From contig CP046866.1 in the NCBI GenBank assembly GCA_009789175.1, forward strand, positions 2,170,001 through 2,234,000: a stretch of DNA of 64,000 bases. The letters run 5' to 3'. The position numbers and the translations under genes were made by a program. Of this stretch, positions 1 to 64,000 are shown in pieces; positions within the stretch are counted from its first letter, which is position 1, and the number at the start of each line of letters is the position of its first letter. The notes under the pieces are model-generated. The model searched no databases. It saw only the letters and a program-made list of their open reading frames with translations, and was not told the origin of the DNA. The DNA comes from Salinibaculum litoreum (lineage in GTDB: Archaea > Halobacteriota > Halobacteria > Halobacteriales > Haloarculaceae).

Positions 1-140
1 CTGAGAGATTCGTTTTCACCGGGAACGTCAGCGACGCGGCCACACCGATGCCACTAGCTACTCACGAGTCGTGCCACTGGGCAGGTGTCACAGAGAGGAA
101 AAGGGTGCGAAAGTGGGTGTGGAAGCTGCAGAAAGCCGCG

Positions 141-743
141 TTAGGCCTCGGAGGCCTGGGACATGACTTCTTCAGTCTGGGCCTGGAACTGCTCGGTGAG
201 TTCCTCGGTCTGCTCGACGACCTCTTCGGCCTGGGCCTCAAGCTCTTCGACCTGTGACTCGACGTGTGCCTGCATCTCCTCGGCCTGGACCTCGACCTGT
301 TCGAGCACGTCGACGAACTGGGTTTCGAGTTCCTCGTGGTTCTCGACGACGAGGTCGAGCTGGTCCTCGACTGCTGCGAGGTAGTCGTCGACGAACTCGT
401 CGTAGTTCTCGATACCGGATTCCAGCTCGGTCTCGATGGCGTCGAAGGCCTCGCCGTGGGCGCTTTCGAGCTCGTCGAACTGCTCGTCGACGAGGTCGCG
501 GGCCTCGGAGACGTCCGCGCCGGGGACGTTCGCCTCGACTGCGTCGAGGTAGCTGTCGACCATGCTGTAAGTCAGGTCGACGAGCTGGGCCTGGCTGTCC
601 TCGGTGGCTGCCAGTGCGTCGAGGCTGGCGTCGGCAAAGCGCTTCTGGGCGTCGAGGGTCTGCTCGAATGCCTGCTGACTCTGCTCGATTGCGCTGCGCT
701 GAACGTCGAATACTGCCGTGACCGGATTCGTGTATGCTGTCAT
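141..743 (-). CDS. phasin-like coiled-coil protein
   Basis: A 200-residue, very acidic, almost wholly helical protein. After a short N-terminus (TNPVTAVFDVQRSAIEQSQQ) it continues as amphipathic helix to the end, and the last 80 residues are dense in E, Q and V heptads. This N-terminal pattern and the coiled-coil character are what haloarchaeal polyhydroxyalkanoate granule proteins (PhaP/phasin-like) look like. A granule-coating role is inferred, since no PHA synthase gene is visible in the window (the neighbouring side is cut off at base 1). Start chosen at the ATG at 743: a Shine-Dalgarno match AGGTGA lies 8 nt upstream, and the alternative GTG at 755 lies within that site. The first 140 bases of the window, downstream of the stop, hold no gene I can support. 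An unrelated coiled-coil protein remains possible. Confidence 0.6.
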   Translation of the reverse strand: MTAYTNPVTAVFDVQRSAIEQSQQAFEQTLDAQKRFADASLDALAATEDSQAQLVDLTYSMVDSYLDAVEANVPGADVSEARDLVDEQFDELESAHGEAFDAIETELESGIENYDEFVDDYLAAVEDQLDLVVENHEELETQFVDVLEQVEVQAEEMQAHVESQVEELEAQAEEVVEQTEELTEQFQAQTEEVMSQASEA

Positions 744-751
744 AGTGATTG

Positions 752-757
752 TCACCT
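752..757 (-). promoter_or_regulatory. Shine-Dalgarno site of the phasin-like gene
   Basis: On the minus strand AGGTGA precedes the ATG at 743 by 8 nt and matches the anti-Shine-Dalgarno end of archaeal 16S rRNA. It decides the start codon. A TATA-like stretch (AAATCTTATG on the minus strand, near 785) would place transcription start about 15 nt before the ATG. The 756-987 stretch is AT-richer than its surroundings and holds no convincing gene. Confidence 0.6.
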
Positions 758-987
758 ATCTATACAAACGCCTCGGGGGTACATAAGATTTGCCCTCAAT
801 AACCACTCGAAGGTTTACAATGGTATTAGATGGTCCGGAGTCTAGAGGGTGCCGGCATCCCAACGAGAGAGTGGTTGGGGAGATGGCCTGCAGTGATGGG
901 AGAATGGCATATGATACCCTCGTAGGAATATTTCGGCAACAACACGAGAGTGTGTGCAAAAACGACGAAAGAGAACTCGGTCGGCAG

Positions 988-2061
988 TTAAAGCGAGTGG
1001 ATGTGCTCGATAGCGTCGGACAGCGACGGAGCCTCGAAGACATCGCGGCCGACGTATGCGTTCGTGCCCGCACAGTAGAGGTCGCGGGCAGCCGTGATGA
1101 CTTCCTCGTCCAGTTGCGCCGGTGACTCCTCACACAGCGACTTCCAGTCCGCCACGTCTTCCTCGCTCGCGCGCGCTTTGGCCTCGCTGACAGCGTCGAC
1201 CCAGTCGGGCTGGGTCCGCTTGTGGTACTGCCTGATGACTTCCTTCGAGACCTGCGTTCCTTCGTAGGAAAACCTGTTCTCGTCGAAGGTGCCGACGACA
1301 TCCGCGACGCGTATCTCACCATCGTAGGTGAGACACTCGATTTTGCCGTCCTGGTGGACGAATCCGGCCTGGTCGGCCTGCTCGGTGACGATACGGTTCA
1401 CGTCGCGGGCCACCGCTTCGAGGTCGTCGATACTGACGCTGCCGGCGATATCGTCGGCCTCCGCACGGGAGAGGTAGCGGTCCTGTTCCTCGTATTTGGT
1501 CGAGAATTCGATGATGGGGTCCGGGAGGTCGACGGCCTCGTCGGGCCACTCGTCGTAATCCAGTCCGTGGTCGGCCGGGTCGGTCCGCGACCGGAGCGAG
1601 GAGCCGGTGCCGACGCGGTTCCGGAAGACGATTTCCAGCGGGACGAGATAATTCTCGTCGGCAGCGTCGTGGTAGGCGTCGTAATCGTAGCTCCCGTCTG
1701 CGAAGGGCAACTCCGGCACCTGTGTGAGGTCGATTGCCATCTCCGTGGGGGTGTATCCGGCATCAAGTGCCGCTTCCAGCGGGCGTTCCTCGGCTTCATC
1801 AGGCTGTTGCCGATTGTCCGCGGAGCGTTGCTCCCCGCTGTCGACGACGACCCCGCGGTAGTGAGTAGGAACGCCCTCCTCTTCCAGCAACTCGAAGTTG
1901 AACGCGCCCATGATACACAGCGAGGCACCTTTGTCGGGAATCCGGTCGGGCATCTTGCCCCAGTCGAACACGGAGTAATCATCAGTGAAAACGAAGGCAC
2001 CGCGACCCAACTCGTCGGCAGTGGCCGGGTCGTCCACCCGGAAGTTCTTGACGCTGGTCAT
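988..2061 (-). CDS. purC: phosphoribosylaminoimidazole-succinocarboxamide synthase
   Basis: SAICAR synthetase of purine biosynthesis: joins CAIR and aspartate using ATP. The N-terminal part carries the family signature around residues 25-60 ([20 protein letters not shown], then [13 protein letters not shown]), and [16 protein letters not shown] follows further on. At 357 residues it is longer than bacterial PurC (about 240); the extra length includes an acidic insertion after the first lobe and a helical C-terminus, as I recall for haloarchaeal members. It is divergent from cofH, with 112 nt between the two starts. The downstream phasin-like gene lies on the same strand but has its own promoter. 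Family assignment is secure. Confidence 0.93.
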
Positions 2062-2173
2062 TACCTACAGGAGCGCCGCGCCGCCGTAAGAAGCTTTCAG
2101 TTCCGTGTCCGAGAGCGCGGCAAACCACCCCGGACCCGTCAGGCTTTACCCCACAGAGCGGCAGGGAGAGACA

Positions 2174-3523
2174 ATGACAGCAGGCTCGGAGGTGGCCAAC
2201 GTCCCGCGCGGTGAGTTCGACTTTGCCTACCGTCCGGAGACAGACCAGTCCTTCGAGAACGCACTGGCGAAAGCCCGGGCCGGCGACCGACTGTCCGTCG
2301 ACGACGGTATCGAACTCCTGACGACGGGCACCGACAGTCCCGGCATCGACCAGAAGCGAAAGGAACTGGTACTGGAGGCTGCCGACCGGCGTCGCGCCGA
2401 GGTCGTCGGCGAAGAGGTAACCTTCGTCGCCAACCTCAACAACAACGTCACGACCGCCTGCAACACCGGCTGTCTGTTCTGTAATTTCAAGGACCGCTCC
2501 GAGCAGTTCCTCGATGACAACGACGACGACCACCCCGGCTTCACGAAGACGCCCGCCGAGTCCCGGGACATCGTCGCCGATGCCCTCGACCTGGGTATCT
2601 ACGAGGTGACCTCCGTCTCCGGGCTGCACCCGGCGTTGGCCCTGGACGAGGAACACCGCGAGATACTCGAAACGAGCGACCGCGGGGACCTGAACTACAA
2701 ACCCCCCGAGCGCTACGAGAAAGACCCCGGCACCTACGTCGAACAGATGGAGGCGATGAGCGTCGGCGACATCCACCTCCACTCGATGACGCCGGAGGAA
2801 GCCTACCACGGCCGCCGGGGCACCGACTGGTCCTACGAGGAGGTGTACGGCCGGCTTCAGGATGCGGGACTGGACACCGTACCGGGGACCGCCGCCGAGA
2901 TTCTCGTCGACGAGGTCCGGGAGGTCATCTGTCCGGGCAAGATTCGCTCCGACGAGTGGGTCGAAGCCATGGAGGCCGCCGCCACCGTCGGCCTCGGCAT
3001 GACCGCGACAATCATGTATGGCCACGTCGAAAACGAGGCCCACCGCATCGAACACCTGCGGAAGGTCCGAGCGCTACAGGACCGGACCGGTGCCATTACC
3101 GAGTTCGTCCCGCTGTCTTTCATGCACACGAACACGCCGCTGTTCGAGCGCGGGATGGTAGACAGCGGTGCCAGCACCGCCGAGGACGAACTGATGATAG
3201 CCGTCTCGCGGCTCTTTCTCGATAACATCGACCACATCCAGTCCTCGTGGGTGAAATACGGCGACGCACAGGGCCTGAAGATGCTTTCCTGTGGGGCCGA
3301 TGACTTCATGGGCACCATCCTCTCCGAGGAGATTACGAAACGCGCCGGCGGCGACTTCGGCGAATACCGCTCGTTCGAGGAGTACGCCGAGATGATTTCG
3401 GCCATCGGCCGCCGCCCGGTCGAGCGCTCGACCGACTACCGACAGCGCCGCCCCATCGACCCCGAAGCCGATACCATCGGGCCGGAACTCGGGCCGAAAG
3501 CCGACGGCACCCCGCTACTGTAA
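2174..3523 (+). CDS. cofH: FO synthase subunit 2 (CofH), radical SAM
   Basis: 5-amino-6-(D-ribitylamino)uracil-L-tyrosine 4-hydroxyphenyl transferase. With CofG it builds the 7,8-didemethyl-8-hydroxy-5-deazariboflavin (FO) core of coenzyme F420. The radical-SAM motif C-x3-C-x2-C is at residues 96, 100 and 103 (ACNTGCLFCNF). The segment GDIHLHSMTPEE and the C-terminal SWVKYGDAQGLKMLSCGADDFMGT are family-typical. 449 residues from the ATG at 2174; a longer open frame to 2105 has no initiation support and would cover the promoter shared with purC. The partner cofG is about 7 kb away on the other strand and cofC is next to that, so the F420 genes here are split in two places. The 3' end overlaps the convergent dsbB stop by 9 nt. 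Confidence 0.93.
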   Translation: MTAGSEVANVPRGEFDFAYRPETDQSFENALAKARAGDRLSVDDGIELLTTGTDSPGIDQKRKELVLEAADRRRAEVVGEEVTFVANLNNNVTTACNTGCLFCNFKDRSEQFLDDNDDDHPGFTKTPAESRDIVADALDLGIYEVTSVSGLHPALALDEEHREILETSDRGDLNYKPPERYEKDPGTYVEQMEAMSVGDIHLHSMTPEEAYHGRRGTDWSYEEVYGRLQDAGLDTVPGTAAEILVDEVREVICPGKIRSDEWVEAMEAAATVGLGMTATIMYGHVENEAHRIEHLRKVRALQDRTGAITEFVPLSFMHTNTPLFERGMVDSGASTAEDELMIAVSRLFLDNIDHIQSSWVKYGDAQGLKMLSCGADDFMGTILSEEITKRAGGDFGEYRSFEEYAEMISAIGRRPVERSTDYRQRRPIDPEADTIGPELGPKADGTPLL

Positions 3524-3928
3524 CTCCTCGTGGACGAGGACGCCACCGACGGCGACTAACAGGGCAAACCCGAGTGCAGAGAGGTTCGGAATCGTCGCAC
3601 CCACTGCCGGGAGTTGCCACTGTACGGTCGCACACCCACTCCCGAGGGCACAGCTCGTGGTCGACGCCTGCAACCACGAGTGATAGACCGCAATCGAAAG
3701 ACCGCCCACCGACAGGGGGAGCGATGTCCAGTACACGTCGGCCCTATCGCGGAGGAAGGCAACCGCAAAGAGGACGACCTGTGGGTACATGAGGATGCGC
3801 TGATACCAGCAGAGCCGGCAGGGCCACAGACCCAGCCCGAGGCTGAACCAGAGGCTGCCCGCCGTGGCGATGACGGCGACTGCCGTCCCGGCACCGAGAG
3901 CCAGCGTCTGGCGGCTATTCGATGACAT
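3515..3928 (-). CDS. dsbB: DsbB/BdbC-family disulfide oxidoreductase
   Basis: Integral membrane protein of 137 residues with four predicted transmembrane segments and two periplasm-side cysteine pairs: Cys37 and Cys40 in the CRLC of PCRLCWYQR, and Cys93 and Cys99 in the second loop. The PCxxCWYQR signature is diagnostic of the DsbB family. The role is to reoxidise a DsbA-type thiol oxidase and pass electrons to quinone. The start overlaps the stop of the upstream DsbA-like gene by 14 nt, so the two are co-transcribed and probably translationally coupled; they form a donor-acceptor pair. It converges with cofH, overlapping 9 nt. Confidence 0.88.
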   Translation of the reverse strand: MSSNSRQTLALGAGTAVAVIATAGSLWFSLGLGLWPCRLCWYQRILMYPQVVLFAVAFLRDRADVYWTSLPLSVGGLSIAVYHSWLQASTTSCALGSGCATVQWQLPAVGATIPNLSALGFALLVAVGGVLVHEELQ

Positions 3929-4865
3929 CGTCGATGAGCGAGCGCGTCCGCTGGCGGTCCCCGAGCGGGTTCAGCGTCGTGCCGTCGATTTCCAGTGTCG
4001 GCGTACTGCTGACGCCAAGCGCCTGTGCATCGTCGCTCGTTTGCGAGAGCGCGTCAGCATAGCGGTCCTCACGGACGGCAGACCGAACGACATCCGTCTG
4101 GTCGATACCGACCTCGTCGGCAAACGTCGCGAGTTTGTCGGCCGTGGCCCACTCGCGGCGCTCGGGTGGCTGGTTCTGGAAGACGTGGTCGTGGTACGGC
4201 CAGTATTTCTCGGGGGCAGTCTCCCAGACAGCCAGCCCGGCGTGCCCGGCAGCGACAGCGTCAGGGCCGAGAAACGGGCTGCCATCAAACTGAGCAATGT
4301 GCCGGAAACGGATGGCGATGTCGCCGGGCTCGACGTACTCGTCGATGAGGGTCCCGAGAAACCCCGTCGAAAAGTCAGCACAGTACCCGCACTTCCAGTT
4401 GCCGTAGTAGGTAATCGTCTGTTCGGACTCAATGTCGGCGGTAGCCGCCCTGGGGTAAGTGTAATCGCCAGGGTTGGACGGGACCGGAACGTCGTCACCG
4501 GCAGTCGACTCCTCGCCGCCGAGGAACTCGATAGCAGCGAGTGTCCCCCCACCGAGGACAGCGCCGCCACCACCGAGCAACAGTGCGCGCCGACCGACGG
4601 GACTCGTCGTCAGCGCCGTCCCGATTCCCTGTTCAGCGGCGCGGTCGCGGAACGTAAGCGTCTCGACAGCAGCCTCGGCACGCTTTCGGTCAGCCGCTCG
4701 GAGGGCATCGTCGTGAACGAGCAGCCAGTGCCGGTGGAGCTGGCGCTGTTCCTCCCGCTGTTCCCCACAGTAGTGACAGGCACCGTGTTCGGACCATGCA
4801 TGCTCCCGAAGCGCACTCTCATTCGCAGTCTGCTCGTCACAGACTGGACACTCGGTGCGTGACAT
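3915..4865 (-). CDS. DsbA-like thioredoxin-fold protein with N-terminal double C2H2 zinc finger
   Basis: 316 residues in three parts. Residues 6-51 contain two C2H2-type finger units (Cys6/Cys9/His22/His27 and Cys30/Cys33/His46/His51). Residues about 90-117 are a twin-Arg-preceded hydrophobic, Gly-rich membrane segment. Residues about 135-316 are a thioredoxin-like fold with the active site CGYC at 159-162 and a cis-Pro loop (GVSSTPTLEIDG). The last part is a DsbA/BdbD-type disulfide oxidase, expected outside the cell. The finger module would then lie in the cytoplasm, on the opposite side of the membrane. Translationally coupled to dsbB downstream. The oxidase call is firm; the function of the zinc-finger module is unknown to me. 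Confidence 0.85.
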   Translation of the reverse strand: MSRTECPVCDEQTANESALREHAWSEHGACHYCGEQREEQRQLHRHWLLVHDDALRAADRKRAEAAVETLTFRDRAAEQGIGTALTTSPVGRRALLLGGGGAVLGGGTLAAIEFLGGEESTAGDDVPVPSNPGDYTYPRAATADIESEQTITYYGNWKCGYCADFSTGFLGTLIDEYVEPGDIAIRFRHIAQFDGSPFLGPDAVAAGHAGLAVWETAPEKYWPYHDHVFQNQPPERREWATADKLATFADEVGIDQTDVVRSAVREDRYADALSQTSDDAQALGVSSTPTLEIDGTTLNPLGDRQRTRSLIDDVIE

Positions 4866-4955
4866 TCACGGTGTCGTTCGTCACCCACCGTGAATAACAT
4901 CCCGACACACGACCGACACGCTGGGCCAGCCGCCGGGGTCACGCAGTGTCGGGCC

Positions 4956-6275
4956 TCAGCGACGACGGGGCACCATCGTCACATCACCCTTAGGCTGGAG
5001 TGTGACCGCCGCCGACACGTCGAGACCGTCGTACTGCCGGTCGAAACACCACTCACGAGCAAGCGTCGCCACGACCAGTTGTGCCTCGGTCATCGCAAAG
5101 CGGTGGCCGATGCAGTGCCGCGGCCCGCCGCCGAAGGGGAAATACGCGAACTCCGGCCGGTCGGCGTCGTCGTCGAGAAAGCGCACCGGGCGGAACTGTT
5201 CGGGGTCGTCCCAGAATCGCTCGTCGCGGTGCATGACCCACGTCGGAAGGATGAGAAGCGACCCCTCGGGAACGTGGAAGCCGGCAATCTCCACGTCTTC
5301 TGCCGGCTCCCGTCGAATCTCGTGGGCCGGTGGATACAGCCGCATCGCCTCCTTGACGACGGCTTTCGTGTAGTCGAGTTCGAAGACATCCTCGATTGTG
5401 GGGCGGCCATCGAGCGTCTCGTCGAGTTCCGTCCGCAGACGGTCGGCAGCGGCAGGATTACGCGAGAGGAGGTCCCACAGGAACGTCAGCGTCAGGGCGG
5501 TGGTCTCGTGGCCGGCAAAGAGGAAGGTCATCATCTCGTCGCGGATCTGCTCGTCGTCCATCGCGGTGTCGGCCGCAAGCAACATCGAGACGAGGTCGTC
5601 GCGGTCGTCGTCGTCGCGTCTGCGTTGCTCGATGATATCGTCAATCTGTGCGTGCAGATGGTCGTGAGCGCGGTGCGCACGACGAAGGAAGGGCAGCGGC
5701 GTCCAGTCGGGGGCGAAGAATGTGATAGGCTGATAGCTTGGTTGCATCGGCTTCTGGAAGGCCTCGACGGCTTCCGGAATGCCCCGGGCCTCGATGTCGA
5801 TGTCCCGGCCGAACATCGCATCGACCAGAATCTCCAGGGTCAGCCGGGTCATCTCCGCGCGCATCTCCATGGGTTCGCCGGCACGCCAGCGCTGGCTTGC
5901 CTCCTCGCTTCGTGCGACCATGATGTCGGCGTACTCGCGGATGTGGTCCATGTAGAAGGCGGGCTGGATGGCCTCGCGCTGGCGCTCCCAGAGGTCGCCC
6001 TCGCTGGTGATGAGGCCGTCACCGACGATGTCTTTCAATTCCTCGTTGCTATCGGTGTGTTTCGGAAAGCGGTCGCTGTCGGCGACCAGAATCCGCTCGA
6101 TTTCATCAGGGTCGGTCACCATGTAGGTGTCCCACCCCAGGAGTTCGTAGTTGGCCACGGGCCCGTACTGCTCGGCACAGCGTTCACGGAACGAACACGG
6201 GTCACGCGCCCACTGGTGTGTGTTCCCGACAACTGGGAGACCGCGGGGTCCGGGTGGTGTCTGTTGGGTTGCCAT
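4956..6275 (-). CDS. cytochrome P450
   Basis: 439-residue P450 monooxygenase. The I-helix oxygen-binding motif (FAGHETTALT), the K-helix ExxR (KEAMRLYPP) and the heme loop FPFGGGPRHCIGHRF with Cys near residue 388 are all intact. It starts with the proline-rich PPGPRGLPVVGN segment and no membrane anchor, so it should be soluble. Substrate cannot be read from sequence; a lipid or fatty-acid substrate is only a guess. The start at 6275 (MATQQTPPGP) is preferred over an upstream one that would add 12 residues. It is divergent from the HTH regulator at 6389, sharing a 113-nt intergenic region. The only ferredoxin in the window that could reduce it is the 3Fe-4S ferredoxin at 17523-17861. Confidence 0.92.
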   Translation of the reverse strand: MATQQTPPGPRGLPVVGNTHQWARDPCSFRERCAEQYGPVANYELLGWDTYMVTDPDEIERILVADSDRFPKHTDSNEELKDIVGDGLITSEGDLWERQREAIQPAFYMDHIREYADIMVARSEEASQRWRAGEPMEMRAEMTRLTLEILVDAMFGRDIDIEARGIPEAVEAFQKPMQPSYQPITFFAPDWTPLPFLRRAHRAHDHLHAQIDDIIEQRRRDDDDRDDLVSMLLAADTAMDDEQIRDEMMTFLFAGHETTALTLTFLWDLLSRNPAAADRLRTELDETLDGRPTIEDVFELDYTKAVVKEAMRLYPPAHEIRREPAEDVEIAGFHVPEGSLLILPTWVMHRDERFWDDPEQFRPVRFLDDDADRPEFAYFPFGGGPRHCIGHRFAMTEAQLVVATLAREWCFDRQYDGLDVSAAVTLQPKGDVTMVPRRR

Positions 6276-6345
6276 AGCTGGAACTCTAACAAGCCAACGT
6301 TGGACGCGCAAACGCCAGAGACTGCTGCGCCGTATCCACGGTAGC

Positions 6346-6354
6346 TTTAAAAAG
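6346..6354 (+). promoter_or_regulatory. TATA box of the HTH regulator
   Basis: TTTAAAAAG lies about 40 nt before the ATG at 6389, so transcription would begin near 6376. That makes the ATG at 6362 untranscribed and supports the internal start. Confidence 0.55.
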
Positions 6355-6388
6355 AACCTATATGCGGCCCCGGCACGACACGCCAGGT

Positions 6389-7042
6389 ATGCGCTACGTC
6401 ACGTTGCGATTCTCCCCACGGGACGGGGAGGGCTTTCACCCGCTTGGGCGGGCGCTCTCGGCGGACCCCGCCATCGAGCGGGGGAACATCTACCGGGTCG
6501 AGATGCTGGACGACGACTCGGGGTTGCTACTCGCCGAGGCACGGGGCGATGTCGACCGCTACCGGGAGATTCTCCAGGAGTCCGAGCATGTCCACGATTT
6601 CAGTATCGTCGAAGACGACGGCTGGTGGTACTCCTACACGCACTTCGAGCCAAACGATGTCAACAGACGAATGCTCGAACTGCAGTATGACTCCGAGCTG
6701 GCGATGGAGACACCCATCGAAGTCGAGCCCGACGGCTCGATGGTGCTGACACTGGTCGGGTCGCGCGAAGCCTTCACAGAGGCCGTCCCGTCGGAGGCAC
6801 CGATGTACGATATCGAGGTGTTGGAGACCGGCGAGCACACACCCGAAGTGGACGACCTCTTCCTGTCGTTGACCGACCGCCAGCGCGAAGTGCTGGAGAC
6901 AGCGGTGTCGATGGGCTACTACGAGAACCCCCGTGAGGCGACCCACGAGGACGTAGCCACGCGAGTCGCGGCCTCGCCCAGCACCGTGGGCGAACACCTC
7001 CGGAAAATCGAGTCCCGTGTGTTCCACCAGCTAGTGCGGTGA
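6389..7042 (+). CDS. Bat/HTH-10 family transcriptional regulator
   Basis: 217 residues. The N-terminal two thirds is the Bat-type sensor-like region of haloarchaeal regulators (RYVTLRFSPRDG ... DFSIVEDDGWWYSYTHFE). The C-terminus, about residues 150-217, is the HTH-10 DNA-binding domain with LTDRQREVLETAVSMGYYENPREATHEDVA and SPSTVGEHLRKIES. Bat-type regulators are known to control genes such as bop, but this one lies 25 kb from bop and diverges from a P450, so its target is open; the P450 is the nearest candidate. The start at 6389 is supported by the TATA spacing. Confidence 0.88.
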   Translation: MRYVTLRFSPRDGEGFHPLGRALSADPAIERGNIYRVEMLDDDSGLLLAEARGDVDRYREILQESEHVHDFSIVEDDGWWYSYTHFEPNDVNRRMLELQYDSELAMETPIEVEPDGSMVLTLVGSREAFTEAVPSEAPMYDIEVLETGEHTPEVDDLFLSLTDRQREVLETAVSMGYYENPREATHEDVATRVAASPSTVGEHLRKIESRVFHQLVR

Positions 7043-7104
7043 GGACAGCCGAGGGTCGCGTGCTCCGGTGCGATTAAGTGACGGTAATTCGAAACGTCGG
7101 GGGG

Positions 7105-8337
7105 ATGGTCCCCACCCCCACTCGCCGCCAGGTGCTGACAGTCGGTGGAACTGCCGCTGCCGCGCTGGCCGGCGGCTACGCGTTCGCAGAGAGGACGACC
7201 GGCGACCCCGACACCCTCGAGGGCTGGCCGATGTCCCGGGGGAACCCTGCCGGAACTGGATACGCGCCCGACGCGACACCACCGAGGGACGGAGTGACGG
7301 TGGCGTGGAAACAATCCTTCGAGGGCCGCCTCGGGTTCGGATATCACCCGTCTCCCGTCGTCGCCGACGGGCAGGTGTACGCCGTCGGAGAGGAACTGGT
7401 GGCACTCAATACGGACACCGGAGACATCGAGTTTCGGACCCGGACCAACGGCCAGACCGCACCCGCGATAGCGCCAGTACGGGCCTACAACTCGCCGACG
7501 CTCGTCGTCGGCGACAACGGCGACGCGATGGGACTGCACGCCGATGGGGGCTTCACGGTCCTCGGCAGTGCGGTCGGGCGGGAACGGTGGCGGCTCTCAG
7601 CCACCGGGGGAGGGACGCTGTCGTTCGGGTCGTCAGACCCCGGACCGCCACCTGTCGTTGCGGATGGACTCGTTCTCCTTCGGCGCGGGGACGCTGTCGT
7701 GGCGGTCACCGCGAGTGACGGCACCATCGAGTGGGAGCAGACAGCCGAATCGATGCGGCCGGTCGTCTCGGAGGGTCGCGTCTACCTGAACAGGGATTTC
7801 AGTGGTATCCTCGTGTGCGACCTCCAGACCGGGGAGCGCCTGGACACCATCGAAACGGACGATGGGTGGGTCGCCGCGGCGGCCGCGGGGCCGGACGGAG
7901 TCGTCATCAACACGTACGGAAAGGTACTGCGGGTAACTGGCGAAACCGTCGACTGGCGGTACACGTCCGGCGCAGACAATCCAAACACCCACGCCGGCGC
8001 AGTCGCGGTCGACGACGGGGCGGTGTACACCGGCATCCGGGACGAGGAGAGGGACTGGCTGGTCGCACTCGACCTGAAAGACGGGGCGGAACTGTGGCGA
8101 AGCAAGGCTGCTCCGGAGCCGTCACCGGCCTACACTCCGCCCGCAGTCGCGAACGACACCGTGTACATCCCGGTCGAGGACGGTGGCATCGCAGCCATCG
8201 ACAGCGAGGAGGGGCGCGTCCGCTGGCGGTTCGAGGGTGATGGGCAGGAAGCGCTCCCCATGTCGCCGGTCGCCATCGTCGACGACCGCCTGTACGTGGC
8301 AGACAGTAGTTACGTCTACGCACTGGAGGAATCATGA
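7105..8337 (+). CDS. Tat-exported PQQ-like beta-propeller protein
   Basis: 410 residues. The N-terminus has a twin-arginine signal (TRRQVLTVGGTAAAALAGG) that should direct folded export. The mature part is a run of WD40-like/PQQ-enzyme repeats with the recurring pattern variable-Tyr-Val, Ala/Asp-Leu, Thr-G-xx-W (for example DGQVYAVGEELVALNTDTGD, RVYLNRDFSGILVCDLQTGE, DTVYIPVEDGGIAAIDSEEG). Such proteins act as extracytoplasmic scaffolds or redox enzymes; I see no catalytic residues that settle which. The start is the ATG at 7105, though a GTG at 7078 is possible. The stop overlaps the ATG of the next gene (ATGA), so the two form a translationally coupled pair. Confidence 0.8.
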   Translation: MVPTPTRRQVLTVGGTAAAALAGGYAFAERTTGDPDTLEGWPMSRGNPAGTGYAPDATPPRDGVTVAWKQSFEGRLGFGYHPSPVVADGQVYAVGEELVALNTDTGDIEFRTRTNGQTAPAIAPVRAYNSPTLVVGDNGDAMGLHADGGFTVLGSAVGRERWRLSATGGGTLSFGSSDPGPPPVVADGLVLLRRGDAVVAVTASDGTIEWEQTAESMRPVVSEGRVYLNRDFSGILVCDLQTGERLDTIETDDGWVAAAAAGPDGVVINTYGKVLRVTGETVDWRYTSGADNPNTHAGAVAVDDGAVYTGIRDEERDWLVALDLKDGAELWRSKAAPEPSPAYTPPAVANDTVYIPVEDGGIAAIDSEEGRVRWRFEGDGQEALPMSPVAIVDDRLYVADSSYVYALEES

Positions 8338-9122
8338 AAGAGGGCCAGGAGACGAGCGCTCTGGACCTGCTGTCAGCCGGACTCGGCCGGCTCCGGGCGC
8401 GACCGCAAGTAGCTGCGTGGTTCCTGCTGGCCGGGAGCGCCGTCACCGGCGTCGACTTGCTCCGAGCGGACAGTCCCGTGCCGGCCGTGAGCGGTGCGGA
8501 AGACTCCGGGCTGAACGTGCGACTTGAGTTCTGGATTCTCGTGACCATCCTCAGAGGGACCGGGCTGTCCCCAGGTGCGCTGGTAGACCTGCAATTCCCG
8601 TGGCTAGCAGTGACCGTCGGGCTGGAGGTATTCTCGCTGGCAGCCATCGTGGCTGCGAGCTACGGGGGCCTCTGTGCGTTACTCGGCGAGGAGCCGTCGC
8701 TCGTGGCTGGCGTTCGGTACGGCGCAGTGCTGGTCGCACTGTCGACGCTCGTCCCGGAGGTGACCCTAGGGGGTGCCGGAGCCGTGCTTGGCATCATTCT
8801 GCTGGTGGTGGTTCTGTCCGTCGTGGTCAGACTCGTTCCCTTGCCCGGCCGACTCGCCTACGGGGAGTCGGTACGAACGGCTCTCGGGCGCAGTTGGACC
8901 CAGAGTGGCGGCCACGGCTGGTCGCTGTTCGGAGTCGTCCTCGGACTCGGGCTGGCGAACTCGCTGCTCGCGAGTCTCCCGCTGGTGGGACCGCTGGGGA
9001 GCAGTGCCGTCGCCGCCGTCCACGCGGCCGTCGTCGCGGTGTTTCTCGAACGAACCGGGCGGCGAAAGCCGGCCGCCTCGACGACTCACCGCCCGTCCGC
9101 TCAGACGGGACTCTCCCGGTAG
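8334..9122 (+). CDS. multi-pass membrane protein coupled to the beta-propeller gene
   Basis: 262 residues with about five hydrophobic segments (for example VAAWFLLAGSAVTGVDLL, LAVTVGLEVFSLAAIVAASY, AVLGIILLVVVLSVVVRLVP and one near the C-terminus). I do not recognise the family by catalytic motif; its architecture resembles DUF-type haloarchaeal membrane proteins with a glycerophosphoryl-diester-like membrane fold. Its start overlaps the stop of the Tat-exported propeller by 4 nt, so the two products are made together and may work together, one in the membrane and one outside it. The C-terminal tail is basic and cytoplasmic in the simplest topology. Confidence 0.6.
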   Translation: MKEGQETSALDLLSAGLGRLRARPQVAAWFLLAGSAVTGVDLLRADSPVPAVSGAEDSGLNVRLEFWILVTILRGTGLSPGALVDLQFPWLAVTVGLEVFSLAAIVAASYGGLCALLGEEPSLVAGVRYGAVLVALSTLVPEVTLGGAGAVLGIILLVVVLSVVVRLVPLPGRLAYGESVRTALGRSWTQSGGHGWSLFGVVLGLGLANSLLASLPLVGPLGSSAVAAVHAAVVAVFLERTGRRKPAASTTHRPSAQTGLSR

Positions 9123-9186
9123 CCAGGACACAATCAGGTCACACCTGGCATCTCGACACTTCCCCGCCGCCTGTCAAAACTGCGTC

Positions 9187-10413
9187 TCAGGCCACGATGT
9201 CGTCGTTCTCGATGACTGCCCGGTACCGCCTGCCGGGGTCCGTGTCGGCAGTGAGCGCCGACCGGATGCGGTCGGAGAGCCAGCCGTTCCCTTCCGTGGG
9301 CGAGTCAGCGGGCGTCCCCGCGAATCCGTCGCGTCGCAGGTCGGCCGGCAGGTATCGCTCGTAGACGGGCAGTCGTTCGTGCAGAGGGACGCCGGCGTAG
9401 TCAGCAATCTCCCGCAGGGAGTCCAGTGCCGGCCACGCGTAGTCGGGGTTGATGTGGTCGTCGGTGACCGGCGAGACGCCACCGAGGTCGTCGATACCAC
9501 AGTCGACCACCTCACGGGCAGGGGCGAGATTCGGCGGGACCTGGACGGATATCTCCTCGGGGAGTCCAGCGCGGGCCATCGCCACGGCTCGCCGCAGCGT
9601 CTCGACGCCGGCCGACCCCGACTGCCAGCGTTCGTTCTCGACGACGGGCTGGACGATGACCTCCTGGATGTGGCCGTACCGTTCGTGTAGCTCTCGGATG
9701 GCGAGGATGCTCTCGGCGCGGTCGGTCCAGTCCTCGCCGATACCCACGAGGATGCCCGTCGTGAAGGGGACGCCGAGTTCCCCTGCGTTTTTCAGGGTGT
9801 TGAGACGCTGTCCGGGTGATTTGGCACGGGGACCGCCATGTGCCTGTACGTCCGCAGTCGTCTCCAGCATGACCCCCATCGACGCGTTGATATCGGCGAC
9901 TTCGGCCATCTGCTCGCGGGTCTGGTCGCCGGGGTTCGCATGGGGAAGCAGTCCCTCGTCGAGTGCGATTGTACAACACTCCCGAAGGTAGGTGTGAATC
10001 GAGTCGTGACCCCACTCCGCGAGTTGGTCGTGTATCTGCGTGTAGCGGTCGTCGGGGTCGTCACCGAAGGTGAACAGCGCTTCCGTACAGCCAGCGTCCG
10101 CACCCGTCCGAACGACCTCGCGGACCTCCGCAGGGGACAGCAGCGTGGCCTGACCCGGCGGGTCGTAGTACGTACAGTACGTGCAGGTGTACCGGCAGGC
10201 CGTCGTCAGCGGAATGAACACGTTCCGGCAAAAGGAAAGCGAGTCGGTCGCGGTCACGTCGGCCGGGATGACCGACAGCAGGCGCTCGACGGCAGCCTCG
10301 TCGACGGTCACGTCCACGTCGTAGTCCTCGATGCCGGGGAACACACCGGTAGTCCGGCCGCGAGGCTCAAAGGGGTCACGGAACTGCATGTCGAAAAGTG
10401 ACAGCCCAGCCAT
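9187..10413 (-). CDS. cofG: FO synthase subunit 1 (CofG), radical SAM
   Basis: 7,8-didemethyl-8-hydroxy-5-deazariboflavin synthase, which closes the deazaflavin ring on the CofH product in F420 synthesis. The radical-SAM triad is Cys73, Cys77 and Cys80 (ACRYTCTYCTYY). GxIxGxGE-like GILVGIGEDWTDR, EVIVQPV and GIDDLGGVSPVTDDHINP are family-typical. 408 residues from the ATG at 10413. A GTG at 10494 would add 27 residues (Arg- and Pro-rich, unlike the family) and lies in a hairpin. cofC is the next gene upstream, separated by a 199-nt gap that carries its own promoter, so cofG is probably a separate transcript. Confidence 0.92.
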   Translation of the reverse strand: MAGLSLFDMQFRDPFEPRGRTTGVFPGIEDYDVDVTVDEAAVERLLSVIPADVTATDSLSFCRNVFIPLTTACRYTCTYCTYYDPPGQATLLSPAEVREVVRTGADAGCTEALFTFGDDPDDRYTQIHDQLAEWGHDSIHTYLRECCTIALDEGLLPHANPGDQTREQMAEVADINASMGVMLETTADVQAHGGPRAKSPGQRLNTLKNAGELGVPFTTGILVGIGEDWTDRAESILAIRELHERYGHIQEVIVQPVVENERWQSGSAGVETLRRAVAMARAGLPEEISVQVPPNLAPAREVVDCGIDDLGGVSPVTDDHINPDYAWPALDSLREIADYAGVPLHERLPVYERYLPADLRRDGFAGTPADSPTEGNGWLSDRIRSALTADTDPGRRYRAVIENDDIVA

Positions 10414-10490
10414 GGGAGTGGGCCGAACTGTCTGTGCCAGAGCGGTAGTGTGGCACGGTCCGGGTGCGCGGCGCGAGACACGTACCCGAT

Positions 10491-10508
10491 GCACGGGTCG
10501 GCCCGTGC
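10491..10508. promoter_or_regulatory. perfect hairpin in the cofG leader
   Basis: GCACGGG/CCCGTGC with a 4-nt loop. A TATA-like CTTTTTTAG on the minus strand, near 10535, would start transcription close to 10507, so the hairpin would form the 5' end of a leader of roughly 95 nt before the ATG at 10413. No known riboswitch fold is recognised. Confidence 0.4.
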
Positions 10509-10612
10509 AGTTTGTAGTAGGAACTCACTCACTAAAAAAGGCTTGTTCAGTTCAACCATCACGTTCGCTGCAGCCGCCAAATTGCGGCCGTTACGACCCT
10601 TTCACGGCGGTT

Positions 10613-11227
10613 CTACGGTGACCGCGTGACGGCAGGGCCGTCGTCGGTGAGAGCCAGAGAGAGGTCGAGGTCACGGAGCGCACTCGCAGTATGCCCGTCC
10701 GTGTGGACGAGGACATCGACCAGGTCTGAGGGGTCGTCGATGTCGTTGGACAGGCGAAAGGAGTCGACGGTGGCCACGTCAGCGCCGGCGTCCTGGGCTG
10801 CTGTGACGTGGTCCCGATAGGAGAGGCCGTGGTAGTCGACACGGAAATCTTCGGTCCGGACGACGAGTGCGTTCGTCCCGCCCCCGCGCCCCGGCGCGAG
10901 CGTAACACCAGCGTCAGGGTCGAACAGTCGGCCGAGTGCCGCAGGTGTCGCCAGCGCGAGGTCGGCCATCACCACAGCCGCGGGTCCATCGACCGAGGTG
11001 AGCGCGTCGTTGACTGCGGGCGTCAGCGGCCGTTCGTCGACGCGGACCGCACAGTCACAGTCGATGGGTTCGGTAGCGAGCACACATCGGTCGTGAGACA
11101 TCTCTCGGAGCGCAGCAAGAACGTCCCGGAGCATCGCGCGTGCGACCGTCCGTCGCTCCCCCTCATCGAGCAACGGTGCAAGTCTAGTCTTCGGGTCGCG
11201 CGCGTCGAACGGGACGAAAACGCGCAT
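10613..11227 (-). CDS. cofC: 2-phospho-L-lactate guanylyltransferase (CofC)
   Basis: 204 residues. Activates 2-phospholactate (or a related phospho-acid) with GTP for F420 assembly. The N-terminus MRVFVPFDARDPKTRLAPLL is the CofC nucleotide-binding loop (P-x-K-TRL). AVVMADLALATP and APGRGGGTNALVVR are the expected metal and nucleotide segments. The start is 3 nt after the stop of the preceding membrane-protein gene, so it belongs to the cetZ transcript. Together with cofG and cofH in this window it covers three of the F420-specific steps. Confidence 0.92.
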   Translation of the reverse strand: MRVFVPFDARDPKTRLAPLLDEGERRTVARAMLRDVLAALREMSHDRCVLATEPIDCDCAVRVDERPLTPAVNDALTSVDGPAAVVMADLALATPAALGRLFDPDAGVTLAPGRGGGTNALVVRTEDFRVDYHGLSYRDHVTAAQDAGADVATVDSFRLSNDIDDPSDLVDVLVHTDGHTASALRDLDLSLALTDDGPAVTRSP

Positions 11228-11230
11228 CCG

Positions 11231-12004
11231 CTACTGGAGTTTGTGGGTCTCGCTTTGCTGGCTCTTGTAGTAGTAGGCACCGCCGCCGACCACGAGCAAG
11301 ACCAGAATCACTGCACCGCCGATGAGCGGGAGCGGGAGACCAGAGCTTTGCTGTTTTTCAGCGTTGCTCTCTGCGTCCTCTGCGAGACTCTTTGCGTTCT
11401 GGAAGTTCCCGTTGTCGTACGAGGAAATCGCTCTGTCCAGCTGGTCCTGTGCTTCCTGTGGCGGGTTGTCGAGTTCGTCGATGGCCGTCTGTGCGGAGTC
11501 GATGGCCTCACGGGCCGTCTTGCTGCCGTCGGTGTGACGGTGTGCGTCGTAGGACTGGAATTCCTCTCCGCTGTCTGCGTTTTCGAGGGTCAACACGGTG
11601 TAGTTCTCGGTCGACCGCTCCTCGTAGCTGTAGTCGATATCGTCGGGCACGTCACCGTTGACGCGGACGACGACGCGGGTGGGCGTGGACGTACCGGTGC
11701 TGTCGAGGTCAAGGCTCAGTTCGTCGCCTTCGCCAACCCCCGAGTCGATACGGCTTCCCTGCTCGTAGACCTCGTACGACCAGGAGGCGTTATCGAGTTC
11801 CGTCGTCGCTCGCAGCGTCCACTGAGACGGCGGTCCATCGAACGGGTCCTCGATGGTCGCGCCCATCTCTGCCGTGTCGTTGACGTTTTTCGCCGCCGGT
11901 GGTTCCCCGTCGTAGGAGACAGCACCCGCTGTCCCGACCGCCACCAGCGAGATGGCGAGCAATACCCCGAGGATTGCGCCCTTAGAATAGTGGGTCCAAC
12001 TCAT
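11231..12004 (-). CDS. secreted/membrane-anchored protein coupled to cetZ
   Basis: 257 residues. An N-terminal signal-type segment (GAILGVLLAISLVAVGTAGAV) is followed by an extracytoplasmic acidic domain with possible N-glycosylation sites (NDT, NAS, NYT). A helical stretch around residues 160-215 (TAREAIDSAQTAIDELDNPP ...) resembles a TPR-like or coiled linker. A C-terminal transmembrane helix (PLIGGAVILVLLVVGGGAYYY) leads to a short cytoplasmic tail. It overlaps the cetZ 3' end by 23 nt and precedes cofC by 3 nt. I do not know its function. As I recall, a similar gene sits between cetZ1 and cofC in Haloferax, which would suggest a link to CetZ or the envelope. Confidence 0.7.
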   Translation of the reverse strand: MSWTHYSKGAILGVLLAISLVAVGTAGAVSYDGEPPAAKNVNDTAEMGATIEDPFDGPPSQWTLRATTELDNASWSYEVYEQGSRIDSGVGEGDELSLDLDSTGTSTPTRVVVRVNGDVPDDIDYSYEERSTENYTVLTLENADSGEEFQSYDAHRHTDGSKTAREAIDSAQTAIDELDNPPQEAQDQLDRAISSYDNGNFQNAKSLAEDAESNAEKQQSSGLPLPLIGGAVILVLLVVGGGAYYYKSQQSETHKLQ

Positions 12005-13151
12005 CTTCGTCATCTTCAACAAGGGCCTCTAAATTCTCTTCGCTCTCTTCCCGGAGTTCGTCGATGTTTTCCTGTGCCTCGATTGCCACTTGCTGGAGTT
12101 CCTTGATACGGGGAACGTTGTGGACACCCGAGAGCAACACGGCTGCAGCCACGTTTGGCTCGTTGATAGGGTAGTCACCGCCGCGGACCTCCATACTGCC
12201 GGTCTGGTCTTCGAGCCACTTGCGGCCGCGCTCGATGCCTTTCCGGTTGAGGTGGGCAGGCGGACCCGACAACACCAGCAGCGCGCGCTCTGCGCCCTCG
12301 ACTTCACAGGGCAGCGTGAGTCGTCCGAGCGCGGCCTTTCGCACCAGCGACGTGATGCGGTTAGTGGTGTTTGCCGTATCCATGTCGTCCTCGCCGCCTT
12401 TGAACCGCGAGAGCAGCCCCCCGGAGTCACCGGTCTCGACACCTTCGGCCGCGTAGCCGACCGTGGAGACGCCTCCGCCGGAGAGCGTGTTGATAATCTC
12501 CGAGGAGTCGACGACGCTCTCGGCGACGTTGTCACCGGCACCGACCTCACCGGCACCGAACAACACACCGAAGCGACGGACGATTTCGTCGTTTATCTCG
12601 TCATAGCCCCCCTCGACGGACTCGCCGGTCTTGCGCCAGGCGTCGTTGTCGAACACGAGCAGGTTATCTACCTCGCGGACGAACGTCTGGAAGGAGCGTG
12701 CGGCGTTGAGCGTGTAGATTCCCCCCTCGTCGCCCCCGGGCAGGACGCCGAGCCCGTAGACTGGCTCGGTGTAGATTCGCTTGAGATGTTTTGCCAGCAC
12801 TGGCGACCCGCCGGAGCCGGTCCCCCCACCGAGTCCGGCCACGATGAGAAATGCGTCTATCTCGTGGACCGGGATGTTATCGATGGCACCCTGAACCTCG
12901 TCGATATCTTCCTCGGCGATTTCCGCGCCGAGTTCGTTGTCGGCACCGACCCCGTGGCCCTTGACACGGGCCTGTCCGATGAGGACGCGATTCTCCTCGG
13001 GTACACGTTCGAGCCCCAGCAGGTCAGCTTTCGCCGTGTTGACGGCGACAGCCGAGCGGACGATGCCACTCCCTGTCCGCTCGTCGTATTCCAGGAATTT
13101 ATCGACGATTTTCCCGCCCGCCTGCCCGAAACCTATCATCGCGAGTTTCAT
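11982..13151 (-). CDS. cetZ1: tubulin-like protein CetZ
   Basis: 389-residue FtsZ/tubulin-superfamily GTPase of the archaeal CetZ group, which controls cell shape and rod development or motility in haloarchaea. The tubulin signature GGGTGSG is at residues 108-114. The N-terminal nucleotide loop GFGQAGGKIVDKF and the lack of the FtsZ C-terminal motif set it apart from FtsZ. The tail is acidic (EDDEDELDPLF). Order cetZ - membrane protein - cofC - cofG agrees with the CetZ1 locus as I recall it from Haloferax volcanii, hence cetZ1 and not another paralogue. A TATA-like CTTATGCG on the minus strand, around 13187, gives a leader of about 9 nt. Confidence 0.92.
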   Translation of the reverse strand: MKLAMIGFGQAGGKIVDKFLEYDERTGSGIVRSAVAVNTAKADLLGLERVPEENRVLIGQARVKGHGVGADNELGAEIAEEDIDEVQGAIDNIPVHEIDAFLIVAGLGGGTGSGGSPVLAKHLKRIYTEPVYGLGVLPGGDEGGIYTLNAARSFQTFVREVDNLLVFDNDAWRKTGESVEGGYDEINDEIVRRFGVLFGAGEVGAGDNVAESVVDSSEIINTLSGGGVSTVGYAAEGVETGDSGGLLSRFKGGEDDMDTANTTNRITSLVRKAALGRLTLPCEVEGAERALLVLSGPPAHLNRKGIERGRKWLEDQTGSMEVRGGDYPINEPNVAAAVLLSGVHNVPRIKELQQVAIEAQENIDELREESEENLEALVEDDEDELDPLF

Positions 13152-13345
13152 GACTTGCTTAGCCGGAAACTATAGCATCGTACGCATAAGTGTTTTGCCC
13201 GGGTATCGATGCTGGAAACCGGAATCACTGCTGAAATCGACTGCTTTCACCGGGTTAGATTGGCGAAGATGACGATTATCGTAGGGGTCGGGCGAACGGC
13301 CACAGTATAGTTCGTGATACTGGCAACGGCGACGGTACGTTCCGT

Positions 13346-14251
13346 TCACTCGACGCCGAGGTACGCTCCAAGCGTCATCATCTGGGCCGTATCGACACCG
13401 AACGCTTCGACATCGTTGTCGGCGGTGGTGTTGTCGAAGTTCAGCGAACGATACTGGTCGCCACCCATCGGGAAGCCGGGAACGACACCCAGCGTCTTCA
13501 GGCCGACACCGGCCAGTCCCATCGGCAACCCGACGATGCGCATGGACTTGCCCTCAGCCTCGTAGACCATCTCGGTTATCTCCCGAAGCGTCAGCACTTC
13601 GGGCCCGCCGATTTCGTAGATTTCACCCACGTGGTTGTCGTCTTCGAGACTGTCGGCCAACATTCCGACGAGGTCACCGACCCAGACCGGCTGGAACCTG
13701 GTCTTCTTGCCGCCACCGGGCAGCGGGTACAGCGGCAGGCCGGGCGCGAACAGCTTTTTCAGCCGCTTGGTGAACGAGACGAACTCGCCCCCGTCACCGA
13801 AGACTACGGAGGGTTGGAACACGACCGCATCCAGCGACGAATCGACGACGGCCTGCTCTGCGCGGCCCTTCGAGCGGATGTAGTGGGTCGGGCCATCGGG
13901 GTCGGCACCGAGTGCGCTGAGCTGGACGAACCGGTCGACGCCGTGTTCCTCCGCGGCCTGGATGCAGTTCTCGGTACCACCGCGGTGGACTCTATCGTGC
14001 ATCTCGTTGCCGCCTTTTGGCTCGAACAGCGGTGAGAGGGCGACCAGATTCACCACCGCGTCCTGTCCGTCGAAGGCGCTGACAATAGAGTCGTAGGCGG
14101 TCACGTCGCCCATCGTCGTCTCGACGCTGTCGGGTAACTCGCCCGGGTCAGGGTCCCGCGAGAGCGCGGTCACATCGTGTCCGCGGTCGTCCAGTTCGGC
14201 ACTCAGATGTTGGCCGATGAAACCACTACCACCGACGAGGAGTACGTCCAT
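13346..14251 (-). CDS. NAD(P)-binding epimerase-like protein (NDUFA9-type SDR)
   Basis: 301 residues with an N-terminal Rossmann motif VGGSGFIGQHL (GxxGxxG). AVVNLVALSPLF and the region YIRSKGRAEQAV (Tyr/Lys of an atypical extended SDR) follow. The C-terminal VYEAEGKSMRIVGLPMG is as in complex-I NDUFA9/39 kDa-like NmrA-type proteins. Substrate is unknown; such proteins act as NADPH-linked reductases or redox-sensing partners of complex I or quinone pathways. Transcribed away from tmk. No operon partner downstream: the gap to cetZ holds the cetZ promoter. Confidence 0.8.
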   Translation of the reverse strand: MDVLLVGGSGFIGQHLSAELDDRGHDVTALSRDPDPGELPDSVETTMGDVTAYDSIVSAFDGQDAVVNLVALSPLFEPKGGNEMHDRVHRGGTENCIQAAEEHGVDRFVQLSALGADPDGPTHYIRSKGRAEQAVVDSSLDAVVFQPSVVFGDGGEFVSFTKRLKKLFAPGLPLYPLPGGGKKTRFQPVWVGDLVGMLADSLEDDNHVGEIYEIGGPEVLTLREITEMVYEAEGKSMRIVGLPMGLAGVGLKTLGVVPGFPMGGDQYRSLNFDNTTADNDVEAFGVDTAQMMTLGAYLGVE

Positions 14252-14322
14252 ACCACCCTATTCACCCGAACCCAATGTAAAACCCCGCCGCAAAGAGTTT
14301 GGAACTGGGCGCAACAGGGAGG

Positions 14323-14330
14323 TATTTACT
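14323..14330 (+). promoter_or_regulatory. TATA box of tmk
   Basis: TATTTACT is centred about 27 nt before the ATG at 14353, consistent with a leaderless tmk mRNA and supporting that start. Confidence 0.5.
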
Positions 14331-14352
14331 GCCGGCTCCCACAGGGCACGGT

Positions 14353-14940
14353 ATGCTCATCACCCTGGAGGGACTGGACGGCAGCGGGAAGACGAGCTGT
14401 CGTGAGATGCTGACCCAAAGCGAGATACTCCCCGACGACGCGGTGTTTACCCGCGAGCCGACCGACTCCTGGTACGGTGAGGCAGTCGAACGTTCCATCG
14501 GCGACGACGACGCCGACCCGCTGGCCGAACTCTTCCTGTACACCGCCGACCACGCGGCCCACCTCTCGGAGACGGTCTGTCCAGCCCTCAGCGAGGGGCG
14601 GGTGGTCGTCTCGGACCGCTACTCCGACTCGCGGTACGCCTACCAGGGAGCGACGCTTGCCGATGAGTTCGATGACGCCCTCGCGTTCGTTCAGGGGGTA
14701 CACCAGCCCTGGACGCGCCCGCCCAATGCCACGATTTATCTCGATGTCGACCCCGAGACCGCGGCCGAGCGAAGCGGCGCGACCAACAAGTTCGAGACCG
14801 CCGACTACCTCGCGGATGTCCGGGAGAACTACCGCCGGCTCATCGATGCCGACCCCGAGCGGTTCGTCGAAGTCGACGCTACCCGCCCACAGGAAGACGT
14901 GCTGCGTGCAGTACGGGATGCAGTCGGTGACCTTCTCTAG
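14353..14940 (+). CDS. tmk: thymidylate kinase
   Basis: Phosphorylates dTMP to dTDP. 195 residues, normal for the family. P-loop GLDGSGKT lies at the N-terminus; the DRY-type motif is [16 protein letters not shown], with the TMP-binding Arg. The dTMP-kinase motif with [16 protein letters not shown] follows. The start at 14353 rather than 14299 keeps the family N-terminus [10 protein letters not shown] and fits the TATA spacing. The stop codon shares bases with the stop of the convergent membrane-protein gene (overlap 14937-14940). Confidence 0.93.
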
Positions 14941-15272
14941 TTCCGCCTGACGCGCCCGTCAGCCCGGCTGTCGGGCAGGTCAACCTCGTCGGGAGAGGGC
15001 ATCCAGAAGTAATCAAAGGCGACCCCGACAGAGGTGGGAGCGACGACTGTCAACACGATGACGGCGGTCGGACTCCCGAGGTTGGGACCGGCAAACGACC
15101 CCAACAACAGCGTCAGCGCAACGAGCACGACTGGGACAATCAACAGCGTATAGATGGCACTTCCCCACTGCGTCTTCAACCGGACCCTGAAGAAGCGTGT
15201 CAGGAGGGCAGCCACAGCCGTGTTGACGAGTAAAATCACGAACAGTCCCACCAGCTCCAGCGTGGTGACCAT
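14937..15272 (-). CDS. small conserved membrane protein
   Basis: 111 residues with three or four hydrophobic segments ([60 protein letters not shown]) and a charged tail ending [11 protein letters not shown]. Probably an uncharacterised haloarchaeal family; no catalytic motif. The start at 15272 is preferred to the longer frame, which runs antisense through the RAM gene. Convergent overlap of 4 nt with tmk. Confidence 0.65.
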
Positions 15273-15348
15273 ACAAAACGTTGGGGCCCGACGCCCTTTG
15301 AGGTGTCGGAGCGGTGTGAACTGTCTGGCCCCGACACCAAAGGAGCGG

Positions 15349-15582
15349 CTATTCGTCCAGACAGATGTACGTGCGTGTGTCGGCGACGCCATCCAGGTCC
15401 CGGACATCAGTGGCGACGCTGTGAATGACATCGTACACTTCCTCCCCTGCTGCCTCGATGATGATATCGTACTGTCCCGCGACGACGTGGGCCTCCTCGA
15501 CACCGTCGATGGCGTCGATAGATTGCTGTAGTTCCGCGGACTTGCCCGCCGTCGTTTTCACCATGATGAACGCACGAACCAT
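15349..15582 (-). CDS. stand-alone RAM (Lrp/AsnC ligand-binding) domain protein
   Basis: 77 residues consisting only of the RAM domain (regulation of amino-acid metabolism): MVRAFIMVKTTAGKSAELQQ ... DGVEEAHVVAGQYDIIIEAAG ... VADTRTYICL. The N-terminal HTH of Lrp is missing, so it cannot bind DNA by itself. It may bind a small ligand and oligomerise with Lrp proteins or other partners. A paralogue of 76 residues follows trkA at 16375-16605. Divergent from trkA, 108 nt between starts. Confidence 0.85.
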   Translation of the reverse strand: MVRAFIMVKTTAGKSAELQQSIDAIDGVEEAHVVAGQYDIIIEAAGEEVYDVIHSVATDVRDLDGVADTRTYICLDE

Positions 15583-15659
15583 CGTGGTGTGTGGTACATC
15601 ATACCATGACAAAAGTGTTCCCCCGGTACTGGGCCAGGGAGTCCGGAGGAGGGGGTAAC

Positions 15660-15666
15660 TTTATTG
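15660..15666 (+). promoter_or_regulatory. TATA box of trkA
   Basis: TTTATTG is centred about 28 nt before the ATG at 15691, fitting a leaderless trkA-RAM mRNA and that start codon. Confidence 0.5.
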
Positions 15667-15690
15667 ACAACCCACCGCGTAAGGCATACC

Positions 15691-16374
15691 ATGCGATTCG
15701 TTATCATTGGTGCAGGTCGCGTCGGCCTCCGGACGGCGCGTGCGCTGGCCGACAGTGGCCACGAGGTCGTACTCGTCGAGGGGGAGGAGCGTGCTATCGA
15801 GCGCGCCCGCACCGAGGGGTTCGATGTCATCGAGGGTGACGGCGCACTGGAGGAGACACTCCAGTTGGCCGACCTCGACGGGACAGACGCCGTCGGCGCG
15901 CTGACGGGCGACCTCAACGATAACTTCGCTGCCTGCATGATCGCCAACCAGTACGGCTGCCGGACGGTCATGCGCATCGACGAGGACTACCGCGAGGAGA
16001 TTTACCGCCAGTACGCCGACGAGGTCGACGAGGTCATCTACCCCGAGCGGCTGGGTGCCATCGTCACCAAAAACGCCTTGCTCGGCGGGAACATCCGCGC
16101 TGTGGCAGACATCGCACAGAACCTCCAGCTCGTCGAGTTTACGATCACGGACGCCTCACCGATGCGCGGGTACAGCCTCAGCGAACTCGAACTCCCCGCA
16201 CAGACCCGGTTGCTTGCCTTTGGGAAAGAAGAGGGGTCACTGCGCCTGCCCACGTCTGATGACTCGCTCGAACTCGGTGACCGGCTGGTAATCCTCGCCG
16301 CATTCGAGCATCTCGACGATGTCCGGAGCCTCATCGTCGGCAACACCGGTCGCGCGACTGCAGGAGGGATATAA
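15691..16374 (+). CDS. trkA: TrkA-family potassium uptake regulator
   Basis: 227 residues. RCK_N Rossmann domain (FVIIGAGRVGLRTARALADS, acidic residue at the end of strand 2, LTGDLNDNFAACMIANQYG) followed by a TrkA_C/RCK_C domain from about residue 140 (LQLVEFTITDASPMRGYSLS ... LELGDRLVILAAFEHLDDV). It binds NAD(H) or ATP and gates a membrane K+ transporter of the Trk/Ktr type. The transporter subunit is not in the window. High internal K+ is central for haloarchaea. The next gene starts directly after the TAA, so the RAM-domain protein is co-expressed. Confidence 0.9.
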   Translation: MRFVIIGAGRVGLRTARALADSGHEVVLVEGEERAIERARTEGFDVIEGDGALEETLQLADLDGTDAVGALTGDLNDNFAACMIANQYGCRTVMRIDEDYREEIYRQYADEVDEVIYPERLGAIVTKNALLGGNIRAVADIAQNLQLVEFTITDASPMRGYSLSELELPAQTRLLAFGKEEGSLRLPTSDDSLELGDRLVILAAFEHLDDVRSLIVGNTGRATAGGI

Positions 16375-16605
16375 ATGGTTCAAGCGTACATCATGGTGAA
16401 AGCACTGACTGGCGAAGCGGACCGACTCAAAGACAACATCGAGGCCATCGACGGCGTCGAACGCTCGCACATCGTCGCGGGCGATGTCGACCTGATTACC
16501 GTCGTCGACGTTGCCTCGCCATCGGCGGTAAAGGACGTCGCTGCCACCGAAATTCAGTCAGTAGAGGGTGTCGAGGACACACAGACGTATATTTCGATGG
16601 ACTGA
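16375..16605 (+). CDS. stand-alone RAM (Lrp/AsnC ligand-binding) domain protein
   Basis: 76 residues, RAM domain only, clearly paralogous to the product of 15349-15582 (MVxAxIMVK, AIDGVExxHxVAG, GVxDTxTYIxxD in both). Its ATG abuts the trkA stop codon with no gap, so the two are one transcript and probably one translational unit. This argues for a partner role in K+ regulation, perhaps as ligand-binding subunit; that role is inferred from position only. Confidence 0.85.
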   Translation: MVQAYIMVKALTGEADRLKDNIEAIDGVERSHIVAGDVDLITVVDVASPSAVKDVAATEIQSVEGVEDTQTYISMD

Positions 16606-16611
16606 GACTAC

Positions 16612-16674
16612 TTTTTTCGCCGTCGGGTCTCCGGGCGCGCCTGTCGGCGCGCACCTGAACCCTCGGCGAAAAAA
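16612..16674. terminator. long hairpin with U-tract on both strands (bidirectional terminator)
   Basis: A perfect 11-bp inverted repeat TTTTTTCGCCG (16612-16622) and CGGCGAAAAAA (16664-16674). Inside it are GGGT/ACCC and GCGCGC/GCGCGC, so about 63 nt fold into one rod. The run of six T lies 6 nt after the RAM gene stop on the plus strand, and another run of six T is read on the minus strand after the DUF5813-like gene. A second hairpin GCGGCC/GGCCGC follows at 16695-16710. The remainder up to 16833 shows no gene. Confidence 0.6.
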
Positions 16675-16833
16675 CATAGTGAAAAAGGCTGCTCGCGGCC
16701 GGTAGGCCGCTCGCAGTTGCTATCGTCGCCTCTCCACCACCGCACCGCTACGCAATAGCAGTCCGGCCCTTCCCCATCTCGCGTGGTCTCGCGCACCAGC
16801 GCTCGACACACGGTCGCGGCCACGTCGGAATCC

Positions 16834-17346
16834 TCACAATGGCGTCCCGCCGCGAGTGCCCTCGCTCCCCTGGCTGGCACTGCTGAGCAGGTCGGCGACC
16901 GGCGACTCGTACTCGTAGCCGGGGACGACCCCCTCGACGTAGGTCCCCTCGACGTACTCCACGAACGTCTTGGCGATGTCGGCGGCGCGGTCGGCGTTGC
17001 CCCACTCGAAGCCGAAGGTGACGTAGACATCCTCGCCGTCTCGTTCCACGTCGAAGGTGTCCAGTTCCACGTCGGCCCGCGTCGCTTTGGGGGCGTCTTC
17101 GAGTCGGCGCTCCAGCGTCTCGAACCACCCGTCTTCGACGGCCTCGCCGACATCGTCTGCGGCCGCGGCATCGAGCGTCGGGACGCGAACGGTCACGGTG
17201 TACGCTGAGAAGTAGTCCGGGCCGTCGACGGCCGTCACGCGACCCTCGAAAACGGATGTCTCCACGAAATATGCATCGCCCTCGTGCTCGTAGGCGTCGT
17301 GGTGCTCGAAGGCCCGCTCGACGCTCTCCGGTAGCTCGTCAGTCAT
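16834..17346 (-). CDS. conserved haloarchaeal acidic protein (DUF5813-like)
   Basis: 170 residues, soluble and acidic, no signal or membrane segment. Recognisable pieces are ESVERAFEHHDAYEHEGDAY, VRVPTLDAAAADDVGEAVED, and TFGFEWGNADRAADIAKTFV leading to YVEGVVPGYEYE. I believe this is the haloarchaeal DUF5813 family; function is unknown. It lies downstream of tRNA-Leu on the same strand, 41 nt from its 3' end. Confidence 0.7.
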   Translation of the reverse strand: MTDELPESVERAFEHHDAYEHEGDAYFVETSVFEGRVTAVDGPDYFSAYTVTVRVPTLDAAAADDVGEAVEDGWFETLERRLEDAPKATRADVELDTFDVERDGEDVYVTFGFEWGNADRAADIAKTFVEYVEGTYVEGVVPGYEYESPVADLLSSASQGSEGTRGGTPL

Positions 17347-17371
17347 TGCACTGTCGTACGCGGGGCAATCG

Positions 17372-17378
17372 CAAAAAC
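17372..17378 (-). terminator. T-run downstream of tRNA-Leu
   Basis: On the minus strand a run of five T (within GCGTTTTTGC) follows the tRNA 3' end by about 10 nt, a normal archaeal RNA polymerase stop. It also lies in the leader region of the DUF5813-like gene. Confidence 0.4.
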
Positions 17379-17387
17379 GCGTCGAGA

Positions 17388-17470
17388 TGAGGGGACGGGG
17401 GTTCGAACCCCGGAACTCCTACGAGACGGGTTCTTAAGACCCGCGCCGTTGACCACTTGGCTACCCCCTC
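17388..17470 (-). tRNA. tRNA-Leu(TAA)
   Basis: 83 nt, read on the minus strand. Acceptor stem GAGGGGG/TCCCCTC (one G-U pair) with discriminator A; anticodon stem CGGGT/ACCCG closing the 7-nt loop CTTAAGA, anticodon TAA; long variable arm (class II tRNA, as for Leu); T stem CGGGG/CCCCG with loop TTCGAAC. No intron is visible and CCA is not encoded. It reads UUA codons, which are rare in this GC-rich genome. Confidence 0.95.
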
Positions 17471-17522
17471 TCGCACACCTGTAGACGGCCGGGACCCTTA
17501 CCGCTTTTCGATTCCGGACCGC

Positions 17523-17861
17523 TCACCAGTCGACCGAGACAGTGCCGTCGCCCTCCGGGTCGGGCGCGAGCTCCTCGCCGGTCTCCCGGTCGATAACGTG
17601 GATGACGCCCCGGTCTTTCTTCGCCGGGCAGACCGCCGCTGCCTCGATGTTGTGTTCGAGGTCGGCCTCGTCGATGAAATACGCGTTGGGGGCAGCGATG
17701 CCGGTCGAGAGGTCAAGTTCCCAGTTCCCGGAGACTTCGGCGCACTTGCCTGCGCCGATACATTTGTTGGCCTCGAAGATGACCTTGTACGGCTTCTCGG
17801 CGACCGGTGGGGCATCCTGTTCACCGACCTCGGCGGGGTCGACTGGGGCGTCCTCTGGCAT
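17523..17861 (-). CDS. single-cluster 3Fe-4S-type ferredoxin
   Basis: 112 residues. Three cysteines only: Cys34 and Cys40 in CIGAGKC and Cys78 in VCPAKKDRGVIHV, i.e. C-x5-C ... C-P. This is the pattern of 3Fe-4S ferredoxins, in which the second cysteine of a 4Fe-4S site is replaced (here by Ala or Gly). Such ferredoxins often donate electrons to cytochromes P450. The N-terminal 20 residues are an acidic Pro-rich tail. The only P450 in the window is at 4956-6275, so a partnership is possible but unproven. Next to the cyclophilin gene on the same strand. Confidence 0.85.
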   Translation of the reverse strand: MPEDAPVDPAEVGEQDAPPVAEKPYKVIFEANKCIGAGKCAEVSGNWELDLSTGIAAPNAYFIDEADLEHNIEAAAVCPAKKDRGVIHVIDRETGEELAPDPEGDGTVSVDW

Positions 17862-17902
17862 ACCTGCCGGTACCGGCGGCTGCGGCTTCGGCTTGTCGGT
17901 CC

Positions 17903-18451
17903 TCAGTCGTGAATCTCGACCGATTCCAGCGTAATCGGCGTCGTCGGTCGGTCGTGCATGTCGGTGCTGGCGTTGCCGATGGCCTCAACGACATCCATAC
18001 CGTCGGTTACCTCACCGAAGACGGCGTGTTTGCCGTCGAGGTGTGGCTGGGCGTCCAGCGTGATGAAAAACTGCGAGCCGTTCGTGTCCGGCCCGGAGTT
18101 GGCCATCGAGAGGATGCCCGCGCTGTCGTGGGTGAGTTCGTCGTGGAACTCGTCGTCGAACTCGTAGCCGGGGCCGCCACGGCCGGTCCCGGTCGGGTCG
18201 CCGGTCTGGACCATGAAGTCCTCGATGACACGGTGGAACTCCACGCCGTCATACAGCGGGTCGACGCGCTTCTCGCCGGTCTCCGGGTCCTCCCAGGCAC
18301 CACTGCCGGGCGCAATCTCGGTCCCCTCGTAGTCGTCGGCACCCGCTGCCAGCCCGACGAAGTTCTCGACGGTCCGTGGTGCTCGCTCCTCGAACAGTTG
18401 AACCTCGATGTCGCCTTCGGAGGTCTGCAGTGTCGCAGTCAGGTCGCTCAT
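17903..18451 (-). CDS. peptidyl-prolyl cis-trans isomerase, cyclophilin type
   Basis: 182 residues, cytoplasmic (no signal). The cyclophilin core residues are present: FHRVIEDFMVQTGDPTGTGRGGPGY (catalytic Arg, Phe, Gln), ILSMANSGPDTNGSQFFIT, and LDGKHAVFGEVTDGMDVV. Assists folding by proline isomerisation. Compared with short bacterial forms it carries an insertion after EERAPRTVENF (GAWEDPETGEKRVDP), common in haloarchaea. The start at 18451 (MSDLTATLQT) is preferred over a longer frame with no family similarity. Confidence 0.92.
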   Translation of the reverse strand: MSDLTATLQTSEGDIEVQLFEERAPRTVENFVGLAAGADDYEGTEIAPGSGAWEDPETGEKRVDPLYDGVEFHRVIEDFMVQTGDPTGTGRGGPGYEFDDEFHDELTHDSAGILSMANSGPDTNGSQFFITLDAQPHLDGKHAVFGEVTDGMDVVEAIGNASTDMHDRPTTPITLESVEIHD

Positions 18452-18497
18452 GTCTCGGGTGACGACGCCGGCGGGGAAAACGTTGGTGGTCACCGCA

Positions 18498-19781
18498 TTA
18501 GGGGAAGCGTTCGTCGCGTTTCGTCCGGAGCCGGTCCGCCCAGTCAGCCAGCGCGTCAGCGTCCCCAGCACGGTACTGCACAGCGAGACGGCGGGCCCGG
18601 ACGAGCTGGTCGACCGCCGTATCGTAGCGGTCCCGCGCCTGGTCGGGGTTGCCAGACATGGCGTCTTCGTCGCCGTCGTCTTCCAGTCCGGCAGCCACGG
18701 CACGACGCAACCGGACGATGACGGCGACGACCCACTCGATTTGCAGTCGGAGGGCGTCGGCATCCCCGTCGAAGTCGGCATCGGTCCCCCAGGCTGCGTC
18801 AAGCGCGTCACGATAGTGGTCGAGTGCCTCTTCCCAGGCGCTGATGGCAGCCTCGGGTGAATCGGTCGCCTGTGCACGCTCACGAGCATGCTCGGCCAAT
18901 CTCAGCGGGCGCGCTTCGAGAATCTCCAGTTGCTCGTCGAGGGCCGACAGCGAGGACTGAATCTCGCCGGCCCGTGAAAAGCCCTCCTCGATGGCGAGAA
19001 CGAGTGCCGCTTCGAGGTGCTCGCGGGCACGCGCCAGCATCCGGTAGGCCTCATCGTACTCCAGCGAGCCGCTGTCATCGAGACGGTCGGCCACCGCATC
19101 AAGCAGTTGCTCACCCTGGTCAGCACGGGCGTCCATCCAGTGTTCGGCCAGTTCCCGCTGGACACGCTCGTGGCGCTCCGCAAGCGACGACTGGAACGGC
19201 TGTGGTGTCTCGTCGCGTCGCTGTTTCGCCGTCGTCAGGTTCTCACGGGCGGACCTGCGGGCGTCGCGTGCGGCGTCCATATCGCCGTCGGCGACGTGGC
19301 CGGGTATCATCGAGATATGCTGGCGGGCGTCCTGCAGGGCAGCGACGACGCGTTGCCAGGCGTTGGACCCCCTGGTAGCAAAGTCGGCAGCACGTGTCGC
19401 CATCTCGCCATCGGTGGGCTGGAAGGAGAACGTGCCCCGACCCCACACCGTCACCGACAGCGTTGTCGAGAGAATGCCACTGTCGACCTCGATGTCTTTG
19501 AGGTCCGTGTAGGGTACGTCTGCCGTCTCTATCCCCGATGGCGTGTCGAGGACGAAAACGAGCTTCCGGTCGGTCACGGCCAGCAACAGCCCCCCGTCGT
19601 CGCCACCCTTTTCGTGCGTTGTATCGCCCTGTTCGTGCGTGAGCGTGCCGCCGCTGACGAGTTGATATTCGAGGTGCTCGCCATCAGCAAGTCGCGACGC
19701 CAACGCATCCACCATCCGCTGTTTCGTCGGCCGGTCCTCACCCAGCAGCCTGGACCAGAGTGTTCCACCCTCCTGTGACAT
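18498..19781 (-). CDS. PH-like domain and coiled-coil protein
   Basis: 427 residues, acidic, soluble. Residues about 35-145 look like a bacterial-type PH/YokE-like beta domain (LADGEHLEYQLVSGGTLTHE, LLLAVTDRKLVFVLDT, DLKDIEVDSGILSTTLSVTV, GTFSFQPTDG). From about 160 to the end it is helical with long heptads and many Arg, Glu and Ala. I do not recognise a function. PH-like domains often bind lipids or proteins, so a membrane-periphery scaffold is conceivable. A strong AT-rich promoter (CAAATTTAAATA and ATAAGTG on the plus strand) lies within 70 nt upstream. Confidence 0.65.
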   Translation of the reverse strand: MSQEGGTLWSRLLGEDRPTKQRMVDALASRLADGEHLEYQLVSGGTLTHEQGDTTHEKGGDDGGLLLAVTDRKLVFVLDTPSGIETADVPYTDLKDIEVDSGILSTTLSVTVWGRGTFSFQPTDGEMATRAADFATRGSNAWQRVVAALQDARQHISMIPGHVADGDMDAARDARRSARENLTTAKQRRDETPQPFQSSLAERHERVQRELAEHWMDARADQGEQLLDAVADRLDDSGSLEYDEAYRMLARAREHLEAALVLAIEEGFSRAGEIQSSLSALDEQLEILEARPLRLAEHARERAQATDSPEAAISAWEEALDHYRDALDAAWGTDADFDGDADALRLQIEWVVAVIVRLRRAVAAGLEDDGDEDAMSGNPDQARDRYDTAVDQLVRARRLAVQYRAGDADALADWADRLRTKRDERFP

Positions 19782-19934
19782 CTGTTTTCCTTTGCTCGGG
19801 AATCGGACGGACGAGGAATAAGTGTTCCCCGATTTTCAAATTTAAATACTGATAATCAGCGGGGTAGAGCGGGCCTCAGTGCGTTTTGCAGGGAATCTCT
19901 CTCGAAGGTATCGGCTGGAGGAACACCCGCCGGG

Positions 19935-20915
19935 TCAGTACTCCACCACCGAGTCCCGCGTCCAGAACTCACTGGATTTCTCCAGTTTCGGCACCCACGT
20001 CTGTTCGTCACGGGCCAACATTGCCACGCGGGAGGGTTCGACCTCCTTGAGCGTGTCGTGCGCGGGGAGATACTCGCGCATCTCGCGGGCGAAATCGAGT
20101 ACCTCCTCGTGGTCGGGCATCGAGTTACGGTCGAGGCGGCCCCGGGAGTGGCCCACGTGCATGTACGCTTTGAGTTCGACGAAATCGGCGTCGGCGCGGT
20201 CACACATCGCCGCGTACCACTCGGGGTGGTGCATGTTGTGGCCCTTCGTGAGCGTCGTCCGGATGACGGTTCGGGTCTCGTCTTTCGCCGCGAGGACATC
20301 CAGCGTCTCGATGAGGCTGTCCCAGGCGTCGTCTTCGACGGCTTTGACCGTCGAGTCGAAGGTTCCCCGGTCGGGTGCGTCTACGGAGACGTACAACTGT
20401 GTGGGGTCACACTCGGCCAGCACCTCGGGGTTGGTGCCATTGGAGACCAGGAAAGTCGTGATGTCCCGGTCGTGGAACTCCTCGATGAGTTCCGGCAGAT
20501 AGGGATAGAGAGTGGGTTCGCCGTCCAGTGAGATAGCCACGTGGCGGGGCTCCATCGCCTCCTCGAAGCGTTCCCGTGGCACCTTGTCGTTGCCCCCGAA
20601 GCCGGAGAGCAACTTGGTCTGTAATTCGACGGAGGCATCAGCGACCGCTTCGGGGTCGTCCCACTCCACGTCACCGAGTTCATATGCGTGGCCCTGGTGG
20701 TCCCGCCAGCAGAAGACACACCGCTCGTTGCACTTGACGACCGGCGTCATCTGGATACAGCGGTGGGACTCGATACCGTAGAAGATGTACTTGTAGCACT
20801 TCCCTTCCCCGCGCAGGGCGTTTTTCGTCCAGCCACACGTCTGGGTGGCCGTGTGGTTCTCGCTGTGGTAGGTGGGGTTGTCGACCTGTTTCGGTCCCCC
20901 ATCCGAGTCGCTCAT
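19935..20915 (-). CDS. taw1: tRNA 4-demethylwyosine synthase (Taw1)
   Basis: Radical-SAM enzyme that converts m1G37 of tRNA-Phe to 4-demethylwyosine using pyruvate. 326 residues. Two cluster-binding sets: Cys27, Cys40 and Cys53 for the auxiliary cluster, and Cys62, Cys66 and Cys69 (KCNERCVFC) for the radical-SAM cluster. AISLDGEPTLYPYLPELI, VSNGTNPEVL, YVSVDAPD and KAYMHVGHSRGRL are family-typical. The start at 20915 (MSDSDGG) is used because the longer frame to 21071 runs into the neighbouring oxidase gene. It follows that gene on the same strand after 44 nt. Confidence 0.94.
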   Translation of the reverse strand: MSDSDGGPKQVDNPTYHSENHTATQTCGWTKNALRGEGKCYKYIFYGIESHRCIQMTPVVKCNERCVFCWRDHQGHAYELGDVEWDDPEAVADASVELQTKLLSGFGGNDKVPRERFEEAMEPRHVAISLDGEPTLYPYLPELIEEFHDRDITTFLVSNGTNPEVLAECDPTQLYVSVDAPDRGTFDSTVKAVEDDAWDSLIETLDVLAAKDETRTVIRTTLTKGHNMHHPEWYAAMCDRADADFVELKAYMHVGHSRGRLDRNSMPDHEEVLDFAREMREYLPAHDTLKEVEPSRVAMLARDEQTWVPKLEKSSEFWTRDSVVEY

Positions 20916-20959
20916 TGGGCAGGTGTCGACGGTCCAGCGGCAAAAACCCCCTGCTGTTA

Positions 20960-22144
20960 CTATAGGTCGCGCTCGTGGCGCAGCGCCGACTGGTCGATGG
21001 CGGTCACGTCGTCGATGCCGGCCAGCCCCATCGTCAAATCGAGGTCCGCCAGCATGTTCCGGAGCACCCACTCGACACCCGCCTGGCCGCCCATCGCCAG
21101 CCCGTAGGCGAAGGGTCGACCCAGCAAGACGGTGTCAGCCCCGAGTGCGAGCGCTTTGAACGCGTCCGACCCACGACGGACGCCGCTGTCGAAGGTGATG
21201 GGAACCTCGCCGTCGACTTCCTCGGCGACGGCGGGCAAGGCCTCGATTGCGGAGATGGACCCGTCGACTTGCCGACCGCCGTGTGTGGAGACGCCGATGG
21301 CATCAGCGCCGTGCTCGATGGCGAGGCGGGCGTCATCGGGGTGAAGCACGCCCTTGATGAGAATCGGGAGGTCGGTGTGTTCCCGGACGAAAGAGAGATC
21401 CTCCCAGGTGAGCGACTCGTCGCCGAAGATTTCCAAGAAGAGGTCCACAGCCGCCTCCATATCCTCCTCGGGTGGCTCGTCGAGGCGGTCCCGGAAAGCG
21501 GGGTCCGAGAGGTAGTTGGCGATGCCCTCGCCTTCGAGGAACGGGTAGTAGCCACGCTCGATGAGGCGTTCCCGCCAGCCAAGCGTGGGCGCGTCGACGG
21601 TGAGGACGATGGCGTCGTAGCCCGCGTCCTCGGCGCGGTCGAGAAAGCTCCGGGCCACGTCGCGGTCGGAACTCCAGTAGAACTGGAACCACTTCGGCGT
21701 CTCGCCGAGTTCCTCGGCAGCGTCTTCCATCGATGTCGAGGACAGCGAGCTAAGGATGAAAGGCACGTCCAGTTCCCGGCAGGCACCCGTGGTGGCCAGT
21801 TCGGCCTCCTCGTGCAGCAGCGACTGGACACCCAGCGGTGTAATCATCAGCGGGAACGCGTGGGTGCGACCGAGCAGGTCGACGGAGAGGTCGCGGTCGG
21901 CGACCCCGCGCAGCATGCGGGGGATGATGCGGTACCGCGAGAAGTCCTTGTTGCGCTCGAAGGTCTCCTCGCCGCCGGAGCCACCGTGGACGTACGCCCG
22001 TGCGTTCTCGTCCATGTTCTCCCAGGCCGCCTCGCGTATCTCGTCGAATCTGGTCGGAAAGTCGGGCATCTCGCCGTCGTACATCCCGCGCCGGTAGATT
22101 TCACGCACGCGACGGTTGCCAAACTGTGGGGCTTCCTCGGACAT
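20960..22144 (-). CDS. FMN-dependent alpha-hydroxy-acid oxidase
   Basis: 394 residues. Member of the lactate oxidase / lactate 2-monooxygenase / glycolate oxidase family (TIM barrel, FMN). [34 protein letters not shown], and [19 protein letters not shown] are present. The catalytic His is in [12 protein letters not shown] (usually SNHGGRQ), and the FMN phosphate loop is [26 protein letters not shown]. The extra 40-residue segment around 200-240 is typical of the lactate-2-monooxygenase-like branch. Substrate is most likely L-lactate or another 2-hydroxy acid; the product (pyruvate with H2O2, or acetate) cannot be told. It precedes taw1. Confidence 0.87.
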
Positions 22145-22333
22145 GTGGTATCTTCACACCCTTGGGCGGGAGGTGTCAAAAACATCTTGCACAGGCAGGC
22201 ACCACGGCGTGGGACAGGCCAGGTGTGTGTCCCGCCAGCAGTTGCCAAGTACGGCAGTGGGTCTGACTGTGAAGCCAGGTCTGCACGGACCGAACCCGAT
22301 ACCCCTAAACCGGGCGCTGGGGAATGGACCGGT

Positions 22334-24091
22334 ATGTTCCTCGCGATGCGCGCGGAGGTCGAGGACGCCTTGGAGGAGGCGCTGACGAGCCTCGACTTCC
22401 CGACCGACGACCTCGGTATCGAGACCCCACCCGACGATGTCGACGCCGTACTGGCCTCCAGCGTGGCCTATCGGCTGGCTGGCGAGGCCGGCATGGCCCC
22501 GCCACAGGTCGCCGGCACCGTCGCCGACGAAATCGACGAGACGGCGCTGACCTACATCGAGACGGTCGAGACGCAGGGCCCCTATCTGAACTTCCTCCCC
22601 AGCGAGCAGTACTTCGCGGAGACGCTCGACACCGCACAGAGCGATACCTACGGCCAGCTTTCGGACCGCGAGACGAGCGTCGTCATCGAGCACACAAGCG
22701 CCAACCCGACTGGACCGGTCCACGTCGGCCGGGCGCGCAACCCCATCGTCGGCGACGCACTCGCCCGCGTGCTGGAGTATGCCGGCTACGACGTGGACCG
22801 ACACTACTACGTCAACGACGCCGGCCGACAGATTGCCGTGTTCACCTGGGCCTACGAGACCTTCGAGGAGTCAGAGTTGCCCGAACCCGAACGCGACGCG
22901 GCGGAATACGAGATGGTCCGGTACTACCGCAAGGGGAACTCCTACCTGGAGGAAGCCGACGACGAGGCCGTCGAGGCGGCCGAAGCCGAGATTCAGACCA
23001 TCCTGCAGGGACTGGAAGACGGTGACGAGGAGACCTACGAACGGGTCGGCGAGGTCGTCGACACGGTGCTTGGCGGCATGCGCGAAACCCTGGAACGGCT
23101 GCCCGCGGAGTTCGACGAGTTCGTCAAGGAGACCCGCTTCATGCGCGATGGGTCGACCGACGAGGTGGTCGACCGGCTCAAAGAACTTGACGAGGCCGTC
23201 TACGAGGAGGACGCCTGGCAACTCGATTTCGAGGACATCGAGAAGAACCTCGTCTTCCTGCGCGCGGACGGTACCTCGCTGTACACGACGCGTGACCTCG
23301 CCCATCACGAGTGGAAGTTCGACAACTACGACGAGGCGGTCACCGTGCTGGGCGAGGACCACAAACTCCAGGCCGAGCAGTTGAAAGAAACGCTCGAACT
23401 CCTGGGTCACGATACCGACCGGCTCTCGACAGTGCATTACTCCTGGGTCAACCTCCCCGAGGGTGGGATGTCGACCCGCGAGGGGACCGGTGTCATGCTC
23501 GATGACTTGCTCGATGAGTCTATCGACCGCGCCAGAGAGGAAGTCGAGGACCGCCTGGGCGAGCGGATTCGGGACGACGAGTTGACCGAAGAAGACATCG
23601 AACGCATCGCCCATCAGGTTGGCATCGGGGCGGTCCGTTACGACGTGGTGTCGAAACAGCCCACGAAAGGCATCACCTTCGAGTGGGAGCGTGCGCTGGA
23701 CTTCGAGGCCCAGTCCGCGCCCTACGTCCAGTACGTCCACGCCCGGGCCTGTGGGATTCTGGACGAGGCGAGTGCGGCCGGCCACGAGATTCCGACGGGC
23801 GAGGCCGTCGATGCGGACGCACTCACCGAACCCGAAGCCGAGGACCTGCTGCGCTCGATTGCAGCCTTCCCCGCGGTCATCGAGGAGGCCGCCGACGAAC
23901 GACGCCCCCACATCGTCGCCACCTACACGCGTGACTTCGCGGAGGCGTTCAACACATTCTACCGGGAATGTCCGGTACTGGACGCCGACGAGAAAACGCG
24001 GCAGGCACGGCTCGCGCTGGTCGCCGCCGCACAGACGACCATCGCGAACGCGCTCGACGCCATCGGAGTCGCCGCACCCGAGTCGATGTAA
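22334..24091 (+). CDS. argS: arginyl-tRNA synthetase
   Basis: Class I synthetase charging tRNA-Arg, 585 residues. HIGH-type motif HVGRARN follows [11 protein letters not shown]. The KMSKS region is [11 protein letters not shown], lacking the second lysine as is usual for ArgRS. The DALR anticodon-binding domain begins near residue 470 ([13 protein letters not shown]). The N-terminal additional domain (about 1-110) binds the tRNA elbow. The start at 22334 gives the family N-terminus [17 protein letters not shown]. The frame remains open for 453 more codons upstream, but that part is antisense to the hydroxy-acid oxidase gene and is not protein-coding. Confidence 0.95.
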
Positions 24092-24115
24092 CGGCCCACG
24101 ACGCGAGGACGGGAG

Positions 24116-25039
24116 TCAGTAGCCGTCGTGCATCCACATCGAGGCCATATACGGCGCGTCGTCGTCTTCGGCTGGCGATTCTGCGGTGTCTTCGCTTGTC
24201 TCAGCAGCGTCTTCGTCGACATCGTTGTCCGCGTCACCGGCATCGTCACTTTCTTCGTCGGGTTCGTCCTCGCCGGCGGCGATGACGGGCGTGCCGTCGT
24301 CGTCGTACCACTCCTCGTAGAAGGCAGCCTCGACATCCGCCGGAGCGGCGTCAGCGAAGAAACCGTCGGCGAGGCAGTCTGCGACCCGGCCGTACCACAG
24401 CGCGGCCGAACTCCCGACGGCGTGGACCGTCAGCGGGGCCTGGCCGGTCGCCGCCGGGTCGTCGGGAACAGCCCCGAGCACCGGTACGCCGAGTTCGTCC
24501 CCGAGCGCGTAGAGGTCGGTCTCGGCGGTCGCCCGGGTGACGACTGCGCCGGTCACGTCGGCGTCCGCGCGGTCGGCAAGCGCCGCAGTCAGCGAGGCGT
24601 CGGCCACCGAAGCGTCCGCTGGTGTGGTCACCAGCAGTGTCTCGTCGGCGGCAGCCAGCGCCACCGTCGTCTGGTGGGACAGCCCTGCTCCCGTGTCGAC
24701 GAAGACGAGGTCGAAGGCGTCACGCAGCGAGTCGAACACGTCAGGTAGCCCGTCGGGGTCGGCCGCAGCGTAGGCGTCCAGCGAACTCTCCCCGGGAAGG
24801 ACCGTCACGTCACCGGCTGTCTCGACCAGCGCATCCCCCAACGAACCCTGGCCGGCCAGGACCGACTGGATACTCTCCGGGGACGCGAGGCCAAGCATCG
24901 TCCCGAGGTCACCCGTATCGAGGTCGGCATCGACGACGACGGTCCGGTGACCGAACTGCTCCATGGCGACAGCGAGGTTGACCGCCGTCGTCGTCCTGCC
25001 GACACCACCTTTCCCCCCAGCGATGACACAGACTGTCAT
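24116..25039 (-). CDS. MinD/ParA-family ATPase with altered P-loop and acidic tail
   Basis: 307 residues. Deviant Walker A KGGVGRTTT: signature Lys10 is present, but the phosphate-binding lysine is Arg15. Walker B-like VDADLDTGDLG and VDTGAGLSHQT are intact. The last about 70 residues are a Glu/Asp/Ala tail ending MWMHDGY. Such ATPases place protein complexes at the membrane or poles; haloarchaeal MinD paralogues act in archaellum and chemosensory placement. It follows the minD gene at 25154-25963 on the same strand with its own TATA box, and looks like a duplicate. Reduced ATPase activity is a possible consequence of the Arg. Confidence 0.85.
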   Translation of the reverse strand: MTVCVIAGGKGGVGRTTTAVNLAVAMEQFGHRTVVVDADLDTGDLGTMLGLASPESIQSVLAGQGSLGDALVETAGDVTVLPGESSLDAYAAADPDGLPDVFDSLRDAFDLVFVDTGAGLSHQTTVALAAADETLLVTTPADASVADASLTAALADRADADVTGAVVTRATAETDLYALGDELGVPVLGAVPDDPAATGQAPLTVHAVGSSAALWYGRVADCLADGFFADAAPADVEAAFYEEWYDDDGTPVIAAGEDEPDEESDDAGDADNDVDEDAAETSEDTAESPAEDDDAPYMASMWMHDGY

Positions 25040-25063
25040 AGACCCCTGTGGGCCGTACCGACT

Positions 25064-25070
25064 GATAAAT
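25064..25070 (-). promoter_or_regulatory. TATA box of the second MinD gene
   Basis: ATTTATC on the minus strand is centred 27-28 nt before the ATG at 25039. This supports that start (leaderless) over a longer frame. Confidence 0.55.
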
Positions 25071-25153
25071 GAAACTGCCAGTTCTTCGGCAGACGGTGAG
25101 AACGTATCGCCGAGTGGCAAAAGCTGCCGGATTGTTGCACCAGAGCCGGAACG

Positions 25154-25963
25154 TTATCCGAAGAAACCGAACCGACTGCCGGAGCTTTCGGCGTCTTCTT
25201 CGACTTCGTCGTCGTCCTCAACGAACCACTCCTGGTCGAGAACGAGGTCGGCCGATGTGGGGTCGATGCCTTCGAAGAAGACACGTTCGAGGACCCCGGT
25301 GAGCTGGCGATACGCGTCGGCGGCCTCGCTGTCGGGGGAGTTCAACACGAGCGGCTCGTTCTCGGTGGCTTCGAGGTCGACCGGAATCACGCCCAGCGTC
25401 GGGAAGTCGAACTCCTCGTCGATGCTCTCGACATCGGTGTTGCGGGTAACCCGGCAGACGAGTCCGCCGAGAATCTGCCCGTCGACACGACCCGACAGCT
25501 GTGCGGTCTTGACGGTGTCTGCGACAGCCACGTCGTCGGGCGTCGTGACGAGCAGGATGCCGTCGGCCAGTCCCAGAGGCACCGTCGTCTCGTGGGACAG
25601 CCCTGCCCCGGTGTCGACGAGGACTACGTCGTAGGCATTGCGAAGCGTCTTGATAACTTTACGTAGTTTGGCGGGGTCGGCCTCTGCGAATGCTTCGAGG
25701 CTCTGTTCGCCGGGAATGACGGTCATCCCGCTGGGCGCGTCAGTCAGCCCGTCACTGACGGTCGCGTTGCCCGCGAGAATCTCGTGGAGACTACTGTCGT
25801 ACTCGATGCCCAGCATTTCCCCGAGGTTTGCCATCCCAAGGTCGGCGTCGACGACTGCGGTATCGTAGCCGCTCTCTTCGAGTGCGGCCGCAACGTTGAC
25901 CGCCGTCGTCGTCTTGCCGACACCACCTTTCCCGCCCGCGATAGTACAGACGTACCCGGCCAT
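25154..25963 (-). CDS. minD: MinD/ParA-family cell-positioning ATPase
   Basis: 269 residues. Complete deviant Walker A (AGGKGGVGKTTTAVN), VDADLGMANLGEMLG, VLVDTGAGLSHETTV, and a short acidic tail ending SGSRFGFFG in place of the usual amphipathic membrane-targeting helix. MinD-family ATPases position complexes at the cell pole or divide cells; haloarchaeal MinD paralogues have been implicated in archaellum and chemosensory placement. The start at 25963 (MAGYVCT) is favoured over 25978 because the TATA box at 25990-25998 would then give a nearly leaderless mRNA. It diverges from the release factor gene. Confidence 0.88.
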   Translation of the reverse strand: MAGYVCTIAGGKGGVGKTTTAVNVAAALEESGYDTAVVDADLGMANLGEMLGIEYDSSLHEILAGNATVSDGLTDAPSGMTVIPGEQSLEAFAEADPAKLRKVIKTLRNAYDVVLVDTGAGLSHETTVPLGLADGILLVTTPDDVAVADTVKTAQLSGRVDGQILGGLVCRVTRNTDVESIDEEFDFPTLGVIPVDLEATENEPLVLNSPDSEAADAYRQLTGVLERVFFEGIDPTSADLVLDQEWFVEDDDEVEEDAESSGSRFGFFG

Positions 25964-25989
25964 CGTTTCTAGGCCCATAGACGGGGAGT

Positions 25990-25998
25990 AATATAAAC
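25990..25998 (-). promoter_or_regulatory. TATA box of minD
   Basis: GTTTATATT on the minus strand, about 30 nt before the ATG at 25963. Used to choose between two in-frame ATGs five codons apart. Confidence 0.55.
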
Positions 25999-26036
25999 AG
26001 TCGGTTCCCCTTGTCAATTAGAGTGGACAACAATTC

Positions 26037-26043
26037 TATAAAT
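26037..26043 (+). promoter_or_regulatory. TATA box of the release factor gene
   Basis: TATAAAT would start transcription near 26065, leaving a leader of about 65 nt before the ATG at 26133. The open frame from 26079 would be inside this transcript, so the start remains slightly uncertain. Confidence 0.4.
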
Positions 26044-26132
26044 CTCGCGTAATTGCTGACCTGTACACCGGGGCTGCAGTGGAAACGTGGCAGGTCAACA
26101 GGTACTTACACGAGTCGCGGCAATTACCCCTG

Positions 26133-27386
26133 ATGAGCGAGTCCGACGCCGAGCAGACGGACAAACAAAAATACGAGTTCCGGAAGGTCATCGAGGAGCT
26201 CAAGGAATACCGTGGCTCGGGCACACAACTGGTCACTATCTACGTGCCACCCGAGCGTCTTATCAGCGATGTCGCTGCCCACGTCACGCAGGAACACTCC
26301 GAAGCGAGCAACATCAAGTCCAAGGACACCCGGACGAACGTCCAGGACGCGCTGAAAAGCATCAAGGACCGTCTGAAATACTACGACACGAAACCCCCGG
26401 AAAACGGGATGGTGCTGTTTTCGGGTGCGGTCGACACCGGGGGCGGTCGCACTGATATGATAACGGAGGTGCTGGAGAATCCGCCCCGGCCTATCGAGTC
26501 GTTCCGGTATCACTGTGACTCCGAGTTCCTCACGGAGCCACTGGAGGAGATGCTGGCCGACAACGGTCTCTTTGGCCTCGTCGTTCTGGACCGACGGGAG
26601 GCAAACGTCGGCTGGCTCCGGGGCAAGCGGGTCGAACCAGTCAAATCAGCCTCCTCGCTGGTACCGGGCAAACAGCGGAAAGGTGGACAGTCCGCACAGC
26701 GTTTCGCCCGCCTGCGCCTGGAGGCCATCGACAACTTCTATCAGGAAGTCGCCGGGATGGCAAACGACCTCTTCGTCGACCAGCGCCACGAACTCGACGG
26801 CATCCTCGTCGGCGGTCCGTCCCCGACCAAAGACGAGTTCCTGGACGGTGACTATCTGCACCACGAACTCCAGGACATGGTACTCGGGAAGTTCGACGTG
26901 GCCTACACCGACGAATCCGGGCTGTACGACCTCGTCGACGCCGCAAGCGAGGTGCTGGCCGAACACGAAATGCTGGAGGACAAGCAGGTCATGGAGGAGT
27001 TCTTCCAGGAACTCCACGACGGCGACCTGGCAACCTACGGGTTCGAGCCGACGCGCGAGAACCTCGTGATGGGTGCCGTCGACCGCCTGCTTATCAGTGA
27101 AGACCTCCGTCAGGACGTGGCCATCTATGAGTGTGAAAACGGCCACGAAGAGCGGGAGCTACTCGACAACAACGAGAGCGTTTCGGACCACGAGTGCTCA
27201 CGCTGCGGGGCGGAAATCCCCGCAGAGGACGGCGAGCGCGAGGACGCCATCGACCACCTCATGAACATCGCCAATCAGCGTGGCACCGAGACTATTTTCG
27301 TCTCCACTGACTTCGAGAAAGGCGAGCAACTGCTGACTGCCTTCGGTGGTATCGCCGGGCTGTTGCGGTACTCGACCGGCGTCTGA
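26133..27386 (+). CDS. prf1: peptide chain release factor aRF-1
   Basis: Archaeal/eukaryotic-type class I release factor recognising all three stop codons, 417 residues. The NIKS decoding motif is at residues 60-63 (EASNIKSKDTR) and the catalytic GGQ is at 184-186 (KQRKGGQSAQRF). Domain 3 begins around residue 290 and includes a Cys/His cluster (YECENGHEERE ... HECSRCGAEI), a zinc-ribbon-like insertion common in archaea. The start at 26133 fits the family N-terminus (MSESDAEQTDKQKYEFRKV). Followed by a hairpin terminator. Confidence 0.95.
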   Translation: MSESDAEQTDKQKYEFRKVIEELKEYRGSGTQLVTIYVPPERLISDVAAHVTQEHSEASNIKSKDTRTNVQDALKSIKDRLKYYDTKPPENGMVLFSGAVDTGGGRTDMITEVLENPPRPIESFRYHCDSEFLTEPLEEMLADNGLFGLVVLDRREANVGWLRGKRVEPVKSASSLVPGKQRKGGQSAQRFARLRLEAIDNFYQEVAGMANDLFVDQRHELDGILVGGPSPTKDEFLDGDYLHHELQDMVLGKFDVAYTDESGLYDLVDAASEVLAEHEMLEDKQVMEEFFQELHDGDLATYGFEPTRENLVMGAVDRLLISEDLRQDVAIYECENGHEERELLDNNESVSDHECSRCGAEIPAEDGEREDAIDHLMNIANQRGTETIFVSTDFEKGEQLLTAFGGIAGLLRYSTGV

Positions 27387-27469
27387 GGGTGCCGACGTGT
27401 TCAGAAAAACTGAACGGGGGATGTGAGGGGGAAGGACGTTGGGGTGGGGGGGGATTCGCTGTGGGAGAG

Positions 27470-27528
27470 GGTGTCACCGGCTCGGGTGAGACACCGGGTC
27501 GGGACGCGACGCCTCCTGAAAGCGTCGC
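27470..27528 (+). terminator. two hairpins downstream of aRF-1
   Basis: GGTGTC/GACACC (27470-27475 and 27490-27495), then GCGACGC/GCGTCGC (27506-27512 and 27522-27528). The second stem is followed by a T-rich stretch (CTCTCTTGTTGTGATTG). A G-run of about 15 nt lies before them (27440-27453). The rest of 27387-27617 contains no convincing gene. Confidence 0.45.
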
Positions 27529-27617
27529 ACTCTCTTGTTGTGATTGTACTAACCTATTGGTTGTCCCAAATCAGTTGGGTTGTTACCACACTCCGACCGC
27601 CTCGGTGACCGGGACAA

Positions 27618-28010
27618 TCAGAGCAACTGTTCGAGTTGCATGCGCCGACCGGCGAGGTCGACAGCCGGTTCGAGGTTCGGGTCGCGAGCCAGCCGGTCCA
27701 GTACCAACAACGGGTCCGTGCCCGCTCGCTCGACCTCGACGAGCAGGTCGCTAATCTCGCTGCGGTACAGCGCCAGATTCGCGAGCAGACCGACCACGAG
27801 TGCCATCGGAACGGCTGCATCGGGGTTCGAGGGGAAGGCATCGCTGACAGTCTGGAGGTCAGGGACCTCGGCGGGTGGGTCCGGAGCCGGGTGCATCCCG
27901 AGACAGTGCGTACACAGGGAGATACCGGCCTCCTCGCCGGGCAGGAGGGCACGTCGCTCGTCGGCGACCGGCACAGCGACAGTCTCGCTGCCACAGTCGG
28001 GACAGTCCAT
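27618..28010 (-). CDS. haloarchaeal zinc-ribbon protein (DUF6276-like)
   Basis: About 130 residues. The N-terminus has a zinc ribbon: CPDCG at the start and CTHCLGMHPA about 25 residues later. The rest is helical with a hydrophobic stretch (AAVPMALVVGLLANLALYRS) and ends QLEQLL. I take it as the haloarchaeal DUF6276 family. It follows atpD on the same strand after 60 nt, so it may be read from the ATP synthase transcript. An ATG two codons upstream (28016) is also possible. Confidence 0.7.
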   Translation of the reverse strand: MDCPDCGSETVAVPVADERRALLPGEEAGISLCTHCLGMHPAPDPPAEVPDLQTVSDAFPSNPDAAVPMALVVGLLANLALYRSEISDLLVEVERAGTDPLLVLDRLARDPNLEPAVDLAGRRMQLEQLL

Positions 28011-28070
28011 AGGCATGCCTGGCGGGCAACAATGAAAAAACGTCGGAGAGAACGTCGATAGCCCGGCCCG

Positions 28071-28757
28071 TCAGTCGTCGGCAGCGACGGCTTCGACCTC
28101 TTCTTCCTCTTCTTCGCGTTCGGCGCGTTCCTCGGCCTCTTTCTTGGCCTTGATCTTCTTCATCCGGAAGATTTCCTCGCGTTCCTGCTCTTCGAGTTTC
28201 TGCTCGATGTACTCCTGATTCTCGCGGAGGTCGGGCAGCAGCTTGAACTCAAGGGCGTTGACGCGGCGCTTGGTCGTCTCGATTTCCTCGAGCATCTTTT
28301 TCATCGCCGTCTCGACCTCGGCGGCGAGGATTATCTGTTCGAGGAGTTCCTCGTAGGCATCGGCGGCTTCGTCGATACGGGCACTGGTGCCCAGCACACC
28401 GTAGCCACGCTCGTCGAGGTTTTTCTTGACTTTCGAGGACTCGATCTGTGGCACGACCACGCCCATGATGTTTTTGGACTGGGTGGTCAGTTCGGGGTGT
28501 TCTTTGAGTGCTGCGGCCGCGCCCCGGACTGCCACGTCGCCGTCCATCGCGCGTGCCATGTTGATGGCGCGCTGTGCGCGGTCGTAGCTGTCGTCGAGGT
28601 CCTCACGGACATCCTGTGCCTGGTCCAGAATGTCCATGAACTCCATGATGAGGCCGTCGCGTTTCTTCTCCAGGGTGTCGTGGCCCCGCTCGGAGAGCTC
28701 GATGCGGTCCTCGATTTGCATCAAGTTCTTCCGGGTGGGCTTGACGTCCTTCGCCAT
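28071..28757 (-). CDS. atpD: A-type ATP synthase subunit D
   Basis: Central stalk subunit linking the A3B3 head to the membrane rotor. 228 residues, long antiparallel helices: N-terminal [33 protein letters not shown] is the family signature, with [40 protein letters not shown] near the end and a strongly acidic/basic tail. Normally atpD directly follows atpB. Here it is over 3 kb downstream, with the bop-lycopene cyclase-blh genes and a 71-residue protein in between. No second atpD is seen. Confidence 0.95.
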
Positions 28758-28783
28758 TACAGGTAGCTATCGGAGCCACTCAG

Positions 28784-28999
28784 TTAATCCTTTTCAGTTT
28801 CGCTGCCGTCAGCGGCTGTTCGCCCGTAGTAGTACTTCGAGGCATAGAACACGCCGGCAGCGGCGACCCACAGCAGGGCAATCGGTCGCGTCACCCCCCG
28901 AATCGTGTAGAACTGGTAGGTGCTGATAGCAAAGAGCAACAGGAGGACAACGCCAAAGGCGTTTCGGGCGCTGCGCAGCACTGTATCGTCGTCGGCCAT
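28784..28999 (-). CDS. small two-helix membrane protein
   Basis: 71 residues with two transmembrane segments (NAFGVVLLLLFAISTYQFY and PIALLWVAAAGVFYASKYYY) and a charged C-terminus (TAADGSETEKD). It lies between blh and atpD, 26 nt before atpD, and should share its transcript. I do not recognise the family. The start at 28999 is chosen over a longer frame because the N-terminal extension is Arg-rich and outside the usual pattern. Confidence 0.6.
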   Translation of the reverse strand: MADDDTVLRSARNAFGVVLLLLFAISTYQFYTIRGVTRPIALLWVAAAGVFYASKYYYGRTAADGSETEKD

Positions 29000-29063
29000 C
29001 GTCCGGGTTTCTCGCCCGGGGACCGTAACGGTACGGATTCGACCGGGCACAGCGACGTGGCGG

Positions 29064-30107
29064 TCACTCCCGGGACGGCCACACCCAGATGCCCTGTTCG
29101 TAGTCCAGTGCCAGCACGACCACCGTATGCGGAAGCGTCAACACGGCGATAGCGACCAGATACAGCCCCGTCGCGCCGGCGAGGGAGCCAGCGGTGGCGG
29201 CTGTCACCGACCACAGCAGGCCGACGAAGCCAAGCGCAAGGACGGTCGGCACCGCAGCTTCGAGGCCAAAGCGGGCAAACGGGCGAAGCCACTGCCACTG
29301 AGCGATGTCCTCGACGGAGCGGTCATCGAGCAGGACGACCCGGGCGATGTGCCGGACCGAGTGCCACAGACAGAAGTAGACGCCGACGGCGAGCACCGGC
29401 GGCACCAGGAGGAAGTAAACCCACAGAAAGGAGCTGTCTGCGGCATCCACACGCCAGCCCCGACGGTCGGTCGCGCGGGCGTACCCGCGCGCGAGCGTGA
29501 TGATGGTAATAGTGCCGAACAGCCCGGCGATAGCCAGCCGCGGTTTCGCGTCGAACACCCACCACGGGCCGACGCTGCCGCCAAAGGGCGCGGCGAAAGT
29601 ATCGAGCACCCGTCGGTAGGCCCCGGGGAAAGCCAGTAGCGGGACGACCATCGGCAGGCCACCGCGAACGACGACGGTCAAGACCTGCTGTGTGAGGTCA
29701 TCAGCGTGGTCGACACCGAAGAGGTCCCGCAGCGCGTAGAGGTCGCCCTGCCCCCAGTGAAACCACGTCAGGAGGATGAAGCCAACGGCGGCGGCGACGG
29801 GCACCAGGAACCACAGCGCGAGATAGGCGACTCCGGCAACCAGATACAGCACAGACACCAGACCGACACCACGAAGGTCGACACGGCCAGTCCGAGCCCG
29901 CGGGAGCGCGACGTAGTCGACTGCACCGTGGGGCATCCCAAAGAGGATGGCACTGGCCACCAGGGGGAGATACCGGTATGTCGTCGGAATCTCACCGGCG
30001 AGCAACGAGAGCGGTACGAGCGCCGCAAGCGGCAGCCAGCCCAGGAGCAACGCTCCTTTGCCGAGTGCAGAGCGGGCGGTCTGGGCGGTGACATCGGTCA
30101 CCCCCAT
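29064..30107 (-). CDS. blh: Brp/Blh-family beta-carotene 15,15'-dioxygenase
   Basis: Membrane enzyme that splits beta-carotene into two retinal molecules for rhodopsins. 347 residues with many hydrophobic helices. The conserved metal-binding histidines are present: His60 in GMPHGAVDY, His117 in TWFHWGQGD, and His249/His253 in CLWHSVRH. Start at 30107, overlapping the lycopene cyclase gene by 10 nt, so translation is probably coupled. Upstream genes supply its substrate (lycopene cyclase) and use its product (bop). This is the haloarchaeal Brp-type enzyme. Confidence 0.9.
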   Translation of the reverse strand: MGVTDVTAQTARSALGKGALLLGWLPLAALVPLSLLAGEIPTTYRYLPLVASAILFGMPHGAVDYVALPRARTGRVDLRGVGLVSVLYLVAGVAYLALWFLVPVAAAVGFILLTWFHWGQGDLYALRDLFGVDHADDLTQQVLTVVVRGGLPMVVPLLAFPGAYRRVLDTFAAPFGGSVGPWWVFDAKPRLAIAGLFGTITIITLARGYARATDRRGWRVDAADSSFLWVYFLLVPPVLAVGVYFCLWHSVRHIARVVLLDDRSVEDIAQWQWLRPFARFGLEAAVPTVLALGFVGLLWSVTAATAGSLAGATGLYLVAIAVLTLPHTVVVLALDYEQGIWVWPSRE

Positions 30108-30823
30108 CGCGCAATCACCCACCGGAGCAAGACGAGCGCCTGAACGACAAAGAGGGAAGTGACAAGAAAGAAAACACCCTCCTCTATCGGGAGACCACCG
30201 ACGGTCAGCCCTGTCGAGTACGTCGACGAGATAGTCCACAACCCCATGTCGATAGCCACGCGGTCGATAGTCGAGAGATACAGCGTCGGGACGGCGACCA
30301 TCACGGCGACGCGACGGCGGATTGTGAGTAGATAGCGCCAGCCTACGCCCCACTGGAGTGCCAGCACCGGCCCGGCCCACACGAGGATGGCACCGAGGTA
30401 GTACAGCCCAGTCGGACCGAAGACGAACAGCAGGCCGACGGCGGAGACGGCAGTCCCCGCGGCGACGCCGCCAAATCGGTCTGACCAGGAGTGGCCGACG
30501 GTCGAGTCGACCGGCCCATCGCGGGCAAACGCCCAGACGCCGACCAGAAGCGACTGGAAGACGACAAAGAGATACTCGCCCAGCGGCATCACCCAGAATC
30601 GAGTGGTGACGACGCCGTCACCGTACCACCAGACGCCGCGGGCGATGAGGTAGTTATCCCACGGCGTCGTGTAGACGAGCGCAAGCCCGACCATGAGTGC
30701 GAGGCCGCCGACCTGCAGTCGAACGGACGGACGCCCCCTGCGGTGGGTGAGAACGGAACCGGCGGCAAGGACAGCCAGTGGGAGACAGACGAAGACAGCG
30801 AGAAAATCGAGATAGGTGACCAT
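30098..30823 (-). CDS. crtY: lycopene beta-cyclase (CrtYc/CrtYd-type fusion)
   Basis: 241-residue membrane protein made of two homologous lycopene-cyclase domains. The first carries TTPWDNYLIARGVWWYGDG and MPLGEYLFVVFQSLLVG; the second repeats the logic with TLYLSTIDRVAIDMGLWTIS and LPIEEGVFFLVTSLFVVQAL. It converts lycopene to beta-carotene, the substrate of Blh. Located between bop and blh on the same strand, 45 nt after the bop stop. Single-protein heterodimeric-type cyclases are known from haloarchaea (crtY). Confidence 0.9.
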   Translation of the reverse strand: MVTYLDFLAVFVCLPLAVLAAGSVLTHRRGRPSVRLQVGGLALMVGLALVYTTPWDNYLIARGVWWYGDGVVTTRFWVMPLGEYLFVVFQSLLVGVWAFARDGPVDSTVGHSWSDRFGGVAAGTAVSAVGLLFVFGPTGLYYLGAILVWAGPVLALQWGVGWRYLLTIRRRVAVMVAVPTLYLSTIDRVAIDMGLWTISSTYSTGLTVGGLPIEEGVFFLVTSLFVVQALVLLRWVIARWG

Positions 30824-30868
30824 GTGGAACGTCTACACAGAAAAACGCGTGGGGGTTATGTCTCCCGG

Positions 30869-31654
30869 TCAGTCAGCGGCTTCCGCGCTCGCACCGGCCC
30901 CTGCTGCGTCCAGCGCTTCACGGCTGGACAGCAGGATGATACCGAAGCCAATCTTCGCCGTCAGGTCGAGCACTGCGAATCCGGCAGTCTCGACACCGAG
31001 GCCGATTGCGCCCAGTCCCTCAGTCCCGACAAGCCACCAGACCGGGTACACCAGCCAGATGACGACGATGAGGTTGCGCAACGTCTTGAACTTCGACGTC
31101 GCTTCACCCCCGAGGGACGCGGCTTTGTCCGTCAGGCTACCGAACAGCAGGTACAGCAACACGAGCAGGAAGCCCGTGGAGACGCCCCACCAGATGAGGC
31201 GCTGGACTTCGACACCGACTGCTGCGGACCCGACGACACCGGCACCGTCGCCGGTCAGCGTCGCCAGCGCGCCCGTGCCAATCATCGCGGCGTCAAGTCC
31301 AACAAGCGTCGTCAGTTCGTTGCGGGTCGCCCCGGCGAGCAAGCCGAGGTCAAGCAACAGCAACGGCGTCGTGAAGAACCAGTCCGTGTATCTGGCCCAG
31401 TAGATGGCCTTTGCCTCGCCATCCACCATTATCTCCGTCACACCGTAGCCCAGTGCCATCGCCAGGTAATTCACGAACGCGATTGCCGCGATGAATATCG
31501 TGACGATGAAAAACTCCTGCATCCGCTCGTTTTTCTCTCCCCAACCCTTCGCGATGAAGTACAACATCCCGACGAACATACCCACTGTGCCAACCCACAG
31601 GGACGATTCAACCAGTTGTGTTACCTCGCTTTCGACCATGGTACATCCTGACAT
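30869..31654 (-). CDS. bop: bacteriorhodopsin, light-driven proton pump
   Basis: Seven-helix retinal protein, 261 residues. The helix C motif [15 protein letters not shown] carries Arg88, Asp91 (proton acceptor, D85 of bacteriorhodopsin), the Thr89-equivalent and Asp102 (donor, D96). Asp121 matches D115, Glu212 and Glu222 match the release pair E194/E204, Asp230 matches D212, and the Schiff-base lysine is Lys234 (DLTAK). With Asp at both 85 and 96 it is an outward proton pump, not a halorhodopsin or sensory type. The start at 31654 or 31639 (MVESEVTQ) is undecided. Own promoter region (31655-31909) upstream. It lies between atpB and atpD. Confidence 0.94.
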
Positions 31655-31909
31655 AAGGAAACAAGATAGTTAGGGAGTTCGCCAAATCTATTAGGTATCA
31701 TCCTGCAATTCTCGCAGCTTGTGCCTCCCAGTGACGTTCGCGAGACGGTTCAGACAGGTGAGACACGCGACTGATAGTCAGAATGTCGAAATGATGCAGT
31801 GCCTGGTTCGCAGGCCACGGACTGCAGCGACTACTGTTGCGAGCGGTCAAAGGGCAGGCTACTGCAAACGGTCCAGCGAAGAAATCAGGGAGAGAGTGAC
31901 AACCGAGTG
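31655..31909 (-). promoter_or_regulatory. atpB-bop intergenic region with candidate bop promoter
   Basis: 255 nt between the atpB stop and bop. On the minus strand a TATA-like CTAATAGAT is centred about 35 nt before the ATG at 31654, and a weaker CTAACTATC sits about 28 nt before the ATG at 31639. No hairpin terminator for the atp transcript is obvious, so read-through from atpB into bop is conceivable. No gene is seen. Confidence 0.35.
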
Positions 31910-33319
31910 TTAGGCTTCGACGGTCTCGGCTTCGTCGTCGGTGTAGTACTCCTCGATGTTCTCCTCGTCGACGCGGTTGAGTTCCTCACGCGGGAGCATC
32001 GAGAGCAGGTCCCAGCCAATCGAGAGGGTCTCCTCGATGTCACGGTTGGTGTCATAGCCCTGCTGGACGAACTCCTCTTCGAAGCGGTCTGCGAAGTCCA
32101 GGTACTTGTTGTCACGCTCGGAGAGCGCTTCGCGACCGACGATGTTGACGAGGTCACGCAGGTCCTCACCCTCTGCGTAGGCGGCGTAAATCTGGTCGGA
32201 GACGCCACCGTGGTCGCCACGGGTCAGGCCTTCACCGATACCGTCGTCCATCAGCCGTGAGAGGCTGGGCAGGACGTTGACCGGGGGCTCCACGCCCTGA
32301 CTGTTCAGGTCGCGGTCGATGAGAATCTGCCCCTCGGTAATGTAGCCCGTCAGGTCCGGGATGGGGTGGGTGATGTCGTCGCTGGGCATCGTCAGGATGG
32401 GAATCTGCGTGACAGACCCCTCCTCGCCCTTGATACGACCGGCGCGCTCGTAGAGCTGTGCGAGGTCAGTGTACATGTATCCGGGGTAGCCACGACGACC
32501 CGGGACCTCCTCGCGTGCCGCACCGATTTCACGCAGGGCCTCACAGTAGTTGGTCATGTCCGTCAGGATGACCAGAACGTGATAGCCCTTGTCGAAGGCG
32601 AGGTACTCGGCGGTGGTCAGTGCGAGCCGCGGCGTGACCGTCCGCTCGACTGCGGGGTCGTCCGCGAGGTTCATGAAGACGACAGAGCGCTCAAGCGCAC
32701 CGGTGCGCTCGAAGTCGTCCATGAACTCGTTTGCCTCTTCGGCGGTGATACCCATCGCGCCGAAGATGACTGCGAACTCACTGCCGTCGTCGTCGCCGCC
32801 GTCCTCTTCCTCCGGGACGGTCGCCTGCCGTGCAATCTGGAGTGCGAGGTCGTTGTGGGGCAGACCCGACCCGGAGAAGATCGGGAGCTTCTGGCCGCGG
32901 ACGAGCGTGTTCATGCCGTCGATGGCCGACACACCCGTCTGAATGAACTCCTCGGGGTACTCCCGGGAGTAGGGGTTGATTGCCTCGCCGACGATGTCCC
33001 GGCGCTCGTCCGGGACGATGTCGGGGCCGCCGTCGATGGGGTTGCCCGACCCGTCGAGCACCCGCCCGAGGAGGTCCTCGGTGACGGGCATCTTCATGGT
33101 CTCGCCGAGGAAGCGAACGGACGAATCGCGGTCGATGCCGCCCGTCCCCTCGAAGGTCTGAATGGCCACGTGGTCACTCGCACTGTCGAGGACCTGGCCA
33201 CGGCGAATCTCGCCGTCAGTGGTCTCGATTTCGACAATCTCGTCGTAGCCGACGGGTTCGTCCGTCTCGACGAAGACCAGCGGTCCGCTGATTTCCGTGA
33301 TAGTTTGATACTCTTTCAT
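31910..33319 (-). CDS. atpB: A-type ATP synthase subunit B
   Basis: Non-catalytic/regulatory head subunit, 469 residues. N-terminal beta-barrel domain ([20 protein letters not shown]), [21 protein letters not shown] at the nucleotide-site position (the P-loop is degenerate, as normal for B), [28 protein letters not shown], and [21 protein letters not shown]. Follows atpA after 3 nt. On the 3' side the expected next gene would be atpD, but bop follows. Confidence 0.96.
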
Positions 33320-33322
33320 TGT

Positions 33323-35089
33323 TTAGTACAGGGAGCGAAGCTCCTCGGTGATGTCGTCTTCCAGTTCCGCGACGAACTCCTCGGCCTCGTCGTCCGGCGT
33401 CGTGCCGATACGGTTCAGCCGCGGGAGCGAATCGATGTCCGTAATCTCGTCGACCGGGACGCCCGCATCCAGCGCGTCGAAGGCCTCGTCGTTGAACGTC
33501 TTGATTGCGCCGAGAATCTCGTAGGTCTTCTCCGGCGGGCAGTAGCGGTCAACGTCGTGCAGGGCGTTTTGCTGGAGCCACGCCTCCTTGAGGAAGCGGG
33601 CGACTTCCAGGGTGAGCTGCTGGTCTTCCGGCAGGGCGTCCTTCCCGACGAGCTGGACAATCTCCTGCAGTTCGCCCTCCTCGTCGAGTACGTCGATAGC
33701 CCACTGGCGCTGTTCGGGCCAGTCGTCCGCGACGTTGTCCGTGAACCACGGGTCCAGCTGGTCGCGGTACAGGGAGTAGGACTCGTCCCAGTTGATAGCC
33801 GGGAAGTGCCGACGCTCTGCGAGGTCGGCGTCGAGCGCCCAGAACGTCTTCACGATACGCAGCGTGTTCTGGGTGACCGGCTCCGAGAAGTCCCCGCCCG
33901 GCGGCGAAACTGCGCCGATGACGGACACTGACCCTTCGGTGCCGTTGATGTTCTCGAAGTAGCCAGCGCGCTCGTAGAACTCGCTGAGACGCGCGGCGAG
34001 GTACGCGGGATAGCCCTCCTCACCGGGCATCTCTTCGAGACGGGAGGAGATCTCCCGCATGGCCTCTGCCCACCGCGAGGTGGAGTCTGCCATCAGCGCC
34101 ACGTCGTAACCCATGTCACGGTAGAACTCCGCGATGGTGATACCCGTGTACACGCAGGACTCCCGCGCTGCGACGGGCATGTTCGACGTGTTCGCGATGA
34201 GGCAGGTCCGGGCCATCAGGTCGTTACCCGTCTGTGGGTCCGGAAGCTCCGGGAAGTCGTCGATGACTTCCGTCATCTCGTTGCCCCGTTCGCCACAGCC
34301 GATGTAGACGACGATGTCGGCGTCGGCGAACTTCGCCAGGGACTGCTGGGCGACCGTCTTGCCCGACCCGAAGGGACCGGGAATCGCCGCCGTCCCGCCT
34401 TTCGCGAGCGGGAACAGCCCGTCGAGGATGCGCTGACCCGACGTGAGCGGTTCGGTCGGAGTCTGCTTGTCAACAGTTGGACGGGCCTCACGGACCGGCC
34501 ACTCCTGGCGCATCTGAATCTCCTCACCGTTGTCGAGTTCGACGACCGTCTCCTCGACAGTGAAGTTGCCGGACTCGACGCTGACGACCTCGCCACCCTC
34601 GTAATCGGGCGGGACCATCACTTTGTGGTCGATACTGGCCGTCTCGGGGACGATACCGACGATGTCGCCGGATTCGACCTCGTCACCCTCGGAGACTTCG
34701 GGTTCGAACTCCCAGGTCTTCTCCAGGTCGATACCCGGTGAGTCGACACCACGGTCGAGGAAGGCCGACCCCATCTTCTCCTCGAGGACATCCAGCGGGC
34801 GCTGGACGCCGTCGTAAATGGAGTCGAGCATCCCCGGCCCGAGGTCGACCGACAGGGGCGCACCCGTCGACTCGACGGGTTCGCCCGGCGAGACCCCGGA
34901 GGTCTCCTCGTACACCTGAATCGTGGTCAGGTTCCCTTCGATTTCGATAACTTCGCCCATCAGGCCCTCGTGACCGACGTAGACAACGTCGTTCATCCGC
35001 GCGCCCAAATCCTTCGCAGTCACGACCGGGCCACTTACGCTCTCGATGACGCCGTCTTCACGGACGTCAGACTCTGTTGCTTGACTCAT
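33323..35089 (-). CDS. atpA: A-type ATP synthase catalytic subunit A
   Basis: 588 residues. Walker A GPFGSGKT is at 238-245. The bulge domain insertion (about 115-195, [18 protein letters not shown]) marks A-type subunit [21 protein letters not shown], the Glu/Arg region [19 protein letters not shown], and [20 protein letters not shown] are present. No intein. Catalyses ATP synthesis from the proton gradient. Starts 2 nt after the atpF stop. Confidence 0.97.
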
Positions 35090-35091
35090 GG

Positions 35092-35412
35092 TTATTCCTC
35101 CATCAGGTCGATACCGATGGCTCGTTTGATCTGCTCTCGCAGGCCGCTGCTTCCTGCACCGCCACCCAGCGTCACCAGCACGGGGTCGACGCTCGTCTCG
35201 ACATCCTCACGAACACCGCGGGAGAGATGGTTGAGGTCCTCGTCGTGCATCACGACGATACCCACGTCGTCATCGGCGAGCATCTCGCTTACTGCATCGT
35301 CGAGTTGCTCGTCTTTCTCGTCGTCGTCAACCTCCGCGAACCGGCGGACGCCAGCGAGGCGGAAGCCGGTGGTGAAATCCGGTGCGCCGACGACTGCTAT
35401 CTCCTGGCTCAT
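35092..35412 (-). CDS. atpF: A-type ATP synthase subunit F
   Basis: 106 residues, the small Rossmann-like central-stalk subunit. [25 protein letters not shown] is the family start, with [20 protein letters not shown] and the basic-acidic C-terminus. Its start overlaps the atpC stop by 4 nt (translational coupling). Confidence 0.94.
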
Positions 35413-36482
35413 AGTATCACCAGTTCCTGTTCGATTGCGTCCGGTTCGAGGCCGGCCTCTCGTCCGCGTGCGATGGCCCGGATGTTGTCGACCTCGCGCT
35501 CCTTGGCGAGGATGTAGGACAGGACCGGACAGACCGACAGCGGGTACCGGTTCGAGAGTCGGTCGGCGTACTCCAGAAGCGCCGCATCCAGTGCGTGCTC
35601 GAACTCGATGAGTGCGTCGGCATCGGCCAAGTCGTCGAGCGCATCGTCGAGGTCCTCGCCGTAGGTACTCTCACGGATGTGCTCGACTAGCTGGTCCAGG
35701 CTGCCGACGAGCTGGTTCATCTCCTCCGCATCGAACAGCCGTCCCCCGTCGATGAAATACTCCGATGGGTCGATGTCCGCACCGCTTCGAGCGATACGAA
35801 GCGCGTTGCGGAGGTTCCGGAAGTCGACTTCGCCACGGAGGAATTCGAGGTACAGGCCAGTCGCCGAGTCGCTCTCGACGTTCGTCGGGAGGCCGGCCAG
35901 CAGCGTCTCGTAGAACGCCCGGTCCGCAGCGTTTTCGAGTGCGACCAGCGTGCCGGTGTCCTCGTAGTCTTCGAGTGCTGCAGTCAGTTCCTCCTCGAAC
36001 ATGGTGTTCGAGAGTACGTCGACGACTTCGGCGATTTCCTCGGCGGCCAGCAACTGCTCGAGTTCGCGGTCGGAAAACTCGCCGGCCCGGATGAGGTCGT
36101 CTTCGATCTCTTCCCGGTCCGCACCGGAGTAGAGCCCACGAAGAATCGTCTTCACGTTCCACGCGTCGAACTTCCGGAGGTATCGTGCAACGAGGTCGTA
36201 CAGTCGCCCGTCACACCACTCCAGAAGGTCGTCGAAGTGCTTGGCCAGGTTGCGGTTCAGCGCGTACTCGACGAGGTCGACGCCGCTGTACCGGGAGCCG
36301 AGCGCGTTCATCTCCGACTCGTACTCGGTCTCCTCCATGAATCGGGCGATTTCGGCAGTGCCCATCCGGACGAGCTTCCGGTAGTCGTCGTCGTCGAAAA
36401 GCGACGCCTGCCGCGACCGGATTCGCGCAATTACGTACTCGTAATTGCTTGCGCCCTGATTCTGTTCGGTAAGCGTGTTCAT
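35409..36482 (-). CDS. atpC: A-type ATP synthase subunit C
   Basis: 357 residues, helical socket that joins the central stalk to the rotor ring. NYEYVIARIRSRQASLFDDDDYRKLVRM is the conserved N-terminus; three similar helical domains follow (DVVARYLRKFDAWNVK-type, EFLRGEVDFRNLRNALRIAR). Start at 36482 (MNTLTEQNQ), overlapping the atpE stop by 4 nt. A longer frame to 36530 would run into atpE. Confidence 0.93.
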   Translation of the reverse strand: MNTLTEQNQGASNYEYVIARIRSRQASLFDDDDYRKLVRMGTAEIARFMEETEYESEMNALGSRYSGVDLVEYALNRNLAKHFDDLLEWCDGRLYDLVARYLRKFDAWNVKTILRGLYSGADREEIEDDLIRAGEFSDRELEQLLAAEEIAEVVDVLSNTMFEEELTAALEDYEDTGTLVALENAADRAFYETLLAGLPTNVESDSATGLYLEFLRGEVDFRNLRNALRIARSGADIDPSEYFIDGGRLFDAEEMNQLVGSLDQLVEHIRESTYGEDLDDALDDLADADALIEFEHALDAALLEYADRLSNRYPLSVCPVLSYILAKEREVDNIRAIARGREAGLEPDAIEQELVIL

Positions 36483-37060
36483 TGGTCTTCGAATAGCTGT
36501 TCGCTGATTTCGCGGAGGTTGTCCTCCCACACCTCCTCGAGGATGGAGTCGAACGTGTTCTTCACGCGAACACGGGACTGCTCGCTCTCGGCGACCACGC
36601 CGCCGAGGCAGTCGTACTCGCCAGCATACTCGAAGCCGTCGTACTCCTCGAGAATCGACTCGAGCAGGTCCTGGTCGTCGGCACGACCGTAGACCGCGAC
36701 ATCGTCGTCCTCGTCGAACTCCTCGGCTGCGGCATCGAGGAGCGCCCGAGTCAGCTCTTCGCGACCATCATCGAGGTCAGCAATCGATGCCTCGACATCG
36801 GAACGAACATCCTGCAGGATGTCGCGCTTGGCTTCGAGGCGGCTCTGTTTGGCTTCCAGTTTTGCACTGGAGAGTTTCTGTTCGCGCTCCTGCTCTATCG
36901 TCCGCTCGACTTCCTGCTCGCGTTGTTCGCGGATGTCCTCGGCATCGTCTTTTGCCTCCGCGAGTATCTCTTCGGCCTCCGCGTCGGCCTCGTCGCGTAT
37001 CTCTTCCGCACGCGCGCGCGCTTCGTCTCGGATGTCCTCTACGACTGTATCGAGGCTCAT
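36479..37060 (-). CDS. atpE: A-type ATP synthase subunit E
   Basis: 193 residues, peripheral stalk. The first 110 residues are a charged coiled coil (VVEDIRDEARARAEEIRDEA ...) and the C-terminus is the globular head-binding domain (EEFDEDDDVAVYGRADDQDLLESIL, YAGEYDCLGGVV). Pairs with subunit H. Begins 24 nt after atpK. Confidence 0.94.
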   Translation of the reverse strand: MSLDTVVEDIRDEARARAEEIRDEADAEAEEILAEAKDDAEDIREQREQEVERTIEQEREQKLSSAKLEAKQSRLEAKRDILQDVRSDVEASIADLDDGREELTRALLDAAAEEFDEDDDVAVYGRADDQDLLESILEEYDGFEYAGEYDCLGGVVAESEQSRVRVKNTFDSILEEVWEDNLREISEQLFEDQ

Positions 37061-37084
37061 GAATGATATACGAGAAGGGGGCGC

Positions 37085-37357
37085 TTACAGCGTGAGGAAC
37101 ACGACGACCAGTGCAAGAATGACGAGTGTTTCCGGCAGGACCGTAAGAATCAGGCCCCGACCGAACATGTCGCCGTCTTCAGCTGTTGCGCCAACAGCCG
37201 CGGATCCGATACCACGTTCTGCGTAGCCAGCACCGAGCGCGGCCAGACCAACTGCCAGCGCTGCGGCGGCAGTTGCCGGGATCGCGGGTTCTGCAGAGAC
37301 TGCTCCTTGGGTTGCGTTAGCCAGTACGACGCTCATAGTAGTTGCGAGTGCACTCAT
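37085..37357 (-). CDS. atpK: A-type ATP synthase subunit K (proteolipid ring)
   Basis: 90 residues, two transmembrane helices forming the rotor ring. Helix 1 is AAAALAVGLAALGAGYAERGIGSAAVGATAEDGDMFGRG and helix 2 LILTVLPETLVILALVVVFLTL; the Glu in LPETLVIL is the proton-carrying carboxylate. The start at 37357 (MSALATTMS) is preferred over an upstream TTG. The precursor is slightly long, with a cleavable-looking N-terminal segment (TMSVVLANATQGAVSAEP) seen in other haloarchaeal proteolipids. Separated from atpI by 212 nt with a possible extra promoter. Confidence 0.93.
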   Translation of the reverse strand: MSALATTMSVVLANATQGAVSAEPAIPATAAAALAVGLAALGAGYAERGIGSAAVGATAEDGDMFGRGLILTVLPETLVILALVVVFLTL

Positions 37358-37413
37358 AATTTTGTAGTCCTCAGGTTGCTCGGTTTCGTACAAGCCTATC
37401 TCGCCCCACCACA

Positions 37414-37423
37414 GTCATAAAAC
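37414..37423 (-). promoter_or_regulatory. possible internal promoter before atpK
   Basis: On the minus strand GTTTTATGAC lies about 60 nt before the atpK ATG, giving a transcription start near 37390 and a leader of about 33 nt with GAGGA as ribosome site. It would boost the proteolipid, which is needed in many copies per enzyme. The 212-nt gap is unusual inside an otherwise tight operon. Confidence 0.4.
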
Positions 37424-37569
37424 TTCCCAAAACACTTCGTCAGATGGCGTTTCAGACGGTTTAGCGGCCCTCTCGCCAATGGTTGTGAACTGATACCAGC
37501 CGCCGTCCCCTGGAAGCGCCAGCGTCGCCACTACCCACGAAGGAAATGAGAAGAACGCGAACCGCGGAG

Positions 37570-39831
37570 TTACTCGCTGGTGTACTCGCGCTCGTGGCCG
37601 AAGGGCGAATACGGCTTGCCGCCGCCCTCGTAGAATTTGCCGAAGAACTCGACGTACTCGAGACGGACGGCCTGCAGACCGGCCGAGGTAATCCCCAGCA
37701 CGAGGACCAGCAGGTGACCCAGCACGAGAACGAGGACACCGGCGATGACACCGCCGATGAGCGCCGCCGCGCCCTCGCCGTTGACGAGGCCGCTGAAGAC
37801 GACGTAATCGGGGTTCGGCGCTTCGTTCATGAAGAAGATGAAGTGGAACTCACCGTCGTGGAGCGTCGCTCCGAACACGAGCAGATTGACCGCCAGTGCC
37901 ATGCCGGCCTTTGCCAGCAGGACGGCCGCAATCCGCGTGTAGGAGATGACGTGACCGAACGTCTCGGTGATGGACTCGATGAGACCGATGCCACCCTCGG
38001 CGTAGATGATCAGTCCCAGTCCGAGGAAGGTCCCGAGCAGGGCGGGGTCGACGATGAGGTCGAAGCCACCGGCCGGGATGGTGAACAGCCCGACGCGCTC
38101 GAAGCCGGTGAACCCAAGCGGCAGTGCGACGTGTTCGATGACCTCACCGGTCACCGGGTTGGTCGCGCCCTCCGTGGCGAACACTTCCCACATGAAGTCG
38201 GGTTTCGCGTTCGTGGCAGTGCGGGTGAAGACCCACACCCAGAGGCTGACGGTCATGAGAATCCACGACCCGCTCTCCAGGAGTGCCGTCCCGACGCCGT
38301 GGTCGAGGTTGTTGACGAAGTCGAAGATGCGTCCGACGACCAGATGCAGGACGCCGGCGATAGCGCTAATCAGCAGCCACGCGTAGGCGTAGTAGACGTA
38401 GTGTGGCTGGAGTCCCTTGTGGATCGGCGGCCCTGACATGCCGAGGCCGTTCTCCCAGACGATGACACCCAACTGGTGGAGTCCGAAGAACTCACCGTAG
38501 AGTACACCGAAAATGGCCGTGAACGCACCGGCCCAGATACCGACACCGCCGAGACTCTTCACGATATCGCTGTCGAAGGACTGGACGAGCCAGTAGCCGA
38601 TACCCATGTAGAGAAGTCCGTATCCGAGGTCCCCGATCATGAATCCGAAGAAGGCCGGGAACGTCAGGAACAGGATAAGCGTCGGGTCCAGTTCCGAGTA
38701 CTTCGGTCGGTTGATGACCTCGACGAGCGCCTCGAAGGGCTTGACCGGACCGGAGTTGCTCTGGATGACCGGCGGGCTATCCGCACCCATCGTGACGGTC
38801 CCGCCGTCGGCGCGTGCTTCCTGGTCGCCGCCGTCGGCAGCGGCCGGCTGACCGCCCGGTTCGCCGCCCTGTTCGATCTCTTCGTGGTCGACGACGTGGC
38901 CGTCGTCGTCGTACTCGGCCTGTTCGAGTTCGGCGACCTCGACGTGGTCACCGACCTCGTTACGGAGTGCCTGTTCGAACCCGGACACCTCCTCAGATGG
39001 AATCCATCCCTCGGCGACGAAGGCGTTTTCCGAGGTTGCAAACGTCAGGGGAGCCTCACGTTTCTGGACCTCGATGGAGAGTTCTTCCTCGGCAGCGAGC
39101 AGGAAGCTCCCGTATTCGAGGCGGGCGTCTTCGAGGTCCTCCTCGACGGTGGTGAACTTCGATTCGAGTTGCTGCTCGCGGTGGCGGAGTTCTTCGAGGT
39201 ACTCGCTCGGGTCGCCGTCGCCCTCGGGGATTTCGAGTGCGGTAAAGGTCGCCTCGACGAGTGCGTCCTGCAGCGTGTCGCTGTCGGTGTAGGCGAAGAC
39301 GGCGACGGTTCCGTTCGAGTCGAAGACCTCGTAGGTCTCGATGTCGCTCGCGGAGAGTGCCTCGCGCACCGTGTCGGGGTCGCCTTCGCCGACGCGGACG
39401 GCGAGCGAGTCGTACCCGCGAAGCAGGTCGAGGTCGATACCGAGGTCGACGAACGGCTCCATCGTGTCGATCTGTTCCTCGACGCTGCGCAGCTCGTCGC
39501 GCAGTTCCTCACGCCGGTCGTCCAGGTCGTTGACTTCCGTGCGAATCTCCTCGAGCTGGTCGTCGAGTGCCTCGCCGGTAACGATCTGATTGTTCGGCCC
39601 GGCGTCCTCCTCGGTCACGTCGAGGATGGATTTCAGGGAGCGGACCGTGACGAGCTTCTCGGATGCCTCGTCGGCACCGGTCTGTGGGTCACCCGGCTCG
39701 AACCCCTCCCAGGAGCCGTCATACTCGGTGACGTGCAGGAGTTGGAGGTCGTGCACCGTCTCGATGACATCGTCGATGACGCGTTTGGACCCCGTCACCG
39801 AGACGCGGCTCATCCGCTCAGGTCTGAGCAT
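37570..39831 (-). CDS. atpI: A-type ATP synthase subunit I
   Basis: 753 residues, the membrane subunit a equivalent forming the proton half-channels. The N-terminal about 370 residues are cytoplasmic coiled coil and alpha/beta (SRVSVTGSKRVIDDVIETVHDLQLLHVTEYDG); the C-terminal half has seven or eight transmembrane helices (ILFLTFPAFFGFMIGDLGYG, GIWAGAFTAIFGVLYGEFFG, ETFGHVISYTRIAAVLLAKAGMA with the essential Arg in SYTRIAAV). An acidic, Gly-rich insert near residue 310-345 (VVDHEEIEQGGEPGGQPAAA) is haloarchaeal decoration. Overlaps atpH by 14 nt. Confidence 0.95.
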   Translation of the reverse strand: MLRPERMSRVSVTGSKRVIDDVIETVHDLQLLHVTEYDGSWEGFEPGDPQTGADEASEKLVTVRSLKSILDVTEEDAGPNNQIVTGEALDDQLEEIRTEVNDLDDRREELRDELRSVEEQIDTMEPFVDLGIDLDLLRGYDSLAVRVGEGDPDTVREALSASDIETYEVFDSNGTVAVFAYTDSDTLQDALVEATFTALEIPEGDGDPSEYLEELRHREQQLESKFTTVEEDLEDARLEYGSFLLAAEEELSIEVQKREAPLTFATSENAFVAEGWIPSEEVSGFEQALRNEVGDHVEVAELEQAEYDDDGHVVDHEEIEQGGEPGGQPAAADGGDQEARADGGTVTMGADSPPVIQSNSGPVKPFEALVEVINRPKYSELDPTLILFLTFPAFFGFMIGDLGYGLLYMGIGYWLVQSFDSDIVKSLGGVGIWAGAFTAIFGVLYGEFFGLHQLGVIVWENGLGMSGPPIHKGLQPHYVYYAYAWLLISAIAGVLHLVVGRIFDFVNNLDHGVGTALLESGSWILMTVSLWVWVFTRTATNAKPDFMWEVFATEGATNPVTGEVIEHVALPLGFTGFERVGLFTIPAGGFDLIVDPALLGTFLGLGLIIYAEGGIGLIESITETFGHVISYTRIAAVLLAKAGMALAVNLLVFGATLHDGEFHFIFFMNEAPNPDYVVFSGLVNGEGAAALIGGVIAGVLVLVLGHLLVLVLGITSAGLQAVRLEYVEFFGKFYEGGGKPYSPFGHEREYTSE

Positions 39832-40150
39832 GTACCGCCTCCTCGAAGAGTTCTGTCACGTACTCGGTCACGTTGTCAACGCGGCTGCTGGCCGCCGACT
39901 CCAGCGCGTCGCGTTCCTCGTTGCCCTCTTCGAGTATTTCACTGCGTGCTTCCTCGATTTCCTCGCGGGCCTCCTCGAGGCGCTGTTCGGCCTCGGCCGC
40001 GGCCTCTTCCTCGGCCTCGGTCCGGATCTGCTCGGCCTCCTCACGGGCCTCGCGAATCCGCTCGTCGGCCTCCTCTTTGGCCTCGGCGACGATGTCGTCG
40101 GCATCGCTCTCGGCGTCTTTGATTCGTTCGAGTACCTGTGTCTCTGGCAT
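39818..40150 (-). CDS. atpH: A-type ATP synthase subunit H
   Basis: 110 residues, peripheral-stalk coiled coil, almost all Ala/Glu/Arg in right-handed hendecad-like repeats (DDIVAEAKEEADERIREARE, EEAEQIRTEAEEEAAAEAEQ). First gene of the atp operon on the minus strand. Start at 40150 (MPETQVLERIKDAESDA). The ribosome site GAGGA directly precedes the ATG. Confidence 0.92.
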   Translation of the reverse strand: MPETQVLERIKDAESDADDIVAEAKEEADERIREAREEAEQIRTEAEEEAAAEAEQRLEEAREEIEEARSEILEEGNEERDALESAASSRVDNVTEYVTELFEEAVHAQT

Positions 40151-40209
40151 TCCTCAATCGTCTGAATGTACCACGAAGGCCTATTTCATAGTTGCGAAGC
40201 CTAACGGAG

Positions 40210-40234
40210 CGTGTGGGCGCGTCACGCCCACGCG
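40210..40234. promoter_or_regulatory. hairpin in the atpH / methyltransferase divergent promoter region
   Basis: Stem of 10 bp (one G-U) around GTGGGCG (40213-40219), loop CGTCA, CGCCCAC (40225-40231). It sits about 60 nt from the atpH start and about 65 nt from the methyltransferase start, in a 147-nt divergent gap. On the minus strand a TATA-like ACTATGAAATA (around 40187) precedes atpH. The stem could be an operator or a roadblock between the two promoters. Confidence 0.35.
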
Positions 40235-40297
40235 ACATTTGTTTTGTGGTGACCGGAAACCGGGGAATTATCACAGTACAATCCTAACTGCCGCCTA

Positions 40298-40918
40298 ATG
40301 GGCGTCCTCGAAAACAAGGCACGTGCACGGACCTTCTACAAGTACCTCTCGAAGGTCTACGACCGCATCAACCCCTTCATCTGGGACGAGGAGATGCGCG
40401 ACGAGGCCATCGAAATGCTGGACATCCAGCCCTCCGACCACGTGCTGGACGTGGGCTGTGGCACCGGCTTTGCCACCGAAGCGCTACTGACGAAAACGGA
40501 CAACGTCTACGGTCTCGACCAGAGTGCCCACCAGCTAGAGAAGGCCTACGCGAAATTCGGCAAGCGCGGCCCCGTTCGCTTTCACCGCGGGGACGCCGAA
40601 CGGCTCCCGTTTGCCGACGACAGTTTCGACGTGGTCTGGTCGTCGGGTTCCATCGAGTACTGGCCAAACCCCGTGGATGCACTCGAAGAACTCCGCCGTA
40701 TCACCAAGCCCGGCGGCCAGGTGCTCGTGGTCGGCCCGGACTATCCCAACAACACCGTCTTCCAGAAGATGGCCGACGCCATCATGCTGTTTTACGACGA
40801 GGAGGAGGCCGACCGGATGTTCACCCAGGCCGGCTACCAGAATTTCGAACACCACATCCAGCAATCCCGACCCGGCAGCCCCCGGGCAATCACGACCGTC
40901 GCTCAGGTTCCCGAGTGA
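40298..40918 (+). CDS. SAM-dependent methyltransferase, MPBQ/quinone type
   Basis: 206 residues, class I Rossmann methyltransferase. Motif I VLDVGCGTGFATE, DAERLPFADDSFDVVWSSGSIEYW, and GGQVLVVGPDYPNNTVFQKM are present. The N-terminus FYKYLSKVYDRINPFIWDEEMRDEAI is like plant/cyanobacterial 2-methyl-6-phytylbenzoquinol methyltransferase and related menaquinone methylases. A role in menaquinone or another prenylquinone is plausible, which would suit its place next to the ATP synthase. It diverges from atpH. Confidence 0.82.
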   Translation: MGVLENKARARTFYKYLSKVYDRINPFIWDEEMRDEAIEMLDIQPSDHVLDVGCGTGFATEALLTKTDNVYGLDQSAHQLEKAYAKFGKRGPVRFHRGDAERLPFADDSFDVVWSSGSIEYWPNPVDALEELRRITKPGGQVLVVGPDYPNNTVFQKMADAIMLFYDEEEADRMFTQAGYQNFEHHIQQSRPGSPRAITTVAQVPE

Positions 40919-40957
40919 CGGGCAACCGACCGACGGGCTCGTATTCCGGCGCTCGCG

Positions 40958-42208
40958 TTATCTGAAGAAGTAGCCACGGCCCAGCGCGACACGCTCGCCG
41001 CCACTGCGGACAGTCATCTCGAAGGGGCCGGCAGGCCGGACGGTCCAGAGGGTCCCGTCTGCGCCGGTCGTGGTGACGCGTTTCCCGTCGACGAGTACGG
41101 TGCCGTTCAGTAACTCGCCAGACTCGTTGTCCCGCACCACCACCTTCATCGGGCCGGTTTCGGTGGTCGTCGTGACGGTAACGTTCAGCGACGCGTTCTG
41201 TCTCGTGATGGTGTTGTAGACGGGAACGGTGTCGGGAACGAGAGTCTGACTCTCGTGGAAGATGTCAGTTGTCGACCCGCTCAGGTAGGCACTCAGGCTC
41301 CCCTGGGGATGGGTCGCATCGAGCCGGTAGACGTCGGCACTCTTGCTGAGTCCAGGCTCGAACTGACTGCCGCCAGAGTAGACCCACGGATAGAGGTCCC
41401 GCACACGTTCGAAGGCGCCGGAGAAGTTGGTCGAGTCGTCGCCGCGGTATGCGCTGTGAACAGTCGCCTGCCGGTAGAAGCGGCCATCGTCGATAGCCGC
41501 GAGGACGAGCGTGTCGTCAACGCCGCCGACGTAGGCGACAATCGGGTCAGTGCGGCCGGTGGCCGACGCCGCCAGTCGGTCGGTCATGGGTGTCGGCAAG
41601 ACGATTAGCTCGGACTGGAGCGCAGCGATGCGGGCCTCCAGCGAGGGCGGGAGCGAGGTGGCCGGGTCGGACCGAATCCGGTCGCGAATCTGCTGGAGTG
41701 TGGCCTCCGACTGGCTCGCCTGGGCGTCGAGTCGCACCAGCCGGTCGACTAGCTGCTCCTGTGAGAGGGTTCCGTTGCTGTAGGCCCGAAACAACTCGGC
41801 CTGTGTTGCATCGAGGGCATCGACCTGCCGTTCGATGTCGTCGACCGTCGACTGTGCGACAGCGAGACGGGCTGTGGAGTCGGGACCAGCCCGCTCGTAG
41901 CGCGTCGAGAACGTTCTGGACTGGAACTCGCCATCGAGCCGTGATGCACTCGTACCCACGGCAGTCGCCACGTCGACGCTTTCGGTCGTGTAGCCCTGTC
42001 GAGTGGGGTCGGCCGAGGCCATGAGGTAGTTCGTGGAGTTGGGAACCTCGACCACGCGAGGTTGGGAATCGGTAGTGACGACCCGTGACGCACCGTCGTT
42101 GGCCGTTTCGGCGTCTATCATCGGTGGTCCGGCACTTGCGGCCACCCCGACCGCAAGCAGTGCACCCACCACCAGGAGGACGCCAACTAGCACGGACCTC
42201 GATGTCAT
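40958..42208 (-). CDS. secreted haloarchaeal protein of unknown function
   Basis: 416 residues. Signal peptide (MTSRSVLVGVLLVVGALLAVGVAASAG), then a mixed helical region about 75-200 (Arg/Gln-rich helices, AVAQSTVDDIERQVDALDAT), a beta-rich domain around 220-330 (DPIVAYVGGVDDTLVLAAID, FYRQATVHSAYRGDD), and a final Ig-like beta domain about 335-416 (VNVTVTTTTETGPMKVVVRD-type). No anchor at the C-terminus. Function unknown. It converges with the methyltransferase (39 nt apart) and diverges from the transmembrane HTH gene. Confidence 0.65.
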   Translation of the reverse strand: MTSRSVLVGVLLVVGALLAVGVAASAGPPMIDAETANDGASRVVTTDSQPRVVEVPNSTNYLMASADPTRQGYTTESVDVATAVGTSASRLDGEFQSRTFSTRYERAGPDSTARLAVAQSTVDDIERQVDALDATQAELFRAYSNGTLSQEQLVDRLVRLDAQASQSEATLQQIRDRIRSDPATSLPPSLEARIAALQSELIVLPTPMTDRLAASATGRTDPIVAYVGGVDDTLVLAAIDDGRFYRQATVHSAYRGDDSTNFSGAFERVRDLYPWVYSGGSQFEPGLSKSADVYRLDATHPQGSLSAYLSGSTTDIFHESQTLVPDTVPVYNTITRQNASLNVTVTTTTETGPMKVVVRDNESGELLNGTVLVDGKRVTTTGADGTLWTVRPAGPFEMTVRSGGERVALGRGYFFR

Positions 42209-42361
42209 CTACAGTTCCGTACCAGCCCCGAGTACAAAAATGAAGTCCCTTCTCCGGGACCATCGAGAGCGGCTGAGAGTTGTCGAGACGGTTTATGAAC
42301 GCGTGTAACGTTTTATCACCGGATGGAAAGGGTTTTGCCCTCGGGCGAAGCACTGGATGGT

Positions 42362-43525
42362 ATGCTCTCGGGGTCACGTGCGGTGCTGTTGCTCAGCCTG
42401 CTGTTGCTGAGTACGGTGGCTGCTGCCCCCGCCATCGCGGCGCTCGAACAGGCCGATAGCACCCCACAGACTGCCGACGACGACGCAGTGAGCCAGACGA
42501 TAGTCATCGACCTGCAGGAAAACGGTGACGCCCGGTGGACGATAACGAAAACCTACAACCTCACCTCGCGCAACGAGACGGAGGCCTTCGACGACCTCGC
42601 CAGCGACTTCGAGGACGGCGAGACCGACGACCTCGGGCTGCCTGCGTTCGAGTACGCCAGCCAACTGGCCAGTGAGTCGACCGGCCGTGAGATGACGATT
42701 ACGAACAGGAGCCGCCAGAGCGACAGAACCGGGACGGTGACCAACGGCACGGGAACGCTATCGATTTCGTTCACCTGGACATCGTTCGGACACGTCGAAG
42801 GTGACCAGTTCCACATTGACGACGTGTTCACGACGCGGCAGGGACCGTGGTTCGAACGGCTCGAACGGAACCAGCGGCTGGTCATCCAGCCGCCGGAAGG
42901 GTACGAGTTCTTCGACGCGCCGGTGCCCGTGACGCTGCGAAACGGAACCATCCAGTGGACGGGGCCAGCGGAGTTCGAGTCGAACTCGCTGAGTGCGACC
43001 TTCGAGAAGACAGACAACCAGCAACCGGCGAATAACGGGACCGGAACGCCGGGCGACGATGGGACAGACCAGGATACGTCGATACTGTGGGCTGGACTGA
43101 TAGTACTGGGACTGGGGACCGCCGCCCTCGCCGGCTACCTGCTTGTCCAGCAGGACGTGCTGGCGTTACCCGGCGAGGACGAGGAAGACGAAACGCCGGC
43201 CGTCCCGACGCCGGATGGCTCGACCGGAGCCGTCGTGGAAACGGGTGAGCCGGAGCACACATCCGATGCTGCAGACGATGCCGAAGAGGATGACGGTATC
43301 GACGAGGAACTGCTGAGCGACGAAGAACGCGTCGAGCGCCTGCTGGAAGACAACGGCGGGCGGATGAAACAGGCCAACATCGTCAAGGAGACGGGATGGT
43401 CGAACGCGAAGGTCTCACAGTTGCTCTCGGCCATGGAAGAGGAGGACCGCATCGACAAACTCCGCATCGGCCGGGAGAACCTCATTTCCTTCCCCGACGA
43501 GGACGTGACCGAGTTCGACGAGTGA
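42362..43525 (+). CDS. transmembrane winged-helix regulator
   Basis: 387 residues from the ATG at 42362 (an ATG at 42323 is possible). N-terminal signal anchor (AVLLLSLLLLSTVAAAPAIA), an extracytoplasmic beta domain about residues 35-215 (VSQTIVIDLQENGDARWTIT, SLSISFTWTSFGHVEGDQFH-type, with NxT/S sites), an N/T/G-rich stalk, and one transmembrane helix near 240-260 (ILWAGLIVLGLGTAALAGYL). A long acidic linker then leads to a C-terminal winged helix (VERLLEDNGGRMKQANIVKE, WSNAKVSQLLSAMEEEDRID). The wHTH faces the cytoplasm, so this is a one-component signal transducer of the haloarchaeal DUF7343/7345 type. Ligand and targets are unknown. Confidence 0.82.
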   Translation: MLSGSRAVLLLSLLLLSTVAAAPAIAALEQADSTPQTADDDAVSQTIVIDLQENGDARWTITKTYNLTSRNETEAFDDLASDFEDGETDDLGLPAFEYASQLASESTGREMTITNRSRQSDRTGTVTNGTGTLSISFTWTSFGHVEGDQFHIDDVFTTRQGPWFERLERNQRLVIQPPEGYEFFDAPVPVTLRNGTIQWTGPAEFESNSLSATFEKTDNQQPANNGTGTPGDDGTDQDTSILWAGLIVLGLGTAALAGYLLVQQDVLALPGEDEEDETPAVPTPDGSTGAVVETGEPEHTSDAADDAEEDDGIDEELLSDEERVERLLEDNGGRMKQANIVKETGWSNAKVSQLLSAMEEEDRIDKLRIGRENLISFPDEDVTEFDE

Positions 43526-43548
43526 CTTCTCGCAGCGCGGGAGTCTCG

Positions 43549-43560
43549 GAAAACGTTTTC
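43549..43560. promoter_or_regulatory. perfect palindrome upstream of etfB (candidate operator)
   Basis: GAAAACGTTTTC, a perfect 12-bp dyad, ends 26 nt before the etfB ATG (43587). It therefore overlaps the expected TATA/BRE position of a leaderless transcript. The gap between the upstream wHTH gene and etfB is 61 nt. Confidence 0.45.
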
Positions 43561-43586
43561 GGCCTTGCCGACGCAGACCACCATGT

Positions 43587-44378
43587 ATGAAAATCCTAGT
43601 CACGGTCTCGGAGTCCGTCGACGTCGACGACGATTTCGAGGTATCGGAGATGGCCATCGACGAGCGCTACCTGACCTACGACCTGAACGAGTGGGACGAC
43701 TACGCCATCGAGGAGGCCGTCCAGATCGGCGAGGAAATCGACGACGTGGAGGTGGTGACAGTCACCATCGGACCCGAACGGACCGAAGAGGTCATCAGGC
43801 AAGCACTCGCCAAGGGAGCCGACCGTGCCGTTCGTGTGTGGGACGATGCACTCGAAGAGGCGTCGGTGCTCGACCCGGCAACCAAGGCCCGTCTCGTGGC
43901 TGCCGTCGCGCGCGAGGAGGAGCCGGACCTCGTCCTGACGGGCGTCCAGTCCGGCGATTACTCCTTCGGTGCGACGGGTGTCGCACTGGCCGCGGAGATG
44001 GACTACGAGTGGGCGGCTGTCGTCAACAACCTCGACCTCGATGCTGAGGCCGGGGTCGCGAGCGTCCATCGGGAACTCGAAGGCGGCGTCGAGGAACTCT
44101 CCGACGTGGAGCTGCCGGCAGTGTTGACGATCCAGACCGGTATCAACGACCCCCGGTACGCCAGTCTCCGGGGGATTCGACAGGCCCAGAGCAAACCACT
44201 CGACGTGAAGACGCTCGGGGACGTGGGCGTCGACGCCGATGACCTGCGCCTGTCGCTGTCGCTGTCCTCGCTGTACGAACCGGAGACCGAAGGCGAGGCC
44301 ACGCTGCTCGAAGGCGGCCCCGACGAGACGGCGGGAGAACTTGCCGAGTTGCTCCGCGAACGGGGGGTTGATGCATGA
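43587..44378 (+). CDS. etfB: electron transfer flavoprotein subunit beta
   Basis: 263 residues. MKILVTVSESVDVDDDFEVS start, AIEEAVQIGEEIDDVEVVTVT, VRVWDDALEEASVLDPATKA, PDLVLTGVQSGDYSFGATGVALA and LPAVLTIQTGINDPRYASLR are ETF-beta motifs. Carries electrons from acyl-CoA and other dehydrogenases to the quinone pool as a heterodimer with EtfA. Overlaps etfA by 4 nt (ATGA). Confidence 0.95.
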   Translation: MKILVTVSESVDVDDDFEVSEMAIDERYLTYDLNEWDDYAIEEAVQIGEEIDDVEVVTVTIGPERTEEVIRQALAKGADRAVRVWDDALEEASVLDPATKARLVAAVAREEEPDLVLTGVQSGDYSFGATGVALAAEMDYEWAAVVNNLDLDAEAGVASVHRELEGGVEELSDVELPAVLTIQTGINDPRYASLRGIRQAQSKPLDVKTLGDVGVDADDLRLSLSLSSLYEPETEGEATLLEGGPDETAGELAELLRERGVDA

Positions 44379-45328
44379 CGGTGCTGGCTGTCGCCGAACA
44401 CCGGCGTGGTGAACTGCGCGAGGAGAGCCTCGAACTGCTGACCGTCGGTCGCCAACTGGCCGACGCGCTCGACAGCGAGCTACACGCAGCCGTCGTCAGC
44501 GGCGATGTCGACCAGTACGCCGAGGACCTGAACCGCGAGGGCGTCGACGCGATTCACACCGTCGACCACGGCGAGGAGTTCAACCACGACGTGTACACAC
44601 AAACAATCGAGCAACTCGTCGGGGCCGCCGACGCGACCATGGTGTTGACACCGAACTCCGTCAACGGACTCGACTGGGCACCGGCGCTGGCACAGCGGTT
44701 GGACTGGCCACTGGTAACCGACGCCGTCGATATGGATGTCAGCGACGGGCTGACGGTCACGCGGGAACTCTACGGCGGCAAGGTCGAGGGTGCGGTCGAA
44801 GTCGACAGCGACCACGCCGTCCTCACGGTTCGTGGGGGCGAGTGGCCGGCCGCAGGCGGGACCGGTTCAGCCACAGTCGAACCCTTCGAGCCGGATATCG
44901 ACGAGGCTGCCATCGGGTCGACGGTGACCGGCTTCCAGGAAGTCGGTGCCGGCGATGTCGACATCACCGAGTCGGACGTGCTCGTCGCGGTCGGTCGGGG
45001 TATCGAGGAGGAGGAGAACCTCGACATCATCGAGGAACTTGCGGATGCGATGGGTGCGACCGTCGCGGCCTCACGGCCAATCGTCGATAACGGCTGGCTC
45101 CCCAAGGACCGACAGGTCGGCCAGTCCGGCAAGAACGTCTCGCCGGATGTCTACCTCGCTATCGGCATCTCCGGCGCCGTCCAGCACGTCGCCGGGATGA
45201 ACGGCTCCGAGACAATCATCGCCGTCAACGACGACCCTTCAGCACCCATCTTCGATGTCGCCGACTACGGTATCGTCGACGACCTCTTCGAGGTCGTTCC
45301 CGAACTCACCGAGCAATTCAGCGGATAA
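44375..45328 (+). CDS. etfA: electron transfer flavoprotein subunit alpha
   Basis: 317 residues. The FAD-binding C-terminal half has [60 protein letters not shown], and the adenine/phosphate loop [20 protein letters not shown]. Its product pairs with EtfB. No ETF:quinone oxidoreductase gene is in the window. The end of the gene is followed by 317 nt of non-coding sequence containing the repeat at 45514-45649. Confidence 0.95.
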
Positions 45329-45513
45329 CGGACAGCGGATACGTACTCGGGCGCGCGCTGTCAGGCGTCCCGTCGCCTGACGGCAAATCGTGCGAGGACG
45401 AGCGAAGCGAGTGACGGCACGGCGGAGTTTGCTCTGCCGATGGATGTGTGAGTGAGCGACGCGAACGAATCGGCTGGGGAGGCATGTGGCCGTGGCCGAG
45501 GTCAAGAGAGACC
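45329..45513. other. non-coding sequence between etfA and the structured repeat
   Basis: 185 nt rich in haloarchaeal short motifs (GAGCGAAGCGAGTGACGGC, GTGAGTGAGCGACGCGAACG). It looks like diverged intergenic sequence and carries no convincing gene. A minus-strand frame reading through it from 45239 is a shadow. Confidence 0.5.
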
Positions 45514-45649
45514 AGCATCCGCGCGCCGGAGGCGCGCGGTTCACTTCACGCGAACGAGCGACGCGAGTGAGCGTGAAGGTCGTTTTTGTACTAAATTTTT
45601 GCGAGGAGAGGTCGCGGCTCGGCCGCGACCCGACGAAGTAAAAATTTAG
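45514..45649. repeat. structured repeat element, copy 1
   Basis: 136 nt, paired with 60335-60481. Four conserved blocks in the same order: AGCATCCG; GTTCACTTCACGCGA; GCGTGAAG ... GTTTTTGTACTAAATTTTT (then GCGA); AAAATTTAG. Between them lie three hairpins with differing loops: GCGCGCC/GGCGCGC (45521-45537), TTCACGC/GCGTGAA, and GGTCGCGG/CCGCGACC inside the outer arms CTAAATTTTT/AAAAATTTAG. T-tracts are read on both strands, so it can end etfA and pitA transcripts. The terminal TTTAG, read on the minus strand, contains the TAA stop of pitA. Confidence 0.8.
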
Positions 45650-47706
45650 GCGAGGAAAACGTGTCGCGGCCGGTCGGCCAGGACATCTCGACCCCAGTCG
45701 ACGGTGTCGGTAAAGGCGTCCGACCGGAAGAAGGCCATCGCGTCGTCTTTCGAGTCCCACTGGCTGGCGATGAACATGTCGTTTGCGTCCGCGACGTTTG
45801 CCAGCAGCGAGGTGTCGCGGTGGCCGTCCATGTCCGCGAGCAATCCGCCGACGGTGCCGAACTTCTCGACGAAGTCCTCGCGGTGTTCGGGCTTGACCGT
45901 ATAGAACATCCCCATCGTGCCAAAGCCGTCGCCCTCGTCTGCCCACCCGACGACGCCGGGGAGGTCGGTGAGGAAGTCGGCGGCCTTGTCTGCACCGCTC
46001 TCGGTGGCCCAGAGACTCACGACGGCGAGCGTGTCGCCGTCCGTGTCCGCGTAGACATCGGTCCCCTCGTGGGTGTCGTAGCGGTCGAAGCCATCGGCGA
46101 GGTCGTCGACTTCCTCGATAAGGTCCTCGCGGTCAGCCTGTGAGTACAGCACCAGCGCATAGACATCCTCACCGTGGGGTTTACCGGCATAGACATCCAG
46201 TTCTGCGAGTTCCTCGCGGATGCCCTCGGCGTCGGCCTCGGGGTCCGTCTCACTCGCGGCTTCGGCGCTCGTCTCTCCCGCATCGCTTCCACCGTCCTCG
46301 TCCTCGACATCACCCCGGACAGTCTCGGTGACCTCGGGCAGGTCCGTCAGGAAGCCGTGGGCGGTGTCGGCGGCACCCTCGTTGTCCCAGATGCTTGCGA
46401 TGACCGAGCGGCCTTGGTGGGCGCGGACGACCGTCGTAGCGTGGGAGTCGTAGTGCTCGAAATTCGAGCGGAGTCCATCGACCTCCTCGGCGAGTTCACT
46501 GGCGTCGGCATCCGAGTACAGCACCAGCGCGTGGTCCCCGCCGGCGTAGTTCTCGCCGGCGTGAAGGCCGAGTGTCCCCAGCAGACTGGCCATCTGCTCG
46601 GGAGCGCGTTCCTCGACGGGGTGGTCCCCGGAGACGGAGGTGTCGGGACGCCCGCTCCCGCCGTTGTCCGGGTGCTCGTCCTCGTCGTGGGACTCGGCGT
46701 GACCCTCGTCGCCGTGGGCGTGAGTGGTCTCACCGTGGTCACCCTCGTCGTGGGCGTGCTCACCTGCATCACCGTGGGCGTGTTCACCCTCGCCGTGAGC
46801 ATGCCCGCTTGGGTCGGTGCCGTGGGCGGCGTCCTCACCGTGAGCGTGGCCGTGGCTGTCGGCCTCTGCAGGATGGACCGGGCCGGCATCGGCGACGCCC
46901 CCCTCGGTGTCGTCCGTAGGGACGCGCTGACCCGAGAGGAGGGCCGGCAGGTCCGCGGGCGGGAAGCGACGGCCGACGTAAAAGGAGCCAAAGTCGGCGT
47001 ACTGGGAGGTCGAGGGGTCAAAGCGCATCTCGTAGAGCAGGTCTTTCACGTGCGTGAGGTCATCGCCCCACAGCGTGACGCCCCACTCCCAGTCGTCGAT
47101 ACCGATGGCACCGGTAATCATCTGGGTGACCTTCCCGGCATAATCTCGGCCGATGTCGCCGTGGGCGTCCATGTGTTCGGCCCGTTCCTCGAAGGGGAGG
47201 TCATACCAGTTCTGGTCGGGCTGGCGGCGCTTGTCCATCGGGTAGAAACAGACGTGGGTGGCGTCGGGAATCGTCGGCTTCAGCCGCGTCTGGATGTAGT
47301 TGTACAGCCCGGAATCTTCGTCCAAGTCACCGGTGAAGTAGTCTCGGGAGCGCTCGGAGTAGCCCGACGCTTCGGTGACGGAGACAAACGAGGTCGTCCG
47401 CTCGGTGAACTCGGCGAAGGCAGTCTGCTCGAACTGGCGTTCGAGCGCGCCGGTATCGGCCGTCGACGGACGCAGGTGAAGTATCAGGAGGTCGGCCTTG
47501 TGGCCAAGAATCGAGTAGATGGCCGTCGCACCCTCCTCGGCGTCCTCGACGGCGACCGTCGAATCGAGGAAGGCAACGACTTCTGACAGCGCACGCTGGC
47601 GCTCCCGTTCGGGAGCCGAACGCCACGCATCCCAGTCGATGCGGCGGAAGTCATGCAGCGCATACCAGCCCTCGTCCGTCGGCGGGGGATCGCGTCGGTG
47701 TGGCAT
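45646..47706 (-). CDS. pitA: PitA-type chlorite-dismutase-like / ABM fusion with His-rich linker
   Basis: 686 residues. Domains: chlorite dismutase-like/HemQ fold about 10-262 (WYALHDFRRIDWDAWRSAPE, FAEFTERTTSFVSVTEASGYS, WEWGVTLWGDDLTHVKDLLY, FGSFYVGRRF); a linker 276-348 with about 17 histidines in HGHAHGE-type repeats; two similar domains about 371-459 and 496-585 (HALVLYSDADASELAEEVDG / YALVLYSQADREDLIEEVDD); and an ABM monooxygenase-like domain about 592-686 (FGTMGMFYTVKPEHREDFVE ... FIASQWDSKDDAMAFFRS). Cld-linker-ABM fusions are the haloarchaeal PitA proteins. Heme- or metal-related function is likely; the exact reaction is unproven. Its stop codon lies inside the repeat at 45514-45649. 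Confidence 0.85.
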   Translation of the reverse strand: MPHRRDPPPTDEGWYALHDFRRIDWDAWRSAPERERQRALSEVVAFLDSTVAVEDAEEGATAIYSILGHKADLLILHLRPSTADTGALERQFEQTAFAEFTERTTSFVSVTEASGYSERSRDYFTGDLDEDSGLYNYIQTRLKPTIPDATHVCFYPMDKRRQPDQNWYDLPFEERAEHMDAHGDIGRDYAGKVTQMITGAIGIDDWEWGVTLWGDDLTHVKDLLYEMRFDPSTSQYADFGSFYVGRRFPPADLPALLSGQRVPTDDTEGGVADAGPVHPAEADSHGHAHGEDAAHGTDPSGHAHGEGEHAHGDAGEHAHDEGDHGETTHAHGDEGHAESHDEDEHPDNGGSGRPDTSVSGDHPVEERAPEQMASLLGTLGLHAGENYAGGDHALVLYSDADASELAEEVDGLRSNFEHYDSHATTVVRAHQGRSVIASIWDNEGAADTAHGFLTDLPEVTETVRGDVEDEDGGSDAGETSAEAASETDPEADAEGIREELAELDVYAGKPHGEDVYALVLYSQADREDLIEEVDDLADGFDRYDTHEGTDVYADTDGDTLAVVSLWATESGADKAADFLTDLPGVVGWADEGDGFGTMGMFYTVKPEHREDFVEKFGTVGGLLADMDGHRDTSLLANVADANDMFIASQWDSKDDAMAFFRSDAFTDTVDWGRDVLADRPRHVFLA

Positions 47707-47710
47707 ACGC

Positions 47711-47724
47711 GGGCGTTAGCGCCC
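47711..47724. promoter_or_regulatory. inverted repeat just upstream of pitA
   Basis: GGGCG-TTAG-CGCCC, 4 nt beyond the pitA start. It would be at the very 5' end of the pitA mRNA or cover its initiation site, given a TATA-like CTTTCCTTAGG on the minus strand near 47738. It could be an operator or start-site hairpin. Confidence 0.3.
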
Positions 47725-47745
47725 AGTCCTAAGGAAAGTTGTCTT

Positions 47746-49518
47746 TCAGGCGAGCAACGCTGGCCCCAGCAGTGTCGCCGCCAGTGCAATCAGCATCGTC
47801 GCCGTGATGGCGAGGGTAATCGTCGTCGCGAGCCGTTGTCGCCCGTCGATGGGGAGCCGCGAGACGACGGACTCAGTGCTCGTCCGGAGAATGTGACCGC
47901 CATCCAGCGGGAACGCGGGAACGCAGTTGAAGATAGCGAGGTTGAAATTGACCCAGGCCGTCCAGAAGAGGACGTTCGCAAGCGGGAGCACGATGCCCTC
48001 GCCGAAGACCCCGAGCGGGCCGGCGATGGTGTAGAAATTCGCCGTCGCCTCGGTAAAGCCCGCGAAGTTGTACGTCGCTTCCGGGGAAAACGCCGCGATG
48101 AAGGGCAAAAGGAGGAGCAGACCGATGCTCTGGAAGACGCCACCGATACCCGAATCACCGCCGCCGAGAATCTGGAGGAAGCCCTCCGCCGGGTAGGTGT
48201 CGACGCCGAAGTCGTCGACGACCAGCCCCGAGTACCCTGGCTGGGTGAAGACGCCGAGATACGCCTCGTCGTTGCGCTCGCCGAGCGTGACGTTGTATGG
48301 CTGTTTCTCGCCGTCGGCGTAGGCCGTAACCGTCACCTCGTCACCTGGACTGTAGCCGTCGAGGACCGTGGTCAGCGCCGAGTGGTTGACGACGCGCTGG
48401 CCACCGATATCGGTGATGACAAAGGAGGTGTTTTCGGGGGCACCGGCGTCCGCGATAGCGCTTCCCTCCCCGATGCGGTCGACGTATGCACCGACCGGCG
48501 TCGTCTGCGTCCCGCTATCGGTCTCGATGCGTGCGACCGCACGGTCCGTCAGGGCGTTCCTGAAATCAGCCTCCGTAGTGACGGCCGTCCCGTTGACGGC
48601 CTCGACACGCGGGGGCGTGTCGCCGTCGAAGGAGACGTTGTCATACTGCGCCTCGACCACGCGGGTAACGATGGGATAGCGGTCTATCGTCCGGGTCTGT
48701 TCACCGTTGACGGTGACCGAGACGGTATCACCCGCCGCGTTGAGTGCGCTGTCGAGTTCCGACCCGTTGTCGACGGCCGTCCCGTTGACGGCGGTGATGC
48801 GGTCACCGTGTTCGATGCCGGCGTCGGCCGCTGCCGAACCGTCGAACGTCGACCCGACGGCAGCGCCGGGTGCCGTTCCGATAGCACCGACGACCGGCCC
48901 GAAAAGCAGGATGAGCGCGATAGCCGTCAGCGCGAAGTTGTTTGTGACACCGGCGGCGAACATCCGGGTCTGTGCGCCCCGGTCGGCATCGGCACGGTTG
49001 TCCTCGTCGGGTTCGACGAAGGCCCCGATAGGTATGAATGAGAAAAAGACCAGCCCCATCGACTCGATATCGATGTTCTCGACCCGACAGAGGAGTCCGT
49101 GTCCTCCCTCGTGGACGATAAGCCCGAGGACGAGGCCCGTGACAATTTCCGGAGCGGCATGGAGCGGCAAGAACTCGTTGACGCCGGGGATGACCAGCGC
49201 GTTCTGAGGGTTTCGAATCGGAGACTGGGCTGCCTGTTCCGGGCGAAGGCCAATCGCGATAGCCGACGCGAAGATGACGGCACCGAAGCCGACCATCGTC
49301 ACCAGTGAAATACCGATGCCGACGTTCGACCACGCCCGCCAGAAGCGCCGTGGCGCGGCTAGCCTGGAGAGTAACTGCCGGCCGTATTTCGTGTGGACAG
49401 TGACCAGCGGGCCGGAGACGTGCAACGAGTCGGGGAGGACGCCACGTGCCCGCAGCGCCATCAACGCGACCGTATAGAGGACGACGCCAGCGAGAACCAG
49501 CACCCACGTATCTGCCAT
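47746..49518 (-). CDS. site-2 protease with PDZ-like region (M50)
   Basis: 590 residues. Intramembrane zinc metalloprotease: active-site HEGGHGLL (H-E-x-x-H) in helix LVLGLIVHEGGHGLL, and the second zinc ligand in FNCVPAFPLDGGHIL. Several transmembrane segments. The region between (about 215-440) carries PDZ-like repeats (AADAGIEHGDRITAVNGTAV; VARIETDSGTQTTP; SFVITDIGGQRVVNHSALTT). Such enzymes cut membrane-anchored regulators. The start is 49518 (MADTWVLVLAGVV), with an alternative 16 codons upstream. It lies 104 nt downstream of lysS on the same strand and 39 nt before pitA. Confidence 0.9.
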   Translation of the reverse strand: MADTWVLVLAGVVLYTVALMALRARGVLPDSLHVSGPLVTVHTKYGRQLLSRLAAPRRFWRAWSNVGIGISLVTMVGFGAVIFASAIAIGLRPEQAAQSPIRNPQNALVIPGVNEFLPLHAAPEIVTGLVLGLIVHEGGHGLLCRVENIDIESMGLVFFSFIPIGAFVEPDEDNRADADRGAQTRMFAAGVTNNFALTAIALILLFGPVVGAIGTAPGAAVGSTFDGSAAADAGIEHGDRITAVNGTAVDNGSELDSALNAAGDTVSVTVNGEQTRTIDRYPIVTRVVEAQYDNVSFDGDTPPRVEAVNGTAVTTEADFRNALTDRAVARIETDSGTQTTPVGAYVDRIGEGSAIADAGAPENTSFVITDIGGQRVVNHSALTTVLDGYSPGDEVTVTAYADGEKQPYNVTLGERNDEAYLGVFTQPGYSGLVVDDFGVDTYPAEGFLQILGGGDSGIGGVFQSIGLLLLLPFIAAFSPEATYNFAGFTEATANFYTIAGPLGVFGEGIVLPLANVLFWTAWVNFNLAIFNCVPAFPLDGGHILRTSTESVVSRLPIDGRQRLATTITLAITATMLIALAATLLGPALLA

Positions 49519-49622
49519 TACCTGAAGATAGGGACAGCCGCCAAAGAGCGTTTGGTTCCCCGACACGTCGCCACCTGCCGCTGTCTGGAGTCCGCGGATG
49601 ACGAACGCGACGCCGGCGGGAG

Positions 49623-51263
49623 TTACTGTTCGCGGCGCAGGCGGGCGACGACGAAGTCACGGTCCAGTTTGGCGAGGAACGGCCCAAGCTGTGGCCCCTC
49701 GTCGTCGTCGAAAAACAGACGATAGCCCGCCGCGAAGAAATCGCCAATCTCGATGTCGTGCCGTTTGGCCGTCTCGTAAATCTCGCCCTGGATTTCCTCG
49801 CCGTCGTGACCGGCGTCGACGAAGGATGCGAGTTCGTCCAGCGCCGCCTCGGTGGCGGCGTCGAAATCGGCGTCGGGTATCTCGGTGCGTTTGAGCTCGT
49901 AATCGAATTCGTTGCCGGTGCGCCGTGCCCACTCGCGGGCACGCTCGACGCGGGCGAGTGCCTCCTCGATTGCCCACTCGGGAGCATCCTCGGGGATATG
50001 GCCTTCCTTGCGGGCGATTTGCTCGCGCAGGTCGGGGTCTTCGGTCATCCCCAGCACCGCGGCGAAGGTGTAGGGGATGCGTATCCGCTCCTCCCGGGGT
50101 TCGTCGACGACCATCGGATAGGCGCGCTCGGCGCGTTCGACTTCCTCCTCGGTCGCGTCGACTTCGCCGAAGTAGACCCGCTCGAAGCGGTCGAACTCGT
50201 CGACGAGCTGGTCGAGGTTCTCGATGGAGAAATCCCGCTGCTTGAGCGGCTCCTTCGCGAAGAAGTACCGGAACACCTCGGGTTCGAGCAGGTCGAGCAC
50301 CTCGTCGACGGTGACGATGTTGCCCGCCGACGAGGAGAGTGCGTCACCCTCCAGTGTAAACCACTCGTAGACCATCCCGACCGGCGGCTCGATGCCCAGC
50401 ACGTTCTCGGCGATGTCCTCGCCGCTGGGCCAGGAGCCCTCGGCGTGGTCCTTCCCGAAGGGTTCGACATCGACGCCGAGAATCTGCCACTGGGCGGGCC
50501 ACTCGAAGCGCCAGGGGAGTTTCCCCTCGCGGAACGTCGCCGTTCCCTCGTGGCCACACCCCTCGATGGTGTCGTCGCCAGCTTCCCTGTCCGTACAGAC
50601 ATACGAGACGGTCCCTGCGTCGAGGTCCACGTCGGTGACACCCTCCGTGAGGATGCCACACTCGGAACACTGCGGGACGAAGGGGACGTATTCGTCGTCG
50701 ACCTTGTCCTGATAGGCCGAGAGGACCTCGCGGGCCTCGTCGGCGTGTTCGAGGACGTGTGCAACCACGCTATCGAAATCACCTGCTTCGTAGCGCTCGG
50801 TGTTCGAGACGAAATCAACGGGGACACCGACGGCCTCGGCGTGGCGCTCGAGCAACGTGGTGAAGTGCTCGCCGTAGGAGTCACAGCAGCCAAACGGGTC
50901 CGGAATCGAGGTGTAGGGTTTGCCGAGGTTGCGCCCGAGCGCGCCCGCGTCCACCTCGCCGAGACCGACAACGTTGCCCTCCAGGTCCGCGAGCGTCCGG
51001 GGAATCTTCCGGAGTGCGTCCCGGTCGTCGGCCGTAAAGACCTGCGTGACCTCGTGGCCGCGTTCGCGCAGCGCCTCGGCGACGAAGTATCCGCGCAGAA
51101 TCTCGTTGAAGTGACCGATGTGAGGCACCCCGGAGGGTGAAACGCCACCCTTGACCACGATAGGGTCCTCTGGGTCGCGGGCCTCGATAGTATCCGCGAC
51201 GGCGTCCGCCCAGAACGCCCGGTCGCTGCTACTGGCCACGTCGTAGGGGTCTTCGCCGCTCAT
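49623..51263 (-). CDS. lysS: lysyl-tRNA synthetase, class I
   Basis: 546 residues of the archaeal class I form, unrelated to the class II LysRS of most bacteria. HIGH motif in GGVSPSGVPHIGHFNEILRG; KMSKS-type loop ALSSSAGNIVTVDEV. Zinc-binding Cys are at CSECGILTEGV and CTDREAG ... CGHEG. Anticodon-binding helix cage follows. Begins with the ATGA overlap after pyrH (4 nt), so the two are co-translated. Confidence 0.95.
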   Translation of the reverse strand: MSGEDPYDVASSSDRAFWADAVADTIEARDPEDPIVVKGGVSPSGVPHIGHFNEILRGYFVAEALRERGHEVTQVFTADDRDALRKIPRTLADLEGNVVGLGEVDAGALGRNLGKPYTSIPDPFGCCDSYGEHFTTLLERHAEAVGVPVDFVSNTERYEAGDFDSVVAHVLEHADEAREVLSAYQDKVDDEYVPFVPQCSECGILTEGVTDVDLDAGTVSYVCTDREAGDDTIEGCGHEGTATFREGKLPWRFEWPAQWQILGVDVEPFGKDHAEGSWPSGEDIAENVLGIEPPVGMVYEWFTLEGDALSSSAGNIVTVDEVLDLLEPEVFRYFFAKEPLKQRDFSIENLDQLVDEFDRFERVYFGEVDATEEEVERAERAYPMVVDEPREERIRIPYTFAAVLGMTEDPDLREQIARKEGHIPEDAPEWAIEEALARVERAREWARRTGNEFDYELKRTEIPDADFDAATEAALDELASFVDAGHDGEEIQGEIYETAKRHDIEIGDFFAAGYRLFFDDDEGPQLGPFLAKLDRDFVVARLRREQ

Positions 51264-51946
51264 GATTCGTCGGGGAGAATCGTGGTTCCATCGTGGTCAC
51301 CGTCGATAGCCGCCCGGAGGTTCGCGGGGTCGGTACCGTCGACGACAGCGGCTGTCATCCCGGAGCGCTGGAGGAGTTTCGCTGCCAGCAAGTCGACGGG
51401 TGCGTTGCTTCCGGCATCGACTTCGAGGTCCCCGACCAGCGAGACCAGTTCGGCAGCGGTCAGTTCCTCGTACCGCGTCGCGTCGGGGTCCTCGTTGGGG
51501 TCGGCGTCGTAGACACCGGGGACGCTCGTGGCGTAGACGAGCAGGTCGGCGTCGACGTACTCGGCGAGCGCAGTCCCGACCGCGTCCGTCGTGTGGCCGG
51601 CTTCGGTGCCACCCATGACCGGGAGGTCGCCCCGTTGAAGGGCTGCACGGGCGGTTTCGTGGTCTTCCGGCGGGACCGGTGTCGCACTGTCTTCCAGCGC
51701 GGCAATGAGCAGCCGGGCGTTCAGACGGGTCACCGCGATACCAAGCTGGTCCAGTTCTATCTCGTTGGCACCGAGGTCGCGACCGGCTTCGATGTACTCG
51801 CGCGCGGTCGGCCCGCCACCGACAACCACGCCGAGGTCGTGCCCTGCCGCTTCGAGGTCCTCGAGTACCGCCGCGTAGGCTGCAACCCGGTCGGAGCCGA
51901 CCGAGGGGACGAGAACGCTCCCACCGATAGAAACGACGACTTTCAT
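51260..51946 (-). CDS. pyrH: uridylate kinase, archaeal type
   Basis: Phosphorylates UMP to UDP; 228 residues of the amino-acid-kinase fold. MKVVVSIGGSVLV (phosphate loop), VVVGGGPTAREYIEAGRDLG, TDAVGTALAEYVDADLLVYAT, and VDAGSNAPVDLLAAKLLQRSG are typical of archaeal PyrH, which lacks bacterial allosteric features. Upstream TATA-like CTTAAG on the minus strand at about 51975 predicts a leaderless mRNA. First gene of the pyrH-lysS unit. Confidence 0.94.
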   Translation of the reverse strand: MKVVVSIGGSVLVPSVGSDRVAAYAAVLEDLEAAGHDLGVVVGGGPTAREYIEAGRDLGANEIELDQLGIAVTRLNARLLIAALEDSATPVPPEDHETARAALQRGDLPVMGGTEAGHTTDAVGTALAEYVDADLLVYATSVPGVYDADPNEDPDATRYEELTAAELVSLVGDLEVDAGSNAPVDLLAAKLLQRSGMTAAVVDGTDPANLRAAIDGDHDGTTILPDES

Positions 51947-52258
51947 TGGGTCGGGCTAACCGCGATGCCATCTTAAGGGTTGCCAACCGATGCCCTGCAG
52001 TCCACTCTGTGAATCATGCGGCAACATAGTCCTTCTTTTGCAGCCGAGACGTGTTACTGTCCACTTCAGTTCCGGCTGTAAATAACCCCATTCCGATCAC
52101 ACTGATACAGATTTAGAGAGAGTCATAAAACGTCTAAGAGTGTCTTACCCATTTATAAAAAGTCTGCATCGCTTGGAATGGGGTAAAACTTCCCGAATGA
52201 GCACAAAGGTTCCTTCCTTTATATGCTGTTACGTGCAGTAAGCATAGCTGAAGCAGAT
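51947..52258. other. AT-rich intergenic region with long inverted repeat
   Basis: 312 nt, markedly AT-richer than the surroundings. It holds the pyrH promoter (near 51975), then ACCCCATTCC (52085-52094) and its inverse GGAATGGGGT (52175-52184) enclosing 80 nt with several A/T tracts (CATAAAACGTC, TTTATAAAAAGTC). A TATA box TTTATAT (52218-52224) comes about 35 nt before the next gene. I see no gene of useful length. Confidence 0.5.
52218..52224 (+). promoter_or_regulatory. TATA box of the small protein gene
   Basis: TTTATAT puts transcription start near 52248, about 11 nt before the ATG at 52259. This supports that start over the in-frame ATG at 52223, which lies inside the TATA box. Confidence 0.55.
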
Positions 52259-52504
52259 ATGAGCGCAACCACACAGCCCTCCTCCGACGGCCGTTCGAAA
52301 GAAGAGCGTCTCAAGAGCTATCTGGCACAGAAGGCGTCGGACGGTGAGATGTACTTCAAAAGCAAGTTCATCGCGGACGAAGTCGGCCTCTCGCCGAAGG
52401 AAATCGGGGCTCTGATGATCAAGCTCAAGGATTCGGCCACGGACCTCGAAATCGAGAAGTGGTCGTACACGAGCGCGACCACCTGGCGCGTCGAGTCCGC
52501 GTAG
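52259..52504 (+). CDS. small conserved helix-turn-helix-like protein (DUF7123-like)
   Basis: 81 residues: SKEERLKSYLAQKASDGEMY, FKSKFIADEVGLSPKEIGALMIKLKD, then a beta end (LEIEKWSYTSATTWRVESA). The middle has the shape of a winged-helix DNA-binding domain. It is a haloarchaeal family of unknown function, probably an abundant small regulator. It has a strong TATA box and stands alone. Confidence 0.75.
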   Translation: MSATTQPSSDGRSKEERLKSYLAQKASDGEMYFKSKFIADEVGLSPKEIGALMIKLKDSATDLEIEKWSYTSATTWRVESA

Positions 52505-52625
52505 ACACGGACGCGTAGACACCCACTACTCCTGACCCATTCCCCCTCGCAGGCACCGACTGCCCAGCGACGGCGTCGTACAAGACTACCAAGGGTTAAG
52601 CCGACGGACCCCCTACGTGGCGGCG

Positions 52626-53762
52626 ATGGGCGAGCGCGACACGTCGGCCGGGCGGCCGACCGCAAGTGACCTCGCTCGCGTTCTCGACATCTACGAGGTC
52701 CGTACCGAAGGGGAGACCCTGCTGTATCTCGGTCGGCCCAGCGTCGATATCGAGACGCTGAAGCGGGAAGTACGACCGCTGTTTCGTGACTGCGGGTACA
52801 AGGTGCGCCTCCAGAAGGTAGCCGAAAGCAACGGTCAGTACCCCGGCGACCCCATCGCACTGGTCGCAGAGCCCCACGATACCGGTACGATTCCCTGGCG
52901 CAACGTCATCCTGTTCGTGCTCACGCTCGCCTCGACGCTCTTTGCCGGTGCCTTCTACTGGTACCAGCGTCCCGTCTTCTCGGACCCGCTTTCCGCACTC
53001 GAAGCGTGGCCCTTCGCCGCCGCTATCATGGGAGTGCTCGGCATCCACGAACTGGGTCACTACGTGATGAGCCGGTATCACGACGTGGACGCCTCCTTGC
53101 CCTACTTCATTCCGCTGCCGCTGTTCATCGGGTCGATGGGCGCGGTCATCCGGATGCGCGAGCGGATGCCCAACCGGAAAGCGCTGTTCGACATCGGCGT
53201 CGCCGGCCCGCTGGCCGGTCTCGTCGCCACCGCCGTCGTCACTGCCGTTGGGCTCCAACTCGACCCGCTGCCCGTCCAGCAGACGGCCGCAACAAGCGGC
53301 GACGCCGCACGCATCCATTTCAACGACCCGCCGCTGCTCGTGCTCATCGCGGAGCTGACTGGCACCGCCGGCAGGCTCGAATCGGGACTGGTCCACCCCG
53401 TCGTCTTCGGCGGGTGGGTCGGGATGCTCGTCACGCTGTTGAACCTCCTCCCGGTCGGCCAACTCGACGGTGGCCACATCCTTCGGGCCATCCTCGGGAA
53501 ACGCCAGGAGACGCTCGCTGCCGCCGTCCCCGGCGCACTCTTCGCGCTGGCGGGCTATCTCCTGTTCGTCCGTCCGGGGTTCGACTCGGTCGGCATCTGG
53601 GGGATGTGGGGGCTGTTCACGCTGGGGTTGGCCTACGCCGGTCCCGCCGACCCCATCGTCGACGAGCCACTCGACCGGAGACGGGTCGCCGTCGGCATCT
53701 GCACGCTCGTACTTGGTGCGCTGTGTTTCACGCCGATTCCGGTCGAAGTAATCCAGCCCTGA
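52626..53762 (+). CDS. site-2 protease family membrane metallopeptidase
   Basis: 378 residues. N-terminal cytoplasmic part about 1-85 (SDLARVLDIYEVRTEGETLL) resembles an extra small domain. Membrane part has HELGHYVMSRYHDV (zinc/active-site Glu), FIPLPLFIGSMGAVIRM, FDIGVAGPLAGLVATAVV, and NLLPVGQLDGGHILRAILG (Asp ligand). Plant and archaeal EGY-type proteases are similar in layout. Substrate unknown. Start 52626 preferred, GTG at 52617 possible. The 3' end is 3 nt from the convergent thiL stop. Confidence 0.88.
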   Translation: MGERDTSAGRPTASDLARVLDIYEVRTEGETLLYLGRPSVDIETLKREVRPLFRDCGYKVRLQKVAESNGQYPGDPIALVAEPHDTGTIPWRNVILFVLTLASTLFAGAFYWYQRPVFSDPLSALEAWPFAAAIMGVLGIHELGHYVMSRYHDVDASLPYFIPLPLFIGSMGAVIRMRERMPNRKALFDIGVAGPLAGLVATAVVTAVGLQLDPLPVQQTAATSGDAARIHFNDPPLLVLIAELTGTAGRLESGLVHPVVFGGWVGMLVTLLNLLPVGQLDGGHILRAILGKRQETLAAAVPGALFALAGYLLFVRPGFDSVGIWGMWGLFTLGLAYAGPADPIVDEPLDRRRVAVGICTLVLGALCFTPIPVEVIQP

Positions 53763-53765
53763 GAA

Positions 53766-54638
53766 TTACTGGCCGTGTGTGTATCCACGGTCCGCCAGCG
53801 GTTCGCCATCGAGTGTCACGCCCGACTCGGTGACGGTCCCGATACGCGTCAGTGGGACCGACAGCGACGAGCGGACCTCGGTCAGACTGTCCTCCGGAAT
53901 CGTACAGACCAACTCGAAGTCCTCGCCGAAGAACGTGCTCAGTTCGCGTCGCTCCTGGCTGTCGGCTGCGACCTCTTCGACAGTTTCGTCGACGGGCAGC
54001 GGGGATTCAACGGCAAAGCCACAGTCACTCGCCTCGGCGAGTTGGTGCAGCGAGCGGGCCAGCCCGTCGCTGGAATCCATCATCGCCGTTGCCGCCCCCG
54101 ACAGTGTCCGCCCTGCGGCCACACGCGGCGTGAACCGGAAGAGGTCGTTGGCCCGTTCGGTCTCGCCGGCCTCGAACAGCCGGAGTGCGGCTCCGCTACG
54201 GCCGAGCGTTCCGGTGACGCAGACGGCCTCGCCGGGACTGGCCCCCGAGCGATAGACCGGCTCCGATGTGCGCCCCAGAACAGTCGAGGCGACGGTGAAC
54301 TCCTCGTGGCCGTCGAGGTCGCCGCCGACGTACTCGCCGTCGACGGCGTCACAGACGTCGCAGGCACCGTCGACAAACGCCGCAATCTCCGGCCACTCGA
54401 ACGTGGGGGCACCGTAGACAGCCACCGCCGCCACCGCCGCCCCGCCCATCGCTGCCACGTCCGACAGTGACGCACCGATAGCCCGCCACCCGGCTGTGTA
54501 GCGGGTCGTCCCCGGTGGAAAGTCAGTCTGTTCGTGAAGCATGTCCGTCGTCAGGACGAGCCCGTCGACAACAGCGGCGTCGTCGCCGGCCGCCGAGAGT
54601 CGGTCGGCCAGCCGTCCCAGTGCAGCCCGTTCGTCCAT
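53766..54638 (-). CDS. thiL: thiamine-monophosphate kinase
   Basis: Phosphorylates thiamine monophosphate to the diphosphate, the last step of thiamine pyrophosphate synthesis. 290 residues. DDAAVVDGLVLTTDMLHEQTDFPPG (Mg/ATP site), LSDVAAMGGAAVAAVAVYG, GGDLDGHEEFTVASTVLGR, MMDSSDGLARSLHQLAEAS, and FGEDFELVCTIPE are the family motifs in order. Start at 54638 (MDERAALGRL). No thiamine riboswitch (TPP element) is visible upstream. It sits beside the flippase-like gene and rps19e. Confidence 0.93.
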   Translation of the reverse strand: MDERAALGRLADRLSAAGDDAAVVDGLVLTTDMLHEQTDFPPGTTRYTAGWRAIGASLSDVAAMGGAAVAAVAVYGAPTFEWPEIAAFVDGACDVCDAVDGEYVGGDLDGHEEFTVASTVLGRTSEPVYRSGASPGEAVCVTGTLGRSGAALRLFEAGETERANDLFRFTPRVAAGRTLSGAATAMMDSSDGLARSLHQLAEASDCGFAVESPLPVDETVEEVAADSQERRELSTFFGEDFELVCTIPEDSLTEVRSSLSVPLTRIGTVTESGVTLDGEPLADRGYTHGQ

Positions 54639-54727
54639 GCCCGGCCGTTTGGCGGCCACCAAAATAAGGCGGTGGGTCCCGGTCCGTCACCGGTGGGTTC
54701 AAGCCGCTCTCGGGAGAGAACCCGGCA

Positions 54728-55747
54728 ATGGGTCGGAACCGCCTGGTGACCCTGGCGAGTTTCGTCGTCGCGCTGGTCGTGTTGAGCGCCCTCGTCTGGG
54801 CTATCGGCAGTGGCGAGGTCCGTGATGCACTGCTTGCCGCAGACCGGGCAGTACTGCCGGTGCTCTTTCTGGTCGCCGTCGTCTGGCTCTCCTCGTGGGG
54901 GCTGGTACTCTGGACCGTGTTGCGTGCTATCGGACAGCCACTCTCCGCTCCGCGTGCCGTCATCGTCTTCTCGGCGGCAGTGTTCGCCAACAACGTCACC
55001 CCCTTCGGGCAGGCCGGCGGGGAACCCATCACGGCGATGCTCATCGCGGGGGAGACCGGCGGCGAGTACGAGACCGGCCTCGCGGCCATCGCCAGCGTGG
55101 ACACGTTGCATTTCGTGCCCTCGATTAGCTGTGCCATCCTCGGGTTCGTCTACATCGTCCTCGAAGCCGCCCAGCTCACCCGGGACGTACTCGTTGCGGC
55201 CGCCGGTGCGGTCGTGCTGGTCACCGTCATCGTGACCGCGGTCACTGTCGGCTGGCGACACCAGCACCGCGTCGAAACCGCCGTCGTGCGGGTAGTGACA
55301 CCCCTGTTGCGGGTCGTGGGCCGACTCGTCCCGAGGCGCACACCGCCTGACCGGGAGGAGGTCGAGCACCGCGTCGCCGGCTTCTTCGAGGGAGTCGGTC
55401 ACGTCGCCGACGACCGAGAGACCGTCGCCATCGCGATGGCCTTTTCGGCGCTTGGCTGGGTCGCACTCGCCGCGTCGCTGTGGCTCTCGCTGTACGCGCT
55501 TGGCTACGTCGTCCCCATCGCTGCGCCGCTGTTTGTGGTCCCCATCGGCTCCATCGCGGGCGTGACACCGCTGCCAGGCGGCCTGGGCGGGCTGGAAGCC
55601 GCTTTCATCGCCCTGCTGGTCCCGACGGCTGGCGTGCCCGCCTCGGTCGCGACGGCAGCCGTGCTCATCCACCGCGGTGCGACCTACTGGTTCCCGACGC
55701 TGGTCGGCGGTGGCGTCGCCGCGACCATCGGTGCCCGACACCGGTGA
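54728..55747 (+). CDS. lysylphosphatidylglycerol synthase TM-type (flippase-like) protein
   Basis: 339 residues, about eight transmembrane segments. AVFANNVTPFGQAGGEPITAMLI is the family signature (UPF0104/MprF flippase-like domain); IGSIAGVTPLPGGLGGLEAAFIALL is the second conserved loop. The synthase domain of MprF is absent, so it is a flippase-like or lipid-transport protein. Reads away from thiL and ends 48 nt before rps19e, but rps19e has its own TATA. Confidence 0.87.
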   Translation: MGRNRLVTLASFVVALVVLSALVWAIGSGEVRDALLAADRAVLPVLFLVAVVWLSSWGLVLWTVLRAIGQPLSAPRAVIVFSAAVFANNVTPFGQAGGEPITAMLIAGETGGEYETGLAAIASVDTLHFVPSISCAILGFVYIVLEAAQLTRDVLVAAAGAVVLVTVIVTAVTVGWRHQHRVETAVVRVVTPLLRVVGRLVPRRTPPDREEVEHRVAGFFEGVGHVADDRETVAIAMAFSALGWVALAASLWLSLYALGYVVPIAAPLFVVPIGSIAGVTPLPGGLGGLEAAFIALLVPTAGVPASVATAAVLIHRGATYWFPTLVGGGVAATIGARHR

Positions 55748-55764
55748 CGCCCCAAGACGACGCG

Positions 55765-55771
55765 CTTAAAT
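55765..55771 (+). promoter_or_regulatory. TATA box of rps19e
   Basis: CTTAAAT is centred about 28 nt before the ATG at 55796, so the mRNA is likely leaderless. Confidence 0.5.
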
Positions 55772-55795
55772 GAAGCGGGCGGAAAAGAGAGTCCA

Positions 55796-56257
55796 ATGAC
55801 GACACTCTACGACGCGCCCGCCGAAGACCTCATCGAGGCGGTCGCCGAGGAACTTGCCGAGGAAGATGCAATCGACCAGCCCGACTGGCTCGAATTCACG
55901 ACCACCGGCGTCGACCGCGAGCTCCCACCGGAACAGGACGACTTCTGGGTCCGACGCGCGGCCAGCCTGCTGCGAAAGGTCGCCATCGACGGCCCCGTCG
56001 GTGTCGGCAGCCTCCGCACCGAATACGGCGACGCCAAGCAGGGTTCGAACCGCTACAAGGTCCGTCCCCGCCGCCAGTCCGAGGGCTCGGGCAACATCAT
56101 CCGAACCGCACTCCAGCAACTCGAAGAAGCCGGCTACGTCGACACGGCCGAAGGCGAGGGTCGAGTCGTCACCGGCGACGGTCGCAGCCTGCTTGACGAC
56201 ACTGCCGGCGATGTCCTCGAAGACCTCGACGACCCCGCGCTCGAACGCTACGCCTGA
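55796..56257 (+). CDS. rps19e: 30S ribosomal protein S19e
   Basis: 153 residues. MTTLYDAPAEDLIEAVAEEL, DFWVRRAASLLRKVAIDGPV, GSLRTEYGDAKQGSNRYKVR, SEGSGNIIRTALQQLEEAGYV and GRSLLDDTAGDVLEDL are S19e. Archaeal/eukaryotic-specific 30S protein. The gene neighbourhood (PDCD5-family, PP-loop protein nearby, thiL upstream) is the usual archaeal one, though here a CNNM-type gene and a small protein separate rps19e from the PDCD5-family gene. Confidence 0.95.
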   Translation: MTTLYDAPAEDLIEAVAEELAEEDAIDQPDWLEFTTTGVDRELPPEQDDFWVRRAASLLRKVAIDGPVGVGSLRTEYGDAKQGSNRYKVRPRRQSEGSGNIIRTALQQLEEAGYVDTAEGEGRVVTGDGRSLLDDTAGDVLEDLDDPALERYA

Positions 56258-56462
56258 CTCCGTTTTCATCACAGCGACCAGACCGTCTCCCGCGTGACCG
56301 GCCTCGCTGCCGGAATCACTACCCCTCACAGCGTTGTCTGTCGCCTAGTGCGTGGGGACCCAGTAAAGTCGGATTTTCCCCAACTGAGTACGAGGGAAGC
56401 GTCCCCGAGACTATCCCGTCAGCACCCTCCCGAGCAACCCCTACTGGCGGAAACTGGAACGG

Positions 56463-57794
56463 CTACTCCGGGGCGTTCCCGTCGTTGGCCGGCCGAAGCG
56501 AGACCCGCTGGATGCGCGCACCGTCGACAGCCGCGACTTCGAGGCGATAGCCGTCAATCGTCACGGCATCGCCAACCTCGGGCGGGCGGCCGAGTTCGTC
56601 GAAGACTAGCCCACCGAGGGTTCCGTAGGACGGGTTCTCGAACGTCGTATCCAGCACGTCGTTGACCTGTGCCAGCGCCAGTGCGCCGTCTGCAACATAG
56701 GAGCCATCGTCCCGCTTGTCGACGGACGGCTCTGCAGTGTGGTCGTCGAACTCGTCGCGGATGTCACCGACGACCATCTCGACGGCGTCCTCGACGGTGA
56801 CGATACCCTCCAGAGTGCCCCACTCGTCGATGACCGCGGCCATCTGTCGCTGTTCTGCCTGGAATTCCGCCAGCAGGTCGTTGACCGGCGTCGTCTCGGG
56901 AACCATCGGTAGCTCGCGGGCCAGGGCAGCCGCTGTCACGTCCTCGGCCTTGCCGGACTCGCTGGCCTGCAACACGTCTTTCACGTCGAGATAGCCGACC
57001 ACCTCGTCGCTGTCGTCGGCGTCGACGACCGGATAGCGGGTGTGGCCGTGCTCGACCACCAGCCGTCGGAGCTCCGACAGCGGGGTGTCTGCGGGCACCG
57101 TCGCAACGTTTGGCTGAGGAATCATCGCATCGCGGACGGTCACGTCATCGAGTTCGAACACCCGTTCTATCATGTCGACTTCCTCGGCATCGACAGCTCC
57201 CTTCTCCCCGGACCGCCCAAGCACCATCCGAATCTCCTCCTCTGAGAGCGTCTCCTCGGTCTCGGAAGCCGGCGGCACACCCAGCAGACTCGTGACTGCG
57301 TTAGCCGTCCCGTTGAACACGATCAGACCGGGGTAGAAGAGATAGTAGAAGAACTTCATCGGGGGTGCGACCAGCAAGGCGAGACGCTCGGCGTCGGCGA
57401 TGGCGATGGTCTTCGGTGCCAGCTCACCGAAGACGACGTGCAGGAAGGTGACGACACCGAAGCCGATAGCGACGGCGATGAGATGGGTCGACCCCGAGGG
57501 CACCACCTCTCCCAGCACCGGTTCGATGAGCGTGGCGACGGCCGGTTCGCCAATCCACCCCAGACCCAGCGACGCGACGGTGATACCGAGCTGTGTCGCG
57601 GCAAGATAGTCGTCGAGATTCCCCAGCGCGTCCTGGAGCGTCCCCGAACCGGTTCGCCCCTCCGCAACCATCTGGTCGACAGCCGTCGACCGAACCCGGA
57701 CGAGCGCGAACTCCGACGCCACGAAGAACCCGTTCAGTGCGACCAGAAACAGCGCCGCGAGCAGCCGCCCGGTCGACAACAGTAGATTTACCAT
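56463..57794 (-). CDS. CNNM/CorC-type CBS-domain transporter
   Basis: 443 residues. N-terminal DUF21/CNNM membrane domain (four helices: LFLVALNGFFVASEFALVRV, LGITVASLGLGWIGEPAVATL, IGFGVVTFLHVVFGELAPKTI, PMKFFYYLFYPGLIVFNGTA); tandem CBS domains about 210-330 (TVRDAMIPQPNVATVPADTP, LPMVPETTPVNDLLAEFQAE); C-terminal CorC_HlyC domain (VADGALALAQVNDVLDTTFE). Probably Mg2+ or Na+-linked divalent export. Start 57794 (MVNLLLSTG). Converges with rps19e after 205 nt without a gene. Confidence 0.88.
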   Translation of the reverse strand: MVNLLLSTGRLLAALFLVALNGFFVASEFALVRVRSTAVDQMVAEGRTGSGTLQDALGNLDDYLAATQLGITVASLGLGWIGEPAVATLIEPVLGEVVPSGSTHLIAVAIGFGVVTFLHVVFGELAPKTIAIADAERLALLVAPPMKFFYYLFYPGLIVFNGTANAVTSLLGVPPASETEETLSEEEIRMVLGRSGEKGAVDAEEVDMIERVFELDDVTVRDAMIPQPNVATVPADTPLSELRRLVVEHGHTRYPVVDADDSDEVVGYLDVKDVLQASESGKAEDVTAAALARELPMVPETTPVNDLLAEFQAEQRQMAAVIDEWGTLEGIVTVEDAVEMVVGDIRDEFDDHTAEPSVDKRDDGSYVADGALALAQVNDVLDTTFENPSYGTLGGLVFDELGRPPEVGDAVTIDGYRLEVAAVDGARIQRVSLRPANDGNAPE

Positions 57795-57984
57795 CGGATT
57801 CCCTCCGGGCGGTGACGACCGCACCCTGTCACAGACTGCGGACAGTTACTCATCGAACGTGCGGCTGAGACTGCGAGCATACCCCGGAGTTGACCCCGCC
57901 GCTACTAAGTGCTGGTGTCACGGACACCGGCCACAACTGACACACAGGCAAAGGTGTTTGAGTTTTGAGATTCTGTGACGTAGT

Positions 57985-58191
57985 ATGAGCCAACAGACCG
58001 TCGCAGGACTCATCGAGGAGTGGCAGACCGGCGCATCGCTGCTTTTTGGCTCCGTTGCCGGTGGTGTGTTGCTGGTCCTAGGTGTGAGCCTCACAGCGGT
58101 AACCCCAACGCCGGTAGCCGTCCTCGGCATGTTCCTCCTGGGGACAATCAGTACCTTTCTCCTGCTTTCGTACCTTCTTTACGGGCAGTAA
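57985..58191 (+). CDS. small membrane protein
   Basis: 68 residues with two hydrophobic segments (GASLLFGSVAGGVLLVLGVSL and VAVLGMFLLGTISTFLLLSYLL) after a polar N-terminus MSQQTVAGLIEEWQTG. Family not recognised; small membrane proteins of this kind are common in haloarchaea. The following 58192-58401 is low-complexity non-coding sequence. Confidence 0.5.
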   Translation: MSQQTVAGLIEEWQTGASLLFGSVAGGVLLVLGVSLTAVTPTPVAVLGMFLLGTISTFLLLSYLLYGQ

Positions 58192-58401
58192 CGACTGCAT
58201 TGAGGCAATTTTCCCGCTACGGCCCCGACTTTGCTCATGGCTCCTCCCGTCGTCGTTCGCTCTTCGGGATACTCGCTACGCTCGCATCTCGCCCCTACTC
58301 ACGGCTCACGTCGTTCGCCGCTCGGTATCGAAGCCTCGGTCACGTCGCTCCCTGCGGCCTCGCCCGTAATGATTTTCCCCACCAACCGACAATAGAGAGA
58401 T

Positions 58402-58749
58402 ATGAGCGGCGAACCCAACGAAGAAGAGCTCGAAAAACTCCGAGAGAAGAAACGAGAGCAACTCAAGGACCAGGCCGGTGGGCAAGACGAGGAGGCCATG
58501 GAACAACAACGCCAGCAGGCAGAAGCCCAGAAGAAGGCCATCCTCCGCCAGTCACTGACCGACGGTGCCCGCAAACGGCTCAACACGGTCAAGATGTCCA
58601 AGCCCGAACACGGCGAGCGCGTCGAACAGCAAATCGTCGCACTCGCACAGAGCGGCCGCATCCAGGGGAAAATCGACGAGGAGAAGATGAAAGAACTCCT
58701 CAGTGAACTCTCGCCGGACTCGAAGAGCTTCGACATCAAGCGCCGGTAA
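58402..58749 (+). CDS. PDCD5-family DNA-binding protein
   Basis: 115 residues. [60 protein letters not shown] and [21 protein letters not shown]-type core are the PDCD5/TFAR19 family; all-helical with a positively charged core, a small nucleic-acid-binding protein conserved from archaea to humans. Member of the rps19e neighbourhood. The next gene begins 2 nt after its stop. Confidence 0.92.
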
Positions 58750-58751
58750 CC

Positions 58752-59345
58752 GTGGAGGTCGGACTGCTGTACAGCGGCGGCAAAGACTCCACGCTCGCCG
58801 CTCTCCTTCTCGACGCAGTCGCCGACGTGACGCTTCTCTGTGGCACCTTCGGGATTACCGATGATTACGAACACGCGCGCGCAGCAGCCGACGCCGCCGG
58901 GTTCCCATCCCGACGACTCGACCTCGACCCCAGTGTCGCGGACGACGCCATCGACCGGATAGTCGCCGACGGCTACCCCCGCAACGGCATCCAGGAGGTC
59001 CACGAACACGCACTCGAACGGGCCGCCCAGTTGCCGATAGACGCCGTCGCCGACGGAACCCGGCGCGACGACCGGACACCGACTGTCGACCGCCCGCTCG
59101 CACAGAGCCTCGAAGACCGCCACGATGTTGCCCACCTCGCCCCACTGGCCGGTGTCGGCCGCGGAGCCATCGACGCACTCGCCGAGGCCCACCTGGTCGT
59201 CGAGACCGGCCCCAGTGCGGAGATTCCGAAAGGCGACTACGAGACGGAGCTACGGGCACGCATCGCTACCGAGTTCGGCAGCGAGCGCGTCGAGGCGTTG
59301 TTTCCCGCACATACCCAATCGCGTGTGACCGGGACAAAGAGCTGA
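58752..59345 (+). CDS. PP-loop ATP pyrophosphatase-like protein
   Basis: 197 residues from a GTG start, 2 nt after the PDCD5-family stop. The PP-loop SGGKDSTLAALLL is at residues about 8-20; TLLCGTFGITDDYEHARAAA, AVADGTRRDDRTPTVDRPLA and HLAPLAGVGRGAIDALAE follow. It belongs to the adenine-nucleotide alpha-hydrolase group (asparagine synthase- / ThiI-like) that activates substrates by adenylation; substrate unknown, with tRNA or translation factors plausible from context. It is co-transcribed with the PDCD5-family gene. Confidence 0.85.
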   Translation: MEVGLLYSGGKDSTLAALLLDAVADVTLLCGTFGITDDYEHARAAADAAGFPSRRLDLDPSVADDAIDRIVADGYPRNGIQEVHEHALERAAQLPIDAVADGTRRDDRTPTVDRPLAQSLEDRHDVAHLAPLAGVGRGAIDALAEAHLVVETGPSAEIPKGDYETELRARIATEFGSERVEALFPAHTQSRVTGTKS

Positions 59346-59409
59346 CGGGAACTGGCCAGTTGTGAGAACAGCCGGAACGTTCAGGCCACCGACTCGCCTA
59401 CCCTGATGT

Positions 59410-59856
59410 ATGGGGGAGACACTCACATTCTTCGTCCCATTTGACGGGACGGAACTGGCCGTCGCCGCACTGGAGCGTGCGGACACGCTCGCGTCCGGAC
59501 CCGACGCGACCGTTATCGTCGGGACAATCGTTCCGAAAGACCGCGATTACGCACGCGAACGCGACTGGATAGGCGCAAACGAGGCACTCGACCCCGAGGT
59601 CATCGAGGAACGACTCCTCAGTTGGGTTACAAACATTTCCCCGACTGCGGCGTTTCGCTGCCAGACCGTCGGCGCACACGTCAGCTCCGGCGGCATCGCC
59701 ACTCGGCTCCGGGATATGGCCGAGGATGTCGACGCCGATGTCGTCTTCCTGGGCAGTGAAAACGTCGGCAGCGTCGCTGCACCCATCAGTTCCATCGGGA
59801 CGAACGTAGCGACGCGAGTCTCCTACGACATCTACCTCGTCCAGTCGGCAAATTAG
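59410..59856 (+). CDS. universal stress protein (UspA-type)
   Basis: 148 residues. FFVPFDGTELAVAALERADT, TVIVGTIVPKDRDYARERD, DVDADVVFLGSENVGSVAAP-ISS (the usual GxxGxx-G-S-V nucleotide site is only partly kept), and YDIYLVQSAN. UspA fold. The two stop codons with the convergent gene at 59853 interlock over 3 nt. An ATG at 59406 is out of frame. Confidence 0.85.
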   Translation: MGETLTFFVPFDGTELAVAALERADTLASGPDATVIVGTIVPKDRDYARERDWIGANEALDPEVIEERLLSWVTNISPTAAFRCQTVGAHVSSGGIATRLRDMAEDVDADVVFLGSENVGSVAAPISSIGTNVATRVSYDIYLVQSAN

Positions 59857-60284
59857 CGCTCGCCGGCTACCCATTTGTCGGCATAGGCAGTGCCACACGA
59901 ACAGGAGGCGTAGGCGTGGATGACATCACCCTCGGCGTAGATATTCCCCACCTCCTCGTTTTGTTCCTCCGCGAACGCAAAGACAAAGCGCGTGTCGTGG
60001 TCCCCACCGTCGCTGTCGGGACAGGTGCCGTCGAGACAGTCGGCGTCGACATCGCCGTCGGTGCCCATCGCCTGCTTGGCGAATGCCATCGGGTCGATAC
60101 CCGCCGCCTTCTGGAAGAGGCCGCGTGCCTGGTCGCCGGGCAAGACGAGCACGATGCCCTCCTCGGTGCGTTCGCCGTGTGATTCGAGTGCCTCCGGGTT
60201 GGAGACGGCCGACTCGTTCAGGTAGATGAGTACGTCCTCGGGCCGGTCGCCGGCCAGAAACGCCGCGCGGTCGCTGTCAGTCAT
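59853..60284 (-). CDS. conserved haloarchaeal protein (DUF5807-like)
   Basis: 143 residues, acidic. SDRAAFLAGDRPEDVLIYLN, GIVLVLPGDQARGLFQKAAG and IDPMAFAKQAMGTDGDVDAD, DTRFVFAFAEEQNEEVGNIY, and CSCGTAYADKW with Cys residues (DCLDGTCPDSD, CSCG) that could bind metal. Family placement DUF5807 is from memory. Start 60284 chosen over a long frame running into the repeat. Converges with the Usp gene. Confidence 0.7.
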   Translation of the reverse strand: MTDSDRAAFLAGDRPEDVLIYLNESAVSNPEALESHGERTEEGIVLVLPGDQARGLFQKAAGIDPMAFAKQAMGTDGDVDADCLDGTCPDSDGGDHDTRFVFAFAEEQNEEVGNIYAEGDVIHAYASCSCGTAYADKWVAGER

Positions 60285-60334
60285 TAGGAACGGAGAGGCG
60301 GCCGGCGCGGAAAAGCGGTGCGTTCGATAGTGAG

Positions 60335-60481
60335 AGCATCCGCCGAGCAGAGCGAGGCGGTTCACTTCACGCGACCGTCGGAGACGGGAGCGTGAAGACA
60401 GTTTTTGTACTAAATTTTTGCGAATGGGGGTGCCCACAGCGAACAGGGTGAGCGAGGACACCCTCTGAAGTGAAAATTTAG
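60335..60481. repeat. structured repeat element, copy 2
   Basis: 147 nt, same block order as 45514-45649: AGCATCCG; GTTCACTTCACGCGA; GCGTGAAG ... GTTTTTGTACTAAATTTTT (then GCGA); AAAATTTAG. The loops between the conserved blocks differ (CCGTCGGAGACGGGA in hairpin 2; a GGGTG/CACCC stem within hairpin 3). Located between the DUF5807-like gene and arlJ, both on the minus strand. The final TTTAG, read on the minus strand, contains the TAA stop of arlJ, as in copy 1 for pitA. Confidence 0.8.
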
Positions 60482-62226
60482 ATGGAGAGGAAGACGTTGA
60501 CCAGCCACTTCGTGGCGATGGCGGTCAGCGCACCGATCCAGGACAGCAAGACGAAGTGCATGAAGGTGTTCATCTTGTGGCCGCCGTCGATGGTCCGAAT
60601 CATCAGCGAGGAGAGCATCGCACCGAACATGATGATGATGATAAGCAGGAACTCGATGAGCGGGATGTTGTAGACGCCGGTGTTGATGAGACTGCCCACG
60701 TCGAAGTTCGCGCTGGCATCGAGGTCCAGACTCATGTCCGCGAGGATGTTGACGACCTGCAGGCCGATGAAAAACGCAAAGGTCGAGGCAGCCGTGATAC
60801 CGTATAGCAGCCCGATGAGCGTCGTCGTCGCCTGTTTGCGCTGTTGGCGCAATTGCAGGACCTCGTTCATGTTCTCACCGATGAGTTCGCCCAGCACCTT
60901 CGGCGACCCACCCATCTCGCGGCCGATGAGGTACATCTCCGAAAACGTCTGGATGAGATAGGAACGACACTCCGCAGTGAAGTAGCGCCACGCCTGCGCC
61001 GTCTCGATACGCATGTTCAGCCGCTTGTAGAGGCTGTTAATCGCAGGCGTCAACGCCCCGAAGTCCTTGTTTCGAAGCGACTGGAGCACCTTCGAGGTGG
61101 TCGACTGCTTGACCCCCTCGGTCGCACCCAGGGCGCGGATGAAACTCGGGAACTCCTCGTCGCGGGCCTTGACCTTCTGCTCTTCCTGGCGCATGACGAT
61201 ACCGGGGATGATGAGCGGCGTCACCGGCACGACGGCGTACAGCGGAAGCGGGAGCGGGTCGCCGAAGAAGGGAATCAGCATGCCCAGCGTGATAGGACTG
61301 AACCCGAAGATGCCACCGAACGAGATGAGCACAAGAATCAGAGACAGACTGATGCCGGCGAGATATGACTTCCGGGCGCGGTCATCGGTCGGCGAGGACT
61401 TGTCGGTTGGATGATACCACAGCGGGTCGTAAGGAGCCATCGAGCGGATAGCCAGGAAAAACCCCGACTGGACGAAGATGTACATCACGATGACGGCACT
61501 GACCGTCAGCGTCGGGTCGGTCCCGGTAAGCACCGGGAGGACGACCGCAAAGACCAGCGCGAACGTCATCGACAGAACCATCGAGAGGTAGAGGTCTTTC
61601 ATCACTTCCAGACTATCGAGCGCGGACTCGTAGACCGTCGAGTAGTTCTGGATGATCTGTTCCTGTTCGGTGACGAGGTAGTCTTTCAGGTCCTGGCCGG
61701 CCCCCAGCGTGTAGGCCAGTCGGTCGAAAAAGTCGGAAACCGTCTCGCTGGGGACCTCCTTGGCCCGCCGGCGGAGGGCATCGTCCAGGCTCTGGTTCCA
61801 GGTGTCGACCAGCTGGACGACGCGGTGCATCTCGTTTGCGAGTTCGCCGTACTCCTCTTCCTGTGCGAGCTTTCGGAACACCTCCATCCGGTCGATGTTC
61901 GTCGTCGCCAGCACGGTCATGTGCGTGACCATCAGGTGAAACCGGTTGTTGAGCTGGCGTTTGCGCTGTGAGAGGAGAATTTTTGGATAGAACAGCGCCG
62001 CAGCGAACGCGAGCAGCCCGAGCAGGGGAATCGGTGCCCGAATCGACATCGGCAGGTCGATCAAAACGGCGACGACGACGGTCACCAGGAAAAACGCCAG
62101 TGACGGAATCAGAATGAAGCTGACGTACTGGCCAATCGGCATCCCCATCCGGCGGTAAGACTGGAGCAGTGACTCAAGCGTCTGAGAAATCGTCAGTTCG
62201 AGTCCTTCCTTTGCTTGTGTGGCCAT
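60478..62226 (-). CDS. arlJ: archaellum membrane platform protein ArlJ (FlaJ)
   Basis: 582 residues, T2SS-F/TadC-like protein duplicated in archaea. Two F-domains with hydrophobic segments: VSFILIPSLAFFLVTVVVAV, IPLLGLLAFAAALFYPKILL, YLSMVLSMTFALVFAVVLPV, TPLIIPGIVMRQEEQKVKAR, and IPLIEFLLIIIIMFGAMLSS. Works with the ATPase ArlI to assemble and rotate the archaellum. The start ATG shares one base with the arlI stop. Last gene of the arl set in this direction; the repeat at 60335-60481 ends it. Confidence 0.94.
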   Translation of the reverse strand: MATQAKEGLELTISQTLESLLQSYRRMGMPIGQYVSFILIPSLAFFLVTVVVAVLIDLPMSIRAPIPLLGLLAFAAALFYPKILLSQRKRQLNNRFHLMVTHMTVLATTNIDRMEVFRKLAQEEEYGELANEMHRVVQLVDTWNQSLDDALRRRAKEVPSETVSDFFDRLAYTLGAGQDLKDYLVTEQEQIIQNYSTVYESALDSLEVMKDLYLSMVLSMTFALVFAVVLPVLTGTDPTLTVSAVIVMYIFVQSGFFLAIRSMAPYDPLWYHPTDKSSPTDDRARKSYLAGISLSLILVLISFGGIFGFSPITLGMLIPFFGDPLPLPLYAVVPVTPLIIPGIVMRQEEQKVKARDEEFPSFIRALGATEGVKQSTTSKVLQSLRNKDFGALTPAINSLYKRLNMRIETAQAWRYFTAECRSYLIQTFSEMYLIGREMGGSPKVLGELIGENMNEVLQLRQQRKQATTTLIGLLYGITAASTFAFFIGLQVVNILADMSLDLDASANFDVGSLINTGVYNIPLIEFLLIIIIMFGAMLSSLMIRTIDGGHKMNTFMHFVLLSWIGALTAIATKWLVNVFLSI

Positions 62227-63902
62227 TACTCTTGCCGGTGGATATCGAACGGGAGACCTTCGACGCCGTCACGCTGGAAGTCCTCGACGAGTTCGTTGAC
62301 TTCGTGGTAGCCGACGATACCCTCCTGGATAGCACGCTCGATGATGCGTGCCCGGAACTGGAGGTCGTTGTAGATATCTCGGGTGTCCTCGTATCCCAGA
62401 AGCGTCGCAATCTGCTCTTCGAGGACGTAGGAGTTGTTCATCCCCTGGAAGTTGATTTCGTCCTCGACGGGGTCCCAGAAGAACGCCTGCCGGGTGACGA
62501 CACCGTCCATCTCCTTGGAGTAGCCCTCGATTTCCTGGACGGACGTGACACGACGGAGCACGTCGTCGCCCTGCTTGACCCGGTTCTGGAACAGGGCCAC
62601 GTCGGCGACACCCATGAACGTCTCCGGGACGTTGATGGGGTCACTCGTAAAGCGCTGAATCATCGAGACGATGTCGCTCGCGTGGAAAGTCAGCATCACG
62701 GGGTGGCCCGTCTGGGCGGCCTGGAAGGCCATCCGACCCTCGGCACCACGAACCTCACCCATGATGATGTAGTCGGGACGGGAACGCAGTGCCGCTGCGA
62801 CGAGGTCGAACATGTCGACGCTTGTATCCTCGCTTTCACCTTCACGGGTGAGCAGTTGCTGCCAGGTGTCGTGGGGCGGCAGGACCTCTGCGGTGTCCTC
62901 CGCGGTGTAAATCTTCGCGTCCCGCGGGATGAACGTAAAGGAGGCGTTCAGCGTCGTCGTCTTCCCAGATGCAGTCTCCCCGACGACGAAGACGGTCTGC
63001 TCGTTTTCCAGACACAGCCAGATATAGGCTGCAAGCTCGGGGCTGAGCGTCCCCCACTTGGTAATCTGGAACATCGAGAGGGGTTCGCCGTCGTTTTGAC
63101 GGATGGTCAGCGACGGCCCCTGCAGGGAAACGTCGTCGGAGTAGATGACGTTCAGACGCGAGCCGTCAGGCAGCGTGGAGTCGATAATGGGGTCGGAGTC
63201 GGAGACGGGGTCGCCGATGCGCTCACCCATGTTCTTGAGCCACTGGTCGTACTCCGACTTGGACTCCCACTCGACGGTCGTCTCAAGCATCGAGTAGACC
63301 GCGTGGTCGACGAAACACTGGTCCCGGCCGATGACGTGGATGTCCTCGTTTGCCGGGTCGCGCATGATGGGTTCCAGCGGGCCGAGACCGACGATGTCCC
63401 GGTTCAGGCGGTACCGAATGTTCTCGTAGGTCTCCTCGTTGAGTTCGACTTTCCCCACGTCGGTGAGCTTCGAGAGGCGGGTGAGGACGCCGCTGTCCGA
63501 GGACTCGCGGTCTTTGATACGCGTCGTCTCCTGAAGCAACTCCTCGATGCGGTCGTCGTATTCAGCCTCGTTCTGGGGGGCCTCCTTGGTGACCGACCGC
63601 TCCAGCAGGCGGTTGCGCACCTTGTCGAAGACCGGCCGCTCCTCCTCGCCGAGTTCGGGCTCGATGGCGTAATATTTCATGTCCTGCCCGAGGTCGCCGT
63701 AGATGTGACAGTAGATGGGACCACCGACGGGATAGAGGACGTTCGGCCGGTCGGACTCGTACTCGTCGTCGGCCTCCTCGATGAACTGCGGGAACTCCCC
63801 GGTAATCTGTTTGAACTTCTGGAGGTGCTCCCGGAGGTGCGGTCGTCGTGCTGCGTGTTGCCTGAGTTCGTCCGATGGTTTGGGTCGTCCGTGGTCTGTC
63901 AT
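62226..63902 (-). CDS. arlI: archaellum motor ATPase ArlI (FlaI)
   Basis: 558 residues, T4P/T2SS-type hexameric ATPase. Walker A GETASGKTTTLNASFTF; Asp box and Walker B (KIYTAEDTAEVLPPHDTW, RPDYIIMGEVRGAEGRMAFQ); His box (VMLTFHASDIVSMIQRF). N-terminal region 1-120 is the archaeal-type domain that binds ArlX/ArlH. Powers assembly and rotation. Overlaps arlJ by 1 nt; arlH is 8 nt upstream. No intein. Confidence 0.96.
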   Translation of the reverse strand: MTDHGRPKPSDELRQHAARRPHLREHLQKFKQITGEFPQFIEEADDEYESDRPNVLYPVGGPIYCHIYGDLGQDMKYYAIEPELGEEERPVFDKVRNRLLERSVTKEAPQNEAEYDDRIEELLQETTRIKDRESSDSGVLTRLSKLTDVGKVELNEETYENIRYRLNRDIVGLGPLEPIMRDPANEDIHVIGRDQCFVDHAVYSMLETTVEWESKSEYDQWLKNMGERIGDPVSDSDPIIDSTLPDGSRLNVIYSDDVSLQGPSLTIRQNDGEPLSMFQITKWGTLSPELAAYIWLCLENEQTVFVVGETASGKTTTLNASFTFIPRDAKIYTAEDTAEVLPPHDTWQQLLTREGESEDTSVDMFDLVAAALRSRPDYIIMGEVRGAEGRMAFQAAQTGHPVMLTFHASDIVSMIQRFTSDPINVPETFMGVADVALFQNRVKQGDDVLRRVTSVQEIEGYSKEMDGVVTRQAFFWDPVEDEINFQGMNNSYVLEEQIATLLGYEDTRDIYNDLQFRARIIERAIQEGIVGYHEVNELVEDFQRDGVEGLPFDIHRQE

Positions 63903-63910
63903 GGTTAGTG

Positions 63911-64000
63911 TTATGCGACGCTGCGGCTTTCGATGACGATGCCAGTGCCAGAGCGCACCGAGTACCCGATGGTGTCACCCACCTGTTCGCCCATCCCGGC
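63911..64000 (-). CDS. arlH: archaellum ATP-binding protein ArlH (FlaH), C-terminal fragment
   Basis: The last 29 codons and the TAA of a gene entering from beyond base 64000: AGMGEQVGDTIGYSVRSGTG then IVIESRSVA. The order arlH-arlI-arlJ and the RecA-like C-terminal beta strands fit ArlH, the regulatory ATP-binding partner of ArlI. Partial only because the window ends. Confidence 0.85.
   Translation of the reverse strand, partial: AGMGEQVGDTIGYSVRSGTGIVIESRSVA

Follow-up and report, generated by a model that had tools for sequence, protein, structure and literature searches.

Transcription termination in archaea is thought to require little beyond a U tract. In M. maripaludis, aCPSF1 binds efficiently only where there are two U tracts, each U4 or longer, and such sites also show the highest termination (PMC8716108); in an H. 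volcanii reporter the sequence T5C terminates 95% of transcripts (PMC7237163). The element described here is a member of an extensive family of folded DNA repeats, not catalogued before, that lie exactly at gene ends of salt-loving archaea. Judging from the arrangement of its sequence, each gene-end cassette of about 135-150 bp probably functions as a two-way transcription terminator.

An earlier note had reported two copies of a structured repeat in the window (the whole stretch of 64,000 nucleotides analysed), and both are present at those positions (Table 1), on the same strand and with every named block. Both copies contain the 23-mer GTTTTTGTACTAAATTTTTGCGA, and no exact repeat in the window is longer; when the window was Markov-shuffled 20 times, one repeated 19-mer turned up in total. 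The last block of both copies, which reads CTAAATTTT on the minus strand, includes the stop codon of the adjoining minus-strand gene. Across the 3.73 Mb genome, these two copies are the only representatives of the GTTTTTGTACTAAATTTTTGCGA subtype at up to three mismatches. Another family member in the window, the third, has a different core and lies next to an Lrp-like gene; in L007 and L040, what appears to be the same gene end bears an element of the CTAAA subtype. Subtypes differ at this one gene end across genera. In many copies (L017, L019, L084, L248), a G-rich stretch with a loosely repeated GCGGT is found just upstream of AGCATCCG and may belong to the element.

Table 1. Family members in the window and relatives bounded by gene-end duplications.
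Feature	Location	Strand	Context
Copy 1, whole element	45514..45649	+ (better-folding strand)	between etfA (+) and chlorite dismutase/ABM gene (-)
Copy 1, hairpin C	45519..45539	+	CCGCGCGCC-GGA-GGCGCGCGG, preceded by AGCATCCG
Copy 1, hairpin B	45544..45578	+	CTTCACGC ... GCGTGAAG, GA/GA internal loop
Copy 1, GTTTTTGTACTAAATTTTTGCGA	45582..45604	+	two T5 tracts within 18 nt; hardly varies within subtype
Copy 1, outer stem CTAAATTTTTGC / GTAAAAATTTAG	45591..45649	+	encloses hairpin A (45610-45630)
Copy 1, TAA stop of chlorite dismutase/ABM gene	45646..45648	-	within terminal CTAAATTTTT; U5 one nt later on - strand
Copy 2, whole element	60335..60481	+	between FlaJ-like gene (-) and DUF5807 gene (-)
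Copy 2, hairpin C	60340..60360	+	
Copy 2, hairpin B	60365..60397	+	
Copy 2, GTTTTTGTACTAAATTTTTGCGA	60401..60423	+	
Copy 2, outer stem and hairpin A	60410..60481	+	right arm GTGAAAATTTAG at 60470-60481
Copy 2, TAA stop of FlaJ-like T2SSF gene	60478..60480	-	inside element end
Third family member	16606..16724	-	other core TTTTTCACTATGTTTTTT; flush with TGA 16603-16605 of + strand Lrp-like gene ending ...DTQTYISMD
3'-end direct repeats of 31-159 bp, element brings new stop	own genome: L166, L212, L215, L216, L229, L230, L233, L239, L244		
3'-end direct repeats	other genomes: L116/L188, L119, L120, L192		

The subtype with GTACTAAATTTTT was found, at up to three mismatches, in 27 of 394 genomes of the order, mostly in the host's own family, while a reversed control pattern gave almost no matches; these order-wide matches bear out the earlier suggestion of a wider haloarchaeal family. 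A 17-mer of the 23-mer matched named archaeal contigs from Halorientalis, Haloarcula and a Haloarculaceae genome. Several bacterial matches to the 17-mer, as well as a single match among viral contigs, were discarded as chance. A four-T variant, TACTAAATTTTGCC, occurs in 40 of 121 genomes of family f7, which from context we take to be Natrialbaceae-like. Comparing orthologous gene ends, instead of searching with the motif, revealed that the CTAAA block marks one subtype among several: the family has a common plan (hairpin C, hairpin B, T5-N8-T5, hairpin A, A5) built around differing cores. By inspection of the printed gene ends, this plan was read with other cores at the flaJ end in 16 of 27 genomes examined and at the chlorite dismutase gene end in about half of 18 genomes. 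A general pattern, TTTTTNNCNNANNTTTTT, matched 55 times in the host genome with one mismatch allowed, against 14 matches for its reversed control. A search of Rfam 15 returned no family above the curated threshold (best E 0.22, under the gathering score), and searches of the open-access literature with the core sequences gave nothing relevant.

Two further features of the family deserve mention. The copies with a AGCGTAGA core at L206, L207, L209 and L211 of the host genome look like a recently mobile subfamily. Recurring extra hairpin modules (e.g., GTGCGAACGGGCG...CGCCCGTGAGCA) are present inside hairpin A in L009, L030, L043 and L054, as well as in L024 and L026, and ahead of hairpin B in L013, L082 and L085; these insertions suggest nested palindromic elements.

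The hairpins of the two window copies differ in sequence yet remain paired, as had been noted, and the proposed selection on pairing is upheld by compensatory changes in hairpins A and B well in excess of shuffled expectations. At f7 gene ends, a set that is mostly thermosome and aligns gap-free, hairpin A contains 13 cells changed on both sides versus 4.0+-1.3 when shuffled, and hairpin A plus the outer stem comprise 98.4% paired cells. For hairpin B of the CTAAA subtype, 31 both-side changes were counted versus 10.8+-2.9 shuffled, with the arms set by position, not complementarity, and a few copies one out of register. The outer arms also vary jointly between subtypes: CTAAA/TTTAG, CCAC(G)/(G)GTGG, GTA(GA)/(GG)TAC, GCACG/CGTGC and CGA(GC)/(GG)TCG. 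This co-change alone is no proof of pairing, as it is equally expected if both strands need the same signal ahead of T5. The plus strand is the better fold in 47 of 49 copies. Triloops account for 122 of 164 loops, and G-U pairs for 2 of 175 cells in the hairpin B arms, which for this count were picked by complementarity. Such scarcity of G-U in hairpin B is what a need for pairing in DNA, or in both strands, would produce, and together with the triloops it fits DNA palindromes or both-strand pairing better than a one-strand RNA. A kink-turn reading of the GA-rich loop was rejected by inspection, as the bulge is on the wrong side.

In every one of the 49 copies, which adjoin roughly two dozen different genes, the distance from stop codon to element end is at most 14 nt; in this count genes were called by codon composition, the call at L038 is weak, and orthologues are not independent. 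The offset is +1 in 32 copies, where the stop falls inside C-TAA-ATTTT (C-TGA in copies with a TTCAG arm); the remaining offsets are -5 (9 copies), -14 (4 copies) and -6/-7 (4 copies). Only the four at -6/-7 depart from the reading frame of the +1 stop, leaving 45/49 in frame. Element-free orthologues end at the same residue (G445 FlaJ at ...FLSI, dismutase at ...HVFLA), which indicates that the element is flush with natural gene ends and has not truncated these genes. In f7, where the copies lie at the thermosome gene and at a second gene, most obey the same stop rule, as do other subtypes and genera, where the stop is usually 7-14 nt from A5. The thermosome end bears elements of differing subtypes in L246 (own genome), L074, L080 and f7. 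Two relatives in the host genome abut the 3' ends of tRNA-Ile and tRNA-Gly, with T5 about 7 nt beyond. More generally, the window shows an excess of T4 runs directly behind stop codons (21/83 at 0-60 nt versus 7/83 at 60-120 nt). At L168 and L172 of the host genome, paired elements stand head to head between genes, and at L168 each convergent gene has its own flush element. The earlier note had thus anticipated the selection on pairing, the wider family and the terminator and mobile options, but had missed the flush stop codons, the covarying subtypes and the third member.

The reading as a two-way terminator is drawn from U5-N8-U5 behind hairpin B combined with a U5 after the stop or tRNA on the other strand. 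On the plus strand the order is hairpin C, hairpin B and U5-N8-U5, i.e., a hairpin followed by two U tracts, and the right end is the adjoining gene's own stop, with U5 at once after it on that gene's strand; the tracts on both strands fall in the U4-U7 range expected of U-tract terminators, and the element lies directly downstream of genes. The flush gene's transcript would then end in the U5 that follows its stop, and RNAs from the opposite side, whether convergent read-through or antisense, would end at the hairpin and double U tract, a combination that may represent the type of site bound by the archaeal termination nuclease aCPSF1/FttA. The family has, in addition, spread to new gene ends. 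The relatives at tRNA ends favour termination, since translation is not at issue there. The hairpin-then-U-tract order holds on the plus strand (hairpin B, GTTTTT); against this reading, on the minus strand the flush gene's U5 precedes hairpin A, unlike in a classic intrinsic terminator. Left neighbours are 28 convergent versus 19 tandem, so that not every copy has an evident plus-strand transcript for it to stop, and on this ratio a pure convergent-gene terminator was rejected. In addition, termination alone leaves the three hairpins unexplained, since a simple U5 would suffice in haloarchaea; that they contribute to termination is something we only infer.

Several observations on how the family spreads bear on a second explanation, which we regard as rather unlikely: that these are small mobile palindromic DNA elements, REP/SMR-like, that moved as single-stranded hairpin DNA and are harmless only when flush with stops, with any terminator effect incidental. 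The AGCGTAGA subtype is dispersed in the host genome as copies of about 190-205 bp whose flanks are unrelated; the closest of them share 94-97% identity. Eleven relatives in the host genome are bounded by direct repeats, 31-159 bp long, of the host gene's 3' end, whereas none of 5000 random window sites reaches a score of 30. These eleven mostly have the opposite orientation to the gene, in the order gene end, stop, element, gene-end copy. Similar duplications exist in G445 (etfA), in two g5 species (dismutase gene) and in g8, and G445, of the same genus, lacks both window copies. At L235 (G000:C1:2703836-2705392), ten identical tandem units of 171 bp, each the gene 3' end plus a T5-N8-T5 element, are followed by a final gene-end copy; the apparent g8 orthologue (L098) has a single such duplication. 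The better folding of a single strand would also suit movement as hairpin DNA, and bacterial GTAG REPs likewise supply TAG stops (PMC3733652). Random insertion with purifying selection, however, predicts mostly outlying copies in 3' spacers, and none of the 49 lies beyond the 14 nt limit. Orthologous gene ends (flaJ, thermosome and dismutase) also retain some subtype across genera, and a search for the Y1 transposase (PF01797, RAYT) found no match in the host genome, although control genomes were positive. The reported lack of a flanking target duplication holds for copies 1 and 2 at the threshold used, which likewise speaks against the mobile-element explanation, but at flaJ a weak possible remnant qualifies it: 13 of 16 positions past the element agree with the final codons and stop of the G445 gene, which has no element, a likeness that may hint at an old duplication. 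To our knowledge, no known transposase accounts for gene-end duplications this long.

These observations can be joined with the terminator reading in a self-spreading terminator that inserts at gene 3' ends, duplicates 30-160 bp, brings an in-frame stop together with a two-way terminator, and is kept across genera to punctuate genes, its stems and outer arms evolving in concert. We offer this possibility tentatively.

It is considerably less probable that the element acts as a 3'-UTR RNA element, or as an antisense small RNA, that governs how translation of the flush gene terminates or how stable its mRNA is. The stop codon does sit in the base of the outer stem, and on the plus strand the first pair after U5 is G.U, not A.C, and GA/GA internal loops are present. 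However, it is the antisense strand of the flush gene that folds better, relatives adjoin tRNA genes, visual inspection upstream revealed no conserved promoter-like box, and both the paucity of G-U pairs in the hairpin B arms and the Rfam result argue against it. Among the options in the earlier note, bidirectional terminators thus gain support from U tracts on both strands and gene-end placement, and a mobile palindromic element from dispersed copies and gene-end duplications; a small RNA is possible but lacks specific support or a convincing Rfam match. A two-copy coincidence or functionless local duplication, for which the restriction of the exact subtype to two copies in the host genome might speak and which the earlier note had named as the outcome that would refute its proposal, can be dismissed, as further copies across the order (with almost none for the reversed control), compensatory changes and stop-codon phasing were all found.

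If the terminator reading is true, haloarchaea carry specialised, heritable gene-end insulators, in which a cassette that on paper blocks both directions turns over by gene-end duplication. Its natural variants would allow tests of hairpins, of one versus two U tracts and of stop spacing in termination.

Compared with known systems, the element resembles the Haloquadratum SMRs, PATEs and MITEs (PMC3119063) in being small, non-coding, palindromic and haloarchaeal, but it is located at gene ends, whereas SMR-A nests in IS605-type elements (PMC3119063). The whole element has no terminal inverted repeats (left AGCATCCG versus right AAATTTAG), an inverted repeat bounding hairpin A only, and identity with PATE/IS605 or SMR elements was rejected, as a comparison with their published descriptions (PMC3119063) found no defining feature in common. 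With REP/BIME/REPIN sequences (GTAG- or CGTC-tagged, RAYT-associated) it shares dispersed palindromes near gene 3' ends; it differs in its multi-hairpin structure of about 140 bp, its T5/A5 tracts, its stop in CTAA and a genome in which no Y1 transposase was found. The GTAG/CGTC tag is absent in both copies, where that end reads ACCAGCATCCG and GAGAGCATCCG, and neither is a 20-40 bp palindrome. Bacterial intrinsic terminators, including bidirectional ones, are matched on the plus strand by the GC-rich hairpin B and a GUUUUU that begins within 3-4 nt of it, but here the host is archaeal and the copies form a dispersed homologous family, not independent terminators. Archaeal U-tract terminators (aCPSF1/FttA-dependent; Haloferax volcanii T-stretch) are alike in having T5 tracts just past stops and tRNA ends and, on one strand of the element, two U tracts within 18 nt. 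In contrast to them, the element, known from sequence, is a conserved three-hairpin cassette common to many genes and genera, with U tracts on both strands and a stop codon within the cassette.
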